Assembly (NCBI RefSeq): GCF_024345575.1 | Contig: NZ_JAGQBJ010000001.1 | Span: 62,001 to 126,000 of the forward strand | From: Cyanobium sp. Morenito 9A2 | GTDB lineage: Bacteria; Cyanobacteriota; Cyanobacteriia; PCC-6307; Cyanobiaceae | DNA length: 64,000 nt | Direction: 5' to 3' | In this document: positions 1 to 64,000 of the stretch, in pieces | Numbering within the stretch: the stretch's first letter is position 1 | How the letters are laid out: each line of letters starts with the position of its first letter | The notes under the pieces: generated by a model | Database searches by the model: none | Seen by the model: the letters and a program-made list of their open reading frames with translations, nothing else | Told to the model about the DNA's origin: nothing | Made by a program: the position numbers and the translations under genes

Positions 1-996
1 CTTTCGGCCCTTGGCGCCGTGGGGCTTCTCGGGGGTTGTGGCGATGGCCAGGCCCCCCAACTTCTGAGCAGCAGGGGCCAGTTCCCCGCCGCCTGGCTCA
101 AGCGCCTGCCCTCCCCATGGCAGTCCCGCCGCCTGGAGTCGGCTGCGGCTGTCCTCCAGGCGGCGCAGCAGCCGCGCAGTGCCCTGGTGCAACTGGGGGA
201 TGGCTGGGCCCAGACCCTGGGGCCTGCCGCTCTGCAAGCCTTTGAGCCTGGGGCGGCCCTGGAAGGTTTGCTTCCTCAGTCTGAAGCGGTGAGCCGCCTG
301 TTTCGCGATGGCTCGAGGGTGGCCCTGCCCTGGGCGTTCGGCACCTGGTTGCTGCTGCTGCGCAGCCGACCGGATCTGGCGGCGCAGCCCGCTCGGGGCT
401 GGGGGCTGCTGCTGGATCCATCGCTCAAGCAGAAACTGGTCTTGCCCTCCAGCCCGCGGCTGGTGATCGAGCTGGCCCTGCGGCAGTTGGGGAGCTCCAG
501 TGCGGATCCAGCGGCGCTGGCGGATCCGCGCTTGCCGGCTCAGTTGGCGCGGTTGCGGTGCCAGGCCCTGGCCTTTGATGAGCGCGATGGCCTGAACCTG
601 TTGCTGTCGGGACGGGCCCAGGCGGCGGTGTTGCCGAGCCAGGTGGTGCTGCCCCTGCTGCGCCGCGATCTCCGCCTGAGCGCGCTGTTGCCCTCCAGTG
701 GTTCCCCCCTGTGGTGGAACCTGCTGCTGGTGCCGGCGGGGGAGCATCCTGCCCCCGCCCTCGATTGGCTGAGGGAGTGCCGTTCGCGGCCGATGCTGGA
801 TCGGCTGCTCAGTGGCGGTTGGGTGCCGCCCCTGCGGCGCGAGCGGCTTGGGGCCTCCCTGGCCCTCTGGCCCAAGGAGCAGGCCCTGCTTCTCTACCCG
901 GAGCCCGCCGTGTTGGAGCGCTGCAACAGCCTGCCTCCGCTCAACGGCTCAGAGCGCCAGCGGTACCAGCGGCTCTGGGATCAGGCGGCTGCCTGA
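1..996 (+). CDS. Solute-binding-like lipoprotein, 5' end outside the window
   Basis: The reading frame is open to the first base of the window, so the true start lies upstream. The visible beginning (LSALGAVGLLGGC) reads as the hydrophobic core of a lipoprotein signal peptide ending in a lipobox, with the acylated Cys encoded at about base 37; the GTG at 19 is therefore probably not the start. The mature part, about 320 residues, resembles periplasmic extracellular solute-binding proteins of the PotD-like type, with a short W-x-LLLDP segment followed by K-x-KLVLP in the middle. No permease or ATPase is adjacent on this side, so the ligand cannot be told. Family assignment is tentative; the lipoprotein feature is more secure. 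Confidence 0.6.
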   Translation, partial: LSALGAVGLLGGCGDGQAPQLLSSRGQFPAAWLKRLPSPWQSRRLESAAAVLQAAQQPRSALVQLGDGWAQTLGPAALQAFEPGAALEGLLPQSEAVSRLFRDGSRVALPWAFGTWLLLLRSRPDLAAQPARGWGLLLDPSLKQKLVLPSSPRLVIELALRQLGSSSADPAALADPRLPAQLARLRCQALAFDERDGLNLLLSGRAQAAVLPSQVVLPLLRRDLRLSALLPSSGSPLWWNLLLVPAGEHPAPALDWLRECRSRPMLDRLLSGGWVPPLRRERLGASLALWPKEQALLLYPEPAVLERCNSLPPLNGSERQRYQRLWDQAAA

Positions 997-1019
997 GGCG
1001 CGCTCCGCCCTCCAGGGCC

Positions 1020-2180
1020 TTAGCCCCAGAGTCTCCGCCGGGGGGCTTCCACCAGGTGGGAATGGGTATCGGCAAGCAAATCGGGGATGGCCAACCCGTG
1101 GGGGCAGCGGGGCAGGCAGTCGCCGCAACACTCGCAGGCGCTGGCGTTGAGGGTTTCCCACCAGTGGCCGGCGCGGCCGATCAGGTTGTAGCGCTCGCGG
1201 GCGAAGTTCTCCAGGCCGTGGCCCAGGGCCAGATTGCGTAGCCGCAGCAGATCAGGGATCGGCACCTGCACGGGGCACGGCAGGCAGGCTCGGCACTGGC
1301 CGCAGCGCTTCAGCCCCAGCCGCTCGGCGGCACGCCGCTCCAGGTGCTCCAGGGCGGCCGTTTCGCTGGCCCCGAGGGGGCCGGTGGCCCCCGCCAGGCG
1401 CTCAGCCCAGGCCAGATCCCCGGGTGCCGCTGCCCCGAGGCTCAGGGAACTGATTCCCTGGGCCAGCAGGAAGCGGTAGGCCAACTCCAGAGGGTGGTGA
1501 GGCTGGCAGTCGTCCATGAGCTCAGCGGGCGGGGCATAGAGCCGCCCTCCCTTGTCGGCGGGGGAGATCGCCAGCACCCCGAGTCCAGCCGCCAGGGCCG
1601 ACCGGGCCAGGGGAAGCCGCTGGGGATCGAACAGGTGCAGGTGAAGGCTGCAGAAGCCGAACCGGCCCGTGGCCAGGGCCGCCTCAATCAGCCCGTTGCT
1701 GCCGTGGCTGCTGAAGCCCACCTGGCCCACCAGCCCTTCCCCCAGGGCCCAACCCAGCAGCTCCGAGCCCTCACCGCGCAGGGTCCACTCCAGGTGCTCC
1801 GCCAGATTCAGCCCATGGACCGCCAGGTTGTCGAGCCGCTCCACGCCCAGGCGCGCGAGGCAGGCCCTCAGTTGACGCTGGCCCTCTGCCAGGGGAAGGC
1901 CCGGCAGCAGCTTGCTGGTGATCACGACCGCCGAGCGCGGCACCTCCAACTGACTCAGGGCTCTGCCCAGGAAGGCTTCGGCCGGGCCATAGGCCGGAGC
2001 CGTTTCGAGGTGGTTGATCCCGCAGGCCAGGGCGGCCGACAGCACGGCCAGCATCTGTTCAGGAGCATCGAGCGCCCGCATGGTGCCGAGGGTGAACAGG
2101 GAGACCGCCGGGCAGTTGGGGCCGAAGGGCCGCCTGACGGCCCCTTCGGAGGGCGTTCCGGGACTGTCGCCAGGAGTCAC
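1020..2180 (-). CDS. Aldo/keto reductase with C-terminal ferredoxin-like 4Fe-4S domain
   Basis: The N-terminal ~290 residues follow the aldo/keto reductase TIM barrel: a TLGTMR start, NHLETAPAYGPAE (the Asp/Tyr region that binds substrate), then VITSK and VGFSSHG strands. The C-terminal ~90 residues carry two cysteine clusters, CGQCRACLPC and CECCGDCLPRCP, typical of 4Fe-4S ferredoxin-type extensions found on bacterial and cyanobacterial members. The likely role is a cytoplasmic NAD(P)H- or ferredoxin-linked oxidoreductase; the substrate is unknown. The GTG start overlaps the stop of the upstream DUF151 gene (GTGA overlap), so the two are probably translationally coupled. Length of 386 residues fits the fused family. 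Confidence 0.88.
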   Translation of the reverse strand: MTPGDSPGTPSEGAVRRPFGPNCPAVSLFTLGTMRALDAPEQMLAVLSAALACGINHLETAPAYGPAEAFLGRALSQLEVPRSAVVITSKLLPGLPLAEGQRQLRACLARLGVERLDNLAVHGLNLAEHLEWTLRGEGSELLGWALGEGLVGQVGFSSHGSNGLIEAALATGRFGFCSLHLHLFDPQRLPLARSALAAGLGVLAISPADKGGRLYAPPAELMDDCQPHHPLELAYRFLLAQGISSLSLGAAAPGDLAWAERLAGATGPLGASETAALEHLERRAAERLGLKRCGQCRACLPCPVQVPIPDLLRLRNLALGHGLENFARERYNLIGRAGHWWETLNASACECCGDCLPRCPHGLAIPDLLADTHSHLVEAPRRRLWG

Positions 2181-2707
2181 GCAGGGGGGGCGTCGTCGGT
2201 GGCCTGGTCCTGCTGGGCCCGTTTCAGGTTGCGCACCAGTTCTGCGGGGCTGACTCCCTCCAGGAAGCGTCGGAAATCCTCCTGGTCCTCGGCGTCGGCG
2301 TCGGCATCGACGGGGATCGAGGCATCGGCGACCACCTCCTCCAGCATCCAGATGCCGCTGCCGGTGCGCAGGGCCAGGGCGATGGCGTCACTGGGGCGGG
2401 CATCCAGTTCGCTGGTTTCCCCATCGGCGCCCATGAGCTTGAGCACCGCCCGGAAGGTGTTGTCTTCGATGGTGTGGATGATCACCCGCTCCAGGGCGAG
2501 ACCCCCCAGGACCATCAGCTCGGCCATCAGGTCGTGGCTGAGGGGGCGGGGTGGCTTCTGACCCCCCAGCCCCACCAGGATGTTCTGGGCCTGGGCCTGA
2601 TCGATCCAGATCGGCACCTGGCGCCGGCCGGAAGGATCCCTCAGCAGCACGATCGGGCTGCGGCTCGCCGCATCCAGAGCGATTCCGGCGACGCCCATCT
2701 CGACCAT
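2177..2707 (-). CDS. DUF151 (bifunctional nuclease-like) protein
   Basis: This is a 176-residue protein starting MVEMGVAGIALDAASRSP, followed by IVLLRDPSGRRQVPIWI and the family's ARPSDAIALALR segment, which are hallmarks of DUF151/bifunctional nuclease proteins. Plant and bacterial relatives have been described as having nuclease activity, but the cyanobacterial role is not established. The C-terminal third is acidic (runs of Asp and Glu), followed by a short basic helix. An in-frame start further upstream (2791) would run into the divergent ribE gene and adds residues not typical of the family, so ATG 2707 is chosen. It is coupled to the aldo/keto reductase downstream. Confidence 0.85.
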   Translation of the reverse strand: MVEMGVAGIALDAASRSPIVLLRDPSGRRQVPIWIDQAQAQNILVGLGGQKPPRPLSHDLMAELMVLGGLALERVIIHTIEDNTFRAVLKLMGADGETSELDARPSDAIALALRTGSGIWMLEEVVADASIPVDADADAEDQEDFRRFLEGVSPAELVRNLKRAQQDQATDDAPPA

Positions 2708-2758
2708 GATGTTGCCGCAGGGCCTTCGACGATTATGGCCATCGGCGCGGGTAGGGAG

Positions 2759-3415
2759 ATGTTCACCGGTCTGGTGCAGGCGGTGGGCCACCTGCGGCCC
2801 TGGGCGATGGGGGTGGAGGTGCGCGGGGCCGGCGGGCTTGGCCCCCTGACCCTGGGGGACAGCATCGCCGTCGATGGCGTCTGTCTCACCGTCGCGGCCC
2901 TCCTACCGGATGGGTTTCGCGCGGATGTCAGTGAGGAGACCCTCGGGCGCACCAACCTGGCGGCCAAGGCCCAGCGGGGCGGGGCCGTGAACCTCGAGGC
3001 CGCCCTGCGCCTGAGCGATCGGCTTGGTGGCCACCTGGTGAGCGGCCATGTGGACGGGCTGGGCACGGTGTCGGCGATCGAACGACAGCCGGCCTCCTGG
3101 CGCCTGGCGCTGCGCTGGCGGGACACCGCCTACGGCCGCTACGTCTGCGAAAAGGCCAGCATCGCCGTCGATGGCATCAGTCTCACCGTTGCTGGCTGCG
3201 ATTCCAAGGGAACTGAATTCTGGATCGCGGTGATCCCCCATACCTGGGGCTCCACCACGCTCCACGGGCTCAAGCGCGGCGATCCCGTGCACCTGGAGGC
3301 CGACCTGCTGGCCAAGTACACCGAACGGCTCCTGGGAATGACTCCGGCTGAAGGTCAACAGGCCGAGGGGCCGCCCATTGATCGGGCCTGGTTGGCGGAG
3401 CAGGGCTGGGGCTGA
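2759..3415 (+). CDS. ribE: Riboflavin synthase, alpha subunit
   Basis: Riboflavin synthase dismutates two molecules of 6,7-dimethyl-8-ribityllumazine into riboflavin and a pyrimidinedione, the last step of riboflavin synthesis. The 218-residue protein begins with the canonical MFTGLVQ and shows the two homologous lumazine-binding repeats: SIAVDGVCLTV near residue 38 with SGHVDG near 94, and SIAVDGISLTV near 136 with IPHTWGSTTL near 163. Start ATG 2759 follows a GGGAG Shine-Dalgarno and gives the standard family N-terminus; longer in-frame ORFs upstream are rejected. It is divergent from the DUF151 gene with only about 50 bases between. Confidence 0.95.
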   Translation: MFTGLVQAVGHLRPWAMGVEVRGAGGLGPLTLGDSIAVDGVCLTVAALLPDGFRADVSEETLGRTNLAAKAQRGGAVNLEAALRLSDRLGGHLVSGHVDGLGTVSAIERQPASWRLALRWRDTAYGRYVCEKASIAVDGISLTVAGCDSKGTEFWIAVIPHTWGSTTLHGLKRGDPVHLEADLLAKYTERLLGMTPAEGQQAEGPPIDRAWLAEQGWG

Positions 3416-3491
3416 GTGCGGACGAGCTCCCGGTGGGAAGCCCCAGGGCGGAGGCTGGTTGGAAACGGTGACCGTGATTACGGTTCGGGCA

Positions 3492-3508
3492 GGAGCGGTG
3501 TCCGCTCC
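3492..3508. repeat. Perfect 7-bp inverted repeat between ribE and the HdeD-like gene
   Basis: GGAGCGG at 3492-3498 and CCGCTCC at 3502-3508 form a perfect stem with a 3-base loop. It lies about 75 bases after ribE and 30 bases before the next start. There is no T-run after it on either strand, so it is not a standard intrinsic terminator; it may end ribE transcription in another way, act in the leader of the next mRNA, or be fortuitous in GC-rich DNA. Confidence 0.35.
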
Positions 3509-3537
3509 CTCCCCGCCCTCCCCTGAGCCCCTCTGCC

Positions 3538-4167
3538 ATGACCGCTGATCGCTCCGTGGCTGCCCTCGCTTCGCTCCGCGCCTTCACCTTGGCCGAAGGC
3601 CTCTTGATGCTGGTGCTCGGAGGGCTGGCCCTGGTGTTTCCGGTGTTCGCCTCCTTCGGGGCCACGCTGCTGATCGCTGTGGTCTTCCTGGTGACGGGGC
3701 TGGTGGGCTGGGTGAACAACCTGGTGCGCTCCAAGCGGCTCAACCGCTGGATCACCTTCGCCCGACTGGTGGTCTCCACCCTGTTTGTGCTGGCCGGGAT
3801 CTGGATCCTCACCGGTGTCGGCCAGGGGGTGGTGGGGGCGGCCCGCCAGGTGGCCAGCCTCGCCCTGGCAGTGGGCCTGGTGTTCCTTGTGGAGGGGGTG
3901 GTGGCGGTGGTGGTGGCCCTTACCCACACCCGCACCAAGGGGTGGGGGTGGGGGCTGCTGAATGGGTTGGTGACCGTGGTGCTGGGCCTGCTGATCCTGA
4001 CCATGCAATTCGGAGGGTTGCTGCAGGTGCTGGGGGTGCTGGTGGGCATCAGCTTCCTGTTCAGCGGCCTTGATCTGCTGGTGTTCAGCGCCCGATTCCA
4101 TGGCCCGAGCGCCGTCGCAGGTGCCGAAGACGGCAATTGCGCTCAGACCCCGTCGCTGCCCTCTTGA
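3538..4167 (+). CDS. HdeD/DUF308-family membrane protein
   Basis: This is a 209-residue, very hydrophobic protein with about six predicted membrane helices. They are arranged as three hairpin-like pairs, each holding a Gly/Leu-rich first helix (for example AEGLLMLVLGGLALVFP), the pattern of the HdeD/DUF308 family. E. coli HdeD is linked to acid stress; in cyanobacteria the role is unknown. The last ~20 residues are hydrophilic. Its 3' end overlaps the convergent abrB gene by 25 bases. Confidence 0.8.
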   Translation: MTADRSVAALASLRAFTLAEGLLMLVLGGLALVFPVFASFGATLLIAVVFLVTGLVGWVNNLVRSKRLNRWITFARLVVSTLFVLAGIWILTGVGQGVVGAARQVASLALAVGLVFLVEGVVAVVVALTHTRTKGWGWGLLNGLVTVVLGLLILTMQFGGLLQVLGVLVGISFLFSGLDLLVFSARFHGPSAVAGAEDGNCAQTPSLPS

Positions 4168-4526
4168 GCGTCGTGGTCTGTCCCTTGCACCTGGAGGGGG
4201 AGGAGCCAGATCGAACCCGTTTCCTGGTGGATTTCGATGCGGAATTCCTGGCCGGGTTCGAGACCCAGTCGGCGGGTGTAGGCCTGGCCGATCAGCAGGT
4301 TGCCGTTGCCGTGCACACGGGTGCGGAACTCCGCCTGACGCCCCTTGGATGGCCCTCCCTCAAAGGAGGGCACGCGGTAGCCCTTGGCCTCGACCAAGGC
4401 CCGATGGAAGCTCTTTTTCAGCACCCGTCCGCTCGGTCCCACGTAGCCACAGGCCCGGGCGATTTGCTCCTCGGGGCGGTTGCTCAGGGAGCGGGCCTTC
4501 TCCAGCAGAGCCTTCCCTTCCAGCAT
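4143..4526 (-). CDS. Cyanobacterial AbrB-family transcriptional regulator (cyAbrB)
   Basis: The 127-residue protein has a helical N-terminal half with the cyanobacterial signature CGYVGPSGRVLKKSFHRALVEAKGY and a C-terminal AbrB-like swapped-hairpin segment (RVHGNGNLLIGQAYTRRLGLEPGQEFRIEI). cyAbrB proteins are known in cyanobacteria as global regulators of carbon/nitrogen balance, hydrogenase genes and photoprotection. Binding targets cannot be told from the sequence. It is transcribed divergently from ctaA and converges on the HdeD-like gene. Confidence 0.9.
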   Translation of the reverse strand: MLEGKALLEKARSLSNRPEEQIARACGYVGPSGRVLKKSFHRALVEAKGYRVPSFEGGPSKGRQAEFRTRVHGNGNLLIGQAYTRRLGLEPGQEFRIEIHQETGSIWLLPLQVQGTDHDAQEGSDGV

Positions 4527-4828
4527 GGGTGGATTGGAATCAATTCATTAATTCTGCCTGCCCCAGCCCATGGCCCGCAAGGGCGAAGGCCGCCTTCGGA
4601 GCGGTTTTGTCACCGGCGACACCAGTTTTGAAGCACGTCTGCAAGCACCGCTGTGACGGGCATCAATGACAGGCCTTCCGGCCCGGATCAAGCTCCCCCT
4701 CGGCGGCATCAGCAGAGGTTTGTTGTGAGCGATCGCACACGATTGGGACGCCAATGCTGAGGCGAAACCCATGGATCTCGTGGTCATGGGAATCACCGCT
4801 ACCGTGCCCCAAACCGCGATGGGTAAGG
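4527..4828. promoter_or_regulatory. Divergent intergenic region abrB/ctaA with a HIP1 octamer
   Basis: About 300 bases without a convincing gene separate the abrB and ctaA starts, so both promoters should be here. A HIP1 palindrome GCGATCGC sits at 4729-4736. The stretch 4540-4555 next to abrB is locally AT-rich and could hold its -10 region. The usual picocyanobacterial neighbours of ctaA, the cytochrome oxidase subunit genes, are not present. No RNA or operator was recognised. Confidence 0.5.
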
Positions 4829-5782
4829 GTGAGCGCAGTGTCCAAGCGCCATGGCCCCCAGCGCCGGAGCCTCTTGCTCACGGCCCACCTGGTGGTGGCG
4901 CTGGTGGCGCTGGTGGGGATCGGTGGTGCCACCCGTGTGATGGAGGCGGGGCTGGCCTGCCCCGACTGGCCCCTTTGCTACGGCAGCTTCTTCCCTGGCC
5001 GCCAACTCACGCTGCCGGTGTTCCTGGAGTGGTTCCACCGCCTCGATGCCTTCCTGGTGGGGGTGGCGCTGCTGGTGTTGTTTGTCTTCAGCCTGTGGCG
5101 CCGGCGGGAACTGCCCGGCGCTCTGCCCTGGGGCGCCGGGCTGGCCCTGCTGCTGGTGGCCGCCCAGGGGGGGCTTGGGGCCCTCACGGTGCTGCAGCTG
5201 CTGCCCGCAGGGATCGTCACGGCCCACCTCGCCGTGGCCCTGGTGCTGGTGGCGCTGGTGAGTGGCCTGCATCAACTCATCGAGCTGTCCGCCCTATCGC
5301 CCACGGCCCAGGGGACCCAGGCCGTCGGAGCACCCCCGTGGTGGCCCCCCCTTGCAGCGCTCACCACCCTGCTGGTCCTGGCCCAGTGCCTGCTGGGCGG
5401 CGCCATGGCCAGCCAATGGGCCGCCGGCCGCTGTCTGGCTTCCGGTGAGGCCTGCGGCTGGCTGCTGGCCCACCGCCAGGGGGCACCCCTGGCGGCCGGG
5501 GCTGTGCTGCTCCTCGCCGCTGTGACGGCGCTGGTGTCGCCCTGGGCAGGGCGGCCCAGGGGCCTTGCGCTCACGGCCGCCATGCTGGTGGCCTTGCAGA
5601 TCGCTCTGGGGGTCTGGAGTCTGCGGCTCACCCTGGCGGTGCCCCTGGTGACGGTGGCCCACCAGCTCACCGCTGCCTTTCTGGTGGCCGTACTGGCGGC
5701 TCTCACGGTGCGCGGCGGCTTACACCCCATGGCCCCGGCCCACGCATCAGTCCCCGCTGGCCTTGAGGTGTCCCGTGGTTAG
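4829..5782 (+). CDS. ctaA: Heme A synthase (CtaA/COX15 family)
   Basis: CtaA oxidises the C8 methyl of heme O to form heme A for the aa3-type respiratory oxidase and sits in the membrane. The ~317-residue protein has about eight hydrophobic helices and the diagnostic segment [21 protein letters not shown] after the first helix, then EWFHRLDAF and a later [12 protein letters not shown] helix carrying the paired His ligands. GTG 4829, preceded by TAAGGG, is chosen because it leaves a short basic N-terminus before helix 1; ATG 4754 would add 25 atypical Trp/Pro-rich residues. It overlaps ctaB by 8 bases, an operon linking the two heme-modifying steps. Confidence 0.9.
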
Positions 5783-6782
5783 CGTCGCGTCTCCATCAGC
5801 CGCTCCCCCCGTTCCTTTGCCTCCCACCCGGGAGCAGATGGTTCCATCGCGGGCGCGCCTGCGCTTGCCCCCCTGGCTGGAGATCGCCAAGCCGAGGCTC
5901 ATTCCCCTTTTGCTGGCGACCACTTTGGGGGGCATGGCCCTATCGGAAGGCTGGCCACTGCCCGCCGGCCGGCTGGCGGCCACCTTGGCGGGAGGCACCC
6001 TGGCGGCCGCAGCGGCGGGGGTGCTCAATTGCCTCTGGGAGCAGGGCCTCGACGGACGCATGCAGCGCACCAGCAACCGCGCGCTGCCCTCGGGTCGGCT
6101 CTCGTCCCGCACGGCCTTCGCCCTGGCGGTGACCCTGGCCCTGGCGGCCACGGTCCTTCTGCTGACGACGGTCAATGGTCTGGCCGCTGGCCTCTCCTTG
6201 CTTGGGCTCTGCAGCTACGTGCTGCTTTACACGGTTCTGCTCAAGCCCCGCACCCCTCAGAACATCGTGATCGGCGGGGTGGCCGGGGCGATCCCCCCCC
6301 TGGTGGGCTCGGCCGCGGCCAGCGGGCAGCTGGAACTGGGGGGATGGTGGCTGTTCGCTCTTGTGATGGTCTGGACCCCCGCCCATTTCTGGGCCCTGGC
6401 TCTGCTGTTGCGGGAGGACTACCGCTCCGTGGGCATCCCGATGCTGCCGGTGGTGGCCGGGTCGGTGGTCACGGTTCGGGCGATCGGCCACTACGCCCGG
6501 GCCACGGTGCTGCTGAGCCTGGCTGGTCTGGTGGCCCTGCCGGCTGGGGGCCTGCTCTACGGCCTTCTGGTGCTGCCCTTCAATGGCCGCCTGCTGCAGC
6601 TGGTGGCTGACTTGAAACGGGATCCCGATGATCCCCAGCGGGCCCGCCGACTGTTCGCCTGGTCGATCCTCTATCTCTTTGGCATCTGCCTGTTGCTGCT
6701 GCTCTCCCGCCTGCCGGCGGCTGAGAGCTTCAGCCTTCAGGGGCATGAACTGCTCACCGCAGCGCTGCCTTTCTTACATTGA
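5775..6782 (+). CDS. ctaB: Protoheme IX farnesyltransferase (heme O synthase)
   Basis: CtaB transfers a farnesyl group to protoheme to make heme O, the substrate of CtaA. The 335-residue membrane protein of the UbiA superfamily carries [24 protein letters not shown], holding the first Asp-rich motif with its Arg-Thr-x-x-R-x-LPxGR, and later [14 protein letters not shown], the second conserved region. GTG 5775 follows GAGG seven bases upstream and overlaps the end of ctaA; a TTG at 5763 is possible. The N-terminal ~30 residues are Pro/Ser-rich and variable. Confidence 0.92.
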
Positions 6783-6815
6783 TCCGGTCGCACGGCTGAG
6801 CGCCAGGGAATCGCC

Positions 6816-7823
6816 TTGATCGAGCTGCACAACCTCAGCAAGCGCTACGGCCCAGTGGAGGCCTTGGGCGGCCTCTCGCTGAAGGTGCCCCAGGGCTGTC
6901 TGTTCGGACTGCTGGGGCCCAACGGCGCCGGTAAGACCACCACCTTGCGCATCCTCGCCACCCTGCTGGCCCCTGATACGGGCACGGTGCGGGTGGGGGG
7001 TGTCGATGCCCTTGCTGAGCCCCGGGCCGTGCGAGAACTTCTGGGTTATGTGGCCCAGGAGGTGGCCATCGACAAGATCCTCACCGGTCGGGAACTGCTC
7101 CAGCTCCAAGGCGACCTTTATCACATGGTTTCGGCCGAGCGTGACCGTCGGATCGCTGAGCTGGTGGGGTTATTGGCCATGGAGAGCTGGATCGATCGGC
7201 GCTGCGGCAGCTATTCCGGTGGCATGCGTCGCCGGTTGGATCTGGCCAGCGGATTGCTGCATCGCCCCGCCCTGTTGGTGCTCGATGAACCCACGGTCGG
7301 GCTTGATATTGAAAGCCGTGGTGCGATCTGGCAGGTGCTGCGCCAATTGAGGGACCAGGGCACCACGGTGCTGCTCAGCAGCCACTACCTCGAGGAGATC
7401 GATGCCTTGGCGGACCGGCTGGCGATCATCGAGGGGGGGCGCGTGATCGCCGAAGGGGCCCCGGCGGAGCTCAAGGCTGCCCTTGGCGGCGACCGTGTCA
7501 CCCTGCGGGTGCGGGAGTTCAGCGACGAGCAGGAGGCCCTGAAGCTGAAGGCCCTGGTGCAGGATTGTCAGGGGGTCCGCCAGGTGGTGGTGAACCGGGC
7601 CCAGGGCTTCTCCCTCAACTTTGTGGTGGAGAACGAGGGGGTGGTCGAAGCGCTCAGGCGCCAGCTGGCGGAGGCCCAGTGGCCCGTGTTTGCCCTCGCC
7701 CAGAGCCGCCCGAGCCTTGATGATGTCTACCTGCAGGCCACCGGCCGCACCCTCATGGATGCGGAGCTCGAGGTGGCCGGCAGCCGCGACCCCAAGGCGG
7801 AGCGCAAGCAGGCCATGCGCTGA
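6816..7823 (+). CDS. ABC-2 exporter ATP-binding protein (DrrA-like)
   Basis: The 335-residue ATPase has Walker A GPNGAGKTTT near residue 36, signature YSGGMRRRLDLA near 133, Walker B LLVLDEPTVGLD near 156 and the switch His in SSHYLEE. The C-terminal ~100 residues after the nucleotide-binding domain match the extended DrrA/CcmA-type subfamily, which pairs with ABC-2 permeases for export of drugs, lipids or glycans. TTG 6816 is the only start that gives the normal MIELHNLSKRYG beginning. It follows ctaB by 33 bases and precedes its permease, so the four genes may be one transcript. The substrate is unknown. Confidence 0.9.
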   Translation: MIELHNLSKRYGPVEALGGLSLKVPQGCLFGLLGPNGAGKTTTLRILATLLAPDTGTVRVGGVDALAEPRAVRELLGYVAQEVAIDKILTGRELLQLQGDLYHMVSAERDRRIAELVGLLAMESWIDRRCGSYSGGMRRRLDLASGLLHRPALLVLDEPTVGLDIESRGAIWQVLRQLRDQGTTVLLSSHYLEEIDALADRLAIIEGGRVIAEGAPAELKAALGGDRVTLRVREFSDEQEALKLKALVQDCQGVRQVVVNRAQGFSLNFVVENEGVVEALRRQLAEAQWPVFALAQSRPSLDDVYLQATGRTLMDAELEVAGSRDPKAERKQAMR

Positions 7824-7886
7824 GCGGCGCGGCCAGCGCCGGCCCCTTGGTTTGTTGTTCTTCCCTTTTCCCCCCGCCGTCCGCCG

Positions 7887-8750
7887 ATGACCAGCGCTCC
7901 TTCGCTTCTGGCCCCAACCCCGAGTCCGGCGGCGGGCCGTTCCGCCCTGGCGGACCTGAGCCAGGAAACCCTGGCCCTCACCAAGCGCCTGTTTCTGCAA
8001 CTGGCGCGGCGCCCCAGCACCCTGGTGGCCGGAGTGCTGCAGCCCTTGATCTGGCTGGTGCTGTTTGGGGCTCTGTTTGCCAATGCGCCCGCGGGGATGT
8101 TGCCCGATGGCCTGAGCTACGGGCGCTTTCTTGGGGCCGGGGTGATTGTGTTCACCGCTTTCAGCGCCGCCCTCAACGCTGGCCTGCCCCTGATGTTCGA
8201 TCGGGAGTTCGGCTTCTTGAACCGTCTCTTGGTGGCCCCCTTGCGCTCCCGCTTCTCGATTGTGTTGGCCTCGGTGCTCTACATCACCAGCCTCAGCCTT
8301 TTGCAGAGCCTGGCGATCATGGGCACCGCTGCACTGCTGGGCTATGGCTGGCCTGGGGGCGCTGGCCTACTGCTTGTGCTCGTCACCCTGCTGTTGCTGG
8401 TGTTTGCTGTCACCGCCCTGAGCCTGGGGCTGGCCTTCGCCCTGCCGGGCCACATTGAACTGATCGCGGTGATCTTCGTCGCCAACCTGCCGCTGCTGTT
8501 TGCCAGCACCGCCTTGGCACCGATTTCATTCATGCCTCCCTGGTTGGGCTGGCTTGCAGCCCTGAATCCCCTTACCTTCGCGATTGAGCCCATACGTGCG
8601 GCCTACGCGGGGGCCTTCTCCCTCTCCGATGTGGTGCTCGTAGCGCCCTATGGCTCCCTGACGGCCTCCACCTGCTTGCTGGTGCTGGCCGTGCTGGCCC
8701 TTTCCCTGTTCCTTCTGATCCGCCCTCTGTTGGATCGCAAGCTCTCCTGA
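7887..8750 (+). CDS. ABC-2 type exporter permease
   Basis: The 287-residue protein has six predicted membrane helices and the ABC-2 pattern: an amphipathic start (TLALTKRLFLQLARRP), then QPLIWLVLFGALF, an extracellular loop, MFDREFGFLNRLLVAPLRS and, before the last helices, a PPWLGWLAALNPLTFAIEPIRAAY box typical of DrrB/NodJ-like permeases. It partners the ATPase encoded 63 bases upstream. Its position after ctaA-ctaB is an arrangement I recall from other picocyanobacteria, but no heme-related role is proven. Confidence 0.88.
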   Translation: MTSAPSLLAPTPSPAAGRSALADLSQETLALTKRLFLQLARRPSTLVAGVLQPLIWLVLFGALFANAPAGMLPDGLSYGRFLGAGVIVFTAFSAALNAGLPLMFDREFGFLNRLLVAPLRSRFSIVLASVLYITSLSLLQSLAIMGTAALLGYGWPGGAGLLLVLVTLLLLVFAVTALSLGLAFALPGHIELIAVIFVANLPLLFASTALAPISFMPPWLGWLAALNPLTFAIEPIRAAYAGAFSLSDVVLVAPYGSLTASTCLLVLAVLALSLFLLIRPLLDRKLS

Positions 8751-8760
8751 GGCCACCCCT

Positions 8761-10101
8761 GTGATCAGCTCTCTCTCTCTCTTCCGCACCCTCTCCCCAC
8801 GCCAGGAGGACCTCCGGCAGCGGTTGCTGGCGGCGGTGCGTCAGCGGCAGGGGGAGTTGGTAGCCCGTTTGTCCCTTCAGTGGGTGCACCGCGTGGGGGT
8901 GGAAGCCCTAGACCCCTTGATGGCTTCGGTGGCTGATCCAGAAGCGGCCGGCTGGTGGCGTCAGTGCCTGCTCGCGGGGTCGGTGGCCCCTTGGGCCCAG
9001 GCCTCCCAGGGCCCGCTTGCGGGGGGACTGGAGGCAGAGCGCTCCGTCCCGGGGGGGGGCTGCGCAGAGGTCCCAGCCTTCGATCGGCCAGCCGCTGAAG
9101 TCGCAGCGGTTGCGCAATACGAGCGGCACGAAGAGTCTCCGAGGCCCCGGGCGGACCTTCCCAACCCTGCCTTCCGGCTCGGTGCAGCGCCCGAGGCAGA
9201 GGCGCTGCCCCTGGCCGCTGGCGTGGCCCCAAGCGGCATGCCAGCGGTGCCCGAGTTCGCGCACTCCAAGGCCCTTGGCGCGGTTGCCGAGGAGAACACT
9301 GGAGACGGCATGGCGGCAGTGAACGTGGCCGAGCCCCTGCCTCTGCCTCTGGCAGAGGCGGCCTTGATCGAAGTGGTGCTCCTGGACGGGCCCGCGGTGT
9401 GCGAGAGCAGCGGCGCAACGCTCTCCGCCGGGGTCACGGATTTGGGCGCACCCGTGGTCGTTGGGACTGCGGAGCCCCCTGAGCCAGCGGCCCAGGCCAG
9501 CGACGTTGCTGGGGTCGCTCCCTCGCGCCTGGGTCGCTTCGCGCGGTTGCGCCACCTGGTGCGCGATTGCTTTGAAGAGGTGGCCAGCACGTTCCAGGGC
9601 CAGGACGAAGAGGGCAACGCTCAACGCGACGACGCTTTCGCCCCCACGCCGGAGCCCTTGCCCCTGGATCGCCCGACCACGGTTGCCCCTGGGGTGGCCC
9701 CCCGGCTCGCTGACCCACTCACCTCCGGCCAACGACCCGCTGACCCCGTGCTCGGAGCGACCCTCAACCCGTTCGAGGCGCCTTGGGTGGCCATCGAGGC
9801 CACGGTGGAGCACCAGCCCTCAGCGTTGAAGCAGCCAGCGTTGCAACTACCTGCCCAGCAAGAGCCCGTCCAGCAACAGCCACTCCAGCAGCGGTCAGTC
9901 CAGGAGCCTTCAGCCGCTGCCCCTGAGGCCCCGATCGGCCCCGTCGGCGCCCCAGCCACCACCACCCGTTTGCCGTACACCCTTAGGCCCGTCAAGGGCG
10001 AGAACCGTCCGGCCCCCCCGGCCCCAGCCCATCCGGCCCTCGATCGTCTGCGCGCCTGGCTACCTGACGAAAGGCTCGACGACCAACGCCGTGCCTCCTG
10101 A
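8761..10101 (+). CDS. Unknown protein, charged N-terminus and Pro/Ala/Gln-rich body
   Basis: I do not recognise this 446-residue protein. The first ~75 residues are helical and charged with conserved-looking Trp residues (LQWVHRVGVEALDPLM, GWWRQCLLAG). The rest is low-complexity, rich in Ala, Pro, Glu and later Gln (repeated QQP/LQQ units near residues 350-385), without membrane segments. A short basic tail ends LRAWLPDERLDDQRRAS. GTG 8761 follows the ABC permease by 10 bases, and the end overlaps nanE by 11 bases, so it sits inside a run of co-oriented genes. A run of nine G at 9051-9059 lies in the frame. GC-rich composition can keep frames open by chance, but position and the helical ends favour a real gene. 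Confidence 0.6.
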   Translation: MISSLSLFRTLSPRQEDLRQRLLAAVRQRQGELVARLSLQWVHRVGVEALDPLMASVADPEAAGWWRQCLLAGSVAPWAQASQGPLAGGLEAERSVPGGGCAEVPAFDRPAAEVAAVAQYERHEESPRPRADLPNPAFRLGAAPEAEALPLAAGVAPSGMPAVPEFAHSKALGAVAEENTGDGMAAVNVAEPLPLPLAEAALIEVVLLDGPAVCESSGATLSAGVTDLGAPVVVGTAEPPEPAAQASDVAGVAPSRLGRFARLRHLVRDCFEEVASTFQGQDEEGNAQRDDAFAPTPEPLPLDRPTTVAPGVAPRLADPLTSGQRPADPVLGATLNPFEAPWVAIEATVEHQPSALKQPALQLPAQQEPVQQQPLQQRSVQEPSAAAPEAPIGPVGAPATTTRLPYTLRPVKGENRPAPPAPAHPALDRLRAWLPDERLDDQRRAS

Positions 10102-10795
10102 GCGTTCCTCGCGCCTAGGGCGCTCCGCCCTGGGGGGGGGCTTGATCGTGTCGGTGCAGGCACCCGAGGGTTCCCCCCTGCGCCATCCGGATGTGATCGC
10201 CGCCATGGCCGAGGCCAGCCTGGCCAACGGCGCGATCGGCGTGCGGCTGGAGAGCCCGGAGCACATCGGCGCCGTGCGTCGCCGCTGTCCCGAGGCGGTG
10301 ATCATCGGTCTCTGGAAGCGCTCGTTTCCAGGGAGCTCGGTGTACATCACCCCGGGCTGGGAGGAGATCCGCGCTGTCTGGGCCGCCGGCGCCGATGTGG
10401 TGGCCCTCGATGCCACCGACCGCCCCCGCCCCGGGGGGGAGCCGCTGGGGGCCTTGATCGAGCGCACCCGCAGGGAACTGGGCGCCTCTTTGATGGCCGA
10501 CATCGACAGCTTGGCCAATGGCCTGCGGGCGGCTGAACTGGGCTGCCAGTGGGTGGGCACCACCCTCTATGGCTACACCGAGGCAAGCTCTGGTCTCAAA
10601 CCACCCGCCTGGGGGCTGCTGGCTCCGCTGCGTCAGCGGCTCCCCAGGGAGGTGGCCTTGATCTGCGAAGGCGGCATCGCAGGCCCTGACCAAGCCGAGC
10701 GGGCTGTGGCCGAAGGTGCCGATGCCGTGGTGGTGGGCACAGCGATCACGGGGGTGGACCTCCAGGTGGCGGCCTACGTGAAGGCTCTTGCCTGA
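10091..10795 (+). CDS. nanE: N-acetylmannosamine-6-phosphate 2-epimerase (NanE family)
   Basis: NanE interconverts ManNAc-6-P and GlcNAc-6-P. The 234-residue TIM-barrel protein shows GLIVSVQAPEGSPL at the first strand, GAIGVRLES, IIGLWKR, VVALDATDRPRP (catalytic Lys/Asp region), MADIDSL and the phosphate-binding end CEGGIAGPDQ plus VVVGTAITG. No sialic acid genes accompany it, so it may serve amino-sugar recycling. GTG 10091 overlaps the upstream gene. The first ~15 residues are not typical and are encoded by a hairpin-forming AGGGCG-CTC-CGCCCT stretch near 10117-10131 followed by a G-run, so the start may be a little further downstream. Confidence 0.85.
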   Translation: MPPERSSRLGRSALGGGLIVSVQAPEGSPLRHPDVIAAMAEASLANGAIGVRLESPEHIGAVRRRCPEAVIIGLWKRSFPGSSVYITPGWEEIRAVWAAGADVVALDATDRPRPGGEPLGALIERTRRELGASLMADIDSLANGLRAAELGCQWVGTTLYGYTEASSGLKPPAWGLLAPLRQRLPREVALICEGGIAGPDQAERAVAEGADAVVVGTAITGVDLQVAAYVKALA

Positions 10796-10852
10796 GCTCT
10801 GTCAGTGAGGGAGGGCTCCAACGCGTGTGAGCGCCCTGGAGCCCCCGAGAGC

Positions 10853-12535
<1,683 letters not shown>

Positions 12536-12633
12536 TCAGGCTCCCACAGGGCCTGGCCGCTTCGCAGGGCGGCGTGGGTGGGGAAATCCGAATCGGGCCT
12601 CAAGCCAGTGGACGCCCCGATAGGGTCGGTGAC

Positions 12634-12882
12634 ATGGACGACATGCTGCAGACCACCCTGGAGAACGTGGTGTCCGACCCGCTGGTGGGGCCGCTGGCTG
12701 GACCGCTCTCAGGGCCGAACTACTTCACCTTTCTCCTGGTGGCTGGGCTGGGACTGTTGATGGCACTGGTTTACGTGCCCCTGCGTCTGTTCCTGACGAT
12801 CACCACCCGCAGCCGCCGGCTGCGGTTGCTTCAGCAGATTCGCCGCCTTCGCGAGGAACTCGGTCAGCCGATCGAGACCTGA
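12634..12882 (+). CDS. Small conserved-looking membrane protein
   Basis: The 82-residue protein has a short acidic N-terminus (MDDMLQTTLENVVSDPL), one clear membrane helix (FTFLLVAGLGLLMALVYVPL) and a strongly basic, Leu/Arg-rich C-terminal helix (RRLRLLQQIRRLREELG) that would lie in the cytoplasm. ATG 12634 is preferred over upstream options that would add Gly/Pro/Arg-rich residues. It is divergent from groEL and convergent with fabG. I do not recognise a named family. Confidence 0.65.
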   Translation: MDDMLQTTLENVVSDPLVGPLAGPLSGPNYFTFLLVAGLGLLMALVYVPLRLFLTITTRSRRLRLLQQIRRLREELGQPIET

Positions 12883-12915
12883 ACCACCGGGACGATTCCC
12901 TCAGGGCCCCACCCT

Positions 12916-13683
12916 TCAGCGCATGACCAAGCCGCCGTCCACCTGCAGCACCTGGCCGGTCATGTAAGCGCCGGCGGGGTCGGCGGCGAGAAAGCGCACG
13001 GCGCTGGCCACTTCCTGGGGTTGACCGAGGCGGGCCAGGGGGATGGCGGCGAGGATCGGCTCTGCCGGCAGATCCTTGGTCATGTCGGTGTTGATGAAGC
13101 CGGGGGCCACAGCGTTCACGGTGACGCCCCGACTGGCGAATTCGGCCGCCGTGCTCCGGGTCAGGCCGATCACACCGGCCTTGGCGGCGCTGTAGTTGGC
13201 CTGGCCCGGATTGCCCATCAGCCCCACCACCGAGGTGATGTTGACGATGCGCCCATGGCGCGCCTTCAGCATCGACCGACTGACAGCCCGGGTGCAGAGG
13301 AAGACGCCGGTGAGGTTGAGATCGATCACGCTGCGCCAGTCGGCGGTCTTCATGCGCATCAGCAAGCCATCGCGGGTGATGCCGGCGTTGTTCACGAGCA
13401 CGTCCACGGCACCGTGGCGCGCCAGCACCGCCTTCACCATGGCCTCCACTTGCTCCTCATCGGCCACGTCGGCGCCGTGGGCCCAGGCCTCGCCCCCTTC
13501 GGCATGGATCTGTGCGACCACCCCTTCGGCGGCGGTCGCGGAAGTGGCGTAGTTCACCACCACCCTGGCTCCGGCACGGGCCAGTTCCAGGGCGATCGCC
13601 CGGCCGATGCCACGGCTTGCCCCTGTCACCAGGGCGGTCTGTCCGACCAGGGGGGCGACGGCAGGCATGGACATGGCTGGCAA
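12916..13683 (-). CDS. fabG: 3-oxoacyl-[acyl-carrier-protein] reductase
   Basis: FabG reduces 3-oxoacyl-ACP with NADPH in fatty acid elongation. The 255-residue short-chain dehydrogenase has the cofactor motif TGASRGIG near residue 20, VNNAG, the catalytic NITSVVGLMGNPGQANYSAAK segment with Ser-Tyr-Lys, and APGFINTDMT, as in bacterial FabG. Start is uncertain among ATG 13683, 13674 and 13668; all leave a short tail before the first strand. The K+ channel gene lies 30 bases upstream on the same strand. Confidence 0.92.
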   Translation of the reverse strand: MPAMSMPAVAPLVGQTALVTGASRGIGRAIALELARAGARVVVNYATSATAAEGVVAQIHAEGGEAWAHGADVADEEQVEAMVKAVLARHGAVDVLVNNAGITRDGLLMRMKTADWRSVIDLNLTGVFLCTRAVSRSMLKARHGRIVNITSVVGLMGNPGQANYSAAKAGVIGLTRSTAAEFASRGVTVNAVAPGFINTDMTKDLPAEPILAAIPLARLGQPQEVASAVRFLAADPAGAYMTGQVLQVDGGLVMR

Positions 13684-13713
13684 CGGCGGCGGGGGCGATC
13701 GTAGGCCGAGGGT

Positions 13714-14853
13714 TCAGCCCGCCATCAGATCGGTGCCCACCAGGGCGGTGCCCAGCAGGGCCGCGAAGCGCTCCAGCTGCTGCTTGCTGCCCAGGACCAC
13801 CAGCAGTTGACCCGGTGCCAGGCGCACGTCACCGCCGGGGTTCGCGATCAAGCTGGTGCCTCCCCTCGAGTACGTGCTGCCCCGGTAGCTGTAGGTGTCA
13901 TTGATCTCAGGTTCCGGCGGACGGATCGCCAGCACCAGAGCGCCGCTGTGGCGTCCGAACTGCATCTCCGCAAGGGTGCGGCCGTTGATGCCTTGCACCA
14001 GCTCCGGGCGATCGCTGAGCTGGAACTCCTCCACCTCGCAGTTGGAGCCTGCCAGCAGATCCATGAAGTCCACCGCCAGGGGACGCAGGGCGGTGGCAGC
14101 CATGGCCCGGCCACCAGCCACGTAGGGACTCACTACTTGGTCTGCCCCCGCCAGCCGCAGCTTGCGTTCAGCCTCATCGCTGTCGGAGCGGGCGATCAGC
14201 CGGCAGTTGGGGGCGATGCCACGGGCGCTGAGCACCACGTAGAGGTTCGCGGCGTTGCTCGGGAGGGCGGCCACCAGGCTGCGGCAGCGGTGGATGCCTG
14301 CCTCCAGAAGGGTCTCATCGAGGGTGGCATCGGCCTGGAGCACGGGCAGCCCCAGCGCTTCGGCAGCCTCTTTGCGTCCGGGGTCCATCTCCACCACGAG
14401 AAGGGCAACGCCCTCGGAGCCGAGCTTTACGGCGATCTCCCGGCCGATGCGGCCGTAGCCGCAGAGGATCACGTGGTCGTCCATCGATTTCAGATAGCGG
14501 CGGAAGCTGCTTTCGCGCAGCCGGCGGAAGTAACCGGACTCACTGAGCCCCAGCAGACTTTGAATGGTGAGCTGCACCACCACCACCCCACCCACGATGG
14601 TGAACACCGTGATGGCGCGACCAGCTGGGGTGAGGGGATTGACCTCGCCGTAGCCGATGGTGCTGATGGTGATCAGCACCATCCAGTAAGAGTCACCCCA
14701 GTCCCAGCCTTCGACAAAGTGGTAGCTGGCTGCCGAGAGATTGACCACCAAGGCCAGCGCCAGCAGAGGTGCTTGCCAAGGTTTGCCGCCTCGGCTGGAG
14801 GGGGCCCGGCGCCGACGAAGGAAGCGCCGCTGGATGTTTTGCGTGGGAAGCAT
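13714..14853 (-). CDS. Two-helix potassium channel with RCK/TrkA domains
   Basis: The 379-residue protein has two membrane helices flanking a pore loop with selectivity filter TISTIGYGEV (near residue 63), then a cytoplasmic TrkA-N Rossmann domain starting HVILCGYGRIGREIA near 127 and a TrkA-C-like C-terminal domain (VRLAPGQLLVVLGSKQQLERF). This is the MthK/Kch-like architecture, in which nucleotide or cation binding to the RCK ring gates the pore. The N-terminal 25 residues are strongly basic. It is transcribed with or just before fabG. Confidence 0.9.
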   Translation of the reverse strand: MLPTQNIQRRFLRRRRAPSSRGGKPWQAPLLALALVVNLSAASYHFVEGWDWGDSYWMVLITISTIGYGEVNPLTPAGRAITVFTIVGGVVVVQLTIQSLLGLSESGYFRRLRESSFRRYLKSMDDHVILCGYGRIGREIAVKLGSEGVALLVVEMDPGRKEAAEALGLPVLQADATLDETLLEAGIHRCRSLVAALPSNAANLYVVLSARGIAPNCRLIARSDSDEAERKLRLAGADQVVSPYVAGGRAMAATALRPLAVDFMDLLAGSNCEVEEFQLSDRPELVQGINGRTLAEMQFGRHSGALVLAIRPPEPEINDTYSYRGSTYSRGGTSLIANPGGDVRLAPGQLLVVLGSKQQLERFAALLGTALVGTDLMAG

Positions 14854-14880
14854 CCGACGGTGCTGTGGGTGGGGAGCCGG

Positions 14881-15735
14881 TTATCCCAGCCCGAGGGCTT
14901 GCAAGGCCTCAGGTACGTCGAGGCGATCCAGGCCCCCGGTTGAACCGATTCCTTGTACTCCCTGGCGCCGGGGAAGTGTGTCGTTGCTGCGACCCAAAGC
15001 CACCACGGGAGTGCCGCTGAGCAGGGCCAGTTCGATGGTCATCGGATCGCTGCCCAGGACCACATCGGCCGCCGCCACCTGGGCGGCCCTCTCCACGGGG
15101 CCACCTTCACGGCTGGTGTGGAGCACGCGCAGACCGGGAAGCTTCAGCCGCACCTGCTCCGGCAGGGCCTGCCAGTTGGCTGCGGGCCAGTCGCCGGCCT
15201 CAGAGCTTGGGGCCAGAAGCAGGGCGGGGCCATCCCCAGCCGGTAGCCCGGCGACCGCCTGCTCCAGCGCCTTACGGGGAAGACTCAGGCGAAAGGCTTC
15301 GGCATCCAGGCTGACCCCCAGGGGGCGGAGGTAGGCGTCCAGGGCCTGGTTGGGCCAGCCACCTGTGGAGCGCACCGGCTCGGTGAGCCCGAAGCCACCT
15401 TGGGCAATCCGGGTGGGGATGTGGGTCATCGAGAGCATCAGGTTCACCTGGCGCCCCGTGGCGAGGTTGATGCAGGCCTGGAAGTCGGGGTCGCGCACGG
15501 AGCCCAGCAGGTTGGCCCAGTCCGCCAGGCTGTTGGCCCCGCCGAAGCAGTCGTCTTCGTCACCGCCGAAGGCGAGCACGCGTTGCAGCTGGGGAAGGAG
15601 TTTCCAGACCGGCGCCGAGGCCGTGGGGGCGACCACCTGCACCTGGGCGTTGAGTTGCTCGGCAACGGCGGCCACGGCCGGGAAGGCCTGCAGTTGGGAT
15701 GCGCTGGATCCGGGGATCAAAAAGAGAACGCGCAT
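14881..15735 (-). CDS. Glycosyltransferase family 9-like protein
   Basis: The 284-residue protein begins [21 protein letters not shown], resembling the donor-side start of ADP-heptose:LPS heptosyltransferase-like (GT9) enzymes. The second half has the GT-B nucleotide-sugar features [20 protein letters not shown] and [24 protein letters not shown]. It is shorter than typical heptosyltransferases and the acceptor is unknown; a role in surface glycan or LPS core is inferred. ATG 15735 is chosen because the longer frame runs through the divergent ispD gene. Confidence 0.75.
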
Positions 15736-15814
15736 CGGGGCGGCAGGGGCAGGCTTGTCACGGCCGGATTGTATGAATCTGATCTTGATTTCTTCCCCAC
15801 CCCCTGAACCGCTT

Positions 15815-16507
15815 GTGCATTTACTGATCGCCGCCGCCGGGAGCGGTCGCCGCATGGGTGCCGAGCGCAACAAGCTGCTGCTGAAGGTGGCCGGCCGGCC
15901 CGTGCTGGCCTGGACCCTGGAAGCGGCCCTGGCCTGCGCCGCCATCCGCTGGATCGCATTGGTGGGTCAACCGATCGATCGCTCCGAGGTGGAGGACCTG
16001 GTGGCCGCCGCTGCCCCGGACCGTCCCGTGCTCTGGGTCGATGGCGGTGACTCCCGCCAGGAGTCCGTCCGCCTGGGGCTGGCAGCCCTGCCACCGGAGG
16101 CTGAACACGTCTTGATTCACGATGGTGCCCGCTGTCTGGTGGAGCCCGAACTGCTGGAGCGGTGCGCGTTGGCCGTGCGCCAGGGGCAGGCGGTGATCGC
16201 TGCCATGCCCGTGAGCGACACCATCAAGCGCGTGGATGGCGCCGGCACCATCCTCGACACCCCCGATCGCAGCCAACTCTGGGCGGCTCAGACTCCCCAG
16301 GGCTTTCCGGTCGAGCGGCTGCGTGCCGCCCATGAGCGGGCCCGCCAGGAGCACTGGACCGTGACCGATGACGCCTCGCTGTTCGAGCGCCTGGGCTGGC
16401 CGGTGCAGGTGCTGGTGGCGGAGCCCTCCAACCTCAAGGTCACCACCCCCTTCGACCTGCGCATCGCCGAGGCGGTGTTGGCTGCCCGGATCAGGCCAAC
16501 AGGCTGA
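15815..16507 (+). CDS. ispD: 2-C-methyl-D-erythritol 4-phosphate cytidylyltransferase
   Basis: IspD couples CTP to MEP in the non-mevalonate isoprenoid pathway that feeds carotenoids, chlorophyll phytyl chains and quinones. The protein starts [19 protein letters not shown] after the initiator (the CTP-binding Gly-rich loop), has [14 protein letters not shown], and ends with [39 protein letters not shown], all family hallmarks. GTG 15815 gives 230 residues, the usual length; ATG 15773 would add 14 residues. Its last 17 bases overlap the convergent LD-carboxypeptidase gene. Confidence 0.93.
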
Positions 16508-17441
16508 GCCGGCCATTGGAGCCATCCAGGCGCGCGCGGGCCCCCAGGGGCAGGGCGGCGTTGCCGGGGCCGTGGCCCACGTCGAGGCCCCCAAGCACGG
16601 GGATGCCGAGGTCGGCGCTGCGCTCTTTGAGCACCTGCTCGGTGCTGAAGCGCTCCTCCCGGCGGCCTGTCTCTGCCCCTTCATCATCGGTCTGGTCTGA
16701 TTCACCGTCGTCGCTGAAGCGTCCAAAGCCCAGGCCAGCGAGCTGGTGCAGCGCGCCGGTGAGGCGCCAGTGGGTGAGCATGCGATCGACCCGGTAGGGG
16801 GCTTCGCCCACGTCTTCGAGCACCAGCACCGCCCCTTGGAGCGGCGGCAGGTGGGGGGTGCCCAGCAGGTGGGTGGCCACGGTCAGGTTGGCCACCAGCA
16901 AGGGGCCTTCGGCCACCCCCCCCCGCCACTCCTCGCCGCGCAGATCCTCCAGGGGGGCACCGAAGAGCAGATCGTGCAGCCGCTGGCGGCTCCAGGCGGG
17001 CTCTGCCGCCAGGGTGGTGATCAGGGGACCGTGGATGCCCCCGCCGTGGCCTTGGGCCCGTTGGGCCCAGAGCAGGGATGTGACATCGGAGAAGCCCAGC
17101 AGCCAGCCAGGCGCAAGATCCAGGGGGTGCTCCAGCAGTCGCGCGGCCCCCCAACCGCCGCGCACGCAGGCGCGCAGGCCGGCAGGGCCCAGTTCCGGGT
17201 GAGGTTCGAAATCGGCTCGGCGGTGTTCGTCTTTGCCGGCCAGATACCCCCAGCGGCGCTGGCGATCGAAGCCCCCCTCCGGCTCAAGACCCCAGCTCTC
17301 GAGCACGGCCAGCCCGGCTTCCAGTCTCTGGCTATCGGACAGGGCCGAGCTGGCGGCCACCAGCCTCACCCGATCGCCCCGTTTCAGCGGGGTCGGCAGA
17401 TCCGCTCCGAGCGGGTGGCATTGGGGGAGGGGGCTGCTCAT
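16491..17441 (-). CDS. LD-carboxypeptidase (peptidase S66, LdcA-like)
   Basis: The 316-residue protein matches muramoyltetrapeptide LD-carboxypeptidases, which trim the terminal D-Ala from recycled murein tetrapeptides. Features are [15 protein letters not shown] at the start, [15 protein letters not shown] before the nucleophile region, [12 protein letters not shown] (Ser of the S66 catalytic set), HGPLITTL and a C-terminal [22 protein letters not shown] with the catalytic His. A charged insertion rich in Asp, Glu and Arg lies near residues 240-270. ATG 17441 overlaps the end of the ubiA-like gene by four bases. Confidence 0.88.
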
Positions 17442-18304
17442 GGCAGGCGGCCCAGCACAAGAGCCAGCAGCAGCAGGGCCCCCAGGCGCACTTGCCGGCC
17501 GAAATGCCCGCCATCGAGGCGTCTTGCCTCCCGTTGCATCGCCACCGACGCCACCGCCCACAGGGGCCAGAACAGCGCCCCCACCCCAGCCAGGGCTGCG
17601 GCCATCCCCAGCGCTGCGGCGGTGAGGCCGTAGCTGATCGCCACCGCCAGGGGCGCCCGCTCGGCGAGGGTGAGGGCGCTGCTGCGCAGACCCAGGGCCG
17701 CGTCGTCGCGGCGGTCGGCCATGGCGTAGACGGTGTCGAACCCGAAGGTCCAGGCCAGGGCGGCGAACCACCCCAGGGCCAGGGGCCAGCCCCCCGCCAG
17801 GGAGCCCGTGGCGGCGGCCCAGGGGATGAGCACGGCGAAGCCCCAGCAGAGGGCCAGCACCAGCTGGGGCAGGGCGAACCAACGCTTGGCCGACGGGTAG
17901 AGCAGCACCGGCGGTAGGGCGAGCAGGGCCAGCAGCAGACAGAGGCCCCGGCTGGCCGTCGGCAGGGCCAGCTCCACCGCCAGGGCGAAGAGCAGGCAGA
18001 GCAACAGCAATAGGAAGGCAGCGGCAACACTCACCCGGCCGCTGGCCAGGGGGCGTCCGCGCGTGCGCTCCACCAGGGGGTCGAAGCGCCGGTCCCAGAG
18101 GTCGTTGGCCACACAGCCCGCTCCACTCACCGCCAGACCACCGAGCACGATCCAGCCCACCAGCGCAGCCGGCGGCGGTGCCAGGGGCGTGAGCCAGAGG
18201 CTCCAGCCGGCGGGGATCAGCAGGATCAGGCGGCCGCTGGGTTTGTGCCAGCGCAGCAGCTCGAACCAGCCCCGCAGTAACGAACCGTTGCCGGCGCTGG
18301 CCAT
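17438..18304 (-). CDS. 4-hydroxybenzoate polyprenyltransferase (UbiA family)
   Basis: The 288-residue polytopic membrane protein has the UbiA motif VANDLWDRRFDPLVERTRGRP (NDxxD-type, Mg-prenyl-diphosphate binding) and the second motif FDTVYAMADRRDDAALG. It should prenylate 4-hydroxybenzoate; in cyanobacteria such an enzyme is linked to plastoquinone synthesis (slr0926-type). Length is normal. It is followed by the LD-carboxypeptidase with a four-base overlap, and ppx is divergent. Confidence 0.9.
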   Translation of the reverse strand: MASAGNGSLLRGWFELLRWHKPSGRLILLIPAGWSLWLTPLAPPPAALVGWIVLGGLAVSGAGCVANDLWDRRFDPLVERTRGRPLASGRVSVAAAFLLLLLCLLFALAVELALPTASRGLCLLLALLALPPVLLYPSAKRWFALPQLVLALCWGFAVLIPWAAATGSLAGGWPLALGWFAALAWTFGFDTVYAMADRRDDAALGLRSSALTLAERAPLAVAISYGLTAAALGMAAALAGVGALFWPLWAVASVAMQREARRLDGGHFGRQVRLGALLLLALVLGRLP

Positions 18305-18388
18305 GGACGGGATGGACCCCGGAAGCTGGCGGCACCCTAGGTCGCGCCCCCTGCGGCCTGTTCGGGGTCAGAGGGAGCCGGTGGCAAA

Positions 18389-20029
18389 GTGACGGCGCGT
18401 CCGGGCGATCTGCCCCCCATGCCGGAGCTTGAGCAGCAAAGGGTCTCCGCCAGCGTGGTCTCCGCCAAGAGCCTGCGTCACGTGGCGGCGATCGACATCG
18501 GCACCAACTCGATCCATCTGCTGATCGCAGCGGTGGATCCCGTGCTGCGCAGTTTCAGCGTGGTGCTCACCGAGAAGTCCAGCACCCGCCTCGGGGAGCG
18601 CGACGAGGACACCGGTGCGCTGTCCCCCGAGGCCATCGAGCGCGCCTTCGTCACTTTGCGCCATTGCCGTGAGCTGGCCGCCAGCCACGGGGTGGAACAG
18701 ACCGTGACAGCGGCCACCAGCGCCGTGCGCGAGGCCCCCAACGGCCGGGATTTCCTCCAGGCGGTGCAGGAGCAGCTGGGGCTGGAGGTGGACCTGATCA
18801 GCGGCCAGGAGGAGGCGCGGCTGATCTACCTGGGTGTGCTCTCCGGGATGGCCTTCGGAGACCAGCCTCACCTGATCCTCGACATCGGAGGCGGCTCCAC
18901 CGAGCTGATCCTGGCGGACGGCCGTGATGCCCGGGCCCTCACCAGCACCCGGGTGGGGGCCGTGCGCCTGCAGCGGGATTTCGTGCGCGAGGACCCGATG
19001 CCCCCCGACCGGCGCTCCTTCCTGACCGCGTTCATCCAGGGCTCCCTCGAGCCTGCGGTCGACAAGGTGAAGCGGCGCCTGGAGCCGGGCGAGACACCGG
19101 TGATGGTCGCCACCAGCGGCACCGCCATGGCCCTGGCGGCGATGGCGGCGACCCTCGATGAACGGCCACCGTTGCGGCTCCAGGGATACCGCCTCAGCCG
19201 GGAGCGCCTGGATCTCCTCGTGGCCCGGCTGGTGGAGATGACCCCGGAGCAGCGCCGGGCCCTGCCCACCCTCAATGATCGCCGCGCCGAAATCATCGTG
19301 CCCGGTGCCCTGGTGCTCCAGACCGCCATGGCGATGCTCGGGGTAAGGGAGTTGGTGATCAGCGAGCGCGCCCTGCGGGAGGGGCTGATCGTCGATTGGA
19401 TGCTGCGCAAGGATCTGATCGTTGATCGCTTCGCTTTCCAGAGCTCGATTCGCCAGCGCACGGTGCTGCACCAGGCCCAGCGCTTCGGGGTGGATCAGGC
19501 CCGCGCCGAGCGGGTGGCGGGCCATGCCATCAGCCTTTACGACCAATCGAGCGGGCTGTTGCATGCCGACGGGGGAGCGGGGCGTCAGATGCTCTGGGCT
19601 GCGGCCATGCTGCACGCCTGTGGCCAGCACATCAACATCGGGGCATACCACAAGCACACCTGGTACCTGATCCGCCACGGAGAATTGCTCGGTTACTCCG
19701 AGGCCGAGCAGCTGATGGTGGCGGCCATCGCCCGCTATCACCGCCGCGGCCTGCCCAAGAAACGCCACGAGTCCTGGCAGCTGATCGAAGGGCGCAACCA
19801 GCGGCGCACGGTGGCCTCCATGGCTTTGCTGCTGCGCTTGGCCGCTTCCCTGGACCGGCGACCCGAACCCCTGATTGGGGATCTGCTGCTGCAACCGGGC
19901 GCGGGCAGCGTGAGGATCGCCCTGAAGCCCCTGAGCCCCGAGCTCGATCTGAGCCTGGAACGCTGGAGTCTGCAGGCCTGCGCGCCGGCGGTGATGGAGG
20001 CCATGGGCCTCCATCTGGAGGTCACCTGA
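18389..20029 (+). CDS. ppx: Ppx/GppA exopolyphosphatase
   Basis: This enzyme degrades inorganic polyphosphate from its ends or hydrolyses pppGpp. The 546-residue protein shows the ASKHA-fold motifs: AAIDIGTNSIHLLIA near residue 35, then AVREAPNGRDFL, LILDIGGGSTELIL (second phosphate loop), VGAVRLQRDF and ATSGTA. The C-terminal ~220 residues form an HD-like helical domain (MLHACGQHINIGAYHKHT, IARYHRRGLPK), as in long Ppx. GTG 18389 or ATG 18419 may be the start; the latter removes a weak Pro-rich tip. The last 8 bases overlap the convergent RodZ-like gene. Confidence 0.92.
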   Translation: MTARPGDLPPMPELEQQRVSASVVSAKSLRHVAAIDIGTNSIHLLIAAVDPVLRSFSVVLTEKSSTRLGERDEDTGALSPEAIERAFVTLRHCRELAASHGVEQTVTAATSAVREAPNGRDFLQAVQEQLGLEVDLISGQEEARLIYLGVLSGMAFGDQPHLILDIGGGSTELILADGRDARALTSTRVGAVRLQRDFVREDPMPPDRRSFLTAFIQGSLEPAVDKVKRRLEPGETPVMVATSGTAMALAAMAATLDERPPLRLQGYRLSRERLDLLVARLVEMTPEQRRALPTLNDRRAEIIVPGALVLQTAMAMLGVRELVISERALREGLIVDWMLRKDLIVDRFAFQSSIRQRTVLHQAQRFGVDQARAERVAGHAISLYDQSSGLLHADGGAGRQMLWAAAMLHACGQHINIGAYHKHTWYLIRHGELLGYSEAEQLMVAAIARYHRRGLPKKRHESWQLIEGRNQRRTVASMALLLRLAASLDRRPEPLIGDLLLQPGAGSVRIALKPLSPELDLSLERWSLQACAPAVMEAMGLHLEVT

Positions 20030-20843
20030 GCGGGCGCCAGATCACCTCGTTGATCGGCCCGAGCAGGCGGGGGGCGGCTGAGCCAATGCGCACTGTCACC
20101 AGATCCGGTCGGCCAGCCAGCACCTTCAGATCCGGATCGGCGGGGAAGCGGCGCTCACCCTTGAGCAAGCCCTCGTAGAGCGGCGGGCCGGAGCCGCTGC
20201 GCACGGCAATCCAGCTGCCCTCGGGGCTCGTGAGCACGACGGCCGAGGTCGCTCCAGGGGATGGGGCTGCAGGGGCTGCCGTTCCAGGGCCCCCAGCTCC
20301 TTGGGTGGCCGTCAGGGGGGGCGCTGATGGTGCCGGGGCGTTCGGGGTCGACTGCCCTTGGCGCCAGGCGTGGATGCCAAGGCTGGCTGCCAGCACCAGG
20401 CCCCCCAGACCCCCTAGGGCCCAAGTCAGGGTCGGCTCTGGGCGTGCGGAGGCGGCGCTGGTGCGTGAGGCCGGCGGCTGTGACTTCAGGGTCTCGGTCG
20501 CAGAGGGCGGCCGGGGGAGGGCGCTGGCCCGATCGCCGGCGGTGGCTCCACTGACGGCGGACGTGCCGAAATCGATCCGGCGCAGGGCTTCGATCAGGGG
20601 ATCGGCTTCCAGCCCCAGGGATGTGGCCACCCGTCGGGCCTGGGCGATGACGAACACCTTCTCGGGCAGGCGTTCGGTGACACCGTCTTCGAGGGCCTGC
20701 AATTGCCCCGGGCCCATGTGCAACTGGTCAGCCAGAGCCTTCAGGCTGAGGCCTTTGGCTTCCCGTGCCTCCCGCAGCACGCGGCCCAGCCGCATCAGGG
20801 GATCACCCGAAGGGAGCAGAAGGTCGGGTGATGGCTCGGGCAC
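20022..20843 (-). CDS. RodZ-like protein: HTH, membrane helix, DUF4115
   Basis: The 273-residue protein has an N-terminal cytoplasmic helix-turn-helix (LGRVLREAREAKGLSLKALADQLHM, residues ~18-42), an Ala/Pro/Ser-rich linker, one membrane helix (LTWALGGLGGLVLAASLGIHAW) and a periplasmic C-terminal beta domain (SPEGSWIAVRSGSGPPLYEGLLKGERRFP) like DUF4115. This is the RodZ plan, known to anchor MreB and shape cells in rod bacteria. No mreB is nearby, so a link with cell shape is by family only. Confidence 0.85.
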   Translation of the reverse strand: MPEPSPDLLLPSGDPLMRLGRVLREAREAKGLSLKALADQLHMGPGQLQALEDGVTERLPEKVFVIAQARRVATSLGLEADPLIEALRRIDFGTSAVSGATAGDRASALPRPPSATETLKSQPPASRTSAASARPEPTLTWALGGLGGLVLAASLGIHAWRQGQSTPNAPAPSAPPLTATQGAGGPGTAAPAAPSPGATSAVVLTSPEGSWIAVRSGSGPPLYEGLLKGERRFPADPDLKVLAGRPDLVTVRIGSAAPRLLGPINEVIWRPLR

Positions 20844-20879
20844 GGAGGTCAGGTTGGCGCGACGGGGGGACAGGCGTCC

Positions 20880-20912
20880 GGGGAATCACGGCGAGTTTCG
20901 CGCGGATTCCCC
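20880..20912. repeat. 8-bp inverted repeat between the RodZ-like gene and tRNA-Val
   Basis: GGGGAATC at 20880-20887 and GATTCCCC at 20905-20912 are perfect complements around a 17-base loop. It lies downstream of tRNA-Val (transcribed leftward) and upstream of the RodZ-like gene. It could help end or process the tRNA transcript, but there is no T-run on the minus strand after it. Confidence 0.35.
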
Positions 20913-21014
20913 CGGGGAGCTGTGTAGGGGTTTACGGGATGAAGTGCCGACTCCACAAGAGCCGAGACAACAGAGAAGATGGGGCCCGAAGATGAACTTC
21001 AGGCGCACAAATCA

Positions 21015-21086
<72 letters not shown>

Positions 21087-21178
21087 GCACCTCGCCACTA
21101 TAAAACCCCGTCGTCCCCCCTCGGCGGCCGGGGACGGCGACAAGGAAGAATTGAGGCAGTCCCTCTTCCTGGCTGCGC

Positions 21179-22639
21179 GTGATCGCCCCGGCTCCCGCCC
21201 CCATCACTGATCCGGCGGCCCTCCAGGAGGTGGATGTGCTGATCGTGGGTGGAGGGGTCTGCGGCACCGCCCTGCTGTTCGAGTTGGCCCGCTACACCGA
21301 TCTGAGCCGGATGACGCTGCTGGAGCGCTACGACCGCCTCGCCCAGGTCAACTCCAAGGCCACCAACAACAGCCAGACGATCCACTGCGGCGACATTGAG
21401 ACCAACTACAGCTTGGAGAAGGCCCTGAAGGTGAAGCGCACCGCCGACATGATCGTGCACTACGCCGCACTGCTGGGGGAAGAACGGCGGGTGCGCACGG
21501 TCTTTCGCACCCCGAAGATGGTTCTGGGCGTGGGGCCGGTTGAGTGCGCCTTCCTGCGGGAGCGCTTCGCGCGCTTCGCCCCCCATTTTCCGGCGATGGA
21601 ACTGCTGGATAAGGAGCAGATCGCCGCCTGGGAGCCCCAGGTGGCCCTGGTGGAGGGGGTTCCACGCGCCGAAGAGCTGGTGGCGATCGGCATCCGCAGC
21701 GCGTACACCGCCGTTGACTACGAGCAGCTGGCGGAGTCCTTCATGGAGCAGGCCATGGCTGCCGTCGCCGGCACCTCTCGCTCCGTGGAGCTGGGGCTTG
21801 GGCAGCGGGTGGAGGCGATCACTCCAGAGGGTGACACGTTTGTGGTGGCGGCGCGCTGCGCCCAGGGCCTCCGGCGCTACCGGGCCCGGCACGTGGTGGT
21901 CTCCGCCGGCGCCCACAGCCTGCTGATGGCCCAGCAGCTCGGCTTCGGCCTGGAGTACTCCTGCCTGCCGGTGGCGGGGAGCTTCTACTTCACCCCCGAC
22001 CTGCTCAAGGGCAAGGTCTACACCGTTCAGAACGACAAGCTGCCGTTTGCCGCCATCCACGGCGACCCTGACGTGCGTGCTCCGGGACAGACCCGTTTCG
22101 GCCCCACCGCCCTGCTCCTGCCGTTGCTGGAGCGCTACAAGCCCGCCTCCTTCTTTGAATTCCTGAAGGTGCTGCGGCTGGATGGGGCCGTGCTGGCCGT
22201 GGTCTGGCAGCTGCTGCGTGTCGCTGACATCCGGAACTACATCCTGCGCAACCTGCTCTTTGAGGTGCCCTGGCTGCGGCGCCGGCTGTTTTTGGCCGAT
22301 GCCCGCAAGATCGTGCCCGGCCTGCGCCTGGAGGACTTGAGCTTTGCCAAGGGTTTCGGTGGGGTGCGCCCCCAGTTGATCAACAAATCTGAGCGCACAT
22401 TGATGCTCGGAGAGGCCAGGATTGCCGCCTTGCCCGGTCTGGTGTTCAACGTGACACCCTCCCCAGGGGGCACCTGCTGCCTGGGCAATGCCACCATCGA
22501 TCTGGAGGCGATCGTGGCGCGGCTGGGTTGTAACTTCGCGCGCGCACGGCTGGCGCGGGAGCTCTACGGCGAAGCTGAGCCGTCAGCGGTGGGCCCCGAT
22601 CAGCCGGAACGGGGGGAAGCGGCGGCCCTGAACAGGTGA
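21179..22639 (+). CDS. FAD-dependent oxidoreductase, malate:quinone oxidoreductase-like
   Basis: The 486-residue protein has the FAD-binding VDVLIVGGGVCGTALLFELARY near residue 18 and a downstream TLLERYDRLAQVNSKATNNSQTIHCGDIETNYS segment that closely resembles Mqo, the membrane-associated enzyme that oxidises malate and feeds quinone. Other matches are VVSAGAHSLLMAQQ and a C-terminal FNVTPSPGGTCCLGNA. Malate is the best guess, but related 2-hydroxyacid or amino-acid oxidases share the fold. GTG 21179 begins just before a Pro-rich tip. Its 3' end overlaps the convergent cobM by 40 bases. Confidence 0.8.
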   Translation: MIAPAPAPITDPAALQEVDVLIVGGGVCGTALLFELARYTDLSRMTLLERYDRLAQVNSKATNNSQTIHCGDIETNYSLEKALKVKRTADMIVHYAALLGEERRVRTVFRTPKMVLGVGPVECAFLRERFARFAPHFPAMELLDKEQIAAWEPQVALVEGVPRAEELVAIGIRSAYTAVDYEQLAESFMEQAMAAVAGTSRSVELGLGQRVEAITPEGDTFVVAARCAQGLRRYRARHVVVSAGAHSLLMAQQLGFGLEYSCLPVAGSFYFTPDLLKGKVYTVQNDKLPFAAIHGDPDVRAPGQTRFGPTALLLPLLERYKPASFFEFLKVLRLDGAVLAVVWQLLRVADIRNYILRNLLFEVPWLRRRLFLADARKIVPGLRLEDLSFAKGFGGVRPQLINKSERTLMLGEARIAALPGLVFNVTPSPGGTCCLGNATIDLEAIVARLGCNFARARLARELYGEAEPSAVGPDQPERGEAAALNR

Positions 22640-23400
22640 TCGTGGCTGGCTGAATAGAGTTTGGAACGGGCGCTGGCCGGTGAACGCAGGGCGGGGCTGA
22701 CCACGTAGAGGGTGGTGCGGATCAAGCCACGTTCACGGCTTACGGCGGCCATCCGCTCGAGGGGAACCACCTGCAGCCACTGGTCGGGCCAGCTCACCCG
22801 ATAGCCGATCGCCACGGGAGTGTCGGCTGGATAGTGCTGGAGCAGCTCCGCTTCCACCTCCTCCACATGGCGGGCGCTGAGGTAGAGGCAAAGGGAGGCC
22901 CCCAGGGCCGCGAGCCGCCCAAGGGACTCCCGCTCAGGCACACCCGTGCGGCCGCCGGCACGGCTGAGCACGATCGTTTGCACCAGGCCAGGGATGGTGA
23001 GCTCGCTCCCCAGGGCGGCGGCCGTGGCCTGGTAAGCGCTCAGCCCCGGCACCACCTCCACGTCCAGACCGGCATCGGCCAACCTGCAGATCTGCTCGGC
23101 CAGGGCACCGTAAAGGCAGGGGTCGCCATCGTGCAGCCGCACCACCCTCAGGCCGGCGCGGGCCCGCTCGATGAGCACCGCCATCACCTCCTCCAAGGTG
23201 AGCGTGCTGGTGCGGATCGATTCACAGTCCGCCTGGGCCAGGGCGGCGATCTGGGGGGAGACCAGTGAGTCGGTCCAGACGAGCACATCGGCCTGTTCGA
23301 TCGCCCGGGCGGCCCGCAGGGTGAGCAGGTCTGGGGCGCCGGGACCGGCCCCGACGATACGGACGCTGGGGGCGATGGGCCCTGGGCTGGGGTGGCTCAA
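22600..23400 (-). CDS. cobM: Precorrin-4 C11-methyltransferase
   Basis: CobM methylates precorrin-4 at C11 with SAM during (pseudo)cobalamin synthesis. The protein starts with the tetrapyrrole methylase signature [22 protein letters not shown], has [23 protein letters not shown] (SAM-binding loop), [16 protein letters not shown] and ends with [19 protein letters not shown], specific for CobM/CbiF. TTG 23400 overlaps the lgt stop (TTGA) and gives about the family's N-terminus; no ATG or GTG fits better. The C-terminal ~35 residues extend beyond the domain and overlap the convergent gene. Confidence 0.9.
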
Positions 23401-24320
23401 GGGGCGGTTCCGTTGCGGTGGGAGGCGACGCCGCTGGGATCGGGCAGGGCACGCTGGCGACCGTAGAGCCACCAGAGGCCGAAGCCCCCGAGGGCCACAA
23501 GAATCAGGCTCATCAGCTGGGCCATGCGCAGTCCCCCGTCACAGAAGGGGGGTTGGCCCAGCAGGCAGAGGGGATCGATACGCAGCCCCTCGATCCAGAA
23601 GCGGCCAGCGCTGTAGGCGATCAGGTAGACGCAGCTGAGGGCCCCATCGGGCAGGCGGAGCTTGCCTTGTCGGCCGCGCTGGAAGAGCAGCAGCAGCAGG
23701 GTGAGCACCCCCACATTCCAGAGCGACTCGTAGAGAAAGGTGGGGTGGAAGCTGCTCTGGCCGAGGAAGGCCGCCGGGCGGTTCGCCAGGGGGATGGCCA
23801 GGGCCCAGGGCAGATCGGTGGGCACCCCGAAGGCCTCGGAATTGAAGAAGTTGCCCCAGCGGCCAATGGCCTGGCCCAGGGCCACCGAAGGCACAATCAC
23901 ATCGAGCAGGGCCCAGAAGGGTTGCTTGCGCCAGCGGCAGAACAGGATGATCGCCAGGGTTCCGCCGATCAGGGCCCCATGGATGGCGATGCCCCCCTGC
24001 CAGATCTTGAGTGCATCGAGCCAGTTGAGGGAATACTGGCGCCACTCGAAGGCGACGTAGTAGAGCCGGGCGCTGAGCACCGCCGCGAGCACCAGGATCG
24101 GCAGCAGATCAGCGATCAGCCCAGCTTCGATGCCGCGCTCGCGGCCAAGGCGGGTCGCCAGGCCCAGACCCGCCAGCACCGCCAGGGCGATCAGCAAGCC
24201 ATACCAGCGCAGGGAAAAGGGCCCGAGCTGAAACAGCAGGGGCCCAGGGGAGCTGAACAGGGCCAGGGTGGCGGCTGGTGCTGGCAACGACAGGGCAGGA
24301 GGCGCGATGGAGAAGCTCAA
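23397..24320 (-). CDS. lgt: Prolipoprotein diacylglyceryl transferase
   Basis: Lgt moves diacylglycerol from phosphatidylglycerol to the lipobox Cys of pre-lipoproteins, the first step of lipoprotein maturation. The polytopic ~307-residue protein has the start [32 protein letters not shown] (conserved His/Gly region), [19 protein letters not shown] (the Lgt signature), [11 protein letters not shown] and [16 protein letters not shown] 24320 is the ORF start; a later start is possible because the first ~25 residues are not conserved. Several lipoproteins in this window (1-996, 58156-59172) would be its substrates. It lies between petA and cobM. Confidence 0.93.
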
Positions 24321-24333
24321 GCGCGGAGGGAAA

Positions 24334-25269
24334 TCAGATCAGCCCCTCGGCGGCCTGAACCTTCTCGAACTGCTTCTTCTTCAGCACCAGCAGGATCTGG
24401 GCCAGGGTGACCGCAGCGAAGAAGGCCAGCAGGCCATAGATCCGCACGGGGTTCTGCAGCACAATTTCCGTGTCCAACTGACCGAACCCACCCACGTTGG
24501 GATCGACGGTGAGCGGGGCTCCGGCGGCCACATCATCCCCCTCGGCCACCAAAAGGCTCGGGCCAGCGGGGATGGTCTCGCTGACAATGGACCCATCGGC
24601 AGTGGTGATCGCCACGGTGGTGGATCCGTTCTCACCGGGGGTGAGGCTGGCGATGCGGCCGGCGACAGGAGCGGTAAAAGCGTTGTTGTTGGTCTTCTCA
24701 CCGGTGGGGGTCACCTGCCCCCGGCCCCGGTTGCCGCCCACGTTGATGGAATACTTGCCGAAATGAATGGCTTTGTCGGTGGCGGGATCGGGGGAGAGGA
24801 TCGGGAAGACGATCTCCTGGTGCTGGTCCCCTGGAAGGGGCCCCACCAGCAGGATGTTGGGGTAGGCGTCGCTGTACTGGGTGTAGTAAACACCCTGGGT
24901 TTCTTCCTTGAGCTCATCGCTGAGCCGATCGGTCGGAGCGAGGGTGAAGCCGTCGGGAAGGATCACCACCGCTCCGACATTCAGGCCAGCAGGACTGCCG
25001 TCACCGGCCACCTGCTGCACGTTGGTGTCGTAGGGGATTTCGACGGTGGCCTTGAAGACTGTGTCGGGGAAGACAGCCTGGGGAACTTCCACATGGGTGG
25101 CTTTCTTGGCCAGGTGGCAGTTGGCGCAGACCAGCTTGCCGGTGGCTTCGCGGGGGTTCTCGTAGTTCTGCTGGGCCCAGAAGGGATAGGCCCAGCTGCT
25201 TTGGGGAGCGATCAGCAACACGCCGAAGGCCAGCAGGGAACTGAGCAGAAGGGAGAAGGAACGACGCAT
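24334..25269 (-). CDS. petA: Cytochrome f of the b6f complex
   Basis: Cytochrome f passes electrons from the Rieske centre to plastocyanin or cytochrome c6 in the thylakoid lumen. The 311-residue precursor has a signal peptide ([20 protein letters not shown]...SSWA) followed by mature [18 protein letters not shown] (N-terminal Tyr is a heme ligand), the heme site CANCH, and a C-terminal membrane anchor ([29 protein letters not shown]). ATG 25269 gives the normal signal peptide; the longer ORF start at 25326 is rejected. It lies just downstream of petC, the usual petCA order. Confidence 0.96.
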
Positions 25270-25316
25270 GGGGCGGACGGTCAAGCGACGGGAGAGGGGA
25301 AGCAGGCTCAGCGAAT

Positions 25317-25853
25317 TCAGGCCCACCAGGGCTTCTCACCGGTGCGGAAATCGGTGTCCGTCCATGGGCTGAGGAAGACGTTGTCGTTTTCGACAGACAC
25401 CTGGGCCAAGGCCAGGGAGAGGGGCGCCGGCCCGCGCACCACCTTGCCGGTGGCGTCGTACTGGCTGCCGTGGCAGGGGCACTGGAACTTGTTGGCGCCG
25501 CTGTTCCAGGGCACCACGCAGCCCAGATGGGTGCAGATGGCATTGATGCCGTAGCTGCCGATGGCGTCGGCCCCTTCCACCAGCAGGTAGGTGGGGTCGC
25601 CCTTGAGGCCCTGCACCAGACTGCGGTCGCCTTCCTTGTGGGTGGCGAGCCAGCCGCTGGCGGTGACGGAATTACCGAGTTCGTCCTTGGCGCTCACGCC
25701 GCCGGAGCCGCCCACGGCCTTGGGGGGAATGAAGTAGTTGACCACCGGATAGAGGGCCCCGAGGGCCACGCCCGTGATGGACCCGAACGTCAGCAGATTC
25801 ATGAACTGCCGACGACCCAAGGAGGGCACATCGCTCGCTGGGATCTGGGTCAT
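25317..25853 (-). CDS. petC: Rieske iron-sulfur protein of the b6f complex
   Basis: The 178-residue protein has an N-terminal membrane helix with a twin-Arg-like start ([24 protein letters not shown]) and the two Rieske motifs [10 protein letters not shown] and CPCHGSQYD, which bind the 2Fe-2S cluster that oxidises plastoquinol. It is transcribed with petA, 47 bases downstream. The promoter should lie in the ~190 bases before 25853, shared with the divergent DUF3067 gene. Twin-Arg targeting is consistent with the tatC gene found nearby. Confidence 0.96.
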
Positions 25854-26040
25854 AGGGGCGTTCCGGTCAGCCGACGCGATGTGCGGACCATTATGGACGT
25901 TGCCCTTCCCGTCTCGGTTTTGGCGGCGTCGCGCCGGTGGTTTGCTGCAACATGCTGTTGCGTGAGCCGATTCAACCCTGGCCGTTGACCTGCCTGATCC
26001 GATCCCGGCGGAGCCCGCCCCGCCCCTCAGCGCCGAGGAA

Positions 26041-26334
26041 GTGCTGGCGGTGCTGCGCTCCCGCTGGCGCGCCTCCTACGACCTGCAGGTGGTGCAGCGC
26101 CGGGGCCGTCTTTATCTGCAGGTGATGTGGGCCTACCTGGAGCAGCAGTCGTTCCCGCTGGACGCGGAGGGCTATGGGGCACACCTGCAGGAGGTGATCG
26201 CCCTGCTCAATGAGCTTGGCGTCGCCGGCCAGGTGCGCCAGTGGCTGCTGACCACCGGAGAACGACCACGGCTGGGCAAGGCCATGGGACTGGCGCTGGA
26301 GACGGGCGGCCGGGGAAGCGAGTTTCTGCTGTAG
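26041..26334 (+). CDS. DUF3067-family protein
   Basis: The 97-residue protein ([38 protein letters not shown], ending [23 protein letters not shown]) fits the small DUF3067 family seen across cyanobacteria and plastids, of unknown function. GTG 26041 is the only standard start in frame, but family members normally begin several residues earlier; the open frame continues back to 25966 with no ATG, GTG or TTG. It lies divergent to petC and convergent with tatC. Confidence 0.75.
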
Positions 26335-26370
26335 CTCTGGCCTGGGGCCTTGGACCGGGGAGGGCTTGGT

Positions 26371-27234
26371 TCATTCCTCGCGCCGCTGGTCGCCCGCCGC
26401 CTCTGCCCCGGGGCGCACCGACTGGACCAGGGCCACGAGCCCCACACCCACCAGGAAAAGGGCGGTGATCGCCCCGGTGAGCAGCAGCATCGTCACCGGA
26501 TCGGTGGAAGGGGTGAGCACGGCCCCCGCTAGGGCCGCCGCCAGCACCACCCAACGCCAGGCGGCCAGCATCGTTTCGGCCCGGAGTAGGCCGAAGGCCC
26601 CGAGCAGTAGCTGCAGCACGGGCAACTGGAAGGCCAGGCCCGTGGCGACCATCAGCAGCAGCACGAAATCCAGGTAGCGCTCGATCGACCAGATCGGCTC
26701 GACCACATCGGCGCCGTAGCTGACCAGAAAACGCAGGGCCGCCGGCACCAGGGCCCACCAGGCGAAGGCCAGGCCCGCCAGGAAGAGCAACGCCGAAGCC
26801 GCCACCGCCGGCGCCACCAGCCGCCGTTCCCGCCGGGTGAGGCCGGGCAGCACGAAGGCCAGGCCCTGATAAAGGATGAAGGGCAGGGCCAGGGTGAGCC
26901 CGGCGTAACCGGCCACCTTCAGCGACACGAACAGGAATTCACCCGGCGCCAACTGCAGAAAGCGCATGCCCTCGGCGGGCACTTCCAGCAGCCGCACCAG
27001 GGGCTTGACCAGGGCCAGACAGGAGACCGCGCCCACGACCACCGCCAGGAGGCTGCGCAGCACCCTCTGGCGCAGCTCCTCAAGGTGATCCACCAGGGTC
27101 ATCTCCACCTCCGCCGGGAAGTCGCCTGGATCGCCGACCGGGGATGTTTTCGCCCACCAGCGGCCCGCGCCGGCGGAAGGGGCGACTCGAATCGGTGCGG
27201 GCGGGGGACCCGGGGGGGAATCGCTGGGAGTCAT
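26371..27234 (-). CDS. tatC: Sec-independent translocase subunit TatC
   Basis: TatC is the twin-arginine signal receptor of the Tat system. The 287-residue protein has six membrane helices and the family signature MTLVDHLEELRQRVLRSLLAV near residue 45, LAPGEFLFVSLKVAGYAG, and FQLPVLQLLLGAFGLL near the end. The first ~40 residues are Pro/Gly-rich and variable. ATG 27234 overlaps the stop of the upstream rqcH-like gene by four bases. Confidence 0.93.
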   Translation of the reverse strand: MTPSDSPPGPPPAPIRVAPSAGAGRWWAKTSPVGDPGDFPAEVEMTLVDHLEELRQRVLRSLLAVVVGAVSCLALVKPLVRLLEVPAEGMRFLQLAPGEFLFVSLKVAGYAGLTLALPFILYQGLAFVLPGLTRRERRLVAPAVAASALLFLAGLAFAWWALVPAALRFLVSYGADVVEPIWSIERYLDFVLLLMVATGLAFQLPVLQLLLGAFGLLRAETMLAAWRWVVLAAALAGAVLTPSTDPVTMLLLTGAITALFLVGVGLVALVQSVRPGAEAAGDQRREE

Positions 27235-29030
27235 GGCCGCTGCGCTGAACCGAGGCTAGGGAGAGGTTCAGCGGACTCTGCCGCCGGACGGTTCAACCAG
27301 GCGGCAGCGCGGCCTGGGCAGGCCCAGAGTTGCTCTCCGCCCTTGTGGCGCACGGTGCCGGCCCCGGCGCCGGGGATGCGTTGCAGCTGCTCGGTGGGCA
27401 CCATCACCACCGCCACGCGTCCATTGCCCCGGGCTCGGCTGAAGTGGGCGGCCAGATCGGCCGCCAGGCGCAGGTCCTCGTCCTGGGCGGGGGACTCGGA
27501 ACTCTTGAGGACCACATGGCTGCCCGGGCATTCCTGGGCATGGAACCAGAGGTCACCGCGGCGGGCCTGGCGCAGGCTGATCCACTCGTTCTGGCGGTGG
27601 TTGCGGCCCACCTGCACGCGCAGGCCAGCACCGGTGCGCAGCTCCAGTGGTTGTGGGGTGACCCCGGCGCTGGGCCCCCCGGGGCCTAAGGGGCGTTTCG
27701 ACGGGCGGCTTTCGGCATGGAGCTCCTGCAGTTCGATCTCGAGGGTTTCCAACTGGGCCAGGTCGTCGGCCTGCTCCATGAAGGTGAGGCTGGCCTCCAG
27801 GCGCTCGAGCCGTTGGCGGTGGTGGGCGATCCGTGGGTTGATCGCCGCGGCCGAGCGCCGCAGCTTGCGGGCCTGGCGGTAGAGGCGCTGGGCTTCATCG
27901 ATCTGTTCCCGGTTCGGGGCCAGGCCACTGAGCAGGCTGTGGGCGCGCTCCTGCAGGCCGTCGCTGTCCTCCACCTTGGCGAGCAGCTGCTCTTGCTGCT
28001 GGAGCAGGCGTCGCTCCCGCTCGATCGCCTGGCTGGCCCGTTGGCGCAGGCCGCCCAGGCGCTGGCTCAGCAGGCGGCGCCCCAGCTCCTGGGCGTAGTA
28101 GCCGGCAAGGGCCCTGTTCAAAGGCTGCTCGCTGGCCTGGGCTTTGGAGGCGTTGGTCTGAGCACCTGCCTCGCTCCAGCAGCGGTAGGCGCAACTGCCC
28201 CCGGGGGCGAACTGGAACGCGCCCGAGGCCACCACTTCTAGCCAACGCCGCCAGCGGCACCAGAGCTGCTGCCACTGCTGGTCAGCCAGGCCGCGCACCG
28301 GTTGATCCAGCAGGAGCTTGGCGTACGCCGGCTGATCACCCGCCAGTTGCAGGGCCAGGGCCGGACTGATCCCCTGGTAGGCCTCCTGCAGGGCCTGGCG
28401 CAAGCTCACCGGCACCAAGGTGAGCCGGCTCTTCCAAACCGCAAAGGATTCGTCCAGCGAGGGGCTTCGACCCTGGAGGGATGGCGGAGGCACGTAGGCA
28501 TCGCCGGTGCCGATCGGTCGCAGGCGTGAGTGCTGCTCCTTCACCTGACGGGCCAGGGTCACCACCCGCCGCTGCTCATCGAGCAAGAACAGGTTGCTGT
28601 GGCGTCCCATCAGCTCCACCATCAGGGTGCGGACGATCGGATCCCCCGGACGGCGGGCGAAGCGCAGCTCCAGCACCCGCTCCCAGCCCCGCTGCTCCAG
28701 CTCCACCAACGCCAGAGCTGCCAGGCCGTGTTGCATTTGCTGGGCCAGGGTGCTGCCGGCACCGCTACGGGGGGGGGGGGCGATCGCCAGCAGCCGCGGC
28801 GCCTCCGCCTGCCAGCTGATCTCCAACCAGAGGCGATGGTCGAGCCCCCGCAAGCCCAGCTGCAGGGTGTGGGAAGCGCTCTGCTGGGCCTTCTCAAAGC
28901 GGCACGGCAGCAGGGCGGGCCTCAGCTCTGCCAGCACCGCCTTGAGGCTGGTCACATCGAGGGCTTGGAGTGGGAGCGGCCTCGGCTGCGCATCGGTGGC
29001 GGCTCCGGTGGTGGGCTCAGGCGCGGTCAT
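27231..29030 (-). CDS. NFACT/Rqc2-family protein (RqcH-like)
   Basis: The 599-residue protein has an N-terminal NFACT-N/FbpA-like domain ([49 protein letters not shown]), a central coiled coil ([19 protein letters not shown] to [18 protein letters not shown]) and a C-terminal NFACT-R/DUF814 domain ([37 protein letters not shown]). In Bacillus the homologue RqcH binds split 50S ribosomes and adds Ala tails to stalled peptides; older annotations call it fibronectin-binding. A run of twelve C on the coding strand (28769-28780) lies in residues ~84-88, a slippage-prone spot. Confidence 0.88.
28769..28780. repeat. Twelve-base G/C homopolymer inside the rqcH-like gene
   Basis: Twelve consecutive G on the plus strand (C on the coding strand) encode the end of an Ala codon, three Pro and the start of an Arg. 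A HIP1 octamer GCGATCGC overlaps its edge at 28780-28787. Long homopolymers in a coding region can slip in replication and switch a gene off and on; sequencing error is the other caution. Confidence 0.85.
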
Positions 29031-29062
29031 GGCCCCTACTCTGCTGGCCGACGGTGCTTCCG

Positions 29063-29632
29063 ATGATGACTTCCCCTTCCGCCGCCGGCCGGCTCACGGT
29101 GATCACCGGGCCAAGTGGTGTCGGTAAAGGCACCCTGGTGGCGGCCTTGCTGAAGCGCCATCCGCGCATCTGGCTGTCGGTGTCGGCGACCACCCGGGCC
29201 CCGCGGAGCGGAGAGGTGGACGGGGTCAGTTACTTCTTTCTGGCCCGCGAGCGCTTTGCAGATCAGGTGGCGGCCGGCGGGCTGCTGGAGTGGGCCGAAT
29301 TCGCCGGTAACTGTTACGGCACCCCGCGCGAACCGGTGGAGCGGCATCTGGCCGAGGGCCGCCCGGTGCTGCTGGAGATCGAGCTAGAGGGGGCCCGCCA
29401 GGTGCGGCACAGCTTTCCTGGGGGGGTTCAGATCTTCCTCAAACCCCCCTCCTTCGCGGAGCTCGAACGACGCATCCGCGGCCGCGGCACCGATGGCGAG
29501 GAGGCGATCGTGCGGCGGCTGGAGCGGGCGCAGGTGGAATTGAAGGCCGAAGGAGAATTTGATGCCGTGCTGGTGAACGGCGATCTCGATCAGGCCCTGA
29601 ATGAGTTGGAAGGGTTGATGGGGCTGGGCTGA
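29063..29632 (+). CDS. gmk: Guanylate kinase
   Basis: Gmk phosphorylates GMP to GDP with ATP. The 189-residue protein has the P-loop [15 protein letters not shown] near residue 12, [20 protein letters not shown] (GMP-binding), [14 protein letters not shown] and [13 protein letters not shown] (Walker B region). ATG 29063 or 29066 are the likely starts; longer frames overlap the divergent rqcH-like gene. It is convergent with psaFJ, which end at a terminator between them. Confidence 0.95.
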
Positions 29633-29723
29633 GCGGGCGGTTTCCCCCCCAGCCGCTGATCCCGCTGCAAGGGTCGCTTCAGATGGCCGTGTGTGGGGGC
29701 GGAAGCAAGCAGAGCTCAGGGCA

Positions 29724-29748
29724 TAAAAAAGCGGCCCTGGGGCCGCTT
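29724..29748 (-). terminator. Intrinsic terminator after psaF-psaJ
   Basis: On the minus strand AAGCGGCC and GGCCGCTT form an 8-bp stem around a CCAG loop, followed directly by a T-run (TTTTTT including the stem's last T residues). It lies 24 bases after the psaJ stop and is the clearest rho-independent terminator in the window. The A-run on the plus strand side could also help stop gmk transcripts. Confidence 0.9.
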
Positions 29749-29771
29749 GAAGAGAAGTCCGAACCCTCGAT

Positions 29772-29888
29772 TCAGAGGGGGTGGAAGAGCAGGTCAGGAA
29801 AAAAGCGGTTGAACTCGATCATGATTCCGGCCGTGAGGGTGAACCAGACGGTGGCGACCACGGGGGCGGTGGTGAGGAATTTCTTCAT
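29772..29888 (-). CDS. psaJ: Photosystem I subunit IX (PsaJ)
   Basis: This 38-residue protein ([20 protein letters not shown] at the start, then [18 protein letters not shown]) is a full-length PsaJ, a single-helix photosystem I subunit that binds chlorophyll and supports PsaF. The usual N-terminal cytoplasmic basic start, one membrane helix and the conserved [10 protein letters not shown] lumenal end are all present. It is 10 bases after psaF on the same strand and is followed by the terminator. Confidence 0.95.
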
Positions 29889-29898
29889 GGGTCCGGGC

Positions 29899-30378
29899 TC
29901 AGCGGGGGGAAACGGTCACGTTGGCGTCAGAGTCCAGCAACTTGCCACTGGTGAGCTCCTTGAAGGCGGCCAGGGGCCAGCTGGCGGCAGCCAGGGTGGA
30001 TTTGAACGCCAGGGGCAGATCAATCTGGATTTCACGCATGGTGGCGTCCTTGCTGCCGCGAATAGCGATCAGGTACGAGCGACCTGCCCAGCCGATGGTG
30101 CCAGTGATGTAGAGGAAGGCGATGCTGGGGATCAGGAAATCACCGGCATGGCTGAAGCGGCCATCCACGATCAGGTGGGGCAGGCCATCGGTGCCACAGA
30201 GGGCCTGGCTGTAGCTCGAGAACCGGGCTTTGGCCTGGTCGGTGGTGGCTTGGCTGGCCCGCTGCTGGAAGCGGGGGCTTTCAGCACAGGGGGTTAGCCC
30301 TGCCACGTCGGCGTGGGCCACGGGGGCGAAGCCGAAGAGGAGGAAGGCTGAAATCAGAACAGCAAAGAGACGGCGCAT
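29899..30378 (-). CDS. psaF: Photosystem I subunit III (PsaF)
   Basis: The 159-residue precursor has a signal peptide ([23 protein letters not shown]) for thylakoid lumen targeting, then [18 protein letters not shown] with a conserved Cys pair (the second in [13 protein letters not shown]), and a hydrophobic stretch [23 protein letters not shown]. PsaF lies on the lumenal side of photosystem I and in algae docks plastocyanin or cytochrome c6. ATG 30378 gives the normal signal peptide; the ORF start at 30423 is upstream of it and rejected. It forms the psaFJ operon. Confidence 0.95.
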
Positions 30379-30454
30379 CGTGTCCGGTGCTGGGAAAAGA
30401 CCTGCGGGAAGGCAGGATGTCACTTGCGGACAGTAGGGGACATCTCAAGAGCCG

Positions 30455-31510
30455 ATGCCGACCCTCCTGGCCGTCGAAACAAGTTGTGACGAGTCCGCCG
30501 CAGCGGTTGTGCGCGATCGGACGGTGCTCGCCAGCGCCGTCGCCTCCCAGATTGAGGAGCACGCCCGCTGGGGCGGAGTGGTGCCTGAAATCGCCTCCCG
30601 CCGCCACGTGGAGGCCCTGCCGCTGCTGATTGACCAGGTGATGGCCGAAAGCGGCCTGGCTTTTTCCGACCTTGACGGCATCGCTGCCACGGTGGCCCCT
30701 GGCCTGGTGGGGGCCCTGCTGGTGGGTTCCGTCACCGCGCGCACCCTGGCGGCCCTCCATGGGCTGCCCTTTCTGGGGGTGCATCACCTCGAGGGGCACC
30801 TCTGCTCGGTGCACCTGGGCGAGCCCCTTCCCCCTGGTCCGGCCCTTGTGCTGCTGGTGAGCGGCGGCCACACCGAGTTGATTCGCCTGGATGGCCCGGG
30901 CCGCTACGGACGCCTGGGCCGCAGCCGCGATGACGCCGCCGGCGAAGCCTTCGACAAAGTGGCCCGCCTGTTGGGCCTGGGCTACCCGGGCGGCCCGGCG
31001 ATCCAGGCGGCGGCGGCCGGCGGCGATGCCCAGCGCTTCTCCCTGCCCAAAGGCAGGGTGTCGCTACCTGAGGGTGGCTTCCATCCCTATGACTTCAGCT
31101 TCAGCGGTCTCAAGACGGCGGTGCTGCGGTTGGTGCAGGGTCTGGAGGCCCAGGGCGGACCGCTGCCTCTGGCGGATCTGGCGGCCAGTTTCGAGCGGGT
31201 GGTGGCGGAGGTGTTGGTGGAGCGCACCTGCCGCTGCGCCCGCGACCAAGGCCTCGGCACCGTGGTGATGGTGGGTGGTGTGGCGGCCAACCAGCGCCTG
31301 CGGACGCTGATGGCGGAGCGCTGCGCTGCCCTGGGGCTGCACTGGCGTGTGGCTCCCTTGGCCTATTGCACCGACAATGCGGCGATGGTGGGGGTGGCGG
31401 CGGCCCAGCGCCTTGAGGCCGGAGCACACAGTTCGCTCAAGCTTGCGGTGACCCCCAGGCTGCCGTTGGAGCAAGCCGATGGACTTTACGAAGCTCTCAG
31501 AGGTCTTTAA
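30455..31510 (+). CDS. tsaD: tRNA t6A37 threonylcarbamoyltransferase
   Basis: TsaD transfers the threonylcarbamoyl group to A37 of ANN-decoding tRNAs. The 351-residue ASKHA-fold protein starts [16 protein letters not shown], has the metal-binding [12 protein letters not shown] (His-x3-His), [27 protein letters not shown] and a C-terminal [11 protein letters not shown] followed by YCTDNAAMV. All canonical residues are visible. It is divergent from psaFJ, about 75 bases apart. Confidence 0.96.
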
Positions 31511-31548
31511 TCGACTTAGGGTATTGATCCAATGTTGGGGACGGGCCC

Positions 31549-31746
31549 ATGGCCCCTGCTGAAATCCGCGAGAATGGCGAAGATCCCCTACCCGTCGGGC
31601 CCGATGAGTTGAATGCCTGGCGGAGGGGCTTCACCCCCCAAGCGGAGATCTGGAATGGCCGATTGGCCATGCTCGGCCTGTCGCTTGGGATCGGCGTGTT
31701 GCTGATTGTGCGATTGCTGAGCAGCTCACTGACGGCCGCGCAATGA
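31549..31746 (+). CDS. High-light-inducible protein (Hlip/SCP)
   Basis: The 65-residue protein carries the chlorophyll-binding-like motif AEIWNGRLAMLGLSLGIGVLL (ExxNGR at the start of a single membrane helix), the signature of cyanobacterial high-light-inducible proteins that bind chlorophyll and carotenoids and protect photosystem assembly. The N-terminal ~30 residues are acidic and variable. It follows tsaD by 38 bases and its end overlaps the convergent pilT-like gene by 21 bases. Confidence 0.92.
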   Translation: MAPAEIRENGEDPLPVGPDELNAWRRGFTPQAEIWNGRLAMLGLSLGIGVLLIVRLLSSSLTAAQ

Positions 31747-33033
31747 CTGGGCGAGTTCATTCGGCTTGAGGCTCTGGGCCAGCGCAACTTCAGGGTCAAC
31801 CCGACCGGCCTCAACCAACTGGAGCAGGGCCTGGTTTGAGGTCTGCATGCCGTCGAAGGCGCTGCGCTCCATGATCTGCTCCACCTCGTCCATCTTGGCT
31901 TGCTGGATGTAATCTCTGCAGGCATCGGTGTTGATCAAGATATCGTGGAAGGCGGCGCGTTTGCCGTCGCTGGTTTTGATCAGCCCCTGGGAAATCACCG
32001 CCAGCAAGGCTTCGGAAACGGAGCGGCGAACGTTGTCTTGGTCTTCGGGGGGGTACATGCCCAGCACCCGCTCCACCGTGCGCACGGCGGAGTTGGTGTG
32101 CAGGGTTCCGAAGACCAGGTGGCCGGTCTGGGAGGCCTCCAGGGCGGTGGTAAGCGTTTCCCGGTCCCGGATCTCCCCGATCAGGATCACATCGGGATCT
32201 TCCCGCAGGGACGCGCGCAAGGCGTTGTGGAACAGCTTGGTGTGGTGCCCCACTTCCCGCTGGCGCACCATCGAGCTCTTGCTCTGGTGCACGAATTCAA
32301 TCGGATCTTCGATCGTGATGATGTGCCGCTTCTCGTTGCGATTGATCCAATCGACCATCGCCGCCAGGGTGGTGCTCTTCCCTGAGCCGGTGGGTCCGGT
32401 CACCAGCACCAGCCCCTTGGGTCGCTGACAGTCCTCCTCGAGCACCCTGGGTAGATTGAGATCCTCGATCGTGGCGATCTTCTGGGGAATCAACCGCAGC
32501 ACCATGGCCGGGCCCAAGAGTGTCTCCAGCAGGTTGATCCGCACACGGACGAAAGGGAAGGCGAAGGAGCCGTCGAACTCCTTGTCTTCCTGAAAGCGGT
32601 CGATTTCCACCGGCGTGAGCATTTCCCGCAGCCAGCCGTTGAACAGAGCCTGATCGGCCACGGGCCAGCCGGTGTGCTGCATGTCACCCCGTGCCCGGTA
32701 GCGGGGTTCTTCCCCCACTCCCAGGTGGACATCGGAGTAGTTGCGGTCATAGGCAATGCGTACGATCTCCTGAAGACTGCTGGGTTCGGTGGGCAGATCG
32801 AGTCCCTGGGCAGCCTCCGCGCCTCGCTTTTCTGGACCCAGGGCACTTGGGGCAGGGGGCGGGGCGGCCGGGGCGTGGAGGTCTGGGATGGAGGGGAGGT
32901 CCGGCACGCCAGGCAGGCCGGGCACCACCAGGGGAGGGAAGAGTGTTGAGGGGGCGCCTGTTTCGTTGGCGGACATCGGGGCAGGGAGCACAAGCGTTGC
33001 AGCAAGCTTTGCCTGAATTCGCTCCGTTGTCAT
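31726..33033 (-). CDS. PilT-type retraction ATPase
   Basis: The protein has the PilT order: an N-terminal PAS-like domain (EIVRIAYDRNYSDVHLGVGEEPRYRARGDM), VRVRINLL, Walker A GPTGSGKSTTLAAM, the Asp box IITIEDPIEFVHQ, Walker B LREDPDVILIGEIRD and the His box TGHLVFGTLHTN. PilT powers type IV pilus retraction for twitching or DNA uptake. The first ~70 residues are Ala/Pro-rich; the start may be ATG 33033 or 32976. No other pilus gene lies nearby. It is divergent from wecB. Confidence 0.9.
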   Translation of the reverse strand: MTTERIQAKLAATLVLPAPMSANETGAPSTLFPPLVVPGLPGVPDLPSIPDLHAPAAPPPAPSALGPEKRGAEAAQGLDLPTEPSSLQEIVRIAYDRNYSDVHLGVGEEPRYRARGDMQHTGWPVADQALFNGWLREMLTPVEIDRFQEDKEFDGSFAFPFVRVRINLLETLLGPAMVLRLIPQKIATIEDLNLPRVLEEDCQRPKGLVLVTGPTGSGKSTTLAAMVDWINRNEKRHIITIEDPIEFVHQSKSSMVRQREVGHHTKLFHNALRASLREDPDVILIGEIRDRETLTTALEASQTGHLVFGTLHTNSAVRTVERVLGMYPPEDQDNVRRSVSEALLAVISQGLIKTSDGKRAAFHDILINTDACRDYIQQAKMDEVEQIMERSAFDGMQTSNQALLQLVEAGRVDPEVALAQSLKPNELAQSLRGRQ

Positions 33034-33080
33034 GGGTTTGGGGCGGCCATCTTTAGGATCCGCCCGGTTGCTGAGCGCCC

Positions 33081-34199
33081 TTGACCTCCCTTCCCCTGGT
33101 CACCATCGTGCTGGGCACCCGGCCGGAGGCGATCAAGCTGGCGCCGGTGATCCTGGCGTTCAAGGCGGCAGCGGATCTGCGCACCCGGGTGGTGCTCACG
33201 GGCCAGCACCGGGAGATGGTCAGCCAGGTGATGGACCTGTTCGGGCTGACGGCCGACCTGGACCTGGCCCTGATGGCCCCGAAGCAGACGCTCACCCATG
33301 TCACCTGCGCGGCGCTGCAGGGGCTGCGGGAGGAATTCACTTCCCACCGGCCCGATCTGGTGCTGGTGCAGGGGGACACCACCACCGCCTTCGCTTCCGC
33401 CCTGGCCGCCTTCTACGAGCAGATCCCCGTGGGGCATGTGGAGGCGGGTCTGCGCACGGACAACCTGCTGGATCCCTTCCCTGAGGAAGCCAACCGGCGC
33501 CTGATCTCCCAGGTGGCCCAGCTCCACTTCGCTCCCACCAGCGTCTCGCAGGCCAACCTCAAGGCCTCCGGGGTGGTGGGGCGCGTGCTGGTCACCGGCA
33601 ACACGGTGATCGACGCCCTGCTGCTGATGGCCGAGCGTGCCCCCCAGCTCACCATCCCCGGCCTTGATTGGGAGGGGCAACGGGTGATCCTGGCCACGGT
33701 GCACCGGCGCGAGAACTGGGGCCCGCGCCTGCAGGACATCGGCCTTGGCTTCCTGGAACTGCTGGAGCGCTTCCCCGACACCGCCCTGTTGTTGCCCCTG
33801 CACCGCAACCCCACCGTGCGTGAACCACTCGAAGCGCTGCTGGGCAGCCACCCCCGGGCCTTCCTCACCGAGCCCCTCGACTACGACCGCCTGGTGGCGG
33901 CGATCCGGGGCTGCACGCTGTTGCTCACCGATTCCGGTGGCCTGCAGGAGGAGGCACCGGCCCTGGGCAAGCCCGTGTTGGTGCTGAGGCGCACCACGGA
34001 GCGGCCTGAGGCCGTGGATTCAGGCACGGCGCGGCTGATCGGCACCGATACCGCCGACATCGTGCGCGAAGCCTCGCAGCTGCTGGAGGATCCAGGGGCC
34101 TACGCGGCCATGGCCCAGGCCCACAACCCCTTCGGCGATGGCCAGGCCAGCGGCAGGATCCTGGAGGCCAGCCGGGCGCTGCTGGCTGTGGGGGCCTGA
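33081..34199 (+). CDS. wecB: UDP-N-acetylglucosamine 2-epimerase (non-hydrolysing)
   Basis: WecB interconverts UDP-GlcNAc and UDP-ManNAc for surface polysaccharides. The 372-residue GT-B-fold protein has VLGTRPEAIKLAPVI near residue 10, VLTGQHREM, VQGDTTTAFA, VGHVEAGLRT (catalytic Glu) and DPFPEEANRRLI, then ATVHRRENWG and SGGLQEEAPALGKPVLVLRRTTERPEA, all standard. TTG 33081 is the start; no better one fits. It precedes a convergent HlyD-type gene. It may supply glycan precursors to the region at 46-52 kb, but that is a guess. Confidence 0.94.
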   Translation: MTSLPLVTIVLGTRPEAIKLAPVILAFKAAADLRTRVVLTGQHREMVSQVMDLFGLTADLDLALMAPKQTLTHVTCAALQGLREEFTSHRPDLVLVQGDTTTAFASALAAFYEQIPVGHVEAGLRTDNLLDPFPEEANRRLISQVAQLHFAPTSVSQANLKASGVVGRVLVTGNTVIDALLLMAERAPQLTIPGLDWEGQRVILATVHRRENWGPRLQDIGLGFLELLERFPDTALLLPLHRNPTVREPLEALLGSHPRAFLTEPLDYDRLVAAIRGCTLLLTDSGGLQEEAPALGKPVLVLRRTTERPEAVDSGTARLIGTDTADIVREASQLLEDPGAYAAMAQAHNPFGDGQASGRILEASRALLAVGA

Positions 34200-34212
34200 G
34201 CGGCTTTCCCCC

Positions 34213-35385
34213 TCAGTTCGCCTCCTTGCGCTTCTTGGCCCAGGGCGGCAGGTCGATGAACACCTTCGTTCCAGGTTTCAGGCCCTTGAGAATCTGGGTG
34301 TTGCGCCCGCTGCTGGTGCCCAGCTCCACGGGTTGGAACGTGGGTTCATTGCCCTTGCCCACCAGCAGCACCCCCGGTTTGCCCCCTTCGGTCACCACCG
34401 CCACGGTGGGCACCAGGGTGCGCTCCGCCAACTGGCCGGTCTGGAAGTCGATGTCGGCGGTCATACCGATGCGCAGTTCCGGTGGCGAATCGAGCAACTG
34501 AAGCTTCACCTCGAAGGAGGTGACGTTGTTGCTCTTCACCGCCCTGGGCGCGATCTGCTTGACCCGGGCGGCGAAGCGCCGGTCAGGGAAGGCCTCCACC
34601 CGCAGGCTGGCCTGCTGACCGACCCGGATACGGCCGATGTCGTTCTCGGGCACCTTGGCCACCACCTCAAGCCCCTGGGCCAACTCCACCACCGAGGAGC
34701 TGGAGGCCCCGGCATTGGCGGAGGCTGCCGTGGTGGGGGTGACGAAAGCTCCCGGATCGGCGAAGCGCTGCGTGATCACACCGGCGAAGGGGGCCCTGAT
34801 CGTGAGCTCGGAGCGTTCCACCGCCCGCTGGCCACTCCGCTGCCGGGTGGCGTCCAGGGCTGCCTTGCTCGTGGCCAGGCGGGTGCTGAAGGTGATGAAG
34901 TCGTCCTGGCTGATGGCGCCCTGGGTAAAGAGCTTGCGCCGGCGTTCGAATTCCGAGCGGCTGCGCTGAAACTCCGCCTCCGCCTGGCGCACCTGGGCCT
35001 GGAACTCGTTCTCGCGGTCGCGCAGGTCGCCACTGTCCATCAGGGCGATCGGTTGGCCAGCGCTCACCCGGTCGCCCTCATCGACGTAGAGGGTCTGGAG
35101 CACGCCGCCGCGCTTGGGGCTCACATTGACGCTGCGCACGGCCTTCAGTTCACCACTGGCGGTGACGATGCCGGGCAGGCTGCCCCGCTCGGCGCTCACG
35201 GTGTAGGCGTCCAGGTTGTTGGTCTGCAGGGCGTTGCGGCGGCTTTGCCAGAGGCTCAGGCCACCGATGGTGAGCGCCAGGGCCACGGCGCCGGCGGCCC
35301 AGAGGCGCTTGCGCTGCCGCCGCGGGCGCTTGAGCCGTCCCGGTGGCTTGGTCTCTTGCCCGACCGTTGGGGCTCGTTGGAGCAT
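34213..35385 (-). CDS. HlyD/RND-type efflux adaptor protein
   Basis: The ~390-residue protein starts with a basic N-terminus and one membrane helix (RLWAAGAVALALTIGGLSLW), then the first lipoyl half (TVSAERGSLPGIVTASGEL), a coiled coil (DRENEFQAQVRQAEAEFQRSRSEFERRRKLF), the second lipoyl half (ELTIRAPFAGVITQRFADPG) and beta-barrel segments. This is the membrane fusion protein of a tripartite ABC or RND efflux system (MacA/HlyD type). No transporter or TolC gene is adjacent, so its partner is elsewhere. ATG 35385 is preferred; the longer ORF runs under ychF. Confidence 0.88.
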   Translation of the reverse strand: MLQRAPTVGQETKPPGRLKRPRRQRKRLWAAGAVALALTIGGLSLWQSRRNALQTNNLDAYTVSAERGSLPGIVTASGELKAVRSVNVSPKRGGVLQTLYVDEGDRVSAGQPIALMDSGDLRDRENEFQAQVRQAEAEFQRSRSEFERRRKLFTQGAISQDDFITFSTRLATSKAALDATRQRSGQRAVERSELTIRAPFAGVITQRFADPGAFVTPTTAASANAGASSSSVVELAQGLEVVAKVPENDIGRIRVGQQASLRVEAFPDRRFAARVKQIAPRAVKSNNVTSFEVKLQLLDSPPELRIGMTADIDFQTGQLAERTLVPTVAVVTEGGKPGVLLVGKGNEPTFQPVELGTSSGRNTQILKGLKPGTKVFIDLPPWAKKRKEAN

Positions 35386-35491
35386 GAGTGAAGAAATGGG
35401 TCGGCTGCGGCGATCCTTCCAGTCTTGATGGTTGGGGCCTCGATTGGCGAGCCCGAAGGTGGCGAAGCCCGACCCGTTTAGATTCCGGCCC

Positions 35492-36583
35492 ATGCTCAAA
35501 GCCGGAATCGTGGGGCTGCCCAATGTGGGCAAATCCACCCTCTTCAATGCTCTGGTGGCCAACGCCCAGGCCCAGGCGGCCAACTTCCCCTTCTGCACGA
35601 TCGAGCCGAACGTGGGCATCGTGGCGTTGCCGGATGCGCGCCTGGCCAAGCTCTCCGCGATCTCCCGCTCCAAGGAGCTGATCCCCACCCGGGTGGAGTT
35701 CGTGGACATCGCCGGGCTGGTGGCTGGCGCCAGCCAGGGGGAGGGGCTCGGCAACAAGTTTCTCGCCAACATCCGCGAGGTGGACGCGATCGTCCATGTG
35801 GTGCGCTGCTTCGAGGATGACGACGTGATCCACGTCTCCGGCAGCGTGCAGCCGGTGCGGGACGCCGAGGTGATCAACCTGGAGCTGGGCCTCTCCGATC
35901 TGGCTCAGGTGGAGAAGCGGCGCGAGCGACTCAAGAAGCAGGCCCGCACCAGCAAGGAGGCCCAGGTCGAGGATGGCCTGCTGGAACGCATCCAGGAGGT
36001 GCTGGAGCAGGGGGGTGCCGCCCGCAGCCTGGACCTCAGCGGCGAGGAGGAGGCCCTGATCCGGCCCCTGGGGCTGCTCACTCTCAAGCCGATCATCTAC
36101 GCCACCAACGTCAGCGAAGACGACCTGGCGGCCGGCAACGACCACAGCCGCGCGGTGGTGGAGCTGGCGGGCCGTGAGGGGGCCGAGTCGGTGCGCATCT
36201 CCGCCCAGGTGGAGGCCGAATTGGTGGATCTCGGTGAAGAGGAGCGCGCCGATTATCTGGAGGGCCTGGGGGTGAGCGAGGGGGGGCTGAAGAGCCTGAT
36301 ACGCGCCACTTATCAGCTGCTGGGCCTGCGCACATACTTCACCACCGGAGAGAAGGAGACCCGGGCCTGGACGATCCACGCGGGCATGACCGCCCCCCAG
36401 GCCGCCGGCGTGATTCATACCGATTTCGAACGGGGTTTCATCCGCGCCCAGACCGTGGCCTACGAGCAGTTGATCGAGGCCGGCTCCCTGGCCGAAGCCC
36501 GCAACCGAGGTTGGTTGCGCAGCGAGGGCAAGGAGTACGTGGTGGCTGAGGGGGATGTGATGGAGTTTCTGTTCAACGTCTAG
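35492..36583 (+). CDS. ychF: Redox-regulated ATPase/GTPase YchF
   Basis: YchF is an Obg-family P-loop protein that binds ATP in preference to GTP and associates with ribosomes. The 363-residue protein has MLKAGIVGLPNVGKSTLFNAL at the start (G1), FCTIEPNVGIV, DIAGLVAGASQGEGLGNKFL (G3), a coiled coil and the C-terminal TGS-like domain (TYFTTGEKETRAWTIHAGM, ending VVAEGDVMEFLFNV). ATG 35492 begins the canonical sequence. Its end overlaps the convergent acyl-CoA ligase gene by 11 bases. Confidence 0.96.
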   Translation: MLKAGIVGLPNVGKSTLFNALVANAQAQAANFPFCTIEPNVGIVALPDARLAKLSAISRSKELIPTRVEFVDIAGLVAGASQGEGLGNKFLANIREVDAIVHVVRCFEDDDVIHVSGSVQPVRDAEVINLELGLSDLAQVEKRRERLKKQARTSKEAQVEDGLLERIQEVLEQGGAARSLDLSGEEEALIRPLGLLTLKPIIYATNVSEDDLAAGNDHSRAVVELAGREGAESVRISAQVEAELVDLGEEERADYLEGLGVSEGGLKSLIRATYQLLGLRTYFTTGEKETRAWTIHAGMTAPQAAGVIHTDFERGFIRAQTVAYEQLIEAGSLAEARNRGWLRSEGKEYVVAEGDVMEFLFNV

Positions 36584-38153
36584 GCGAACCAGGCTGACGT
36601 GGTTCCTCACCGGCGTTGCCGGCCAAGGCCTTGAGGGCAAGGCGGTCGACCTTGCCGCTGGCGTTGAGGGGCATGGTCTCCAGCACCACGATCTGCTCGG
36701 GCGCTTTGTAGCCCACCCGCTTGCGGGCGAAGGCGATCAGCGCGGCGGCCGAGGGCGGGGAGCCAGAGGCCTGGGTCCGCATCACGACGTAGCCGCGCAC
36801 GATCTCGCCGTGCACCAGATCGTGCACCCCCACCACACCCGCCTGGGCCACGGCCGGGTGGTCGAGCAGAGCGTCTTCCACCTCCTGGGGGCTGATGTTG
36901 GAGCTGTCGTGGATGATGAGTTGCTTGCGACGACCCACAAACCAGAGGAAACCGTCGGTGTCGGCGCGCAGTTCGTCTCCGGTGGCCAGCCAGCCCTCGC
37001 TCAGCACCTCGGCGGTGGCCTCCGGGTTCCCCCAGTAGCCGCCCATGCTGGCCGCAGTACGGACCCACAGATCCCCTGGGGTTCCGGCTGGCACGGGGCG
37101 ACCGTCGTCGTCGCGGAGTTCCAGCTCCACGCCCAGGGCCGCCGGACCGACCGATCCCCGGCGGGGTTCACGGCCGGGGGGGTTGGCCGCCAGGATCCCG
37201 GCCTCAGTCATGGCATAGAGCTCCAGAATCGGCAGGCCCGCCCGGGCCTGTAACTCCTCGTGCAGCTCATGGGGGATGTGATCACCGGAAGCGATGCAGC
37301 CCCGCAGGCTGGTGAAGGCGTCGGCGGGCACGGCAGGATCGCGCACCAGGGCAAACAGGGCCGAGGGCAGCAGCTTCAGCAGCGTGGGCCGCAGGCGTTC
37401 CAACAGCAGCGCCAGCTCGGCGCTGTCCGTGCTGCGGGCCACGATCACCTGGCTGCCGAGGTTGAGGCCCGAGAGGCCGCCCACCAGCCCGGCGATATGG
37501 GCCACCGAGGAACCGATCAGGAAGCGGTCAGCCGCTGAGCAGACGAAATTGCGCGCGTAGGTGTTGAGCAGGGCGGAGAGGGAGGCGCGGCTGTGGGTGA
37601 CCCCCTTGGGCGGGCCGGTACTGCCGGAGGTGAAGAAGATCAGGGCCGGCGCCTGGGGCGCCAGCGTTGTCGCCCCAGGCTCGGCCGCCCCAGGAGATGG
37701 CAGTTGCTGGTCAAGCCTGCCGTCGACTGCGTCGTCGTAGCTGAACAGGCCCAGATCCAGATCTCCGAGCCGCTCGCAATGGTCCACATCCTCCTGACGC
37801 TCCCGGTGGAACAACAGCCAGCGGGCCCCGCTCACCGTCAGGGCATGGTCGATCTCCGGGGCGCGGTAGCGGTAGTTGAGCGGTGTGGCCACCAGCCCCG
37901 CCCGCAGGCAGGCGATCAGGTGCAGGAAGGCATCGAGGCGGTTCGGCAGCAGTGAGGCCACCCGGTCGCCGGAGAGCAGGCCAAGGGCTCGGTAGCGACG
38001 GGCCAGTTCCGTGGCACGGCCATCGAGTTCCCGCCAGCTGAGCTGGGCGTCGGCGCTGATCAGGGCCGGCTGATCGGCCGCCGATGCCAGCCCGAGGTCG
38101 AGCAGCTGATCGAGCGGGTGGGGGGAGGGTGCGGGCGGTCCGAGCAGGGGCAT
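36573..38153 (-). CDS. AMP-binding acyl-CoA/aryl-CoA ligase family enzyme
   Basis: The 526-residue ANL-superfamily enzyme has LIFFTSGSTGPPKGVTHS (A3 P-loop), YAMTEAG (A5), the TGDELRADTDGFLWFVGRRKQLIIHDSSNISPQEVE hinge region (A7-A8) and the C-terminal catalytic Lys in MPLNASGKVDR. It activates a carboxylate as an acyl-adenylate, then usually as a CoA thioester. Its substrate is unknown; there are no polyketide or menaquinone genes here. The HDSSNISPQEVE loop resembles acyl-CoA synthetases more than peptide synthetases. Confidence 0.88.
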   Translation of the reverse strand: MPLLGPPAPSPHPLDQLLDLGLASAADQPALISADAQLSWRELDGRATELARRYRALGLLSGDRVASLLPNRLDAFLHLIACLRAGLVATPLNYRYRAPEIDHALTVSGARWLLFHRERQEDVDHCERLGDLDLGLFSYDDAVDGRLDQQLPSPGAAEPGATTLAPQAPALIFFTSGSTGPPKGVTHSRASLSALLNTYARNFVCSAADRFLIGSSVAHIAGLVGGLSGLNLGSQVIVARSTDSAELALLLERLRPTLLKLLPSALFALVRDPAVPADAFTSLRGCIASGDHIPHELHEELQARAGLPILELYAMTEAGILAANPPGREPRRGSVGPAALGVELELRDDDGRPVPAGTPGDLWVRTAASMGGYWGNPEATAEVLSEGWLATGDELRADTDGFLWFVGRRKQLIIHDSSNISPQEVEDALLDHPAVAQAGVVGVHDLVHGEIVRGYVVMRTQASGSPPSAAALIAFARKRVGYKAPEQIVVLETMPLNASGKVDRLALKALAGNAGEEPRQPGSPRR

Positions 38154-38587
38154 GGGGAAGGGAACCGTTCAGGGGCCACCGCCGCTGAGCTGGCTGTCCG
38201 GCAGGGGGAAGGATGCCGCTGCACTGATGGCGTGCAATGTACTGACCACCATGCCGATCGCCCGTCGGAGTCTGAGGACACTCGGGAAGGAGACGGAGCC
38301 AGGGCTCCCCTGAATCCAGCTCTGACGCCGCCCCAGGGGGGGCAGGGCCAGGCTTCCCGGTCGCCAGCGTGGGTGGAGGTGCCGGCGGAGCCTGGGGCTG
38401 GGTCGGGGTCGAAACGTTGTGAAGCTCAGCCTGCGTGACGCGGAGCAGGGAGCGATCCCTGGCCAGGGCGAGCAGGCCAGGGACCAGGGTGGTTGCCGCT
38501 GGTCGAGCCCAGGAGCTGGATCCCATTGGCAGGACAGTGTGCAATGGATCCCCCGAGGCCCCCCACAGCCAGCGGTGCTGCGACGCC
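38154..38587. other. Gene-poor intergenic region between the acyl-CoA ligase and katG
   Basis: About 430 bases lie upstream of the ligase start and downstream of the katG stop (both leftward). It should hold the ligase promoter. Open frames here are in mixed frames and show no recognisable domain. I see no tRNA, terminator with T-run, or IS end. Confidence 0.4.
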
Positions 38588-40867
<2,280 letters not shown>

Positions 40868-40913
40868 TTACATCCCTCAAGGGGGGCTTGATGGCCGAGG
40901 GAAGCGCTGGGCT

Positions 40914-41129
40914 TCAGCGCAGCAGGCCTGCGACGAAGCCCAGCGCGGCGCCCACAGGTCCGTAGAAGAAGACGCTGGTCATCGCCGCTTCCAATTCACG
41001 GTCCTGGCGGGGGGAGAACTGCCGCACGAGCCCGTAGCTGATGACGGCGCACAACAGGAAACCTGCCAGTGCGAACAGCAAGCCGCGACCCAAGCGCCCC
41101 ACCCTGATCCCACCACAGTCGTGGCCCAT
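40914..41129 (-). CDS. Small membrane protein of unknown function
   Basis: The 71-residue protein has a short basic start (GGIRVGRLGRG), two membrane helices (LLFALAGFLLCAVISYGLV and AMTSVFFYGPVGAALGFVAGLL) and a charged loop between (RQFSPRQDRELEAA). It sits between katG and the beta-glucosidase gene, all on the minus strand, 32 bases after the latter's stop. I do not recognise it. Confidence 0.6.
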   Translation of the reverse strand: MGHDCGGIRVGRLGRGLLFALAGFLLCAVISYGLVRQFSPRQDRELEAAMTSVFFYGPVGAALGFVAGLLR

Positions 41130-41161
41130 GTTGGTGGTTTTGGGGGAGGCGGCCAGCGGTC

Positions 41162-42478
41162 TCAGTTTTGCCGCTGCGCCGCCAGCAGGGCCGCCAACCG
41201 CCGGAATTCCTCAGCGCCGGGGCCCCACCGCCGCTCCTGGGTGGCGAAGTCGACGCCATACAGACCGAAGCGCAGCGTGTAGCCATCGGTCCACTCGAAG
41301 TTGTCGAGCAGCGACCAGTGGAAATAGCCCTTGACCGGGATTCCTTCCGCCATCGCCCAGGCCATGGCGTAGGCATGGGAGCGCAGGTAGGGGCCCCGCA
41401 GGCGGCCGGCGGCATCGGCCACGCCGTTTTCGGTGATCATCACCGGCAGCTGGTAACGGTTCCAGACCTGCCGCAGGATCGTCAGCAACCCCTGGGGATG
41501 GATCTCGACGCCGGCGTCGCTGAGCGGTCCCGGGCCCGATCGCAACTCCACCATCGTCGGGGCCTCAGGAGCGAAGCGCACCAGGTGGCGCCGGTAGAAG
41601 TTGACGCCCACGAAATCGGCGGAACCGGCGAGCTCGGCCATCGCCTCATTGAGCACGGGAAATCCCGGCAGCCTCAGCTGCAGGGCACCCCGCTGGATCG
41701 AGTCGTAGAAGGCCCAGTTGAAGCCGGTTTCCAGCAGGCGCGTCGCCAGGCGATCCAGCGGCCACCAGCGCCGAAGGGGCTCCGCGACCACCAGATGCAT
41801 GGCGGCGCCGATCTGCGCCCCAGGGCAGGCCGCCCGCAGGGCACGGGCGGCGAGGGCATGGCCCCGCAGCAGACCGGCGAAGGCCCGCACCGCCAGGGCT
41901 TTATCCCTCAGACCCGGCGGCCATTGCCCGTTCACATAACCGTAGAACATCTGCACGTTGGGCTCGTTGAGGGTGCACCAGAAGCGCACGCCCGCCCCGA
42001 GGCGACGCCCGGCCTCGGCGGCGAAGACCTCCAGGCGCTGGGGAAACTCCTCAGCCGCCAGCCCGCAGCGCTCCGCCAGCCATCCGGGCAGGGTGAAGTG
42101 CAGCAGGGTGACCATCGGCTCGATGCCAACCGCACGCAACTGGGCGATCTCGTCGGCGTAGTGGTCCCAGGCCCGCTGATCCCAGTGGCCGGGGGCGGGC
42201 TCAAGGCGGCTCCACTCGATCGAGAACCTCAGGGCATTGGCCCCCAGCGCCTGGATCAGCTCCACGTCTTCGGAGACACGGTTCCAATGGTCGGCGGCGG
42301 CTCCACAGCGGGCGCCGCCCTTGATCATTCCTGGAATCGTCTCGAAGCGGGCCCAGTCATTTCCGCTGGTGTGACCCTCCACCTGATAAGCCGCCGTCGC
42401 CACGCCCCAGAGGAAGTCCGCTGGGACCGGAGCGATGAAGGGGTTGGCGGGAATCGACTGAAAGGAGGGATCGCCCAT
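41162..42478 (-). CDS. Glycoside hydrolase family 1 beta-glucosidase
   Basis: The ~438-residue protein has the GH1 signature FLWGVATAAYQVEG at the start, the acid/base site in WCTLNEPNVQMFYGYV, and the nucleophile site in VMITENGVAD, followed by GYFHWSLLDNFEWTDGY. It would hydrolyse beta-linked glucosides or related sugars in the cytoplasm, as no signal peptide is seen. ATG 42478 follows AGGAGG-like bases (GGAGGGATCGCCC on the plus strand is the sense complement region) and gives a short N-terminus; a start at 42601 is less likely. A sugar transporter is not adjacent. Confidence 0.92.
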   Translation of the reverse strand: MGDPSFQSIPANPFIAPVPADFLWGVATAAYQVEGHTSGNDWARFETIPGMIKGGARCGAAADHWNRVSEDVELIQALGANALRFSIEWSRLEPAPGHWDQRAWDHYADEIAQLRAVGIEPMVTLLHFTLPGWLAERCGLAAEEFPQRLEVFAAEAGRRLGAGVRFWCTLNEPNVQMFYGYVNGQWPPGLRDKALAVRAFAGLLRGHALAARALRAACPGAQIGAAMHLVVAEPLRRWWPLDRLATRLLETGFNWAFYDSIQRGALQLRLPGFPVLNEAMAELAGSADFVGVNFYRRHLVRFAPEAPTMVELRSGPGPLSDAGVEIHPQGLLTILRQVWNRYQLPVMITENGVADAAGRLRGPYLRSHAYAMAWAMAEGIPVKGYFHWSLLDNFEWTDGYTLRFGLYGVDFATQERRWGPGAEEFRRLAALLAAQRQN

Positions 42479-42599
42479 GACCTGAATGCTTACACCGACT
42501 CTGTCGTCAGGCGGGCTGTCTTTTCGGAGGTCGTCGGTTCGTTGGTGGCAGGCGCTGCCAGCCATCGGCAAGAATGGGAGCAAGCGATCCAGGCCGGTC

Positions 42600-42797
42600 A
42601 TGAGCGTGAATCAGGAACTCCCGGCATCCGATCCCGCAGCCCCGGCTGAGCACCCGCACAATTTCGATGTGCAGAAGGAACTGCACCAGCGCATCCGCAA
42701 TGACCCCGACTACGACGACTGGGAATACGGCACCGAACCCCTGCCCCATGAGGCCTGGGTGCCCCGCTCAGATCGGCCTTCTGCGCCTGGGTCTTAG
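42600..42797 (+). CDS. Small hydrophilic protein of unknown function
   Basis: The 65-residue protein is acidic, with Pro/Ala-rich N-terminus followed by HNFDVQKELHQRIRNDPDYDDWEYG and PLPHEAWVPRSDRP. The ordered-looking middle suggests a real protein rather than a chance frame. It has no membrane segment or cysteine. It is divergent from the beta-glucosidase gene and is the last probable gene before the gene-poor accessory region. Confidence 0.55.
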   Translation: MSVNQELPASDPAAPAEHPHNFDVQKELHQRIRNDPDYDDWEYGTEPLPHEAWVPRSDRPSAPGS

Positions 42798-43590
42798 GTG
42801 TGTCCTTCCATCAGCTTGACCCTCCAAGGCATCGTCGACCCATCGGAACAGGCTTTTTCCCGTTTGACGGCCTGGGGCTGATGGCTCCCACCCATCCAAA
42901 GGCCCTGACGAACGCCAAGAAGGTCATGGTCAAGGCCCTGCCTGCGCATTTCGTTCCCTGTACCTCAGGCATCTGCTGGAGCCCTCAGTGCGATCTGTTC
43001 CTTCAACAGCCGGCAGAGCGCTTGGACGGCGTCTCCGACTTCCGCATGGCGTCAGCACCGCTGATGGCAGCTCAGGATCTCCCGCTTGCCCTCCCCGGCT
43101 CTCCATTCGGCATGCGCCCCGGTGGCTGGATGCCAGGACAGCCGAGTCAGGGCAATTCGCAACAGAACGGGGTTATCCGGCGGTTGCCGCTTCTGCTCAG
43201 GCGATGAGGCTGGTTGTTGGCTGAGCGTGGTGGAGCGGGGGATCTACCCCAGACAGAGCCCGGCAAAGACAGCCCCTGAGCGCCGCCGCTCCTGGATTGT
43301 CATCGGTTGCGCTCAAACGAGCCGCAACGCCATCCGGGCGGATGCTCTCGGCGGCTCCTTTTTGGCCTGCGCTCTGCATCTTGGGTGATCCGATCAAGCT
43401 CCCCTCCCAGGACGGCAGGCTCCTGGTCCAGATAGCGGATCCGCTCCGTTTCGTTACTGTTCACCTAGTCCGGGAGGTTGCTTCGAGCGGACTGTTGACC
43501 CCCTCTGCTCCGAGCCTCAGGCTGTCTTTGTGCTGTTCGACGGCATCGTTGCTCTGGAGGCCCTCTCACCAACTGGGCTGATTCAACGTC
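42798..43590. other. Gene-free stretch at the start of the accessory region
   Basis: About 790 bases with only mixed-frame short ORFs and no recognisable domain, RNA or repeat. It lies between the last housekeeping-side small gene and the end of the ISAs1 remnant. In a genome otherwise packed nearly gene to gene it looks like decayed DNA. Confidence 0.55.
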
Positions 43591-44708
43591 TCACCACGTG
43601 CTTGGTTCTGGCTTTCTCGTCACTATCGTCCGTAGCGCCTTGCTGTCGAGAGTTACGGCCTGCATGCCGGCTCGGATCAACTGAAATCCAGTCAGTCGGA
43701 GCAGGTTGAGGGCTGCCGTCCGCAGCGCCGCCATCGCTCCGGCGCCGTTGCCCCGGTAGCGATGGGCGACTTCGCGCAGCTGGGTATCACGAATCCAGTG
43801 CCAATCCTCAAGGTCTCAGAAGTCTCACACCAGTTTCGGCAGGGCTTCTGGGTTGGTGCTGCTCCAGTCCTCACGGATCTGCTCCGTTGCCTCTACCGCT
43901 TCGCGGAAGCCTTCAGCTGTGACGCGGAGCGTCCAGGAGATGGCACGACCAGGACCCTCCTCGAAAGCACTTGCCTCTACAGGGATGTGGCGTTTCCCCT
44001 GGTACTGGTATCGGATCTTGCCAGGCAAGGTCTCTGGGTTCCCCTTCACGGTCAGGGGGAAGTCGGCCCTTTGTTCCTGAAGCGGTCGAATGACGGTTTC
44101 TGGGTGTGGAGCGCATCCGCCTGGATCAGCACCCCTTCGAGATCAAGCCTCCCGAGCCGTTGCCGGAGCACTGCCCGCTCGTGGTTCTCACCGGTGGCGT
44201 TGCAGCTCTGGCTGATCGCCACTCCCCAAGCGGCTGCGTAGAGCGTCATCTTGTCAATGAATGCTGAACCACCACCAGCAGTGGGTTCGATCGAACCCAG
44301 CAGTGTCTTTCCATCACCGAACGGTTGGTTCAGTTCCTCTGCACCACGAGAGATAGGGGCGATCGTCCAGTCGCGAATGGACATGCACAGGGACGCAACA
44401 TCAACCGGCATGGAGAAACAGCGGTGCGCCGAATCCGATTGGGGCCGCCGCCCTTCTAACCCAGGCGACTTGGTGAGCGCGCCGTGGTGATGGCGAGCAA
44501 ACCGCCCCAGATCCCGCAGGCTCTGGCAACCGCTCAGGATCCCGAGCACCGCCAGCAGCAGATGCCAGGCCGGCCTGCGGACATCCGGTATCGCACGCAG
44601 GTCACTGACCAGATCAAGATCAGTTGCGGCACAGGTGGTTTCGGGCAAAGGGTGGAGGCGAAACCACCGACGAATCCCGATGCTTGCAGCCCAGGCCAGA
44701 GCGCCCAT
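43591..44708 (-). pseudogene. Decayed ISAs1-family transposase
   Basis: Read leftward from 44708, the protein has the ISAs1 N-terminal pattern (LVSDLRAIPDVRRPAWHLLLAVLGILSGC then LRDLGRFARHHH), DGKTLLGSIEPTAGGGSAFI with a catalytic Asp, TGENHERAVLRQRLGRLDLEGVLIQADALHTQK with the second Asp, and stops at 44052. A one-base frameshift near 44080 moves to another frame (ADFPLTVKGNPETLPGKIRYQ, GRAISWTLRV), which has in-frame stops at 43825 and 43816 but continues as DWHWIRDTQLREVAHRYRG and the C-terminal MAALRTAALNLLRLTGFQ to a TGA at 43591. It is therefore inactive but nearly full length. Terminal inverted repeats were not identified. Confidence 0.85.
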
Positions 44709-46640
44709 GACAGACGTTCACTCAGCCCTGTGTCCCAAGCGGTTCGGCGCCAACCAGGCCCCACCGCTGCCCTCGAGCCCCGATGCCGGTAACGCCAAGC
44801 CGAAGGAGTCGCGAAGCGTTGCGCGCTGCCACGGTTGAGGCCGGGCCGGAAGAGCTGGGTGAGTTGCGTTCGTTCCCCCGTCTATCTGTACTGGCCCTTC
44901 GCCGGATAAGACGAGACCCGTGGAAGGTTGGTAGTCCTTGTGGACGGCTACAACCACCGCCACTGCTGGTCCGGGGCAATCACGTTCAAGACGCCCGAGC
45001 ATCTCAGGGCCCTGCTTTCGCAATCTGCCCATAGCGTGGCCACGGGTAGGAGAGGAAGCGGCAGAAACGCCCGCGCCGATGGAGACGATCCACCCGCTGG
45101 TGGTCCCAGCCGGAGATGGTGTGGATCAACAAGCCATCTGAAGTTCAAGAATCAACTCTGGGGGTACAGTGAATCGAAGTATGCTGAGCGGCATTTCGGG
45201 GAGGCACTTTCCCAGCGCGTCAGCGCAGCTGGGTTCAAGGCATGGAGCCGATAGGTCAGGCTGATTGTTACCGGGCAGGCGTGACCACACATCCGCCCAT
45301 ATGACCACTCACTTCCGGCAAGCTCAACAACTCTGGCCTTAGGTGTCAGATGTCAGAGAAGGCATGCGCCATCACCAAGGCCCGCTGACTCAAGTGTGAC
45401 CTGGGCAATGCTGAAGGAAGCGGCCGGAGACTTCAGGCAGATTCTCCACCGGGCGTGGGCTCAATCAAGCCCCCTCATTGTCTCGCTTTCGCCTTTCAGC
45501 TGATCATGATCGGTGGCACCCATGTGGATCAGAATGATCGTACGCTCAAAGACAATGGCTGCCGCAGCGGAGGTCCGAGGGCGTTGGTCAGCATCCTCTG
45601 GTGGTGGAGGGCTGGCGGCGCCAGATTCAGCAGGCACCGGCAACGGCTCAGAAGTCCGTTCCCTGCACCCATGAGCAGGTATCGAGCCGGGGAAGGGTCC
45701 CTCGTGGCCTGAGGCATGGTGGATCACCGGCATGACCATGACCGGGTCGAGGCCTGGGGCGCGCGAGACGGTCGTGGATGAAGGGAGGAAAGCTTCTCAT
45801 CGAGCTCATCCCATGCGATCAGCCTCGGCAGGTTGACTTGCGACGGTCGTTGATTCAACTTTCCGGCGTCAGGGGCATGACCTGCAATACAAATGTTCCA
45901 TCTCAAGTACGACAACAGGTAGACCACCCCACCCCCGCTGCCAGCGGGTAGCTTCTTTGGGCTAAGTTCAGATTTGTTTGCCCTAGCGGTCATTCAGGGG
46001 TCAAGCTGGAGGTTTGAGCGCAGGTGCCATCGTTTGAGACTGGTACAGTGAAGGCAAGCAGAAAAGCTGGATCCCGATTCGACCCCCTGACCACTGGATC
46101 AGTGGCAGGTCCTATGGATCTGCCGTCATCTTTCCCATGAGCCATGAAAACCATCCAAAAGCTAATGCCATCATTGAATGAGTGAAGGGATTTGCGCTGC
46201 TGATGACAGTCCTGTGCGAGGCACGCTTGACCAACCACTTTCAGAATGCGACGCTGACTGCGCTCAGCATGCATCACGTTTGGTTTGTGGCCGAGAGGTT
46301 GATGTTTTCCTACTGTCTTTGAACCGGGCGATCAGCCTACGAATTTGCGTTAATTGCTATGTTCATTAGAGTTGAGCAATTCCACTGTAACAGACATAGG
46401 GAAGAGTGCTCTCCTTGCGGAAGGAGATATTGAATTAAGATTCTGATCCCAGGACATTAATTGACAAACGGAGAAAGCTAGTCAAGTCGCTCCTAGGCCA
46501 ACCACATGGCGAATCGATCGAGCCCCTCTAAAGGTGGCTCAAGGGGTTTTGAGCATGCTTTCAGTGGTGACGAAAACATCGGGAAACTGAAACCTCAAGC
46601 AATGCTAAGCTGGCCAAGATCATAGCGCAGTGGAACCAAG
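44709..46640. other. 1.9-kb gene-poor region before the AT-rich operon
   Basis: Only short overlapping ORFs in many frames are present, none with a domain I recognise. GC content falls visibly from about 46,000 onward toward the level of the next operon. A fragment on the minus strand at 45724-45993 and one at 45990-46277 keep ~90-residue frames but match nothing I know. The last ~150 bases must contain the promoter and leader of the operon, including hairpin elements near 46520. Confidence 0.5.
46520..46550 (+). promoter_or_regulatory. Possible leader hairpins before the glycan operon
   Basis: GAGCC (46520-46524) can pair with GGCTC (46536-46540), and the overlapping CCCCT (46523-46527) with AGGGG (46542-46546), the latter followed by TTTT. 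The two stems exclude each other. They lie 90-120 bases before the 934-residue ORF, so they could act as a weak terminator or attenuator. Stems are short and no leader peptide is evident, so this is weak. Confidence 0.25.
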
Positions 46641-49445
46641 ATGAAGTATGCCTTCTATGTACCTAGCCTTCACCATGCATGTGGTATTGCTCGATACAGT
46701 TGCTATGCTTCAGACGCACTAGCCGAAAGGGGGCACGAGTCAAGGGTGCTCGGAACTCTTGAAGATTTGATTTCATATGCGAGCTTATCTGCCACCACAG
46801 TTTTCGTCCAGCATGAGTACGGCCTGTTCGAAGGCAACAAGGCCGTACACGAATCACCATCTACAACTGAAGTAATTAATGCACTGAAGCATGTATTAGA
46901 TCTTGACACGGCCAGCAGAGCTGCGTTCGTATTGCACACATTGGCCGTGAAAGATCATGTTTTGTCATGTGTCAACAAGCAAATTCTCACCAGTGGCATA
47001 CCTACCGCATGCCTTAACAAGCTTGGGGCTTCTATTTACTCGCTGAATCATATAGAGCATGGTTGCAGTGATTTGCGCCAGTTCGTCAGTTCAATTCGGG
47101 AATCTAAAACACAAGCAGAGATAAAGCATCAATTCAGCGTTGGAGCCTTTGGCTTATTGTCTCCAAACAAGAAAGTTGAGGAACTTATTGACATTTGTGC
47201 CGAAGCCGGTGTGCCACTCGTTGCGAGCTTGGCAACCTCTGACAAAGCCTACGCAACTGCCATAAAAAGACATGCTAAAAATCAAGGGTGTGACTTAACA
47301 TTGCACACATCTTTTGCAGACGAAAAAACAATATTGCAACGACTTGCATTGGTTGATTGCTGCCTGTGCCTGCAAGACGAGATTGAGCATTACGCTACGT
47401 CAGGATCAATTAGATTTTTGATGAATCTAGGTGTGCCGATTGTCAACTCTGCTGGTAAGCAGTTTGCAGACGTCTCTAGCCATACACTGTCAGTTGCAAA
47501 CGCCAAGGAGGCCGCAAGCACGCTGAAAACACTTCAGCTCAATCAAAAATTTTATAAAACATGCTGCGATAATGTCAAAAGTTTCATGGATTCGAATCTC
47601 ATTGGAGATGTTTATTTACAGTTCAGCGAAGTTCTGAGTAAAGATAAAGCCAAGCTCGCTCAATATAGTTTCTTGGTAACTGGCCATAAGGAGATCCAAG
47701 CCAACAAGCATCCATATGTCATAAACTCAAGCCATACTAGTGACAATTCAGGTGATAATAGTAAAACGTATGCTTTTGCGCTCAGCTCTCATAATCCATC
47801 CCTTGACAAGGTGTCTCGGGCAACCTTGATCAAGGGCGTCTGTAATCCCCTATGGAAACTAGAAGCAACCCCACTAGAAGAGGAAATTCCAAGGTGGCTA
47901 TTGTCTTCGCTGAGGGACATGCATTACTATACAGGTATAATTTTAAAATCTCATTCTGGAACAAGTCAGTTTCAAGATTTGTACTATGATATCAATGACG
48001 AACTGACCAGAAAATGTAACAGCATTGAAATAATCGGTGACATTCTCTCTGCGACAGGTGCATCTGTCAATGCCGATCATATTGAGCAAGCCATATCTCT
48101 TAAGCTTGGGATATTTAAAGAGCTTTTCAGTAAGAGGCCTCAAGCCTCTCTTTATCACAGCCTTTGTACTTCTTGGTTTATTGATGAGCACAGGCTACCT
48201 CATTATTTCAAAATCATGCATCCTGCCTTGCAGTATGGTGATTCCGATGTTTTAGGTGTTTTCGAAAATGATAATGGAAAGTTCTATTGGAATAAAATTA
48301 GCAATCTGGAGCAAGTTGCCGCTCACTTGATGACAGCTGATGGGGTGAAATGCTCTGATCTTTATGAAGACATCGGAACGACGAACAAATGGGTAGAAAG
48401 AAATGTCTTTTTTATTGAGGAGTTTCTAAGCCTAGACCCTGTCAACGTGGTTAAGTCTGTAAAACTTGCATTTTCAAAAGAAGAGCTAAGTAAAGACAAC
48501 GAAAATGAATGGGCAAGTTCAATATCTAACAATGATACGATGATCAATAGACTTATATTTGTTGTGGAAAACTACTTGCATGCGGTTCATTTTGACAACT
48601 CTAATATTCTTTTGCTGGCCTCGTATTCATCGCCACTATTGGCCATTCGTGAGTATCAAAAAGCTCAAACTAGTTTCTCGAAAATAGTTAAGTATGCGGT
48701 CAAGACCATGCCACAAGTCAAGCCGCGTCATGTTACCATTGGCGATAGCGGTCTTGGTATTGCAATTGGCAAATTAATAACAATTCTTTCTCAACAGCAT
48801 GCCAATTACCATCCAAATGAGGAAGGTATCAGCCTGGGAGAGCAGTTGGATCATGCCGTTGATTTCATCGCTGGCGATACGAGTAGCGACAACCGCTGGA
48901 CTCAGTCGACACCTGTATCATCTCTATTAAGGGCTTTCTCGTCAAGTCTTTTTGATGGCAATGAATCCAGTGGTTTCACTCAAGTTGATGAAGTTTTTTA
49001 TAGTAAGCTGATTCATCTTAGATCACTTCCAGAAGTTGTAGCCCTTGAATCACAGCCTACTAATCCGAGAAAATACAGTAGAATTAAGCAGAATTTATCA
49101 AGGCAAGGCCCTGGTTCTATGGGTTATACTTCACCCTCTCAAAACTCGAACTCTGCCAGAAGCCTGCGAAGGGAGCAGTCAGGCAATAAAGAGAGTCAAT
49201 CAAACTTTGATTCGGATCCAGATTCGATTCAAGACGATAGAACCGTCAAAAGAGTCAAGACTAGGCTGCTAAAGTTGCTTTCTAACTTTAACAACAAAAA
49301 TGGTGAGCACATGTCAAATTTTGATGAAGCATCGTATTTAGAACGATATCCCGATGTTCTCGAATCAGTAAAGCGGGGTGAGTTCCAAAGTGGATATGAT
49401 CACTATTTAAAATGTGGATTCAGGGAAAGGAGGGAAACGAAATGA
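46641..49445 (+). CDS. Large glycosyltransferase-like protein, multi-domain
   Basis: The 934-residue protein starts like a GT-B (GT4-type) glycosyltransferase: MKYAFYVPSLHHACGIARYS, then VFVQHEYGLFEG at residues ~55-65, typical of the GT4 donor-side N-domain, and FGLLSPNKKVEELIDICAEAG near 170, matching the start of the C-domain. The part from ~340 to ~850 matches nothing I recognise. After a Ser/Asn-rich linker the end holds FDEASYLERYPDVLESVKRG and a SGYDHYLKCGFRERRE tail, a short motif I recall from surface-glycan and glycosyltransferase proteins. No signal peptide is seen. Codon use is far more AT-rich than the flanks. Its stop overlaps the next start (ATGA), so the three genes form an operon. 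Confidence 0.75.
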   Translation: MKYAFYVPSLHHACGIARYSCYASDALAERGHESRVLGTLEDLISYASLSATTVFVQHEYGLFEGNKAVHESPSTTEVINALKHVLDLDTASRAAFVLHTLAVKDHVLSCVNKQILTSGIPTACLNKLGASIYSLNHIEHGCSDLRQFVSSIRESKTQAEIKHQFSVGAFGLLSPNKKVEELIDICAEAGVPLVASLATSDKAYATAIKRHAKNQGCDLTLHTSFADEKTILQRLALVDCCLCLQDEIEHYATSGSIRFLMNLGVPIVNSAGKQFADVSSHTLSVANAKEAASTLKTLQLNQKFYKTCCDNVKSFMDSNLIGDVYLQFSEVLSKDKAKLAQYSFLVTGHKEIQANKHPYVINSSHTSDNSGDNSKTYAFALSSHNPSLDKVSRATLIKGVCNPLWKLEATPLEEEIPRWLLSSLRDMHYYTGIILKSHSGTSQFQDLYYDINDELTRKCNSIEIIGDILSATGASVNADHIEQAISLKLGIFKELFSKRPQASLYHSLCTSWFIDEHRLPHYFKIMHPALQYGDSDVLGVFENDNGKFYWNKISNLEQVAAHLMTADGVKCSDLYEDIGTTNKWVERNVFFIEEFLSLDPVNVVKSVKLAFSKEELSKDNENEWASSISNNDTMINRLIFVVENYLHAVHFDNSNILLLASYSSPLLAIREYQKAQTSFSKIVKYAVKTMPQVKPRHVTIGDSGLGIAIGKLITILSQQHANYHPNEEGISLGEQLDHAVDFIAGDTSSDNRWTQSTPVSSLLRAFSSSLFDGNESSGFTQVDEVFYSKLIHLRSLPEVVALESQPTNPRKYSRIKQNLSRQGPGSMGYTSPSQNSNSARSLRREQSGNKESQSNFDSDPDSIQDDRTVKRVKTRLLKLLSNFNNKNGEHMSNFDEASYLERYPDVLESVKRGEFQSGYDHYLKCGFRERRETK

Positions 49446-50497
49446 CTACAAGAAAAAAGGTTGTACTTCTTGGTTTTTTTGGGAGAGGCAATGCTGGAGA
49501 TGAAGCTTTTCTTCATGTACAGTATCAGCTCTTTTCTAAGGATTTTGACATATGCATCGTCATTGAACAGAAGGGAGCTTATCCAGGCTTTTCAACCTGG
49601 GATCCATACAATCAGTGTGAGATCTGGAGTTTTGATGATGTCAATAGACTCTATTCTAAAGACATTGCATTTCTCCACATTGGGGGAGGCTCACTTCCTT
49701 TTGCCTATGCCGGCCATTTTATCTTATCGGCATTTGACTATGGAATACCAGTCTTAATGTCAGGCATCGATGCATCTATAAAACCAAAGTCGGCGGATGA
49801 TGATATTAAGAAGGTAATTTATTCTAGACTTGCGTTTATGTCAGTGAGAACAGATAAATCATATTCAAACCTGAGCAAGCATTCAGGGAATCTTAACATA
49901 CATCACGGTGCTGATTGGGCATTGGGGCTGTCAAGAGCCGATACGGGTATCTCAGATGTCGACATTGTTGTTACTACAAGAGGCTTTTCAGAGCCATCTA
50001 GTATTCATCAGACAAACAGATCTGACTTTGAGCATTTTCTCACTTCTAACGGACGGAGAATTACCTGGCTTCCTTTCGCCCCTGATGATAGAAGATTTCT
50101 TTTGGAAACCGGTGTGGATGATCAGGATATTCTTAATCTTTGGCATGATCCTCGTCAAGTTCTCGATGTCATTTGTAAATCTAAGCTTACAGTTAGCATA
50201 GGAAGATTGCATACTTTAATTTTTGCCTCCATGTCTAACATCCCATGCGTGGCGATTGATCCGTTCATCGTGCATGATGGCAAGCATATTCCCAATCGCA
50301 AGAACATGTTTTTCTGCAAAGAGCACGGGATTCCTTTTTATAATTCAATTCGCAACTTTATCGATGAGTTTAATCTTGAGGATATTGGCGCTAATAATCT
50401 TCCTGGTGGATTCACGCAAGGCTATCTCGATAGATTTGGCAGCATGATAGAGAGGCTTAGTTCTTATGGTCAACCCTTGGTAACCATCGATGATTGA
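49442..50497 (+). CDS. Polysaccharide pyruvyl transferase family protein
   Basis: The ~351-residue protein has KVVLLGFFGRGNAGDEAF at residues ~6-23, the Gly-rich start of the CsaB/WcaK-type polysaccharide pyruvyl transferase family, then FLHIGGGSLPFAYA near residue 80 and IGRLHTLIFASMSNIPCVAID near 255, where the Arg-x-His of the family lies. These enzymes add ketal-linked pyruvate to glycans or form related acidic modifications. ATG 49442 overlaps the upstream stop; the ORF start at 49412 lies inside the previous gene. It is AT-rich like its neighbours and paralogous to the C-terminal half of the next protein. Confidence 0.85.
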   Translation: MTTRKKVVLLGFFGRGNAGDEAFLHVQYQLFSKDFDICIVIEQKGAYPGFSTWDPYNQCEIWSFDDVNRLYSKDIAFLHIGGGSLPFAYAGHFILSAFDYGIPVLMSGIDASIKPKSADDDIKKVIYSRLAFMSVRTDKSYSNLSKHSGNLNIHHGADWALGLSRADTGISDVDIVVTTRGFSEPSSIHQTNRSDFEHFLTSNGRRITWLPFAPDDRRFLLETGVDDQDILNLWHDPRQVLDVICKSKLTVSIGRLHTLIFASMSNIPCVAIDPFIVHDGKHIPNRKNMFFCKEHGIPFYNSIRNFIDEFNLEDIGANNLPGGFTQGYLDRFGSMIERLSSYGQPLVTIDD

Positions 50498-52196
50498 TTA
50501 TACACGCTGGTCGTCTTTATTCAATAATCCTGATTGGAATTCTAGAGCAGATACGATTCTTCCATTCATACCCGATGGCAATAGCGTTATCGACATTGGT
50601 TGTGGCACTCAATACTTAAGAAGTTGCTTCCCGAGTGATAAGTACTTCGGCGTTGACATCGTCGAACGACCCAATTGTATTTTTATAGACAGTCTAGACG
50701 ATATTTTGTTCCCGCTTGACATAACATGCGGCCCTAAAACATATATATTGCTTGGAGTTTTGGAATACCTTTTGAGGCCTGTTGATCTTTTAAAGCATTT
50801 GCTTTTGTCTGGCGACCAAGTAATATTTAGCTACACGCCTATCGATTTAGTGGAAGATCTTCAAGAGAGGCAATCAAATGGATGGGCTTCTCATTTGGCA
50901 TGGGAGGAGCTTATCGCTGAGATCCCAGGTGATTGTATTCAACAATCTTTTCAGCATAATCAACAAAGGATAATCGTTGCCCAATCTCCTTGTGCTTTGA
51001 GTTCTATGGTTGGGCAGGATGCTGAGTTTGGAGCCATCTTGTCTGCAGAATCTAGCAAGCTAGATGCTGCCGCTCCTTCAAGTCATAAAGATGATTCCAT
51101 TGAGGATGGATCTACCCTGTTACGCACGTCCGGATTGACAAAAGGGCGAGAATCAATTGTCGTTACTGGCTTTTTTGGAAGAGGTAATATTGGTGACGAG
51201 GCAATGCTTCAGGTTATTTTTGAAGCATTTCACCACGAGTATAATGTTGTTATTTCAGCTGATCTTAATGGAGCACGGAGTGGATTTTGGGATTGGTACC
51301 CGTACTCTAGTTGTGAAATCATTCATCACGGTGACTTAAAGGCGCTTACCGATCCTTCCGTTTGCGGTTTTATTACTGGTGGTGGAGCCCTGCCTTTGGG
51401 ATTCGCGAGTTCTCAGAAAACTATTGCCTCTGCTTTGTCGAAGCCTACCTTCCTTGCTGGAGTAGATGATACTATTTACTTTTTAAAGGGTGATTCGTTT
51501 GATGAAAACTTTGCATCTTCTTATCTTTCGTCTTACTCCTACTTCTCTACCCGGTCAACGAGAAGTTTTGAACGAATTAAGCCCATAGCTCATAATGCAA
51601 GACTGGGATCTGACTGGGCCTGGGGGCTTAAGCCGGATGAGCGTGATATGGAACAATCAGATTATATATGTCTTGTCATTCGTGAAATGCCAAAGTCGTA
51701 TATTGATCACGTTCTGATTGACTCTTATCAAAGATTGCTCGGTTATTTGAGGGGCTTGGGCGTGCGACTTGTTCTCATGCCCTTTTGTCCAGAGGACGAG
51801 CTATTTGTGCAATCAATAAGCGCGTTCGAAGAGGTCGAGGTTTTTCGCTGTTGGTGGAATCCTCGGCTTGCGCTGCAGTTTATTTCTCTGAGTAGCGCCC
51901 TTGTCAGCGTAGGCAGGCTACATCCAATTGTTTTTGCGTCAAAATCAAACATTCCAGTCATTGCGATTGACTATGACTTTGCGCATATGGATGCCTCTTT
52001 TGAGCCTGATCCCAAAATCTTAGACTTGTGCACTGAGTTTATGATCCCGTATTATTCATCTATACCTAGCTTCCTCTCCTCTGCACATTCATTAGAGTTT
52101 CCTTTTCCAAGAGAAGACACGACTCATGTCAATCATGGCTATGATTTAAGATATCAATCCCAGTTGAGCGACATCGCTGAGATCATACGTCGCTAA
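50490..52196 (+). CDS. Fusion: SAM-methyltransferase-like domain plus pyruvyl transferase domain
   Basis: The 568-residue protein begins with a class I methyltransferase-like domain: SVIDIGCGTQYL (SAM loop, residues ~32-43), FGVDIVERP and VLEYLLRPVDLLKHLL, ending near residue 170. A ~50-residue polar linker leads to a second polysaccharide pyruvyl transferase domain with IVVTGFFGRGNIGDEAML (~223-240), TGGGALPLGFA and SVGRLHPIVFASKSNIPVIAID. This C-terminal domain closely resembles the preceding protein (shared GFFGRGNxGDEA, GGGxLP, GRLHxIxFAS). The start overlaps the preceding gene by 8 bases. The fusion suggests coupled methylation and pyruvylation of a surface glycan; the substrate is unknown. 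Confidence 0.8.
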   Translation: MIDYTRWSSLFNNPDWNSRADTILPFIPDGNSVIDIGCGTQYLRSCFPSDKYFGVDIVERPNCIFIDSLDDILFPLDITCGPKTYILLGVLEYLLRPVDLLKHLLLSGDQVIFSYTPIDLVEDLQERQSNGWASHLAWEELIAEIPGDCIQQSFQHNQQRIIVAQSPCALSSMVGQDAEFGAILSAESSKLDAAAPSSHKDDSIEDGSTLLRTSGLTKGRESIVVTGFFGRGNIGDEAMLQVIFEAFHHEYNVVISADLNGARSGFWDWYPYSSCEIIHHGDLKALTDPSVCGFITGGGALPLGFASSQKTIASALSKPTFLAGVDDTIYFLKGDSFDENFASSYLSSYSYFSTRSTRSFERIKPIAHNARLGSDWAWGLKPDERDMEQSDYICLVIREMPKSYIDHVLIDSYQRLLGYLRGLGVRLVLMPFCPEDELFVQSISAFEEVEVFRCWWNPRLALQFISLSSALVSVGRLHPIVFASKSNIPVIAIDYDFAHMDASFEPDPKILDLCTEFMIPYYSSIPSFLSSAHSLEFPFPREDTTHVNHGYDLRYQSQLSDIAEIIRR

Positions 52197-52299
52197 CTTT
52201 CCCGATTATGGGTTCGCAGAATGACCGGATCAACTCTGTGCAAATAGGGCAGCTGTCTAAACTGTGATCTGAGCTCAACAGGGGCGGAGCACTTCCCTG

Positions 52300-52818
52300 C
52301 TCTCCAGTGTCCCGATTGAGGAGCGCGTCCCAGCCAGCCATCCGCTGTCGCCTCCGAAAGGGCATTTCCCCTCCGCCTGAGCTCCTGTTTGAGCCGTTTG
52401 ATGTCACGCCGGCCCTGGGCATGGAGCCGTTCGAGCTCCTTCCGCTCTCATGCTCGCCACACTCGCCGGGCTGCGTCTACATGGTGAATACTGGCTTCTC
52501 GTTGGCATTCAGGGACGCCTGCCGCCATCGATCCTCCTGCTCGGGCGAGAGACCTTGCTCGCGGCAGTTGGCGCTGAGTTCGCCGGCTTTCAACCCAGTG
52601 GTTTCCGGCGCCACCGTGACCGTGTCGGTGGCTCCCCAGCCCTCAGGATCCTTCTCGGAGGCCTGCACCACCTCTGCCTGCAACCGCCAGGGCTTTCTCG
52701 AGTTTTAGAGGGTGAAAACGGGGATGCCCAGCTCTGCTGAAATCGGGGGCATGCTTGGCCTGTGGGGCGAGATCATCCGCCCCGCAACAGCTTTGACAGC
52801 CTCGCTGTAACGCCGCAT
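52300..52818 (-). pseudogene. Decayed IS3-type transposase OrfA
   Basis: On the minus strand from ATG 52818 the frame reads MRRYSEAVKA then SAELGIPVFTL, an in-frame TAA at 52705-52707, then NSRKPWRLQAEVVQASEKDP, GELSANCREQGLSPEQEDRW and RQASLNANEKP, followed by a TAG at 52477. Another frame continues ERKELERLHAQGRRDIKRLKQEL. This is the HTH plus coiled-coil layout of IS3-family OrfA transposases, split by a stop and a frameshift. The catalytic OrfB is not seen, so this is a fragment. It lies just beyond the AT-rich operon. Confidence 0.75.
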
Positions 52819-53267
52819 GGATCTGGTCCATCAAGCCCCCTGGTGAAACGTTGCCAGGGATGGAGAGGCGCCATCTTTCCTGGCAGAGGGTGGCACAGCA
52901 TCCTTGGCCGGAAACGCCCCCGCAGGAGCGGTTGTTGAGGGCGGCGGTGTCGACAGCCTGAGGGTCACCTTTAGAACTCCTGGCTTTTTGGTCATTCATG
53001 ACGCTGAAATGCCAGTTGCTTTGTTACGTCTTGGCCGGTCTCAATATGCGGCACGTTCCTGACGCACGTGGCCCACCACTGCTGCAAGGTCTTGTGTGAA
53101 GTCAGTTCGTTTTCCTGAAGGTGGAGGGTTGGATTTGTACGTTTTCCATGAATCGAGAACGACCGGATTCAGATGATGATCAGGTTTCCGAGGGAAACGT
53201 GTGCGGCTCAGCGGTCCCAGGACTGCTGGTTTTGTGACTAGCTGCACGCGCCAACCCAGCCACCCAC
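52819..53267. other. Gene-poor end of the accessory region
   Basis: About 450 bases between the OrfA remnant start and the isomerase-like gene show no convincing gene. Base composition is intermediate. It may hold the upstream part of the same IS copy and vestiges of others, but no inverted repeat pair was found. Confidence 0.5.
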
Positions 53268-54242
53268 TCATCCCAGCAGCTCCCGTACCCACCTCGCCAT
53301 TGCCCGGTTGACTTCGCCGAGATCCGCCACCGGCTGATTCGTGAACGGCAGTGTCGGCAGGTAGCCATCGGGGCCGAATTCGGGCGTCACCGTCAGTGCC
53401 CCGCGGTCCTGGGCATGGTGGCGTTCGGCGAACAATGCCCAGCACGCGCCGTGGGCCTCCAGGGCTTCGTGGTGCTCGGGCGCAAACGGGTGGCTCACCT
53501 GGGGCCCCTGGGACCAGCCCACCCGCGCATGGATGTGATCGACGCGGCTGGCCATGGCCTGGATCGGCGCCAGTTCCGGGGTCATCAGCCGCTCGGCCAG
53601 CACGCACCAGTGGCTCAGGTCTGCCGTGAGCCGAAGGGCTGGGAACGCTTCCAGGGTGCGAGCGATACCCCAGGGGTTCGCCAGGCAACGGGAGCGGTGG
53701 GTCTCAAAGCTCACGTTCAAGCCGTATCGCTCCACCAGCCCCAGGGCGCGGCCCCAGAAGCGCTGCTGCTCCACCCATCCCCAGCTGTCGCTGCCTGTGA
53801 TCACATTCACCTTCAAAGGCTGCAAGACCAGTGCCTCGGCCAGCAAGCCATCGAGCTCCTCCAGGTGCTGGTCGGTGGTGCGACCCAGATCGGGCACGTA
53901 AGCGCCCCCTGTGACCAACTCCAGGATCAGCGTTCGCTCCGCTTTCTCCAGGGCCGATCGCACCGCCAGGGCCTTGAGGCCCTCCAAGGCGCTGTGGCGC
54001 AGGTTCAGCTCCATTCCGTCGAAACCCTCCGCGCGCGAACGGTCGATCGCCTCGGCCAGGGAACCCTCAAAACCCCAGAGGGTCTGCAGGATCAGCGGCG
54101 CGGCTCCGGGTCCGTCACGTTCAGGGGAGCCGGCCAACGTGGTGTGGTGGGGAAACTCAGCCAGAAAGGCGGCTTCGTCGGTGCTGCCCATCAGCTCCTG
54201 GGGGCCCAGTCCGTCTGTATCGCCCGACTCGGTAACAGTCAT
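53268..54242 (-). CDS. TIM-barrel sugar phosphate isomerase/epimerase-like protein
   Basis: The ~324-residue protein fits the xylose isomerase-like TIM barrel: LQTLWGFEGSLAEAIDRSRAEGFDGMELNL at the first strand, TLILELVTGGAY, VNVITGSDSWGW, NVSFETHRSR (metal-binding Glu), LTADLSHWCVL (Asp/His) and DHIHARVGWSQGPQ (His near the C-terminus). Such enzymes act on sugars or small hydroxy acids, or cleave other bonds with a divalent metal. ATG 54242 is chosen; upstream starts run into the riboswitch. It is divergent from the guanidine operon and ends next to the transposon remnants, so linkage with guanidine use is possible but unproven. Confidence 0.72.
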   Translation of the reverse strand: MTVTESGDTDGLGPQELMGSTDEAAFLAEFPHHTTLAGSPERDGPGAAPLILQTLWGFEGSLAEAIDRSRAEGFDGMELNLRHSALEGLKALAVRSALEKAERTLILELVTGGAYVPDLGRTTDQHLEELDGLLAEALVLQPLKVNVITGSDSWGWVEQQRFWGRALGLVERYGLNVSFETHRSRCLANPWGIARTLEAFPALRLTADLSHWCVLAERLMTPELAPIQAMASRVDHIHARVGWSQGPQVSHPFAPEHHEALEAHGACWALFAERHHAQDRGALTVTPEFGPDGYLPTLPFTNQPVADLGEVNRAMARWVRELLG

Positions 54243-54287
54243 CACAACTCCGCCCAGCGGCAAGGGGGAGCATGGCGCAGCGGATGA

Positions 54288-54404
54288 AGTTTCTAGGGTT
54301 CCGGTTGCGAATTGGTTGCCTTGGCCGCCCCTTCGCCACGTCTGGTCCGAGAGAAACACGCCGGGTTCGCCCGGTGGCACGGAGGGATAAAAGCCCGGGA
54401 GACC
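54288..54404 (+). promoter_or_regulatory. Guanidine-I (ykkC class) riboswitch
   Basis: The leader of the guanidine operon shows the core of the ykkC guanidine-I aptamer in order: TCTAGGGTTCCGG at 54292-54304, CTGGTCCGAGAGA at 54342-54354 with ACACG after it, a variable GC-rich hairpin CCGGGTTCGCCCGG (54361-54374), and CACGGAGGGATAAAAGCCCG ending GGAGA at ~54378-54402. These blocks are hallmarks of the class that binds free guanidinium and turns expression on. It ends ~28 bases before the gdmH start. I do not see a separate terminator hairpin, so the expression platform may act on translation or by pairing that I cannot fold by eye. Confidence 0.93.
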
Positions 54405-54431
54405 GCCTCGCCCCCATCCGTGAACCCGGTC

Positions 54432-55622
54432 ATGACAGAGATTTCAGGCCCCGAAGGGGCCTTTGAGCGCCCCCGTCTGAGCCAGGGCGCCGAAGCGCTC
54501 GAAAAGGAAGCCCGCCTGCCGCTCACGGGCTGGCAGCAGGAGGTGGATCAGGGCCTGCGCTACGGCCTGGAGGCGGCCGAGAGCATCGTCGATCGGCGCA
54601 TCTCCACCTTTTCGCGCGGTGAACTGCCCCATTACGCGGGCATCAACACCTTCATGAAGGCGCCCTACATCGAGGACGTCCACCGGGTCGGCGAGTTCGA
54701 CGTGGCGATCGTCGGCGTGCCCCACGACTGCGGCACCACCTACCGCCCCGGCACGCGCTTCGGGCCCCAGGGCATCCGCCGCATCTCCGCCCTTTACACC
54801 CCCTACAACTACGAGATGGGGGTCGACCTGCGGGAGTCGATCAAGCTCTGCGATGTCGGCGATATCTTCACCATCCCCGCCAACAACGAAAAGTCCTTCG
54901 ATCAGATCTCCAAGGGAGTCGCCCACGTCTTCGCCAGTGGCGCCTTTCCGATCATCCTCGGCGGCGACCACTCGATCGGCTTCCCCACCGTGCGCGGGGT
55001 CTGCCGCCACCTGGGCGACAAGAAGGTGGGCATCATCCATTTCGATCGTCACGTCGATACCCAGGAGATCGACCTCGACGAGCGCATGCACACCTGCCCC
55101 TGGTTCCATGCCACCAACATGGCCAACGCCCCGGCCAAGAACCTGGTGCAGCTGGGCATCGGTGGCTGGCAGGTGCCCCGGGAGGGGGTGAAGGTCTGCC
55201 GGGAGCGGGGCACCAACGTGCTCACCGTCACCGACATCTGCGACATGGGCCTCGAGGCGGCCGCGAAGTTCGCGATCGAGCGCGCCACCGACGGCACCGA
55301 CTGCGTCTGGATCTCCTTCGACATCGACTGCATCGACGCCGGCTTCGTACCCGGCACCGGCTGGCCCGAGCCCGGCGGCCTGCTGCCGCGCGAAGCGCTC
55401 AAGCTACTGGAGCTGATCGTGCGCAACGTGCCCGTCTGCGGCATTGAGGTGGTGGAGGTCTCCCCTCCCTACGACGTCAGCGACATGACCTCGCTGATGG
55501 CCACCCGCGTGATCTGCGATGTGATGGCCCATCTGGTGGTGAGCGGCCAGCTGCCCCGCAAGGAGAAGCCCGCCTGGCTGCATGAGACCTGCAACATGCA
55601 GGTCGATCAGAAGTGGAGATGA
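54432..55622 (+). CDS. gdmH: Ni-dependent guanidine hydrolase (GdmH-like ureohydrolase)
   Basis: The 396-residue ureohydrolase-fold enzyme should hydrolyse guanidine to urea and ammonia. It has the metal ligands of the arginase/agmatinase superfamily: GGDH (His180), FDRHVD (Asp205, His207, Asp209) and SFDIDCID (Asp297, Asp299), followed by FVPGTGWPEPGGL, where Trp311 stands at a position usually small in agmatinases. An N-terminal ~70-residue extension (HYAGINTFMKAPY) is longer than in agmatinases and matches the size of Synechocystis Sll1077, the known Ni-guanidine hydrolase. The riboswitch in front and HypA/HypB-like genes behind support the call; an older label would be agmatinase. ATG 54432 is the start. 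Confidence 0.9.
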   Translation: MTEISGPEGAFERPRLSQGAEALEKEARLPLTGWQQEVDQGLRYGLEAAESIVDRRISTFSRGELPHYAGINTFMKAPYIEDVHRVGEFDVAIVGVPHDCGTTYRPGTRFGPQGIRRISALYTPYNYEMGVDLRESIKLCDVGDIFTIPANNEKSFDQISKGVAHVFASGAFPIILGGDHSIGFPTVRGVCRHLGDKKVGIIHFDRHVDTQEIDLDERMHTCPWFHATNMANAPAKNLVQLGIGGWQVPREGVKVCRERGTNVLTVTDICDMGLEAAAKFAIERATDGTDCVWISFDIDCIDAGFVPGTGWPEPGGLLPREALKLLELIVRNVPVCGIEVVEVSPPYDVSDMTSLMATRVICDVMAHLVVSGQLPRKEKPAWLHETCNMQVDQKWR

Positions 55623-55625
55623 GCC

Positions 55626-56009
55626 ATGCACGAAGTCGACATGACCAAGTGCCTGCTGCTCTCCCTCAACGAGTGGAAAGCCCAGCACCAGCCCAACGAG
55701 CCTGAAGTGAGCGTGGTGCACCTGGAGGTGGGCACCTTCACCTGCGTCGAACCCGATGCCTTGGTGTTCACCTTTGGGGCGGCGGTGCAGGGGAGCTGGC
55801 TGGCTGGCAGCGAGCTGCGCATCGAAACCGTGCCCCTGCGCGCCCGTTGTGTGCGCTGCGAGTCGATCTACATCCCCGAGCAAGAGAACGCCTACCGCTC
55901 CCCCTGCTGCGATCACCCGATGGAGGAGATCGTCTCGGGGCGTGAATTGCGCATCCGCTCCATTGACTACGTCTTCAGCAATCAAGCCCTCCCTGTTCTC
56001 TCGCCCTGA
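55626..56009 (+). CDS. HypA-like nickel chaperone of the guanidine hydrolase system
   Basis: The 127-residue protein begins MHEVDMTKCL, with the HypA Ni-binding His2, and ends with HypA-like RELRIRSID. Its zinc site shows a normal first CVRC pair, but the second pair reads SPCCDHP, where CPxC is usual, so one Cys appears shifted. HypA normally brings Ni to hydrogenase; here no hydrogenase is near, and the gene follows gdmH by 3 bases, as sll1078 does after sll1077 in Synechocystis. It should load Ni into GdmH together with the next gene. Confidence 0.88.
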   Translation: MHEVDMTKCLLLSLNEWKAQHQPNEPEVSVVHLEVGTFTCVEPDALVFTFGAAVQGSWLAGSELRIETVPLRARCVRCESIYIPEQENAYRSPCCDHPMEEIVSGRELRIRSIDYVFSNQALPVLSP

Positions 56010-56013
56010 TCCC

Positions 56014-56757
56014 ATGCATAGGCCCCTGGAAGACACACTCGGCATCAACCTGCTGGCCGCCAACCAGCACCGGGCCGAGCACAACCGCGAGCACTTCGAC
56101 GCCTGGCGCCTGCTCTGCATCAACGTGATGAGCAGCCCCGGCGCCGGTAAGACCTCGCTGCTGGAGCGCACGATCACCGCCCTGGCCCCGCGCCTGGAGA
56201 TGGCCGTGCTCGAAGGCGACATGACCACCCAGCTGGATGCCCAGCGCTTGGAGGCCGTCGGCGTGCCCGTAGTGCCGATCACCACCGGCCGCGCCTGCCA
56301 CCTGGATGCCTCGATGGTGAGCGGCGGCCTCAAGCTGCTGCAGCAGCGCCTCGATCCAGCCGCGTTGGATCTGCTCTGGGTGGAGAACGTCGGCAATCTG
56401 GTGTGTCCGGCCGAGTTCGAGGTGGGCGAGCACCTCAAGGTGGCGCTGCTCAGCGTCACCGAGGGCGACGACAAGCCGCTCAAGTACCCGGTGATGTTCC
56501 GGGAGGCGGACTGCGTGCTGATCACCAAGATCGACCTGCTTCCCTACCTGCCGGTGCAGGTGGAGCGGTTCGTGGAGCACGTGCAGCAGGTGAACCCGCG
56601 GGCCCGGGTGTTCCTGCTTTCGGCCAGCAGCGGCGAAGGCCTGGGCGCCTGGCACCAGTGGCTGCTGGAGCAGGTGGCCGAACGGCAGCTCGCCAGCGAC
56701 TCCGGTCCCGAGCCCACCACCAATGTCCAGCCCTTCCCCGCCCTGGTGTCCCGATGA
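56014..56757 (+). CDS. HypB-like nickel GTPase of the guanidine hydrolase system
   Basis: The 247-residue G3E GTPase has NVMSSPGAGKTSLLERT (P-loop, residues ~38-52), VLEGDMTTQLDAQR, ITTGRACHLDASMV (metal-binding Cys-His of HypB), LLWVENVGNLVCPAEFEVGEH and LITKIDLLPYL. The N-terminal His-rich or CxxCGC metal tail of many HypB is absent. It works with HypA to insert Ni using GTP. ATG 56014 starts 4 bases after hypA; the stop overlaps the glutamine synthetase homologue (ATGA). Confidence 0.9.
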   Translation: MHRPLEDTLGINLLAANQHRAEHNREHFDAWRLLCINVMSSPGAGKTSLLERTITALAPRLEMAVLEGDMTTQLDAQRLEAVGVPVVPITTGRACHLDASMVSGGLKLLQQRLDPAALDLLWVENVGNLVCPAEFEVGEHLKVALLSVTEGDDKPLKYPVMFREADCVLITKIDLLPYLPVQVERFVEHVQQVNPRARVFLLSASSGEGLGAWHQWLLEQVAERQLASDSGPEPTTNVQPFPALVSR

Positions 56758-58100
56758 GTCATTCCAGCTCCGATCTCAAGGCCGAGCTCTCGGCCAAGGG
56801 CGTGCGCTACGCCCTCGCCTCCTTCGTGGATCTGCACGGCGTCAGCAAGGCCAAGGCCGTGCCGTTGGACCACCTGGGCCAGATGCTCGGCGGCTCCGAG
56901 CTGTTCACCGGCGCCGCCCTCGATGGCGTTCCCCAGGAGGTGAGCGACGACGAGGTCGCCGCCGTGCCCGACCCCGCCAGCCTCACGGTGCTGCCCTGGA
57001 AAAAAGATGTGGCCTGGCTGGCCAGCGACCTGCATCTTGGCGGCACCCCGTTCGAGGCCTGCAGTCGCAACATCCTCAACCGTGTTCGCGCCCAGGGCGC
57101 CGCCATGGGGTATCGCTTCAACCTCGGGATCGAAACCGAGTTCTTCGTACTGCGCCAGGGCGCCGATGGCCAGATCGCTCCCTACAGCGATCGCGATGTG
57201 CTCGACAAGCCCGCCTACGACGTGGTCGGTCTGCTCGACAACCTCGGCTGGCTCGATGAGCTGGTGAGCGCCATGAACGATCTCGGCTGGGGTGTCTACT
57301 CCTTCGACCACGAGGACGGCCCCGGCCAGTTCGAGATCGACTTCAACTACGCCGATGTGCTCACCATGGCCGACCGGCTCACCTTCTTCCGGCTGATGGC
57401 CAAGGAGATCGTGCGCCCCCATGGGCTGGTGGCCTCGTTCATGCCCAAGCCGTTCAGCGACCGCACGGGCAGCGGCGCCCACTACAACATGTCCCTGGCC
57501 GACCTGAGCAGCGGCGAGAACCTGTTCGTCTGCCCCTCGGGCGCCCCAGCCAGCGTCAGTGATCTGGCCAGGCAGTTCATTGCCGGGGTGCTGCGCCATG
57601 CCCCGGCGATCTGCGCCGTGATCGCCCCCACGGTCAACAGCTACAAGCGGCTGGTGGCCCAGGGCTCGATGAGCGGCTTCACCTGGGCGCCGGTGTTCAT
57701 CTGCTACGGCAACAACAACCGCACCAACATGCTGCGCATACCCTCCCCTGGAGGGCGGGTGGAATGCCGCGCCGCCGACAGCGCCGCCAACCCCTACCTG
57801 GGGGGAGCGATGATCCTGGCGGCGGGCCTCGAGGGCATTCGCGAAGGGCTGGATCCAGGCCCCGCCAACCTGGTCAACGCCTACACCTTGAGCCCTGAGC
57901 AGCTCGCTGAGCGCGGCATCAACCTGCTGCCGCGCACCCTCGGCGAAGCGATTGAGGCGTTTGCGGCCGATCCGCTCTCCAGAAGCGTGTTCGGTGATGC
58001 CATGTTCGAGTCGTTTGTGACTTACAAACGTGAGGAATGGGAGTCGTACCACGGCGCCGTTTCCGAATGGGAACGCAAGCGCTATCTCGAGTTTTTCTAA
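56754..58100 (+). CDS. GlnT-type glutamine synthetase homologue
   Basis: The ~448-residue protein has the glutamine synthetase fold with GIETEFFVLR (catalytic Glu), EDGPGQFEIDFNYADVL (Glu pair), GSGAHYNMSL (substrate His) and NNRTNMLRIPSPGGRVECRAADSAANPYL (Arg that holds glutamate and ATP). Its start (LKAELSAKGVRYALASFVDLHGVSKAKAVP) matches the GlnT/gamma-glutamyl ligase-like branch rather than the main GS of cyanobacteria. It may simply capture ammonia from GdmH, or join glutamate to guanidine or an amine, as gamma-glutamylmethylamide synthetases do. It lies inside the riboswitch operon, overlapping hypB, with the transporter 55 bases after. Confidence 0.86.
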   Translation: MSHSSSDLKAELSAKGVRYALASFVDLHGVSKAKAVPLDHLGQMLGGSELFTGAALDGVPQEVSDDEVAAVPDPASLTVLPWKKDVAWLASDLHLGGTPFEACSRNILNRVRAQGAAMGYRFNLGIETEFFVLRQGADGQIAPYSDRDVLDKPAYDVVGLLDNLGWLDELVSAMNDLGWGVYSFDHEDGPGQFEIDFNYADVLTMADRLTFFRLMAKEIVRPHGLVASFMPKPFSDRTGSGAHYNMSLADLSSGENLFVCPSGAPASVSDLARQFIAGVLRHAPAICAVIAPTVNSYKRLVAQGSMSGFTWAPVFICYGNNNRTNMLRIPSPGGRVECRAADSAANPYLGGAMILAAGLEGIREGLDPGPANLVNAYTLSPEQLAERGINLLPRTLGEAIEAFAADPLSRSVFGDAMFESFVTYKREEWESYHGAVSEWERKRYLEFF

Positions 58101-58155
58101 GCCTGCGACCGCAAACCCTCGAATCGACCAACCACAATCATTACCCCGTATCACC

Positions 58156-59172
58156 ATGAATCGCTCCTCGTTCGCCCGCAGCTCCTCCCGCACACGCCTG
58201 GTCGCCTCCGCGCTGGTCACGGCCCTCTCCGCCGGCCTGCTGGTCGGCTGCCAGAAACCCGTCAGCAACGACACTCCCGTGAAGATCGGCTACAGCGCCT
58301 GGCCCGGTTGGTTCCCCTGGAAGGTCACCGAAGACAAGAAACTCTTCGAGGCCCAGGGCGTGCCCGTCACCATGCAGTGGTTCGATGGCTACCTGGATTC
58401 GATCAACGCCCTCAACGCCGGCCAGCTCGACTGCAACAGCCAGACGCTGAACGACACGATCAGTTCGATTGCCGGCGGTGCCGATCTGCAGGTCGTGCTC
58501 CAGAACGACTTCTCCACCGGCAACGACCAGATCATCGCCGCCAAGGAGATCACCACCGTGGCCGGCCTCAAGGGCAAGAAGGTGGCCGCTGAAGAGGGCA
58601 CCGTCGACCACTTCCTGCTGCTCAAGGTGCTCAAGGACGGTGGCCTTTCCGCCAAGGACATCAGCTTCGTTCCCCTTGAAACGGGCGCCGCCGCCGCCGC
58701 CTTCGCCGCCGGCAAGATCGATGCGGCCGGTGTCTACGCCCCCTTCACCACCCAGGCGCTCAAGCGCCCCGGCAGCAAGGCACTCAGCACCTCCAAGGAC
58801 CACCCCGGCGCCATCAGCGACCTGCTGGTCTGCCGCAAGGAGTTCGTCGCCAAGAACCCCGAAAAGGTCCAGAAGATTGTCAATGCCTGGTTCGCCACCC
58901 TCAAGACCATCAAGGACGACCCCGCCGGCACCCTGCCGATCCTGGTGGCGCGCTCCGGTGTGAGTGAAGCTGAATTCAAGGCCTACGACGCCGGCACCAC
59001 GATCCAGACCCTTGAGGAGAACCGCACCAACTTCAAGCCCGGCACCACCATGACCCACCTGCCCTATGCGGCTGAGCAGATCAGCGCCTTCCTGGTGGAA
59101 ACGGGCCTGGCCAAGACCACGCCCGATCTGAGCACACTCCTTAACTCCACCTTCGTGGATGCCGCCAAGTGA
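58156..59172 (+). CDS. ABC importer binding lipoprotein (NitT/TauT type)
   Basis: The 338-residue protein has a lipoprotein signal (LVASALVTALSAGLLVGC) and then VKIGYSAWPGWFPWKVTEDKKLFE, the NMT1/SsuA/NrtA-like opening found in binding proteins for nitrate, sulfonates and related small ions. LDCNSQTLNDTISSI and GLKGKKVAAEEGTVDHFLL follow. In Synechocystis the gdmH cluster carries a similar importer for guanidine, so guanidinium or an alkylguanidine is the likely ligand. The gene overlaps the permease (GTGA) and lies 55 bases after the glnT homologue. Confidence 0.88.
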   Translation: MNRSSFARSSSRTRLVASALVTALSAGLLVGCQKPVSNDTPVKIGYSAWPGWFPWKVTEDKKLFEAQGVPVTMQWFDGYLDSINALNAGQLDCNSQTLNDTISSIAGGADLQVVLQNDFSTGNDQIIAAKEITTVAGLKGKKVAAEEGTVDHFLLLKVLKDGGLSAKDISFVPLETGAAAAAFAAGKIDAAGVYAPFTTQALKRPGSKALSTSKDHPGAISDLLVCRKEFVAKNPEKVQKIVNAWFATLKTIKDDPAGTLPILVARSGVSEAEFKAYDAGTTIQTLEENRTNFKPGTTMTHLPYAAEQISAFLVETGLAKTTPDLSTLLNSTFVDAAK

Positions 59173-59969
59173 GTGCCACGGCAACCAGAAGCCGAGACGA
59201 TACAGGGAGGGTCCGGCAATGGCTGGGCCACCCCTGGTCGCTGGGGGTGATCGGCATCCTCGCCGTGCTGCTGGCCTGGCAGCTCGTCGCCGCCAGCGGC
59301 CTTGTGGACAAGCTCTTCCTGCCCAGCCCCGAGGGTGTCTGGAGGGCAGGCAGTGAGCAGTACGCCCGCGGCATCCTGATCAAGGATCTGCTGGCCAGCG
59401 TGGGTCGGGTGGGGGCGGGTTTCGCCCTCTCGGCGGCGGTGTCGCTGCCGATCGGCATCGCCATGGGCTGCAGTCGGGTGATCTGCCAGCTGCTGGAGCC
59501 GCTGATGGGCCTGATCCGCTACATGCCGGCGCCCGCCTTCATCCCGCTACTGATTATTTATTTCGGCCTGGGCGAAGAACCCAAGGTGCTGCTGATCTTC
59601 ATCGGCACGGTGTTCTTCAACACCTTGATGATCATGGATTCGGTCAAGTTCGTGCCCTCCGAACTGCGTGAAACGGCCCTCACCCTCGGGGGCCAGGGCT
59701 TTCAGATCGTCACGAAGGTGGTGGCCCCGTTCATCGCTCCCCAGGTGATCGACACCTACCGCATCAACATGGCCTCGGCCTGGAACCTGGTGATCGTGGC
59801 CGAGCTGGTGGCCGCGAACGAGGGCCTCGGCAAACGCATCTCCCTCGCCCAGCGCTTCCTCAAAACCGATGAAATCTTCCTGGGCCTGATCGTGATCGGC
59901 CTGATCGGTCTGGCGATTGATCTGAGCTTCCGGCTGCTGATGCGCCGGGCCTGCCCCTGGGCCAACTGA
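59169..59969 (+). CDS. ABC importer permease (NitT/TauT type)
   Basis: The 266-residue permease has about six membrane helices and the binding-protein-dependent transport EAA region: LGGQGFQIVTKVVAPFIAPQVIDTYRINMASAWNLVIVAELVAANEGLGKRI, as in SsuC/TauC/NrtB. GTG 59169 overlaps the stop of the binding protein. It is followed by the ATPase 15 bases later, completing the importer. Confidence 0.9.
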   Translation: MSATATRSRDDTGRVRQWLGHPWSLGVIGILAVLLAWQLVAASGLVDKLFLPSPEGVWRAGSEQYARGILIKDLLASVGRVGAGFALSAAVSLPIGIAMGCSRVICQLLEPLMGLIRYMPAPAFIPLLIIYFGLGEEPKVLLIFIGTVFFNTLMIMDSVKFVPSELRETALTLGGQGFQIVTKVVAPFIAPQVIDTYRINMASAWNLVIVAELVAANEGLGKRISLAQRFLKTDEIFLGLIVIGLIGLAIDLSFRLLMRRACPWAN

Positions 59970-59984
59970 CCCCGACCCCTCCCC

Positions 59985-60752
59985 ATGCACCTCTCGGTAT
60001 CCGGCGTCAGTAAGACCTTCGGCAGCGGCTCCAAGGCCAAACATGTGCTCGAGGACATCAACCTGGAACTCGACTCGGGCGAGTTCGTCGCCCTGGTGGG
60101 CAGTTCAGGTTCAGGCAAATCCACGGTGATGCGCCTGGTGGCCGGCCTGGAGCTCCCCAGCAGCGGCACGATCACCGTGGACGGCCAGCCGGTGAAGGGC
60201 CCGGGTTCCGACCGGGGCATGGTGTTCCAGAAGTACAGCCTGTACCCCTGGCTGAGCGCCGCCGAAAACGTGGCCTTCGGCATGCAACTCCAGGGCCGCC
60301 CCAAGCGGGAGGTGAACGAGCGCACCGCCTACTTCCTTGAGGTGGTGGGGCTTTCCGATGCCGGTCGGCGCCTGCCTCGGGAGCTCTCCGGCGGCATGCA
60401 ACAGCGGGTGGCCATCGCCCGGGCCCTGGCGGCCGATCCCAAGGTGCTGCTGCTGGATGAGCCGTTCGGCGCCCTGGATCTACAGATCCGCGAGACGATG
60501 CAGGAGTTCCTCTACCAACTCTGGGAGCGCACCGGCCTGACGGCGCTGCTGATCACCCACGACGTGGAGGAGGCGTTGCTGCTGGCCCAACGTGTGCACA
60601 TCATGGCGCCGAGGCCCGGACGGATCGTGCGCACGGTGGAAGGGAAGCTGGATCGCCGTGATCTGTCGTTCCTGCGCCTTTCTGCGCCGTTTCTGGAACT
60701 GCGGGAAGAACTGGCCAACTACCTGCGGGTTCTTGACAGCACCATGGGCTGA
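59985..60752 (+). CDS. ABC importer ATPase (NitT/TauT type)
   Basis: The 255-residue ATPase has Walker A VGSSGSGKSTVM near residue 39, a Q-loop QKYSLYPWLSAAENVAFG, signature LSGGMQQRVAIARALA, Walker B LLLDEPFGALD and switch His in LITHDVEEA. The sequence type is SsuB/TauB/NrtD. It overlaps the Rieske oxygenase start by one base (TGATG), so translation is coupled to the last gene of the operon. Confidence 0.92.
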   Translation: MHLSVSGVSKTFGSGSKAKHVLEDINLELDSGEFVALVGSSGSGKSTVMRLVAGLELPSSGTITVDGQPVKGPGSDRGMVFQKYSLYPWLSAAENVAFGMQLQGRPKREVNERTAYFLEVVGLSDAGRRLPRELSGGMQQRVAIARALAADPKVLLLDEPFGALDLQIRETMQEFLYQLWERTGLTALLITHDVEEALLLAQRVHIMAPRPGRIVRTVEGKLDRRDLSFLRLSAPFLELREELANYLRVLDSTMG

Positions 60753-61912
60753 TGGCTGTTGCCTCGACGTTCAATGGGCAAGCCTTTCTGCCCGCCGCGC
60801 TGTACCACTGCCCCGATGTCGCCGAATGGGAGCAGCTCGTCTACGCACGCCGCTTCTGGCATCCGATCGCGCTGGTGTCGGAGTTGCCGCAAGGGGCGGC
60901 GCTCAGCCGGGAGCTGCTGGGGGTGGAGCTTGTTCTCACCCACCCGCCGGGGATCGGGCCGAGGGCGTTCCTGAACCAGTGCCCGCACCGGGGCGTGGCC
61001 CTGCTGGCGCCAGGGACCTCGATCGCTGCCTGCCGCAAGCTGATCTGCCCCTACCACGGCTGGACCTACGCCCCCGATGGCCGCCTGCTGGCGGCCGCCC
61101 GCGAGGGGGAGTTCTGTGCGCCGTTTGAGCGCCGGGACTGGGACCTGAGCCCGATCGACCTGGGGGTGGGCGGCCCCTTCCTGTGGGTGCGCCTCCCCGT
61201 ACAACCCACGGCGGCCAACGACGGCAACAGTGACAGCCAAGACGATGCGGGGCCGTCTTTGGTGGACCAACTGGATCTGCTGCGGGAGCTGGGGGGCTGG
61301 AGTGTCAGCGAGCCAGGATCACCAGCTGCTTCAACGCCAGCGCTTCCGCTCTGGGGCCGCCGCAGGCGCACCCTGGCCTGCAACTGGAAAATCGCCCACG
61401 ACAACACCCTCGACGACTACCACGTCGCCATTGCCCACCCAACGACGCTGCACCGCCTTCAGGGGCCCGTGAGCGCCTACCGCCACGTCTTCGGCCGCTG
61501 GTGCAACCTGCTGGCCACGCCGGTGCCGGGCGCAGGCCTGCCGGCAGGGGAGTTCCTCACCTTTTCGGTGCCCCCCTGGAACCATCTGCTGCTTTGGCCC
61601 GATGGCACCACAGCCCTGATCGGCTTCCACCCGGAAGCGATCGATCGCTGTCGTATGGAGCTGACCCTGGCTGGGCCGTCAATGGAATCAGGAGAGAATT
61701 CAGCCAGAGCCGAAGCGCAGCTCAATCAAATGACGGCCTTCCTGGAGGAAGACCGCGCCCTGGTGGAATCGGCCCAGCGCGCCTACGCGAGCCCTGGGTT
61801 CAAGATCGGTCCAGCCCATGGACTCGAGCGGCGCCTCCTGCACCACCAGGCCCTGTACCGGGAGGTCCTGGGGCGTTCGAGCCTGGGTCAGGCAGCGGCA
61901 GGGGCGGGCTGA
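60752..61912 (+). CDS. Rieske non-heme iron oxygenase, alpha subunit type
   Basis: The 386-residue protein has the Rieske motif CPHRG (Cys77, His79) and CPYHGW (Cys99, His102), and the catalytic domain segment NWKIAHDNTLDDYHVAIAH with Asp221, His224 and His229 of the mononuclear iron site. Such enzymes use O2 and electrons from a reductase to hydroxylate, desaturate or N-dealkylate substrates. No reductase or beta subunit gene is adjacent, so a chromosomal ferredoxin may serve. It is translationally coupled to the importer in the guanidine riboswitch operon, suggesting a guanidine-related substrate such as methylated guanidines. The end overlaps a small minus-strand gene. Confidence 0.88.
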   Translation: MAVASTFNGQAFLPAALYHCPDVAEWEQLVYARRFWHPIALVSELPQGAALSRELLGVELVLTHPPGIGPRAFLNQCPHRGVALLAPGTSIAACRKLICPYHGWTYAPDGRLLAAAREGEFCAPFERRDWDLSPIDLGVGGPFLWVRLPVQPTAANDGNSDSQDDAGPSLVDQLDLLRELGGWSVSEPGSPAASTPALPLWGRRRRTLACNWKIAHDNTLDDYHVAIAHPTTLHRLQGPVSAYRHVFGRWCNLLATPVPGAGLPAGEFLTFSVPPWNHLLLWPDGTTALIGFHPEAIDRCRMELTLAGPSMESGENSARAEAQLNQMTAFLEEDRALVESAQRAYASPGFKIGPAHGLERRLLHHQALYREVLGRSSLGQAAAGAG

Positions 61913-62070
61913 TCCAGCAGGTCGGCCTTGATGTCGAGGTAGGCGGCTTCCTTGAACAGGGCCAGCTTGGCGTCGGCGTTACCCGCGGCCACGGCGGCGC
62001 TATAACGCACGCGCAGGGAGTCGATCAGCGCGCTCTGGCGGGCTGCTGAGTTGGTTTGAGCGGTGGCCAT
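61888..62070 (-). CDS. Small Ala-rich protein of unknown function
   Basis: The 60-residue protein (MATAQTNSAARQSALIDSLR, then VRYSAAVAAGNADAKLALFKEAAYLDIKADLLD) is predicted to be two helices and is soluble. I recall similar short proteins in picocyanobacteria but cannot name the family. ATG 62070 has AT-rich bases upstream, unlike coding DNA. Its last 25 bases overlap the end of the Rieske oxygenase gene in a convergent arrangement. It is likely real but unannotated in function. Confidence 0.6.
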   Translation of the reverse strand: MATAQTNSAARQSALIDSLRVRYSAAVAAGNADAKLALFKEAAYLDIKADLLDQPAPAAA

Positions 62071-62102
62071 CGGGGCAAGAGCGCGAGCTCTCAAGTTCCG
62101 TA

Positions 62103-63344
62103 TCAACCATAACAATTCTGTCCAGGGACGCCAGTGGCCGCCGGCCCACCCGCCAGGTGGTGAAGACCGCCCACCAGCCGCGCCAAGGCCTCCTCCAGCT
62201 CCGCGCCCTCCAGCACTCCGTAACTGAGCCGGAGGGCGCAGCCCCCCAACCCGAAGCTGCTGCCACTCACCACAGCCACCCGGTGCTCGCGCACCAACCG
62301 CTCCATCACCGCATCCGCCGAAAGGACTGTGTCGAGCGCCAAGAGGGCGTAGAAGGCGCCCTCGGGTCGCACCAGCAGGCGCCAGGGAGCACCCGAAACC
62401 TCCAGGGCCGCCAGCACCCGTTGCCGCCGCGCCGCCAACCCTTGGATGTGTGAGCGGCACCAGGCGGAGCCAGCTTCCAGGGCCGCCAGGGCCGCCACCT
62501 GGGTGAGCCGCGGTGGGCTGATCAGCACCGTGTCCTGCACCTTGGCCAGATCCGCCTGCAGCGAACGCGGCACCACCGCGTAGCCCAGGCGCCAGCCCGC
62601 CAGGCCAAAGGCCTTGGAGAACGAGCGCAGGGTCACCGTGTGGGCTCCGCTGCCCGGGGCGCTCCCGGGGCTCCAGTGGCTCCCCTCGCCATAGGTGAAC
62701 AGGTGGTAGGCCTCATCGTGAAGATGCAACAGGCCGCGCTCGGCGCAGAGCTGGTTGATCGCCTCCAGCACCTGCCGGGGCACCACCGCGCCACTGGGGT
62801 TGTTGGGGGAAACGGTGACAATCGCCCGGGTGCGCGGGCTGATCTGCGCCGCCAGGCGCTCGGGATCGAGCGACCCGCCCGGGCTCGGCACCGAAACGGG
62901 CACCCCACCGGCCAGACGAACGGCCATCTCATGGTTGAAGTACCAGGGCACGGGCAGCAGCACCTCATCACCCGGATCGAGCAACACCTGCATCAGGGCG
63001 TTGAAGGCCATGTTGCTGCCGGCGGTCACCAGCAGCTCACTGCCCGAGAGATCGAAGCCGTCTTCCTCGCGCAGCTGGCGCACGAGCCGCTCCAGCAGTG
63101 GCCCATCTCCGGCCATGGGCCCGTAGGCGTCAAGGGCAGGATCGGCGTCTCCGCTCAAGCCAAAAGTCGTTCCCGAATGCGTCAGCGCCCCAGCCACCGC
63201 CTCGCGCACCTGGGGGGGTGGGCCCCAGCTCACCATCCCCTGGCCAAGCGAGAGGGTTCCGGGGGTCGCCCGGGTGAGGGCGGCCAGCGCTGGTATCACC
63301 GGGGTCTGCACGGCCCTCAGCCGCCGGGCGGGTCGGGTGCTCAT
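62103..63344 (-). CDS. PLP-dependent aminotransferase (class I/II)
   Basis: The 413-residue fold-type I aminotransferase has SLGQGMVSWGPPP at the start, LLVTAGSNMAFNAL (cofactor phosphate), VSPNNPSGAVVP (Asn), HDEAYHLFTYG (Asp/Tyr pair) and the Lys site SFSKAFGLAGWRLGYAV, with Arg in ALRLSYGV binding the substrate carboxylate. The specific amino acid cannot be told; the family includes aspartate, aromatic and kynurenine transaminases. ATG 63344 follows the upstream membrane coiled-coil gene by 22 bases, so they are likely co-transcribed. Confidence 0.9.
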   Translation of the reverse strand: MSTRPARRLRAVQTPVIPALAALTRATPGTLSLGQGMVSWGPPPQVREAVAGALTHSGTTFGLSGDADPALDAYGPMAGDGPLLERLVRQLREEDGFDLSGSELLVTAGSNMAFNALMQVLLDPGDEVLLPVPWYFNHEMAVRLAGGVPVSVPSPGGSLDPERLAAQISPRTRAIVTVSPNNPSGAVVPRQVLEAINQLCAERGLLHLHDEAYHLFTYGEGSHWSPGSAPGSGAHTVTLRSFSKAFGLAGWRLGYAVVPRSLQADLAKVQDTVLISPPRLTQVAALAALEAGSAWCRSHIQGLAARRQRVLAALEVSGAPWRLLVRPEGAFYALLALDTVLSADAVMERLVREHRVAVVSGSSFGLGGCALRLSYGVLEGAELEEALARLVGGLHHLAGGPAATGVPGQNCYG

Positions 63345-63366
63345 GGCTGCATCAGGGCGGAGCCGC

Positions 63367-63858
63367 TCACAGCTGATCGAGCCCCGGTGCAGGCGCCTCA
63401 GTCGCCGGGCGGGCCGCCGCAGGACGGGGGGCAGGCGGACGGGAGGACGGGCCCCTGGCGCTCGGCGGGAGCAGGGCCGGTGGCCGATCGCCCCCCTGGC
63501 CTGATCCGTCAAGACGGCCCGGGGGCGGGCTGGATTCCAGGCGAGCCAGCTGGTCGGCAAGCTGCCGCTGCTGGCGGGCCAGTTCGCCCACCTGGCCCTC
63601 GGACTCCTCCAGGCCATGGAGCCGCTCCACCGTGGACCGAAGCTGTTGCTCAAGGGTGTTGGTGCGCTCAAGGGCGCGGGCGTTCTCCAGGGTCTGGAGC
63701 CGTTGCTCAAGCGTCCGCAGGCTTTGGTTCAGCTCCTGCACCCGCTGGAGCACCACCACAAAGAGCACCGCCAGAGTGCCGGTCAGCACCGCGCCGAGCC
63801 ACTGGATCCAGGCGCCTGCACGGCCTTCCGTTGGTTGGTTGGAGGGGGGAGACACCAT
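63367..63858 (-). CDS. Membrane-anchored coiled-coil protein
   Basis: The 163-residue protein has one membrane helix (WIQWLGAVLTGTLAVLFVVVL), a coiled coil of ~70 residues (LNQSLRTLEQRLQTLENA to LARQQRQLADQLARLES) and a Pro/Arg/Ser-rich C-terminal tail. This topology suits a scaffold or sensor-like protein but no family is recognised. It lies just upstream of the aminotransferase gene on the minus strand. The Pro-rich tail is low complexity and may be variable. Confidence 0.65.
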   Translation of the reverse strand: MVSPPSNQPTEGRAGAWIQWLGAVLTGTLAVLFVVVLQRVQELNQSLRTLEQRLQTLENARALERTNTLEQQLRSTVERLHGLEESEGQVGELARQQRQLADQLARLESSPPPGRLDGSGQGGDRPPALLPPSARGPSSRPPAPRPAAARPATEAPAPGLDQL

Positions 63859-63962
63859 GGGGATCGCATCGGTCTGGACCAGCAGGGGCAGCCCGTGGCC
63901 ACCCAGGATGCTCCAAAGGCCGTGATCACCTGATAGATAGGCCGAGCAGGAGCACCTGAGCC

Positions 63963-64000
63963 ATGTCCGCCTGGATCGTCATTCTCCTGGCCCTGATCGT
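63963..64000 (+). CDS. 5' start of a further gene, membrane-type beginning, cut by the window
   Basis: ATG 63963 follows an AGGAG Shine-Dalgarno at about 63949-63953 and the next codons read SAWIVILLALIV, a hydrophobic start such as a membrane helix or signal peptide. Only 12 codons are present, so no family can be named. It is divergent from the coiled-coil gene, with a ~105-base promoter region between. Confidence 0.5.
   Translation, partial: MSAWIVILLALI

Follow-up and report, generated by a model that had tools for sequence, protein, structure and literature searches.

Three overlapping, AT-rich genes of Cyanobium sp. Morenito 9A2 (ORF1, ORF2 and ORF3; Table 1) are probably an imported, translationally coupled module that decorates or caps an exported polysaccharide – a capsule, an exopolysaccharide or an O-chain. 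They lie within a stretch of 64,000 nucleotides that was analyzed at full length, here called the window. The observations behind this reading are the composition of the genes, their overlaps, the domains and motif residues of the encoded proteins, their absence in relatives, and the location of homologues in capsule-export loci.

Table 1. Features in and around the three-gene cassette, in window positions.
Feature	Positions	Strand	Description
Segment without counterpart at either flank in congener G001	42771–53252		10.5 kb; flanks on different G001 contigs
Decayed DDE transposase fragment	44052–44708	-	DDE_Tnp_1_assoc, E=4e-4, below Pfam cutoff; probably ISAs1-like
AT-rich segment	46131–52280		42.7% GC; likelihood changepoints at 46131 and 52280
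ORF1	46641–49445	+	934 aa; GT4/GT-B-like glycosyltransferase domain at ~4–335; ~340–880 without family; C-terminal FDxxxYLxxxPDV-type motif
ORF2	49442–50497	+	351 aa (361 aa from first ATG, 49412); polysaccharide ketal-pyruvyltransferase family
ORF3	50490–52196	+	568 aa; class I methyltransferase-like domain (~1–170) and ketal-pyruvyltransferase domain (~220–545)
Decayed IS3-type orfA remnant	52491–52896	-	74–75% DNA identity to two further sites of the host genome

Composition and gene structure

A preliminary description of this region had reported three overlapping genes of low GC and deviant codon usage. The ORF coordinates, GC, GC3 and codon distance all confirmed this: GC is 41–43% in the genes compared with 68% in the chromosome overall, and codon distance is 0.47 compared with 0.126±0.021. 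By gene, GC is 42, 41 and 43% and GC3 is 0.40, 0.37 and 0.39 for ORF1, ORF2 and ORF3, respectively. The chromosome overall has a GC3 of 0.83, and the long host-like ORFs of the window (n=36) have a GC of 0.683±0.025 and a GC3 of 0.832±0.039. Codon-usage distances of the three genes are between 0.465 and 0.475, and the highest value for the host is 0.170; the host baseline is a leave-one-out mean over the 36 neighbouring host-like ORFs. The composition anomaly is far beyond chance. On the left flank of the cassette, GC declines by gradation, with no sharp break. The cassette is in the interior of contig C1 (108641–114196) with host DNA on either side, in an assembly that is 99.8% complete and has 0.04% contamination.

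All three ORFs are intact, at 2.8, 1.1 and 1.7 kb, and they look translationally coupled. The Met of ORF2 at 49442 has a strong RBS (AAAGGAGGGAAACGAAATG), its ATGA overlaps the ORF1 stop by 4 bp, and the homologues of ORF2 start at the corresponding Met; for these reasons 49442 is a likelier start than 49412. ORF2 and ORF3 overlap by 8 bp. No promoter-like site was found on the + strand in the stretch just upstream of ORF1, and exporter genes are lacking within the cassette.

Pyruvyltransferase and methyltransferase-like domains

The Pfam family PF04230 matches ORF2 (E=1e-14, 55.6 bits) and the C-terminal part of ORF3 (E=5e-12, 46.8 bits), both above the gathering cutoff of 25.3 bits. The conserved motifs of glycan pyruvyltransferases are NxGD, RxxxS/T and a His (PMC10629545), and in CsaB the residues R148, H308 and K328 matter for PEP binding (PMC10435577). 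ORF2 has NxGD, RxxxS and RLH motifs (N27, R146 and H267, numbered from the ATG at 49412), the motif residues of ORF3 are N233, R355 and H478, and the motifs of both proteins are kept across their homologues. The best NCBIfam match of both is the CsaB equivalog (TIGR03609), a SCWP ketal-pyruvyltransferase, but the scores of 71.6 bits for ORF2 and 76.9 bits for ORF3 are far under its cutoff of 213.1 bits, and a CsaB-like role in SLH anchoring has no support for either protein.

By its sequence, ORF3 appears to be a methyltransferase/pyruvyltransferase (MTase–PST) fusion, not a plain pyruvyl transferase. Its N-terminus scores 15.3 bits against Methyltransf_23, under the cutoff of 27, and its full-length homologues in Zoogloea and Zavarzinia aquatilis score 38.1 and 30.6 bits, above that cutoff. 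These Zoogloea and Zavarzinia homologues are 30–31% identical to ORF3, and the DIGCG SAM-site motif of ORF3 is mostly conserved among the homologues. The earlier assignment of two proteins to the pyruvyl transferase family thus holds for ORF2 and ORF3 through PF04230, but is incomplete for ORF3, which also has a methyltransferase-like domain.

The PST part of ORF3 is GT-B-like in a predicted model. The top Foldseek matches of this model are GT-B glycosyltransferases and UDP-GlcNAc epimerases; Pvg1p (5AX7) and WbbZ (6X1L) are absent among the 50 matches listed, and the model fits GT-B folds generally. A search of solved structures by sequence gave no convincing homologue, and the ORF2 profile matched none of them, WbbZ included.

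The N-terminus of ORF1

ORF1 has no family match in Pfam or NCBIfam, and no GT domain was found there. The GT4 label is moderately supported, and is confined to the first ~335 residues. This N-terminal domain shares 33–34% identity over 335 aa with a 1036-aa protein of a Zavarzinia capsule locus, which has no recognisable counterpart to the C-terminal ~600 aa of ORF1. It also aligns (hhalign E=9.4e-5, probability 59%) with two GT-like neighbours of PST genes, from a planctomycete and Zoogloea, one of them with GT4 Pfam matches. The description of ORF1 as GT4-like would apply only to the first ~335 residues; the protein has no Pfam match and the remainder has no assignment. A structure model of ORF1 was unusable (pLDDT 34). 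The C-terminus (window 49310–49442) ends in a FDEASYLERYPDV...YDHYLKCGFRE motif, presumably like the short tail of other multidomain glycan proteins.

Capsule loci of relatives and export in the host

Homologues of the trio occur elsewhere. In Zavarzinia aquatilis (locus L009), homologues of ORF2, ORF3 and the N-terminal domain of ORF1 are within ~16 kb of a capsule-export locus, next to genes for an ABC-2 permease, an ABC ATPase, a KpsE-family protein (TIGR01010 E=8.5e-73, under the family cutoff) and a Poly_export protein. This locus differs from the cassette in having these export genes of its own, in that the three homologues are not adjacent to one another, in the dissimilar C-terminus of the ORF1 homologue, and in an ORF3 identity of only 30%. 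A second Zavarzinia (L008) has homologues of the same three genes. Among other alphaproteobacteria, one genome (G429) has all three, on separate short contigs that make the mapping less complete, and another (G771) has ORF2- and ORF3-type genes. In Zoogloea dura, the MTase–PST fusion is found between export genes (ABC and Poly_export) and a GT-like gene, and downstream are genes for two Capsule_synth proteins. Two of the capsule loci with ORF2 and ORF3 relatives (L009, 620–2302, and L057, 17639–19333) also encode another PST-family protein, whose N-terminal extension gave no Pfam match.

Because its relatives occur together in capsule-export loci, the cassette looks like a lower-GC donor's module for modifying a capsule or exopolysaccharide. 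The surface polysaccharide modification proposed from the first reading of the DNA is supported by this context and by the PST motifs. The host genome encodes three Poly_export exporters, one of them beside a native PST gene of host-like GC3 (0.78), so an export route exists in the host, and the three are candidate exporters for the cassette. A separate host locus (L067; contig C10, 82–11370), with a GC3 of ~0.5, encodes a GSCFA protein, a GH130, a GT-like protein and a Poly_export protein, and is possibly another acquired glycan island.

Distribution and origin

Acquisition by horizontal transfer, also proposed in the preliminary description, is well supported by the foreign composition, by the lack of ORF2-like genes in the other cyanobacteria sampled and in a congener, by the proteobacterial nearest relatives, and by the lack of a counterpart to the segment next to either flank in that congener. 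ORF2-like proteins (E≤1e-10) were found in none of the 385 other cyanobacterial genomes sampled, and the C-terminal region of ORF1 is absent from the same 385. The first 59 relatives searched gave a single weak match (E=2e-4). The host genome is 3.1 Mb, and the relatives searched were mostly 1.2–3.9 Mb genomes of one family; its size, composition and gene content point to a GC-rich picocyanobacterium. The close relatives do not all carry the cassette in this place, as ORF2-like genes are absent from the congener (G001). Elsewhere, ORF2-like proteins were found in 3 of 385 alphaproteobacterial genomes, and within the Zoogloea class in no genome other than the starting one (1 of 369, 35% identity); the genome sets searched for ORF2 are samples, not whole collections.

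The nearest relatives of the cassette proteins are proteobacterial, with one planctomycete PST relative. ORF2 is 46% identical over 337 residues to a 405-aa protein of Zavarzinia aquatilis, and with a best identity of 46–47% no close donor was found. In a phylogenetic tree, ORF2 groups with the Zavarzinia-type ORF2 proteins (96/100) and the host's own PST proteins fall outside the whole set (99/97). The PST domain of ORF3 is on a long branch, and its position is not settled. The donor looks to have been a lower-GC bacterium, and the cassette looks yet to take on the composition of its host.

Two vehicles of transfer were considered and rejected. None of the three proteins gave a tblastn match in 72,556 plasmids. 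A set of 50,697 phage records held nothing that matched ORF2 or ORF3, there was no PHROG match, and the PST matches in IMG/VR were only 26–29% identical.

Transposase remnants and flanks

Transposase fragments and non-coding sequence surround the cassette. The remnant on the right is IS3-type: a fuller copy of its orfA elsewhere in the host genome (locus L036) matches HTH_Tnp_1 (E=1.4e-11) and has an rve domain nearby, which is the IS3-type arrangement, and the copy in the window has an internal stop. On the left, the transposase region is broken across frames, and a likely C-terminal piece is found further along in another frame, without a Pfam match. Decayed transposases had been described on both sides of the cassette. 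That stands for the right side, but the left fragment is sub-threshold and 2 kb from ORF1, so the cassette is flanked on both sides only loosely. A composite transposon was rejected, since the remnants on the two sides differ in IS type and no repeat >12 bp was found in common between the flanks.

The comparison with a congener was made with one genome, G001, which aligns with the window on two contigs: one matches from 53252 to the right (~94% identical), the other from 42771 to the left. With its flanks split between contigs in this way, the 10.5-kb block is at a rearrangement junction, and no clean empty site was found in G001. The same right-flank gene in G001 (locus L021; C3, 12000–15600) adjoins a different AT-rich stretch, with 47–53% GC and unrelated small genes. 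On this evidence from two genomes, the spot may be an insertion or rearrangement hotspot.

Proposed function and rival explanations

The enzymatic activity, the acceptor, the order of steps, the export route and the ecological effect are inferred. Through the GT4-like domain at its N-terminus, ORF1 probably adds a sugar. ORF2 and ORF3 probably take pyruvate from PEP and attach it to sugar hydroxyls in ketal form, and the methyltransferase domain of ORF3 probably acts on the same glycan, or on its terminus, by methylating it. The resulting glycan would carry negatively charged pyruvate along with methyl groups, either as an end cap or as decoration, and this would alter the cell-surface epitope. 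It is conceivable, if rather doubtful, that the MTase–PST fusion is an undescribed dual-function chain terminator that caps ABC-exported capsules with methyl and pyruvate, and that it is transferred together with a dedicated GT and another pyruvyltransferase as a module that switches serotype. Fusions of the ORF3 type are conserved among Zavarzinia, Zoogloea and this cyanobacterium. A narrow search of the literature on methyltransferase–pyruvyltransferase fusions in capsule loci found nothing relevant.

The three proteins might instead be glycosyltransferases of GT-B-like fold or sugar-building enzymes, extending or building a side chain without pyruvate. PST proteins share that fold, the structural matches of ORF3 are of this kind, the Pfam scores of ORF2 and ORF3 are modest, and WbmX was initially taken for a GT (PMC10629545). 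This is nevertheless quite unlikely given the PEP-site motifs (NxGD, RxxxS/T and H) that are present in both ORF2 and ORF3 and conserved in their homologues.

Two further explanations concern the DNA rather than the enzymes. The genes may be inactive debris – a block that was imported, has been left without its partners (exporter and polymerase), is unexpressed, and is drifting in an IS-rich rearrangement scar – as might be expected from the transposase fragments and non-coding sequence all around, the flanks that map to different places in the congener, the un-ameliorated genes, and the lack of a + strand promoter-like site just upstream of ORF1. The three intact ORFs, the strong RBS of ORF2, the coupled overlaps, the conserved motif residues and the candidate exporters of the host make this unlikely. 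Very improbable is an assembly artefact or contamination, in which an AT-rich block of another organism was misjoined to the host contig at a repeated IS sequence. The wholly foreign composition, the IS-like repeats at the right edge and the flanks that are not adjacent in the congener would fit such a misjoin, but the block is interior to its contig with host DNA on both sides, the GC of the left flank falls gradually with no sharp break, and the completeness and contamination values of the assembly also argue against it.

Parallels to known glycan loci

The nearest described parallel to an imported polysaccharide-modifying module of this kind is the IS-flanked wbbY-wbbZ locus of Klebsiella pneumoniae O1. 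That locus has transposable elements on both sides and provides the terminal pyruvate of an O chain exported by an ABC transporter, and a functional copy has been found in a phage genome (PMC10629545). Like the cassette, it is small, surrounded by transposable elements, and encodes a large glycosyltransferase and a ketal-pyruvyltransferase; it is unlinked to the main polysaccharide cluster. It differs from the cassette in its divergent transcription, in the two GT modules of WbbY, and in that no second PST or methyltransferase fusion is described. The features of a wbbYZ-like mobile glycan cassette are all found here – GT and pyruvyltransferase genes, transposon debris, patchy distribution and foreign composition – with the GT assignment of ORF1 as the weak element.

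In Anabaena/Nostoc, a polysaccharide pyruvyl transferase gene of the alr3057-alr3068 surface-glycan cluster is among those mutated in phage-resistant strains (PMC12507012). This cluster resembles the cassette as a cyanobacterial surface-glycan locus with such a gene; it may be neither homologous to the cassette nor acquired, and it bears only on the importance of such genes for phage infection. By analogy with this cluster and with wbbY-wbbZ, an effect of the cassette on phage recognition is plausible; the effect on grazers that was raised in the preliminary description is conjectural. ORF1, ORF2 and ORF3 had no PADLOC match to a known phage-defence system.

If the cassette is functional, a set of capsule-modifying genes that this analysis met only in rare proteobacteria, apart from one planctomycete PST relative, has entered a picocyanobacterium, and the charge and epitope of the cell surface have probably changed. 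As laterally acquired surface-glycan genes go, the set is a good example but not an exceptional one, and aside from the MTase–PST fusion, its unusual element, it is a typical genomic island of the glycan type. The conserved fusion offers a tractable and apparently uncharacterised enzyme architecture.

Right-flank genes

To the right of the cassette, window positions 54312–58100 encode an Arginase-family hydrolase, followed by HypA, HypB and a type III glutamine synthetase. This gene order presumably resembles that of nickel-dependent guanidine hydrolase (GdmH) loci.
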